Positions 1 to 11,529 of a stretch of DNA of 11,529 nucleotides are shown here, one piece after another (positions within the stretch are counted from its first letter, which is position 1; each line of letters opens with the position of its first letter). A program made the position numbers and the translations under genes. The DNA is from Bifidobacteriaceae bacterium NR021 (GTDB taxonomy: Bacteria; Actinomycetota; Actinomycetes; Actinomycetales; Bifidobacteriaceae). Location of the stretch: the NCBI GenBank assembly GCA_003585845.1, contig NQOP01000005.1, positions 16,704 through 28,232 on the forward strand. The letters are read 5' to 3'. A model generated the notes under the pieces. It had not been told where the DNA came from. It saw only the letters and a list, made by a program, of their open reading frames with translations, and made no database searches.

Positions 1-485
1 CTGTTCAGCAGCTTAATCCAGAGCTAAAGGGAACTCTTAGCGTTGGTAACAATAACGTTGCAACTGCAGGTGTTGTTAACAGTGTGAGAATTAATGTTGT
101 AAACAGAGAGTTCACCGAGCGTTTGCAGCGTGATGGAGTAGTTTATGCATACGCGTACATTTACTCGTCTCCTCGTTTGCTCAAGGGTGCTGATGGTTCA
201 AAGTTTGTGACTGTTCGCATGGTTAATGGCAAGCCTCAATTTGATGCTCAGTTCCCAGCTGGATACACCGGAAAGCATACGGTTGTTTTGGTTGACGAAA
301 AAGGTAATCAAGTTGCTTGGACAGATATCACAGTAACAAGCAATGCAGTTTCGCAACAGCTTCATAGTTTAAGTGCAACAGGCAGTAATATATTCGTAGT
401 TACTACTGTATGCTCAATACTAATTGCTGCTGCGAGCGTATTGTTACTTCGTATTAAGAGTCACAAGCGTTATGCGAACTCGTGA
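1..485 (+). CDS. C-terminal part of a sortase-anchored surface protein (5' end outside window)
   Basis: The reading frame is open from the window edge (first full codon at 3) to TGA at 483-485, leaving 160 visible residues, so this is the tail of a longer protein. The visible part is a polar, beta-rich segment like a bacterial surface repeat or Ig-like domain, for example the stretch around FDAQFPAGYTGKHTVVLVDE. It ends in a typical cell-wall sorting signal: LSATG at 369-383, a hydrophobic stretch of about 20 residues, and a basic tail (RIKSHKR). The pentapeptide differs from LPXTG by Ser in place of Pro. The inference is that a sortase links the protein to peptidoglycan. What it binds or does cannot be told from this fragment. 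A GTG at 84 opens a shorter frame but is internal. A terminator follows directly. Confidence 0.75.
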   Translation, partial: VQQLNPELKGTLSVGNNNVATAGVVNSVRINVVNREFTERLQRDGVVYAYAYIYSSPRLLKGADGSKFVTVRMVNGKPQFDAQFPAGYTGKHTVVLVDEKGNQVAWTDITVTSNAVSQQLHSLSATGSNIFVVTTVCSILIAAASVLLLRIKSHKRYANS

Positions 486-510
486 GGTTTTTATAAGTAA
501 ATAAATAAAC

Positions 511-528
511 TAATAAGTTCGCTTATTA
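511..528 (+). other. Small UUCG-loop hairpin before the terminator
   Basis: TAATAAG (511-517) and CTTATTA (522-528) are perfect inverted repeats around a TTCG tetraloop, a very stable RNA loop type. It lies between the stop codon of the surface protein and the main terminator at 532-573, so it probably protects or helps define the mRNA 3' end. No T-run of its own follows, so it is not called a terminator. Confidence 0.45.
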
Positions 529-531
529 TAA

Positions 532-580
532 AAAGCCGAGGGTAATTGCATTTGTTGCGATATCCTCGGCTTTGTGTTTG
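532..580 (+). terminator. Rho-independent terminator of the surface protein gene
   Basis: AAAGCCGAGGGTA (532-544) pairs with TATCCTCGGCTTT (561-573) as a 13-bp stem with one G-U pair and a 16-base loop. The stem is flanked by an A-run upstream and a T-rich stretch downstream, so it could work in both directions. It separates the surface protein from the VWA/lectin gene, which should therefore have its own promoter in about 575-650. No convincing -35/-10 pair was found there. Confidence 0.85.
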
Positions 581-666
581 AAGCAGGGTATAGAATTAAT
601 AGATAGTTTGGTTTTTTATAACTGTATGTGAATGTTTTACTAATAAGGAAGAGAAAGAAGAAAATC

Positions 667-2349
667 ATGTACTGCGTTAATTGCGGAGCTACTTTAAAAG
701 ATAATACGAGGTTCTGCACGCAGTGTGGTGCAGAAATTACTTCTCCAGCAAATAATACTCAGCCTCAGCAAGCAGGGCAGCCTTATCCTGAAGCGCAAAC
801 GCAAGTATTCTATACAAACAACATTCCTAATCAGTATTATCGCCCTGAAGTAAATACACAATACCCGTATCAACCGCAATACGGGTATGCGCAAGTTGCT
901 GCTGAAAATGATGCGAAGCGAAGGAATATTATTATAGCTATTATTGTTATGATTGCTGTTATTCTTTCAAGTATTTTTGGGTATTGCATTTGGGATTATA
1001 TGAGGCCAAAGCAAATTCCTTACGAAACTTTGCGAAAAGAAATTATGAAATCCAATAAATATGCGGATTATAAGTTAAAAATCGTTGACTCTGACGTATC
1101 TAAATATCCTCATGTAAAACTGTACTTTTCGCTTACTGATAGTAGTGGAAAAGCTTTGGAAATTGATTCTCCTACTGCTGCAATTCGTGAGAAGATTGGT
1201 GGCGGCAAAGAAGCTGAAAGACTTATTCGTAAAGTTGAGCGCATTAAAGACAAACAAGGTGTTAATTACGAAATTCTGCTTGATAAATCTGGATCTATGG
1301 AAGATTCTATAGATACTATGAAACGCACTATGAGTGATTTTGTGCGCAATCTTAATTATAAGGTTGGCGACACTGGAGAGCTTATATCTTTCGATAGTTA
1401 CTTAATGTATATGGCAACGTATACTAACGATAAAGATCGATTGCTTACTGGCATTGATAATATGACTCCTTACGGCATGACAGCTTTATATGATGCGCTT
1501 TATACTGGAATTACTAATGCTTCTAATCATCCTGGCTTTAATTGCGTAATTGCGTTTACTGATGGTCAAGATAATGAGAGTAGTCATACTGCTGATGAGG
1601 TTATTTCTTTAGCTAAAGAAAAAGGTATTCCTGTATATTTGATTGGTACTAGTGAAGCTGATTCAAGCACTTTGCAAAATATTGCGAATGAAACGAATGG
1701 TTACTTCTGGGATATGAATTCAATATCAGATATGAAAGAGGTAATGAATAGAATTCGAGTCAATCAAGATAATGTTTATTGCTTAGAATACGATTCTGAT
1801 TCTTCTTCGAATCCTTATGATGATCGAGTGATTTCTGCATTGGTTGCAGATTCTAAGAATCATCAATCTGGTGGTATCGGTGATGATTTGTCGTTTAAGC
1901 CAATTAAGAAGAAGAAGTATAAGAAGACTGCAACTCGCTTCGTGTTACATAAGGGCGATGTGAAGTGGACTGAAGCTAATAGTGCATGCATGCAAGATGG
2001 CGGTTACTTAGTAACTCTTACCAGTAAGAGTAAAGAGAAAAAGATAATCAATATGGCAAAAAAGGAAGGCGTCAAGTATGTGTGGATTGGCGGTTATACT
2101 TCGCAACGTGAGAATGGTGATGTGTTTGCGCACTGGGTTACTGGTGAAAAAGTAAAGTATGAAAACTGGTTGCCAGGAGAGCCAAGTCGAAACGATAAAG
2201 ATGGAGAGCCTGAGTTTTATCTTATGCTTTGGCGTTTAGATGATGAGTGGTCGTGGAATGATCAACGCGATGATTTATTTACGACTCCTACATTGCGTAA
2301 AACCTTTAGTGGCAAAACTGGCTATGTTTGTGAGATAAATAGGCGTTAG
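667..2349 (+). CDS. Zinc-ribbon, membrane-anchored VWA / C-type-lectin-like domain protein
   Basis: This encodes 560 aa. ATG 667 is preferred over the upstream GTG 628 because it starts directly on the zinc ribbon (MYCVNCGA) and has AAGAAG six bases upstream. Domains in order: zinc ribbon with C3, C6, C17, C20; a Gln/Pro/Tyr-rich linker (about 24-80); one membrane helix (about 87-107) preceded by KRR, predicting N-inside, C-outside topology; a von Willebrand A domain (about 200-370) with complete MIDAS residues (D206, S208, S210 in DKSGS; T272; D299 in TDGQD); a Lys-rich linker; and a C-type-lectin-like domain (about 422-557). The last shows WTEAN, VWIGG, YENWLPGEPS, WND and a final GYVCE. 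It keeps C441 and C555, matching the C1-C4 disulfide pair, but lacks the second pair. EPS plus WND resembles a Ca2+/sugar site. The likely role is a metal-dependent surface adhesin or sugar sensor; the ligand is unknown. The GH3 gene begins 49 bases downstream. Confidence 0.85.
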   Translation: MYCVNCGATLKDNTRFCTQCGAEITSPANNTQPQQAGQPYPEAQTQVFYTNNIPNQYYRPEVNTQYPYQPQYGYAQVAAENDAKRRNIIIAIIVMIAVILSSIFGYCIWDYMRPKQIPYETLRKEIMKSNKYADYKLKIVDSDVSKYPHVKLYFSLTDSSGKALEIDSPTAAIREKIGGGKEAERLIRKVERIKDKQGVNYEILLDKSGSMEDSIDTMKRTMSDFVRNLNYKVGDTGELISFDSYLMYMATYTNDKDRLLTGIDNMTPYGMTALYDALYTGITNASNHPGFNCVIAFTDGQDNESSHTADEVISLAKEKGIPVYLIGTSEADSSTLQNIANETNGYFWDMNSISDMKEVMNRIRVNQDNVYCLEYDSDSSSNPYDDRVISALVADSKNHQSGGIGDDLSFKPIKKKKYKKTATRFVLHKGDVKWTEANSACMQDGGYLVTLTSKSKEKKIINMAKKEGVKYVWIGGYTSQRENGDVFAHWVTGEKVKYENWLPGEPSRNDKDGEPEFYLMLWRLDDEWSWNDQRDDLFTTPTLRKTFSGKTGYVCEINRR

Positions 2350-2398
2350 CATTACGCTACTTTTTGGTTCATTTTTAGCGAATTAGAGGAAACTCGTT

Positions 2399-3826
2399 AT
2401 GCGAAAGCAAGGGACACGTAAACTACAAAGCAGTCCGCATTATGTAGATGGTCGCACTATGCAATATCGTAATGCTCAGCATCATAATCAAATTGCAAGT
2501 GTTGCTCCAAGTAGGCGTTTTGCTGCTATTTTAGTGGCTATTATAGCTATTGCTTTACTTGCAATATCTATGTTTGCTGCAGTATCTGTTATGCGCTCGC
2601 ATTTTTTTAACGTTTCTTCTAAAAATTATGTTAGTAAGAAAACAGTTAATTCTGCGGATGTAGCTAAAAAACTTGAAGCACTAAAGAAAGCACGCAAAAA
2701 GCAAGCAAGGCAGGGGATTGATCCTAATAGCATTGCTGTTAAAAATGTGCTATCAAAAATGTCTCTTGAAGATAAAGTTGCTCAAATGTTCATAGTTAAG
2801 CCTGAAGAATTAGCTGGAACATACGGGACTGTGGTATCTTCTGGTTCGCAAATGCAGCAGTCGTTTAATTCCATACCTGTTGGCGGCATAATGTATAGCA
2901 GGGAGAATATTCAGAATCCTAATCAAACTCAGCAAATGATTTCTGGGTTGCAATCAATAAGCGAATCTAGAGTGTCACTTCCTTCTTTAGTAGCTGTTGA
3001 CGAAGAAGGTGGCACTGTTGCGCGAGTTAGCTCAAATCCTCAAATGGGCGTTAAATCTTCTCCTAATATGAAGGATATTGGAGCGACTAAGAAAACGCGT
3101 AAAGCTTATAAAACTGGTGCTTACATTGGTAATTATCTTTCGAATTTAGGTTTTAATGTCGATTTTGCTCCAGTTGCTGATGTGATTACTAATCCAGATA
3201 ATAAGTTGATGATCAAGCGTTCATTTGGTTCTAATGCTTCGTTAGTTGCAAATATGACAGATGCGTTTACTGACGGTTTGCAAGAGAATCACGTTTTTGC
3301 CACGTATAAGCATTTTCCTGGTCACGGTTCAACTTTTGAAGATTCTCACAAAGGTGCTACTGTTTCGAACCAATCTCCAGTTGCATTAAGAAAAATAGAT
3401 TTAGTGCCATTCAAAGATGCTATAGACACTGGTGTTAAGTTTATTATGGTCAGTCATGTGTCGTATCCGAAGATTACGGGTGATGATATTCCTGCTAGCA
3501 TGTCTGAGAAAATTGTTACTGGCTTAGCTCGTAAAAAGCTCGGCTATAAAGGCATTCTTATTTCTGACTCTTTAGGAATGGGCGCAATATCGTTGCGCTA
3601 TTCTCCTGGAGTTGCTGCAATTACAGGAATTAAAGCAGGTATCGATATATTACTTTCTCCTGCAAATTTGCGTCAAGCATATTATTCTGTTGTCAATGCA
3701 GTTCGTCAAGGCGATATACCTGAGTCTCGAATTGATGAGTCTGTAAAGCGAATTATTGCAGTAAAATTGCAAATTGCTCAGCAATTAAAAAGTCAAAATG
3801 TAAAAGATCCCAAAATAACTAAATGA
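2399..3826 (+). CDS. Membrane-anchored GH3 beta-N-acetylhexosaminidase (NagZ type)
   Basis: This encodes 475 aa. The start is supported by GAGGA (2386-2390) eight bases upstream. A basic cytoplasmic N-terminus (1-40) is followed by one membrane helix (about 41-65), a Lys/Ala-rich helical stalk (about 75-108) and a GH3 TIM-barrel. Family hallmarks seen: VDEEGG (200-205), KHFPGHG (304-310), D315-S316-H317 (the Asp-His dyad used as acid/base in NagZ enzymes) and ISDS with the expected nucleophile D390. Known NagZ-type enzymes release terminal GlcNAc from peptidoglycan fragments or other beta-GlcNAc glycosides through a glycosyl-enzyme intermediate. A signal anchor rather than a cytoplasmic form implies action outside the membrane, as in Gram-positive exported NagZ. 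The C-terminal (alpha/beta) GH3 domain is absent, normal for this subgroup. It is probably co-transcribed with the VWA/lectin gene. The exact substrate (cell-wall GlcNAc versus host glycan) is not determined. Confidence 0.88.
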   Translation: MRKQGTRKLQSSPHYVDGRTMQYRNAQHHNQIASVAPSRRFAAILVAIIAIALLAISMFAAVSVMRSHFFNVSSKNYVSKKTVNSADVAKKLEALKKARKKQARQGIDPNSIAVKNVLSKMSLEDKVAQMFIVKPEELAGTYGTVVSSGSQMQQSFNSIPVGGIMYSRENIQNPNQTQQMISGLQSISESRVSLPSLVAVDEEGGTVARVSSNPQMGVKSSPNMKDIGATKKTRKAYKTGAYIGNYLSNLGFNVDFAPVADVITNPDNKLMIKRSFGSNASLVANMTDAFTDGLQENHVFATYKHFPGHGSTFEDSHKGATVSNQSPVALRKIDLVPFKDAIDTGVKFIMVSHVSYPKITGDDIPASMSEKIVTGLARKKLGYKGILISDSLGMGAISLRYSPGVAAITGIKAGIDILLSPANLRQAYYSVVNAVRQGDIPESRIDESVKRIIAVKLQIAQQLKSQNVKDPKITK

Positions 3827-3991
3827 ATTAGCGTGTTGCATTTATTTAAGTAAATTTTTTCTTTTACATTATTTCGGGAGTTTCTTTATTTAAAACGAGA
3901 TTTTCTTTGCAAAATAAGGATTTACGAATATTAAATTTACAAATATTTTTGTAATAATTATTTCATTGCGAGAATATTTTTGAAAAAATGT
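3827..3991 (+). other. AT-rich intergenic stretch with a small hairpin
   Basis: No coding frame is convincing here. TTACAAA (3937-3943) and TTTGTAA (3948-3954) form a perfect 7-bp inverted repeat with a TATT loop. It is all AT-rich with no clean T-run after it, so it is at best a weak terminator for the GH3 gene or a protein-binding site. Otherwise I see only A/T-rich sequence leading into the leader promoter. Confidence 0.35.
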
Positions 3992-4020
3992 TTGCATTTG
4001 TACTTTTATGGTGTTAGCAT
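3992..4020 (+). promoter_or_regulatory. Candidate promoter of the Trp leader / ECF operon
   Basis: TTGCAT (3992-3997) and TAGCAT (4015-4020) are separated by 17 bases. The -35 keeps the TTG and the -10 matches four of six consensus positions. This predicts a start near 4026-4028 and an untranslated leader of about 80 bases before the leader peptide. This is the best pair in the intergenic region but is based on eye matching only. Confidence 0.45.
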
Positions 4021-4109
4021 CATTTCCAACACAAACAAATATCGAATACTTCGGTTGAGGTTTGTGCGTGAACCACAGTTAGTATTAATGAGTTAAGGAG
4101 GCAGACATC

Positions 4110-4214
4110 ATGCTTAACATGAACATGAATGCTGAATCTTTTGATACTCTTAATGCTGCACGTATGTGGTGGTGGCAGTCTTCTCTTTGGCGTGAGTTTA
4201 CTCTGAAGTTTTAG
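4110..4214 (+). CDS. Trp-rich leader peptide, 34 aa
   Basis: ATG 4110 to TAG 4212-4214, preceded by a strong Shine-Dalgarno AAGGAGG (4095-4101) eight bases upstream. The peptide reads MLNMNMNAESFDTLNAAR, then MWWWQSSLWREFTLKF. Trp is at residues 20, 21, 22 and 27, i.e. four of 34 residues and three in a row. The ORF is too short for routine gene calling. The ORF ends 25 bases before the terminator stem. The peptide is not expected to have a function after synthesis; its translation rate is the signal. Since Trp is normally the rarest residue, three tandem UGG codons next to a terminator are hard to explain otherwise. The gene it precedes is a transporter rather than trpE or another biosynthetic gene. 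Confidence 0.88.
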   Translation: MLNMNMNAESFDTLNAARMWWWQSSLWREFTLKF

Positions 4215-4239
4215 AAGCTGCGTATAAAAGCTTGTAAAA
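4209..4239 (+). other. Leader hairpin overlapping the leader-peptide stop codon
   Basis: TTTTA-G-AAGCT (4209-4219) is complementary to AGCTT-G-TAAAA (4229-4239): two 5-bp blocks separated by one G-G mismatch, closing a 9-base loop. It contains the leader stop codon and ends one base before the terminator stem. A ribosome at the stop codon would open it. It may be a pause hairpin or a competing structure in the attenuator; which one is inference. Confidence 0.5.
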
Positions 4240-4270
4240 GACCTCCGGGTAAGCCCCGGGGGTCTTTTTG
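4236..4270 (+). terminator. Attenuator terminator before the ECF operon
   Basis: GACCTCCGGG (4240-4249) pairs with CCCGGGGGTC (4255-4264) as a continuous 10-bp stem with one T-G pair and loop TAAGC. An A-run precedes it and TTTTT (4265-4269) follows. Such GC content is striking in this AT-rich DNA. It lies 117 bases upstream of the S-component start, so termination here would silence the transporter genes. Confidence 0.93.
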
Positions 4271-4299
4271 TATATAAGCCTTAAATTTCAAAAATAACC

Positions 4300-4327
4300 A
4301 AATCACAAATCACAAATCACAAATCAC
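4300..4327 (+). repeat. Four tandem copies of a 7-base repeat in the 5' UTR
   Basis: AAATCAC is repeated four times without a mismatch (4300-4306, 4307-4313, 4314-4320, 4321-4327). It sits between the attenuator terminator and the Shine-Dalgarno site of the S-component gene (AAGGAG, 4375-4380). Perfect short repeats can change copy number by slipped-strand replication, which here would alter UTR length but not a coding frame. Confidence 0.9.
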
Positions 4328-4387
4328 AACAAAATATTCGGTAGCTTTGTATTCAAATAATATAAAGCTTAAACAAGGAGAGAAATC

Positions 4388-5014
4388 ATGGCTAATGAAA
4401 CTAACGAAAATGTTATGGAAGCTACTAACGGCGTTGCAAATGCAACTGCTGATGTTGCGTCGGTAATGATGAAAAATGTGAAAGTTAAGAATCATGCACT
4501 AAATATTACTTCGTTAGTGCTGGTTGCAGTTCTATTTGCAGCAGGATGCATTCTTGATTTTACTGTTGCCAAGCCTCTTTCTATTGGAAATATCCAGCCT
4601 GAGTTTGTTATTGCTTCATTCTGCTTGGCGATTTTATTGGTTCGTCCAAAAATTTATCAAGGAGCTATTATTGGAGCTCTTGCTGCAACATTAATCCAAC
4701 TTAATACTTCGATTCCATTCCTTGAATATGCGTGTGACATTCCTGCTGCAATTATTATGACAGCTATCTTAATTGGATATGTCCATCTCTTCCCAAAGGA
4801 TGCTGCTCGTAAAGTAAGTGTTTTCCCATTTATTGCAACTTTTGTTACAACAGTAATTTCTGGTTGCATTTTCGCTTCTATTGCTGCTTACTTTATTCTT
4901 CATTCTCCAAACATGGTAATTGTAATGATGCCAATTATTTTTGGTACTGCTGCATTTAATGCGATTATTGTTGAAATTCTTTATACTCCATTGCGACTCG
5001 TATTGCACAAATAA
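4388..5014 (+). CDS. ECF transporter S component, probable tryptophan specificity
   Basis: This encodes 208 aa. The start ATG has AAGGAG seven bases upstream. A hydrophilic, Asn-rich N-terminal extension (1-36) precedes about five or six hydrophobic helices between residue 40 and 203. Size, helix pattern and the adjoining A and T genes indicate the membrane-embedded substrate-binding subunit of an energy-coupling-factor transporter. The segment GNIQPEFVIASFCLAILL recalls the TrpP-type S components of Firmicutes as I remember them; this has not been tested by alignment. Substrate assignment rests mainly on the Trp attenuator directly upstream. The protein has no Trp residue, fitting synthesis under Trp shortage. 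Riboflavin-, thiamin- or biotin-type S components would be expected to carry a riboswitch or no leader rather than Trp codons. The long polar N-terminus is unusual for S components. Confidence 0.8.
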   Translation: MANETNENVMEATNGVANATADVASVMMKNVKVKNHALNITSLVLVAVLFAAGCILDFTVAKPLSIGNIQPEFVIASFCLAILLVRPKIYQGAIIGALAATLIQLNTSIPFLEYACDIPAAIIMTAILIGYVHLFPKDAARKVSVFPFIATFVTTVISGCIFASIAAYFILHSPNMVIVMMPIIFGTAAFNAIIVEILYTPLRLVLHK

Positions 5015-5016
5015 TA

Positions 5017-5064
5017 AATAAATAAATTAATAAATAAATTAATAAATAAATTAATTAATAAATT
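5017..5064 (+). repeat. 12-base AT tandem repeat after the S-component gene
   Basis: AATAAATAAATT occurs three times exactly (5017-5028, 5029-5040, 5041-5052) and a fourth time with one change (5053-5064). It starts just after the stop codon. It is pure A/T, easily melted DNA that may vary in length between strains. No function is evident. The rest of the gap to 5182 is AT-rich with several TATAAA-like strings but no clear promoter pair. Confidence 0.85.
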
Positions 5065-5182
5065 AATTAAGAAATTCTCATGATTGCATGTTTAATTGCA
5101 CGTTATACGTCATTATTAACGAATGCGTTTAATGCGTATAAATGTATAAAGTCATAGAAGTATAAATATAGAGGTATAAAAG

Positions 5183-5226
5183 CAAGTTGGCATCAGTCTA
5201 ATATGATTGGTGTCAACTTGTGTTTT
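5183..5226 (+). terminator. Intercistronic hairpin with T-run between S and A genes
   Basis: CAAGTTGGCATCA (5183-5195) pairs with TGGTGTCAACTTG (5208-5220) over 13 bp including two G-U pairs, with a 12-base loop. TGTTTTTG follows at 5221. This fits a moderate rho-independent terminator or an RNA-processing/stability hairpin lying 57 bases before the ATPase start. It would lower expression of A and T relative to S, or mark a separate downstream promoter. The in-frame ATG at 5203 lies inside its loop, another reason to prefer the ATPase start at 5278. Confidence 0.6.
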
Positions 5227-5277
5227 TGTGTTATTAATTTTTTAGCGTTTGCTCGGTGTGTTAGAGTTAGGAATGTT

Positions 5278-7242
5278 ATGTCTCAGCAAGAAAAATATGT
5301 TGCAGATAATCATTTAGTTGATTCTGCCGAACCGTGTAAAGAGCCTATGAAAAAAAATGATGAATCAGTAAAAGAAGTGCCATTGCTTGAATTAAGCAAT
5401 GTATCTTTTCGCTACGATACTCATAGTGATGAAAGTGTTGCAAATAAAGATAAAAAAGACAATGAAGGCAGTTGCAACTATGCTCTTCATAAAGTAAACC
5501 TTAGCATTCATCAAGGTGAGTTCGTTGGAATTATTGGACCTTCTGGGTCTGGTAAAACAACTCTTGCTTCACTTTTTTCTGGAGCAATTCCTCACCATTA
5601 TTCTGGCAAGTTTTTCGGAACTGTCAGAATTGCTGGTCATGACACTACTACTCTTGAGCTCACTAATATTGCTTGTTTAATTGGCTCTGTTATCCAAGAT
5701 ATTGATGCGCAAATGGTTGCTGCAAACGTTGAAGATGAGTTGCTTTTTGGTTTAGAAAACTTCGGAGTTTCTCACGATGAAATTCCTGAGCGTATAGCAA
5801 ATGCACTAGAAACTGTTGGTATTAGCAATTTGCGAAATCGTGATTTAGATACGCTATCTGGAGGTCAAAAGCAGAAGGTTGCAATAGCTGCTATTTTGGC
5901 TTTAAGGCCTAAAGTGATGGTTTTAGATGAGCCTACTTGTGCGCTGGATCCAGTTTCTTCACGTATGATTTTCGACGTTTTAAGTGATTTGAATAAAAAC
6001 TTTGGTATTACTATTGTAGTGATTGAGCAAAAAGTAGCTTTATTGAGCGAATATTGCAAGCGTCTTATAGTGCTTTCTAAAGGTGAGCTTGTTCTCGATG
6101 CTCCTGTTTGCGAAGCTCTTAAAGATATAGAGTTACTTCGTAAAGTAGGTATTAATTATCCACGCACTACTCGATTGCTTAAACAATTGCAAGATGAACA
6201 AATTTGCGATCCAGCACCTCTTAGTGTTGGAGTTGATGAAACTGTAAATACTATTGTTAAAACTTTGCGTCCTGATTATTCTAAACTTTCTAATAGCGAT
6301 TATGCGCATGATACAGAAGCTGATTTAGAACTTAATAAAGAAGATTCTAAAAAAGCTAACAATGCAGTTAATAATATTGATAAGCCATGCCTTTCAATAG
6401 ATCATGTGAGTTTTGCTTATGCAAATGAAGTCAAGGCTCTAAAAGATATTTCATTTGATGCTTATGCTGGTGAATTGATCGCACTAATTGGCAAAAACGG
6501 TGCCGGAAAAACTACTATTACAAAAATTATTAACGGTTTACTAAGACCTACTGAAGGTAGCGTAACAATTGACGGTATCGACACCAAGCCATTGCGAATT
6601 AGTCAAATAGCAAAATATGTTGCGACATTATTCCAAAATCCTGATCATCAATTATGTAAAGAGACTGTTCTTGAAGAAGTAGAGTTGAGCTGTATTTTAA
6701 TTGGTGAAGATTCTAGTCAAGCGAAAACGCACGCAATGGAAATTATTGAGAAACTTGACTTAAATCCTACTGACAGTCCATTCATGCTTTCTAGAGGTCA
6801 GAGACAAATGGTGGCATTGGCTGCAACTGTCGTAACTCGTCCTAAAATACTTGTTCTCGATGAACCAACTTGTGGGCTTGATTACAATGAATGCGTGAGA
6901 ATTATGCAAGTGGTTGAGGAGTTGCGAGCTAACGGTTGTTGCGTGATTATGGTTTGCCATGATATGGAAGTTGTTCTTGATTATGCAACTAGACTTATAA
7001 CGATTAATGATGGAAAGCTTATTATTGACGGTTCAGCGCATGATGTTTTTGAAAAACCAGACGTATGCTCAGCTGCTTCTTTATATCCACCGTTATTGTG
7101 TGCTGTTTGCCAAGGTTTGGTTTCTAACGGTTTCGAACAATGCGATGGATTGTACACGAGAAAAGAATTAGTTGAAGCGTTGCGTTTTGGTAAAATCACA
7201 AAACATAATCAGAATAAGCAGCATAATCAGCAGAATAGTTAG
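5278..7242 (+). CDS. ECF transporter ATPase, EcfA-EcfA fusion with two nucleotide-binding domains
   Basis: This encodes 654 aa from ATG 5278, which has AGGA five bases upstream; the in-frame ATG 5203 has no Shine-Dalgarno site and lies in a hairpin loop. Domain 1: Walker A GPSGSGKTT (87-95), Q-loop near Q140, signature LSGGQ (193-197), Walker B VMVLDEP, and IEQK where the switch histidine is expected (Q251). Domain 2: Walker A GKNGAGKTT (about 405-413), signature LSRGQ (504-508), Walker B ILVLDEP, switch H561 (VCHD). A charged linker (about 330-370) joins them. This is the ATP-hydrolysing pair that drives EcfT and the S component; fused pairs are typical of dedicated ECF systems. The mix of motifs predicts one consensus and one degenerate ATP site. 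No Trp residue is present. The tail is Asn/Gln/His-rich. ecfT follows after 26 bases. Confidence 0.93.
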   Translation: MSQQEKYVADNHLVDSAEPCKEPMKKNDESVKEVPLLELSNVSFRYDTHSDESVANKDKKDNEGSCNYALHKVNLSIHQGEFVGIIGPSGSGKTTLASLFSGAIPHHYSGKFFGTVRIAGHDTTTLELTNIACLIGSVIQDIDAQMVAANVEDELLFGLENFGVSHDEIPERIANALETVGISNLRNRDLDTLSGGQKQKVAIAAILALRPKVMVLDEPTCALDPVSSRMIFDVLSDLNKNFGITIVVIEQKVALLSEYCKRLIVLSKGELVLDAPVCEALKDIELLRKVGINYPRTTRLLKQLQDEQICDPAPLSVGVDETVNTIVKTLRPDYSKLSNSDYAHDTEADLELNKEDSKKANNAVNNIDKPCLSIDHVSFAYANEVKALKDISFDAYAGELIALIGKNGAGKTTITKIINGLLRPTEGSVTIDGIDTKPLRISQIAKYVATLFQNPDHQLCKETVLEEVELSCILIGEDSSQAKTHAMEIIEKLDLNPTDSPFMLSRGQRQMVALAATVVTRPKILVLDEPTCGLDYNECVRIMQVVEELRANGCCVIMVCHDMEVVLDYATRLITINDGKLIIDGSAHDVFEKPDVCSAASLYPPLLCAVCQGLVSNGFEQCDGLYTRKELVEALRFGKITKHNQNKQHNQQNS

Positions 7243-7268
7243 AAGTAAAATAAAGGCATCTGATATTT

Positions 7269-8042
7269 ATGAAAACGAGACTATTAACATATCAATCAGG
7301 CAACACATTTCTTCACCGCACAAACCCTATTGCGAAGCTAATTCTTGCTGCGAGTATTGTAATAAGCGTATTTATTGCTAAACAGTATTCTGTACTTATT
7401 GCGCTCGCTGTTATTATTTTTGTTGGCATGGCTTTTACTCATGTTGTTAAAACATTATTTGGTCTTATTAAAGCTATGCTAATAATTTCTTGCGTAATGT
7501 TTTTGCTACAAACTGTTATTGCTCAAAGTGGAAACTATATTTTTCTATGGTTTACGTTAAAAGGTATTGATATTGGAGCGAAAGCTTCTTTGCGTTTGTT
7601 CTGTTTTGCTTTTCCTCTTGTTACAGTGCTAACAGTAACTAAATTAAACGATCTTGCAAATGCTGTAGTCCAATATTTGCATATTCCATATTGTTATGCT
7701 TTTACTATAACTACTGCGGTTCGTTTTGTGCCTATTTTTGCGCAAGAAATGTCTCAAATCACAGAAGCTCAAATGGCTCGCGGAGTTGAATACGATAGTA
7801 AAAATCCATTTAAAAAATTAAAACTTATGATGCCTCTTATTGTGCCTCTTTTGGTTTCTTCAGTGCGCAAAGCAGATAGTTCTGCGCTAGCAGCGGAAGA
7901 GCGCGGATTTTATTTGCGTACACGCAAGTCTTCGTATTACAAATACCCATTCGGATGGCGTGGATTCTTGTCTTTAGTTATTTCTGCACTTATTATTGCT
8001 TTACCAATATGCACTTCAATCTTTTTGCCAAATTTAGTGTAA
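7269..8042 (+). CDS. ecfT: ECF transporter transmembrane coupling protein EcfT
   Basis: This encodes 257 aa. AAAGG (7252-7256) lies 12 bases before the ATG, a rather long spacing. The N-terminal NTFLHRTNPIAKLIL matches the family's S-x-L-H-R-x-x-P-x-x-K start. Hydrophobic helices lie at about 22-57, 63-84, 104-124 and 233-255. The two cytoplasmic coupling-helix motifs are present: MARG (169-172) and AEERGF (209-214). In known EcfT proteins these Ala-Arg-Gly-type motifs dock onto the grooves of the two ATPase subunits and pass the ATP cycle to the S component. With the S gene and the fused ATPase next to it, the set looks like a complete dedicated (group I) ECF transporter. It has two Trp codons (W94, W230), unlike S and A, which have none. 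Confidence 0.93.
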   Translation: MKTRLLTYQSGNTFLHRTNPIAKLILAASIVISVFIAKQYSVLIALAVIIFVGMAFTHVVKTLFGLIKAMLIISCVMFLLQTVIAQSGNYIFLWFTLKGIDIGAKASLRLFCFAFPLVTVLTVTKLNDLANAVVQYLHIPYCYAFTITTAVRFVPIFAQEMSQITEAQMARGVEYDSKNPFKKLKLMMPLIVPLLVSSVRKADSSALAAEERGFYLRTRKSSYYKYPFGWRGFLSLVISALIIALPICTSIFLPNLV

Positions 8043-8053
8043 AATATTTGTGT

Positions 8054-8080
8054 AAATCATAAATAAATAAATCATAAATA
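8054..8080 (+). repeat. Direct repeat pair between ecfT and the prenyltransferase gene
   Basis: AAATCATAAATA occurs at 8054-8065 and again at 8069-8080, separated by AAT. It is AT-rich, with no apparent hairpin. It may be another length-variable spacer like those around the S gene. Confidence 0.7.
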
Positions 8081-8096
8081 ATTTATGAGGCTTTTG

Positions 8097-9182
8097 ATGA
8101 AAAGTGTAAAAATTTGGCTTAAGGGTGCGAGAATTTACACGCTTCCAATAGGCTTAGTTCCTGTTGTTATGGCGTTTGCGGTTTCATTTAGAATGATGCG
8201 ATTGTCGTATTTTGAAGAACCAATTATGCATCTAGAGCAATGTTTTACACAATTTTTCTTGTGCTGCATGGTTGCTGCGTTTATACAAATCGCCGTCAAT
8301 TATGCCAATGATTATTGTGACGGATTGAATGGCTTGGATGAGAATCGTAGTTTGCGTGCCTTAAGTAGCAATAATTCAAAGCCTTTATGCGATGTATCTT
8401 GGCGCCTTGCAAATGCTAGAATTTCCTCGAAATCTGTGCTTAAAGCTGTAATAATTTCTGCTTTTATTTCTTGTATTTTTGGTTTGATTATTGTTTTGCG
8501 AACTGGAATATATTGGTTTATTTTACTTGGAATTGCGTGCTTTGCTGCAGCATGGTTTTATGCAGGAGGTAAACATCCTTACGGTTATAAGGGTTGGGGA
8601 GAAGTAAGTGCGTTTGTATTTTTCGGTCCTGTTCCTTTTATTGGTTCGTTATGCGCAATTACATACGGAATTGGTATTCCAGAAACTAGCATATTTATCA
8701 ATAACGGGCAAAGGATTTTGGCTTGTGTGCTAGTATCTTGCATTCCTGGTGCTTATTCGGCTTGCTTAATGATGGTAAACAATCTTCGAGATATTAAAAG
8801 CGATAAAGAGCATGGAAAAATAACTGCTATGGTTAAAATTGGCGAGCGCAATGGTAGGCGTTTATGCGCTGCTATGAGCATTGTTTCTGCTGTTCTTTTG
8901 ATTGCATATTCTGTTTTGATTATTGCGTTACCTTCCGCAGTGCCGTCAATATGGCGATTCTATAGTGTTGAAATTTTCCTCAGTTTTAGTGCGATTGTAT
9001 GCAATTCTTCGTGGCATTTATTTTTTGCTGCTTTTCAGTGGCTCTTATTGTTAGTCATTGCAATTAAAGCTTATAAGTTTACTAAATGTGTGCTTATAGG
9101 TGATTACAAGAATGCTTTTCCTATGTGCGTTGCTCAGGCAATACTTGGTGCGCTAACTGTATTATTATCTGCGATTATATAA
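8097..9182 (+). CDS. menA: MenA-like 1,4-dihydroxy-2-naphthoate polyprenyltransferase (UbiA family)
   Basis: This encodes 361 aa from ATG 8097, chosen over ATG 8085 because GAGG (8087-8090) lies six bases upstream and the protein then starts MKSVKIWLKGARIYTLP, as MenA proteins do. The first Asp-rich motif is NDYCDGLNGLD (N71, D72, D75, D81). The second is NNLRDIKSDKEHGK (D222, D226), close to the MenA form. Between them is YAGGKHPYGYKGWGE, also MenA-like. About eight or nine hydrophobic segments indicate an integral membrane enzyme. MenA attaches a polyprenyl chain from the diphosphate to DHNA with loss of CO2, giving demethylmenaquinone; the Asp motifs bind Mg-diphosphate. No other menaquinone gene is in the window. 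The 54-base gap after ecfT leaves shared transcription possible but unproven. A different aromatic acceptor cannot be excluded. Confidence 0.82.
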   Translation: MKSVKIWLKGARIYTLPIGLVPVVMAFAVSFRMMRLSYFEEPIMHLEQCFTQFFLCCMVAAFIQIAVNYANDYCDGLNGLDENRSLRALSSNNSKPLCDVSWRLANARISSKSVLKAVIISAFISCIFGLIIVLRTGIYWFILLGIACFAAAWFYAGGKHPYGYKGWGEVSAFVFFGPVPFIGSLCAITYGIGIPETSIFINNGQRILACVLVSCIPGAYSACLMMVNNLRDIKSDKEHGKITAMVKIGERNGRRLCAAMSIVSAVLLIAYSVLIIALPSAVPSIWRFYSVEIFLSFSAIVCNSSWHLFFAAFQWLLLLVIAIKAYKFTKCVLIGDYKNAFPMCVAQAILGALTVLLSAII

Positions 9183-9413
9183 GATAAGCAAAATAGTGCT
9201 AATTGTATGTGCTTATTCGCGCGTCTTGCAATTCTTATGATATTATTAATTGACACAAACATGGTGCGCGTGCGGTATTTTAATGACATGCAATTGCGTT
9301 ATGATGCGCAATTTCCACTAGTGTTTATGAGTGTGCCGTTGCGTGAACGCCATGTTAAAGATGCATGGCTATGTTGCCCTGTGAATGTGTGGCAATGAAG
9401 TGAGGTTTTGAAC
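9183..9413 (+). promoter_or_regulatory. Intergenic region with candidate promoter and inverted repeats
   Basis: TTGACA (9250-9255) is an exact -35 consensus. The nearest -10-like string, TATTTT (9276-9281), is 20 bases away, longer than usual, so the promoter call is tentative. AATTGCG (9292-9298) and CGCAATT (9307-9313) form a perfect 7-bp inverted repeat that could be an operator. ATAAGCA (9184-9190) and TGCTTAT (9220-9226) form another just after the prenyltransferase stop, without a T-run. A 63-codon frame at 9207-9398 has no ribosome binding site and is not called as a gene. Confidence 0.35.
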
Positions 9414-10202
9414 ATGCCAGGTATGGATGAAAATGAAGGGACAGAGCCAGCGATGCCTGAGGTACTTACTGATGATGAGCTGCGCAAAGCTGCAGATGAT
9501 GAAGCTGCTCAGCGAGAATCTAAAGAAAAGAAAAACAATCATATTCGTACTGTGGTAGTTGCAGAAGATGAATCAGTTAATCGCATGGATTTAGTTGCAA
9601 TGCTTGAAGATAACGGGTATCAAGTTGTAGGTCAGGCTGCTAACGGTCAAGAAGCTATTGAGTTGACTCGTGAGAATCATCCAGATGTTGTATGTATGGA
9701 TGTTAAGATGCCTGTTATGGATGGCATTACTGCCGCTGCAACAATCTGTGATGAGAATATTGCTCCTGTAGTAATGCTCACTGCTTTTTCACAGTCAGAT
9801 TTAGTAAAACAAGCAACTGGTGCTGGAGCGATGGCGTACGTTACTAAACCGTATGAAGAATCTAAACTTCTTCCTGCTTTGGAAGTTGCTATGGGTCGCT
9901 TTAGTGAAATCAACGATTTATTAGATAGTGTTGAACGTGCAGAAAACAAGTTACACGATGCTGAAGATCAGTTGAAGAAAACAGAAGAAAAGTTGAAGAA
10001 AGCTGAAGATACTTTAGAAGAACGTAAGCTTGTAGATCGTGCTAAGGGTCTTCTTATGGATAAGGCTGGATTCTCTGAACAGGGTGCTTTCCGCTGGATT
10101 CAAAAAACTTCTATGGATCAGCGTATCCCTAAGAAGCGTCTTGCAATGGCTATTATTGCAAAGTATAGCGATGATAAAGTAGAATCTTCATCTGAAAATT
10201 AG
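9414..10202 (+). CDS. ANTAR-type response regulator (PdtaR-like transcription antiterminator)
   Basis: This encodes 262 aa from ATG 9414; GTGAGG (9400-9405) lies eight bases upstream, whereas the in-frame TTG 9408 would be only two bases from it. An acidic N-terminal extension (1-44) is followed by a receiver domain (about 46-163) with acidic pocket E51/D52, phospho-acceptor D96 (MDVKMPVMDG), T123 and K145. A charged coiled-coil (about 166-206) joins it to an ANTAR domain (about 203-252, RAKGLLMDKAGFSEQGAF). ANTAR domains bind paired hairpins in nascent RNA and block termination. In mycobacteria the homologue PdtaR (Rv1626) is phosphorylated by the histidine kinase PdtaS and lies close to polA, and here polA follows 79 bases downstream. 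No kinase gene is in this window. Its RNA targets are unknown. Confidence 0.92.
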   Translation: MPGMDENEGTEPAMPEVLTDDELRKAADDEAAQRESKEKKNNHIRTVVVAEDESVNRMDLVAMLEDNGYQVVGQAANGQEAIELTRENHPDVVCMDVKMPVMDGITAAATICDENIAPVVMLTAFSQSDLVKQATGAGAMAYVTKPYEESKLLPALEVAMGRFSEINDLLDSVERAENKLHDAEDQLKKTEEKLKKAEDTLEERKLVDRAKGLLMDKAGFSEQGAFRWIQKTSMDQRIPKKRLAMAIIAKYSDDKVESSSEN

Positions 10203-10281
10203 TAGGGCTATATTTGTTCATTTTTATATAAGCGCATAGTTATTTATTAGTAATTTACGGAACGTGGGTGAGTAGTCAACA

Positions 10282-11529
10282 GTGAATACCAACATCGTTG
10301 AAGAACATTCTTCGGAAATTAAGAATGAGAAAGGAACGTTGTTGGTTGTAGATGGCCATTCTCTTGCGTTCCGTGCTTTTTTTGCAATATCTGCAGATAA
10401 TTTTTCTACTCGCTCTGGGCAAGCAACGAATTCCATTTGGGGATTTATTACTATGCTTTCGCAGGTTGTAAAAAAAGAGAAGCCTGACCGCTTAGCTATT
10501 GCTTTTGACGTTAAAGGTGGAACTTTTAGAAATACTATGCTTCCTCAATATAAAGGTACTCGTGATGCTGCTCCTCAGGAGCTACTTTCGCAGCTTCCTA
10601 TTATTCAGCAGATACTTAAAGCTCTTGGTATCACTTATATTGAGAAACCAGGTTATGAAGGTGATGATGTTATCGGCACTCTTGCAACAATGGGGGCGAA
10701 TGCCGGTTATAGAACTTTGGTGCTTTCTGGCGATCGTGATGCATTCCAACTTATAGATGACAATATTACTGTTTTGTATCCAGGACAGCATTTTAAAGAT
10801 TTAAAAGAAATGGATAAGGATGCTGTTTTTGAAAAATATCATGTTACGCCTAAGCAATATCCTGATTTAGCAGCGTTAAGAGGAGAAACTGCAGATAATA
10901 TTCCAGGAGTTCCAGGTGTTGGAGATGGGTACGCTGCTAAATGGATTAATCAATTTGGAAGCCTAGAAAATATTATTGAACATTCGAATGAGATTAGTGG
11001 TAAAAAGGGAGAAGCTTTAAGAGAAAATATTGATCAAGTTCGTTTAAACCGTAAAGTTAATGCTTTAGTTTGCGATTTGGATTTAGGCGTAACTGTAGAT
11101 GATTTGTGCTTCGGTGAGGTTGATGCTGCAAAATTAGGAATCTTGCTGTCTCAACTTGAATTTGGCGAATTAAAAAAGAGAAAGATTCTCAAAACTTTTA
11201 GCAACGGTACGCAACAATCTATTGAAAATAATATGCGTATAATGTTTTCGTCTACGTATGAAGGCGATTCTAATAACGATAAGCTAGCTCAAAGCGATCA
11301 ATCAAATATTGATGCAGAAAATTTTCAAGAAATGCTAGCAAGAATTGACTTGCATCATGTTAAAAATGTAGAAGACTTTATTAATTGGGAGAATTCCGTT
11401 TCTTCTTTACTTTATACAGAAATAAAGAAAGATTCAAAAAATACTGAAGACACTTTTGAAGAATTAAGTTCCGAAAAAATTATAAATAATTCTCGTAAAT
11501 GTGCCGAGCCTATACTGAAAAATCAAGAA
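10282..11529 (+). CDS. polA: DNA polymerase I, N-terminal part (runs off the window)
   Basis: 416 codons are visible, from GTG 10282 to the edge, with no stop. GTG is the first possible start because TAG at 10273-10275 is in frame just upstream; GGGTGAG (10266-10272) is a usable Shine-Dalgarno site. Residues 17-300 form the 5'-3' exonuclease (FEN-like) domain, with metal and DNA ligands in order: LVVDG (D24), AFDVKGGTFR (D76, R83), YKGTR, EGDD (126-129), LSGDRD (D151, D153) and TADNIPGVPGVG (D205), the last being the helix-hairpin-helix. A low-complexity polar linker follows, and the central 3'-5'-exonuclease-like domain begins near residue 350. The polymerase domain is outside the window. 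Role: Okazaki fragment processing and repair. Confidence 0.96.
   Translation, partial: MNTNIVEEHSSEIKNEKGTLLVVDGHSLAFRAFFAISADNFSTRSGQATNSIWGFITMLSQVVKKEKPDRLAIAFDVKGGTFRNTMLPQYKGTRDAAPQELLSQLPIIQQILKALGITYIEKPGYEGDDVIGTLATMGANAGYRTLVLSGDRDAFQLIDDNITVLYPGQHFKDLKEMDKDAVFEKYHVTPKQYPDLAALRGETADNIPGVPGVGDGYAAKWINQFGSLENIIEHSNEISGKKGEALRENIDQVRLNRKVNALVCDLDLGVTVDDLCFGEVDAAKLGILLSQLEFGELKKRKILKTFSNGTQQSIENNMRIMFSSTYEGDSNNDKLAQSDQSNIDAENFQEMLARIDLHHVKNVEDFINWENSVSSLLYTEIKKDSKNTEDTFEELSSEKIINNSRKCAEPILKNQE

Follow-up and report, generated by a model that had tools for sequence, protein, structure and literature searches.

How is an ECF transporter controlled when its first gene follows a short reading frame with four Trp codons and an intrinsic terminator, and what does it import? 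The locus lies within a window of 11,529 nucleotides, the whole stretch of DNA that was analysed, from a genome whose nearest named relatives are Gardnerella. Sequence comparison leads us to propose, at a probability of about 0.86, that a ribosome-mediated Trp attenuator governs a dedicated Trp ECF importer. The features concerned are collected in Table 1.

Table 1. Features of the leader region and the transporter genes, in window positions
Feature	Position	Strand	Details
Promoter-like stretch	3992-4020	+	TTGCAT-17 nt-TAGCAT; spotted by eye
Shine-Dalgarno site of the leader ORF	4095-4101	+	AAGGAGG; 8 nt ahead of ATG
Leader ORF	4110-4214	+	34 codons plus TAG, MLNMNMNAESFDTLNAARMWWWQSSLWREFTLKF; read directly from the letters
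Four Trp codons in the leader ORF	WWW at 4167-4175, fourth W at 4188-4190	+	
Segment 1	4175-4184	+	GCAG-T-CTTCT; pairs with 4213-4221; z < -1.5 in 12/12
Candidate antiterminator strand in the leader tail	4196-4205	+	GTTTACTCTG; pairs with 4245-4254, terminator rising arm and loop
Candidate inner antiterminator strand	4209-4219	+	TTTTA-G-AAGCT; pairs with 4229-4239
Leader stop	4212-4214	+	UAG
Intrinsic terminator	4240-4269	+	10-bp stem GACCTCCGGG/CCCGGGGGTC, one G-T pair; T5 at 4265-4269
S component, TrpP-like	4388-5014	+	Shine-Dalgarno AAGGAGAG at 4375-4382; PF17099 below cut-off
Fused EcfA-EcfA' ATPase	5278-7242	+	TIGR04520 and TIGR04521 above cut-offs; further in-frame ATG at 5203
EcfT	7269-8042	+	PF02361; EcfT matches among solved ECF transporters include 4hzu_T (E 1.1e-17)

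Re-reading the sequence upheld each element of the leader described in the original prediction, namely 34 codons behind a strong Shine-Dalgarno site, with WWW and a fourth W. Direct reading likewise confirmed the claimed 10-bp GC stem with T5, which begins 25 nt past the leader stop. The RNA fold of 4111-4280 includes this terminator (z = -3.1, with 2/200 dinucleotide shuffles equally stable). A simple consensus scan returned neither the promoter-like stretch nor, among its + strand results, the terminator; the latter was perhaps missed, at a guess, because the stem continues into A4/T4. The stretch TTTGCATTTGTAC in the promoter-like region is present in 12/12 relatives.

The original prediction had proposed searching related genomes for the leader ahead of homologous S genes and for conservation of its UGG codons. 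Within the genus, all 12 genomes that carry the S gene retain the leader, its four UGG codons and an intrinsic terminator between the leader and the first gene. Four of the 12 leaders have lost one base and change frame downstream of the fourth W, with the letters of the RNA otherwise unchanged. A search for a 24-nt core of the leader, with 3 mismatches allowed, gave a single hit in every one of the 12 importer-bearing genomes and none in the 100 others of the genus; TGGTGGTGG by itself is not rare, with 16 copies in the genome versus 12 of a control pattern.

The same genomes are distinguished by their Trp genes. Neither trpA nor trpC was matched in the source genome or in the 11 relatives that carry the importer, in keeping with the suggestion that the host may depend on imported Trp, and both genes are present in 97 of the 100 other genus genomes. 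Importer and trpA are thus mutually exclusive in the genus (trpA in 0/12 carriers versus 97/100 others), an exclusion that may reflect a single event, since the 12 genomes form one clade. Judging by its gene content, the host seems unable to make Trp.

The predicted S, A-A and T genes were all found, with the two A parts joined in a single fused ORF, and AA and T genes follow S in 9/9 relatives with long loci. The sole Pfam match of the S protein is TrpP PF17099 (E 1.4e-5; 25.4 bits against a cut-off of 27.2), which is likewise the one Pfam match of 15/25 homologues at E <= 0.001 (best 4e-12); no NCBIfam family matches the S protein. We infer that the substrate of the importer is Trp. The first helix of the S component carries a pair of alanines, A47 and A51, that are invariant across 14 rows and have the AxxxA spacing of ECF transporters. 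The role of first-helix alanines in S components is addressed in PMC11109136. The genes concerned are mostly labelled hypothetical in the sources.

Leaders of this type are also found well beyond the genus. In a distant class, a WWW leader ORF lies upstream of related S genes in 103/128 regions, and ORFs with both a Shine-Dalgarno site and WWW occur in 102/128 upstream regions versus 1/128 on the reverse strand and 0/640 Markov resamples. Together with the conservation of the UGG codons (12/12), this comparison argues for the Trp-sensing, translation-coupled switch that had been suggested. A T-box motif is found in 18/128 upstream regions of the distant class, with a UGG specifier context in 17 of the 18; ahead of related S genes in the family f27, T-box RF00230 scores 56-77 bits versus a gathering score of 93. 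RF00230 has no match in the window at its gathering score, nor at E up to 5 in 3900-5300. Gardnerella forms one clade (100/99) in a tree built from 69 S proteins and adjoins one f20 protein at 86/94; that join carries a long-branch warning, and we therefore claim no donor.

Under the proposed mechanism, the leader would be translated by a ribosome while RNA polymerase transcribes. With charged Trp-tRNA in short supply, stalling of this ribosome at UGGUGGUGG would leave 4196-4205 and 4209-4219 free, the latter to pair with 4229-4239 and the former with 4245-4254, which spans the rising arm and the loop in the terminator. This pairing would block the terminator, and S-EcfAA'-EcfT would be transcribed. 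Ample Trp would let the ribosome run on to the UAG and cover the antiterminator strand, whereupon the terminator would fold and no importer would result. Stalling and read-through are steps that we infer from the attenuator model; the switch probably raises Trp uptake when Trp is short.

The helix between leader tail and terminator was noticed in folds after a narrower 2:3 test, with no prior hypothesis. It has 10 perfect base pairs in 10/12 Gardnerella sequences and a duplex z of -1.8 to -6.2 across the 12; the copy in the window itself carries one mismatch. Between clades there are U-G/U-A changes, plus a single double change from G-C to A-U. The narrower 2:3 duplex test was itself weak (z < -1.5 in just 6/12), no more than 4/12 Gardnerella sequences had z < -1.5 for the pairing of the leader end with the loop and falling arm, and folds of the whole antiterminator gave weak z (-0.5 to -2.7). 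The 1:2 pairing was found in 12/12 genus sequences and covaries in the other class, where 0/5000 permutations were equally low.

With a ribosome masked in (footprints of 10, 12, 13 and 15 nt tried), stalls at W1-W3 left the left arm bound upstream (P > 0.3) in 12/12 sequences, and a ribosome at the stop codon did so in 0 or 1/12; shuffling the tail lowered the probability of upstream binding. Folding without a ribosome still favoured the antiterminator in 9/12 sequences, the window's among them, and so the 1:2 hairpin gains no clear support as a protector of the classical kind. In equilibrium folding the terminator always wins, hence timing must decide between the folds. That antiterminator and terminator exclude each other, and that a ribosome halted on the leader stop masks the former, is a model prediction with limited covariation.

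The candidate antiterminator strands differ between the groups: GUUUACUCUR would pair with the rising arm and loop in Gardnerella, and CGGUCRA with the loop and falling arm in the other class. With some reservation, we lean towards a conserved actinobacterial uptake switch, in which an antiterminator in the last codons of the leader would pair with the loop region of the terminator and be removed by a ribosome that finishes the leader. A Trp T-box would be the alternative in one family of the other class, and importer and switch may have moved between classes.

A short leader that contains Trp, ahead of a Trp-related gene, could also act as a nascent peptide in the manner of TnaC, with Trp itself arresting the ribosome near the leader end and inducing the importer, which would reverse the logic. 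However, the C-terminus of the leader is unconserved, being frame-shifted in 4/12 and different in the other class, and no conserved C-terminal arrest sequence was seen in the 12 genus leaders or in the other class. Three tandem Trp codons with an intrinsic terminator suit starvation sensing, the missing trpA and trpC favour uptake upon starvation, and we regard a TnaC-like arrest as quite improbable. The ORF might instead be no sensor at all, with the terminator ending an upstream transcript or fixing a constant read-through, as could be imagined from two relatives in the other class (L100 and L101) that have a terminator without a recognisable leader. Against this stand the promoter-like stretch, Shine-Dalgarno site and UGG codons conserved in the interval that separates the upstream gene from the terminator, as well as the recurrence of the leader in the distant class at a frequency that resampling did not reproduce, which makes such an arrangement hard to credit.

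Another reading keeps the Trp-tRNA sensor and lets the importer carry a Trp-related compound, e.g. indole or another aromatic, rather than chiefly Trp. The substrate call rests on a sub-cut-off PF17099 match, regulation and gene loss, and no solved relative of the S protein turned up at E <= 1. However, two unrelated Trp-tRNA sensors, the WWW leader and the T-box with its UGG context, precede this S family, and with TrpC and TrpA both absent in the 12 genomes indole alone would need another route; we consider this cargo unlikely. No Rfam family matches the window at its gathering score. Six sub-threshold matches, admitted up to E 5 within 3900-5300, fit the leader-terminator shape and give no family evidence; they include His_leader (E 1.1) and Phe_leader (E 2.2), which lie across the leader. 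A possible origin of the leader from trp biosynthesis genes was sought in the surroundings of trpA or trpC at 8 Bifidobacterium loci, where no WWW ORF was among the ORFs listed, and 3/8 had WW-containing ORFs.

The preferred reading, a Trp attenuator on a Trp importer, has several known counterparts. TrpP (YhaG) is the Trp transporter behind PF17099; unlike TrpP, the S protein of the window is accompanied by its own EcfAA'T module. Bacillus trpP is under TRAP control. A B. subtilis trpP mutant was tested alongside S-component mutants, according to PMC11487621. The trpL-type attenuators of C. glutamicum, as described in PMC11995493, share with the window a leader ORF in which two or three Trp codons stand in tandem, a GC-rich terminator with a T run and an alternative antiterminator; they also have a conserved gGCC-rGCy-GGCC triple. 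However, their targets are biosynthesis or a tRNA synthetase, whereas the leader of the window precedes an ECF importer, and the genomes that carry it lack trpA and trpC. The T-box ahead of the f27 genes is likewise a Trp-tRNA sensor, judged by its UGG specifier context, but its RNA is unrelated to the window leader and has no leader peptide. A similar exchange of sensors, leader peptide or T-box before one gene family, is described for hisS/hisZ of Firmicutes in PMC2965389, although that case concerns histidine, another phylum and genes of the tRNA synthetase type. The Trp sensor itself is classical attenuation. As far as our literature search reached, what is new is that the target is an ECF Trp importer, that the arrangement spans two classes, that a T-box is the alternative to the leader and that the proposed antiterminator joins leader tail to terminator loop.

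If the attenuator reading is true, a bacterium unable to make Trp gauges its own supply of Trp-tRNA to set its uptake of Trp, and classical attenuation would extend from biosynthesis to an ECF importer. It would also give a substrate to genes mostly called hypothetical, and provide a natural experiment on how leader peptide and T-box replace one another before one importer family. Finally, a link between the Trp of the niche and the growth of Gardnerella would become directly testable.

We put at roughly 0.86 the probability that the switch ahead of the S-EcfAA'-EcfT genes works as a Trp attenuator and that these genes encode a Trp importer. It lies in a 1.8 Mb genome of 9 contigs (completeness 89%). 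A leader ORF with a Shine-Dalgarno site, WWW plus a fourth W, and a terminator had been claimed, and all were read in the sequence as described. The original prediction also placed the S, A-A and T genes of an ECF transporter after this leader; these are present on the + strand, with the added detail that the two A components are a single ORF. A consensus scan of the + strand has neither the promoter-like site nor the leader terminator among its entries. A MenA/UbiA-like gene follows downstream in all nine relatives with long loci, farther away in L027 and L030.

Features of the importer locus, in window positions
Feature	Position	Strand
Promoter-like site	3992-4020	+
Leader Shine-Dalgarno site	4095-4101	+
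Leader ORF, 34 codons, UGGUGGUGG + fourth UGG	4110-4214	+
Terminator	4240-4269	+
S gene	4388-5014	+
EcfAA', fused in one ORF	5278-7242	+
EcfT	7269-8042	+
UbiA/MenA-like gene, 3' of EcfT	8085-9182	

Other features of the window were seen in passing. A possible 5' UTR hairpin (4030-4066; CACAAAC...GTTTGTG, inner CGAA/TTCG) stands at the expected RNA start, and in the 12-sequence alignment its outer arms are recognisable and its inner part variable. Between S and EcfAA' is a hairpin of 17 bp that ends in a T-rich tail (5182-5221), single-copy in its own genome, with a similar one in four of the nine relatives read (L026, L027, L028 and L031); it may keep the level of S above that of AA'T, or serve RNA processing. 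Positions 667-2349 encode an odd mix, one protein combining a zinc ribbon, a VWA domain and a C-type lectin domain.

TrpP (PF17099) is the sole Pfam match of the window's S protein, at 25.4 bits, below the cut-off of 27.2, and NCBIfam gave no match to this protein. The same family is matched by 15 of 25 S homologues (E <= 0.001), with no other Pfam family among the 25. The source names of the 115 proteins found include 'tryptophan transporter' once; the rest of those shown label the protein hypothetical, uncharacterized or a putative membrane protein. Residues A47 and A51 of the S protein are invariant across 14 alignment rows. EcfT of the window matches EcfT chains from solved ECF transporters, and the S family has no match among solved chains at E <= 1. 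S is followed by AA and T in 9/9 relatives with long loci, the other two relatives being read to 1.5 kb. In a distant class with related S genes, an EcfAA-like match lies within 1.5 kb of S in 51 of 52 loci, and L072, L074 and L078 hold natural fusions in which the S frame stays open into the ECF ATPase.

Nine named loci have a close S gene, eight in Gardnerella records and one in a 'Bifidobacteriaceae bacterium'; GTDB places Gardnerella within Bifidobacterium. The S gene occurs in 12 of 112 genus genomes and in 12 of 189 family genomes, every one in this genus. TrpA (PF00290) and IGPS (PF00218) are each found in 97 of the 112, the identical 97, and both are missing from all 12 importer genomes. 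Importer, TrpA and IGPS alike are lacking in G012 (96% complete), G056 (74%) and G078 (78%). Since the 12 importer genomes are one clade, the exclusion may be one event. In five of the 12 (G058, G099, G104, G106 and G110) there are two S genes in tandem, the extra one showing about 72-75% similarity to that of the window (loci L013-L017, L033:5778-6359); the window's own genome has a single S gene.

More widely, a phylum sample of 396 genomes held 30 with an S match, including the window's own, in families f1, f20, f27, f41 and f43, and 162 of 296 genomes sampled from the class of genome G525 have an S match. We take this class to be Coriobacteriia, and f20, f41 and f27 to be Atopobiaceae, Coriobacteriaceae and Eggerthellaceae. 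Here trpA is present in 30 of the 162 importer genomes versus 74 of the 134 others, an inverse tendency and no exclusion.

Does the leader recur with the importer? Conservation of leader, terminator and UGG codons in relatives was borne out: leader, four W and terminator are kept in 12/12 Gardnerella genomes, and among the 112 genus genomes the leader core is absent outside the 12 importer genomes. For the other class the comparison covered 127 genomes with 128 regions upstream of S (28 from the phylum sample and 100 from the stronger class-sample matches, those listed), without G665 (contig start), G744, G818 and G819, and with G426 represented by the region ahead of its first S gene. The expected leader was found here too, with a WWW leader ORF in 103 of the 128 regions (102 genomes); leader-ORF control counts are 102/128 forward, 1/128 reverse and 0/640 in resamples. 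The WWW leader comes with a called terminator in 42 regions of f20 (9 more are without one), in 3 of f27 and in 49 of the group 'f41?', which is everything outside f20 and f27 and hence includes one f43 genome. On inspection, the nine f20 regions have a hairpin and then a T run that is full, short or interrupted; the calls in L123 and L056 had picked the wrong hairpin, the proper one coming after. Neither a WWW leader nor a T-box motif is present in seven of the 128 regions: in L103, L154 and L162 the leader has two Trp codons close together, L100 and L101 have a terminator alone, and inspection of L067 and L071, the latter a marginal match, found nothing of the kind.

A T-box motif lies upstream of S genes in 18 of the 128 regions, all f27, replacing the leader peptide at L061, L063-L066, L068-L070 and others. 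Rfam T-boxes (RF00230) were found in 8 of 10 loci scanned, at 56-77 bits, under the gathering score of 93, with E < 1e-8. UGG stands within the specifier context at 17 of the 18 motif loci, and in our reading would be the specifier. The Rfam microRNA family MIR7486 also matches, on both strands of the bacterial stretch L054:1072-1165, evidently spuriously.

How might stalling be passed on to the terminator? In Gardnerella the last codons of the leader (the tail, 4196-4205), GUUUACUCU(G/A), have a 10-bp pairing potential with the rising arm and loop of the terminator (4245-4254), perfect in 10 of 12 genomes, with one mismatch each in 1500E and in the window's own copy. At two positions of the helix both U-G and U-A pairs occur, at a third both G-C and A-U, and duplex z ranges from -1.8 to -6.2 against mononucleotide shuffles. 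This helix would explain why the GUAA of the terminator loop is conserved, and an inner helix (4209-4219 with 4229-4239) is predicted to prolong it. Four genomes have lost one base, which puts the codons past the fourth W out of frame and brings an earlier stop, with the RNA letters unchanged.

A ribosome was masked into folds with footprints of 10, 12, 13 and 15 nt (PMC4833913 gives about 12 nt), and the left arm was called bound upstream at P > 0.3. With stalls at the Trp codons it is bound upstream in 12/12 for W1, W2 and W3 and in 9-12/12 for W4; with the ribosome at the stop this falls to 0 or 1/12, P staying at 0.11-0.31 in the four short-leader genomes. P drops to 0.29-0.51, from 0.55-0.77, once the tail is shuffled. 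Contrary to the textbook picture, folds without a ribosome favour the antiterminator in 9/12, the window's own included, and hence lend no support to the 1:2 hairpin as a protector. The terminator is what always forms at equilibrium, thus timing must decide, as it is taken to do in known attenuators. The tail helix is fairly probably the working antiterminator; we set the odds a shade lower because the window's own copy carries a mismatch.

For the other class, covariation is seen in the 1:2 stem (69 distinct pairs, 0/5000 permutations as low), and z < -1.5 is reached by the 1:2 duplex in 44/77 and by the 2:3 duplex in 16/77. The tail there, CGGUCRA, pairs with the terminator loop and falling arm at z < -1.5 in 66/77, and does so better within its own locus than across loci (47 distinct pairs, 76/5000 permutations as low); its fifth base is unpaired in 11 of 43, nine of these being G opposite A.

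Among the open-licence matches listed, no title or abstract start concerns a Trp leader upstream of an ECF or TrpP gene; a 2015 paper, reportedly on Trp-dependent classical attenuators in Actinobacteria, may already hold such predictions. Classical Trp attenuators are described ahead of the Corynebacterium and Streptomyces trp operons and Streptomyces trpS in PMC1262725, the text read giving no transporter as a target. Excerpts of further papers were also consulted (PMC8556157, PMC9413887, PMC2965389, PMC4833913, PMC11995493, PMC11487621 and PMC11109136). In summary, the sensor is of a known kind, and it is the target, the spread, the T-box alternative and the tail-to-loop antiterminator that make this a variant.
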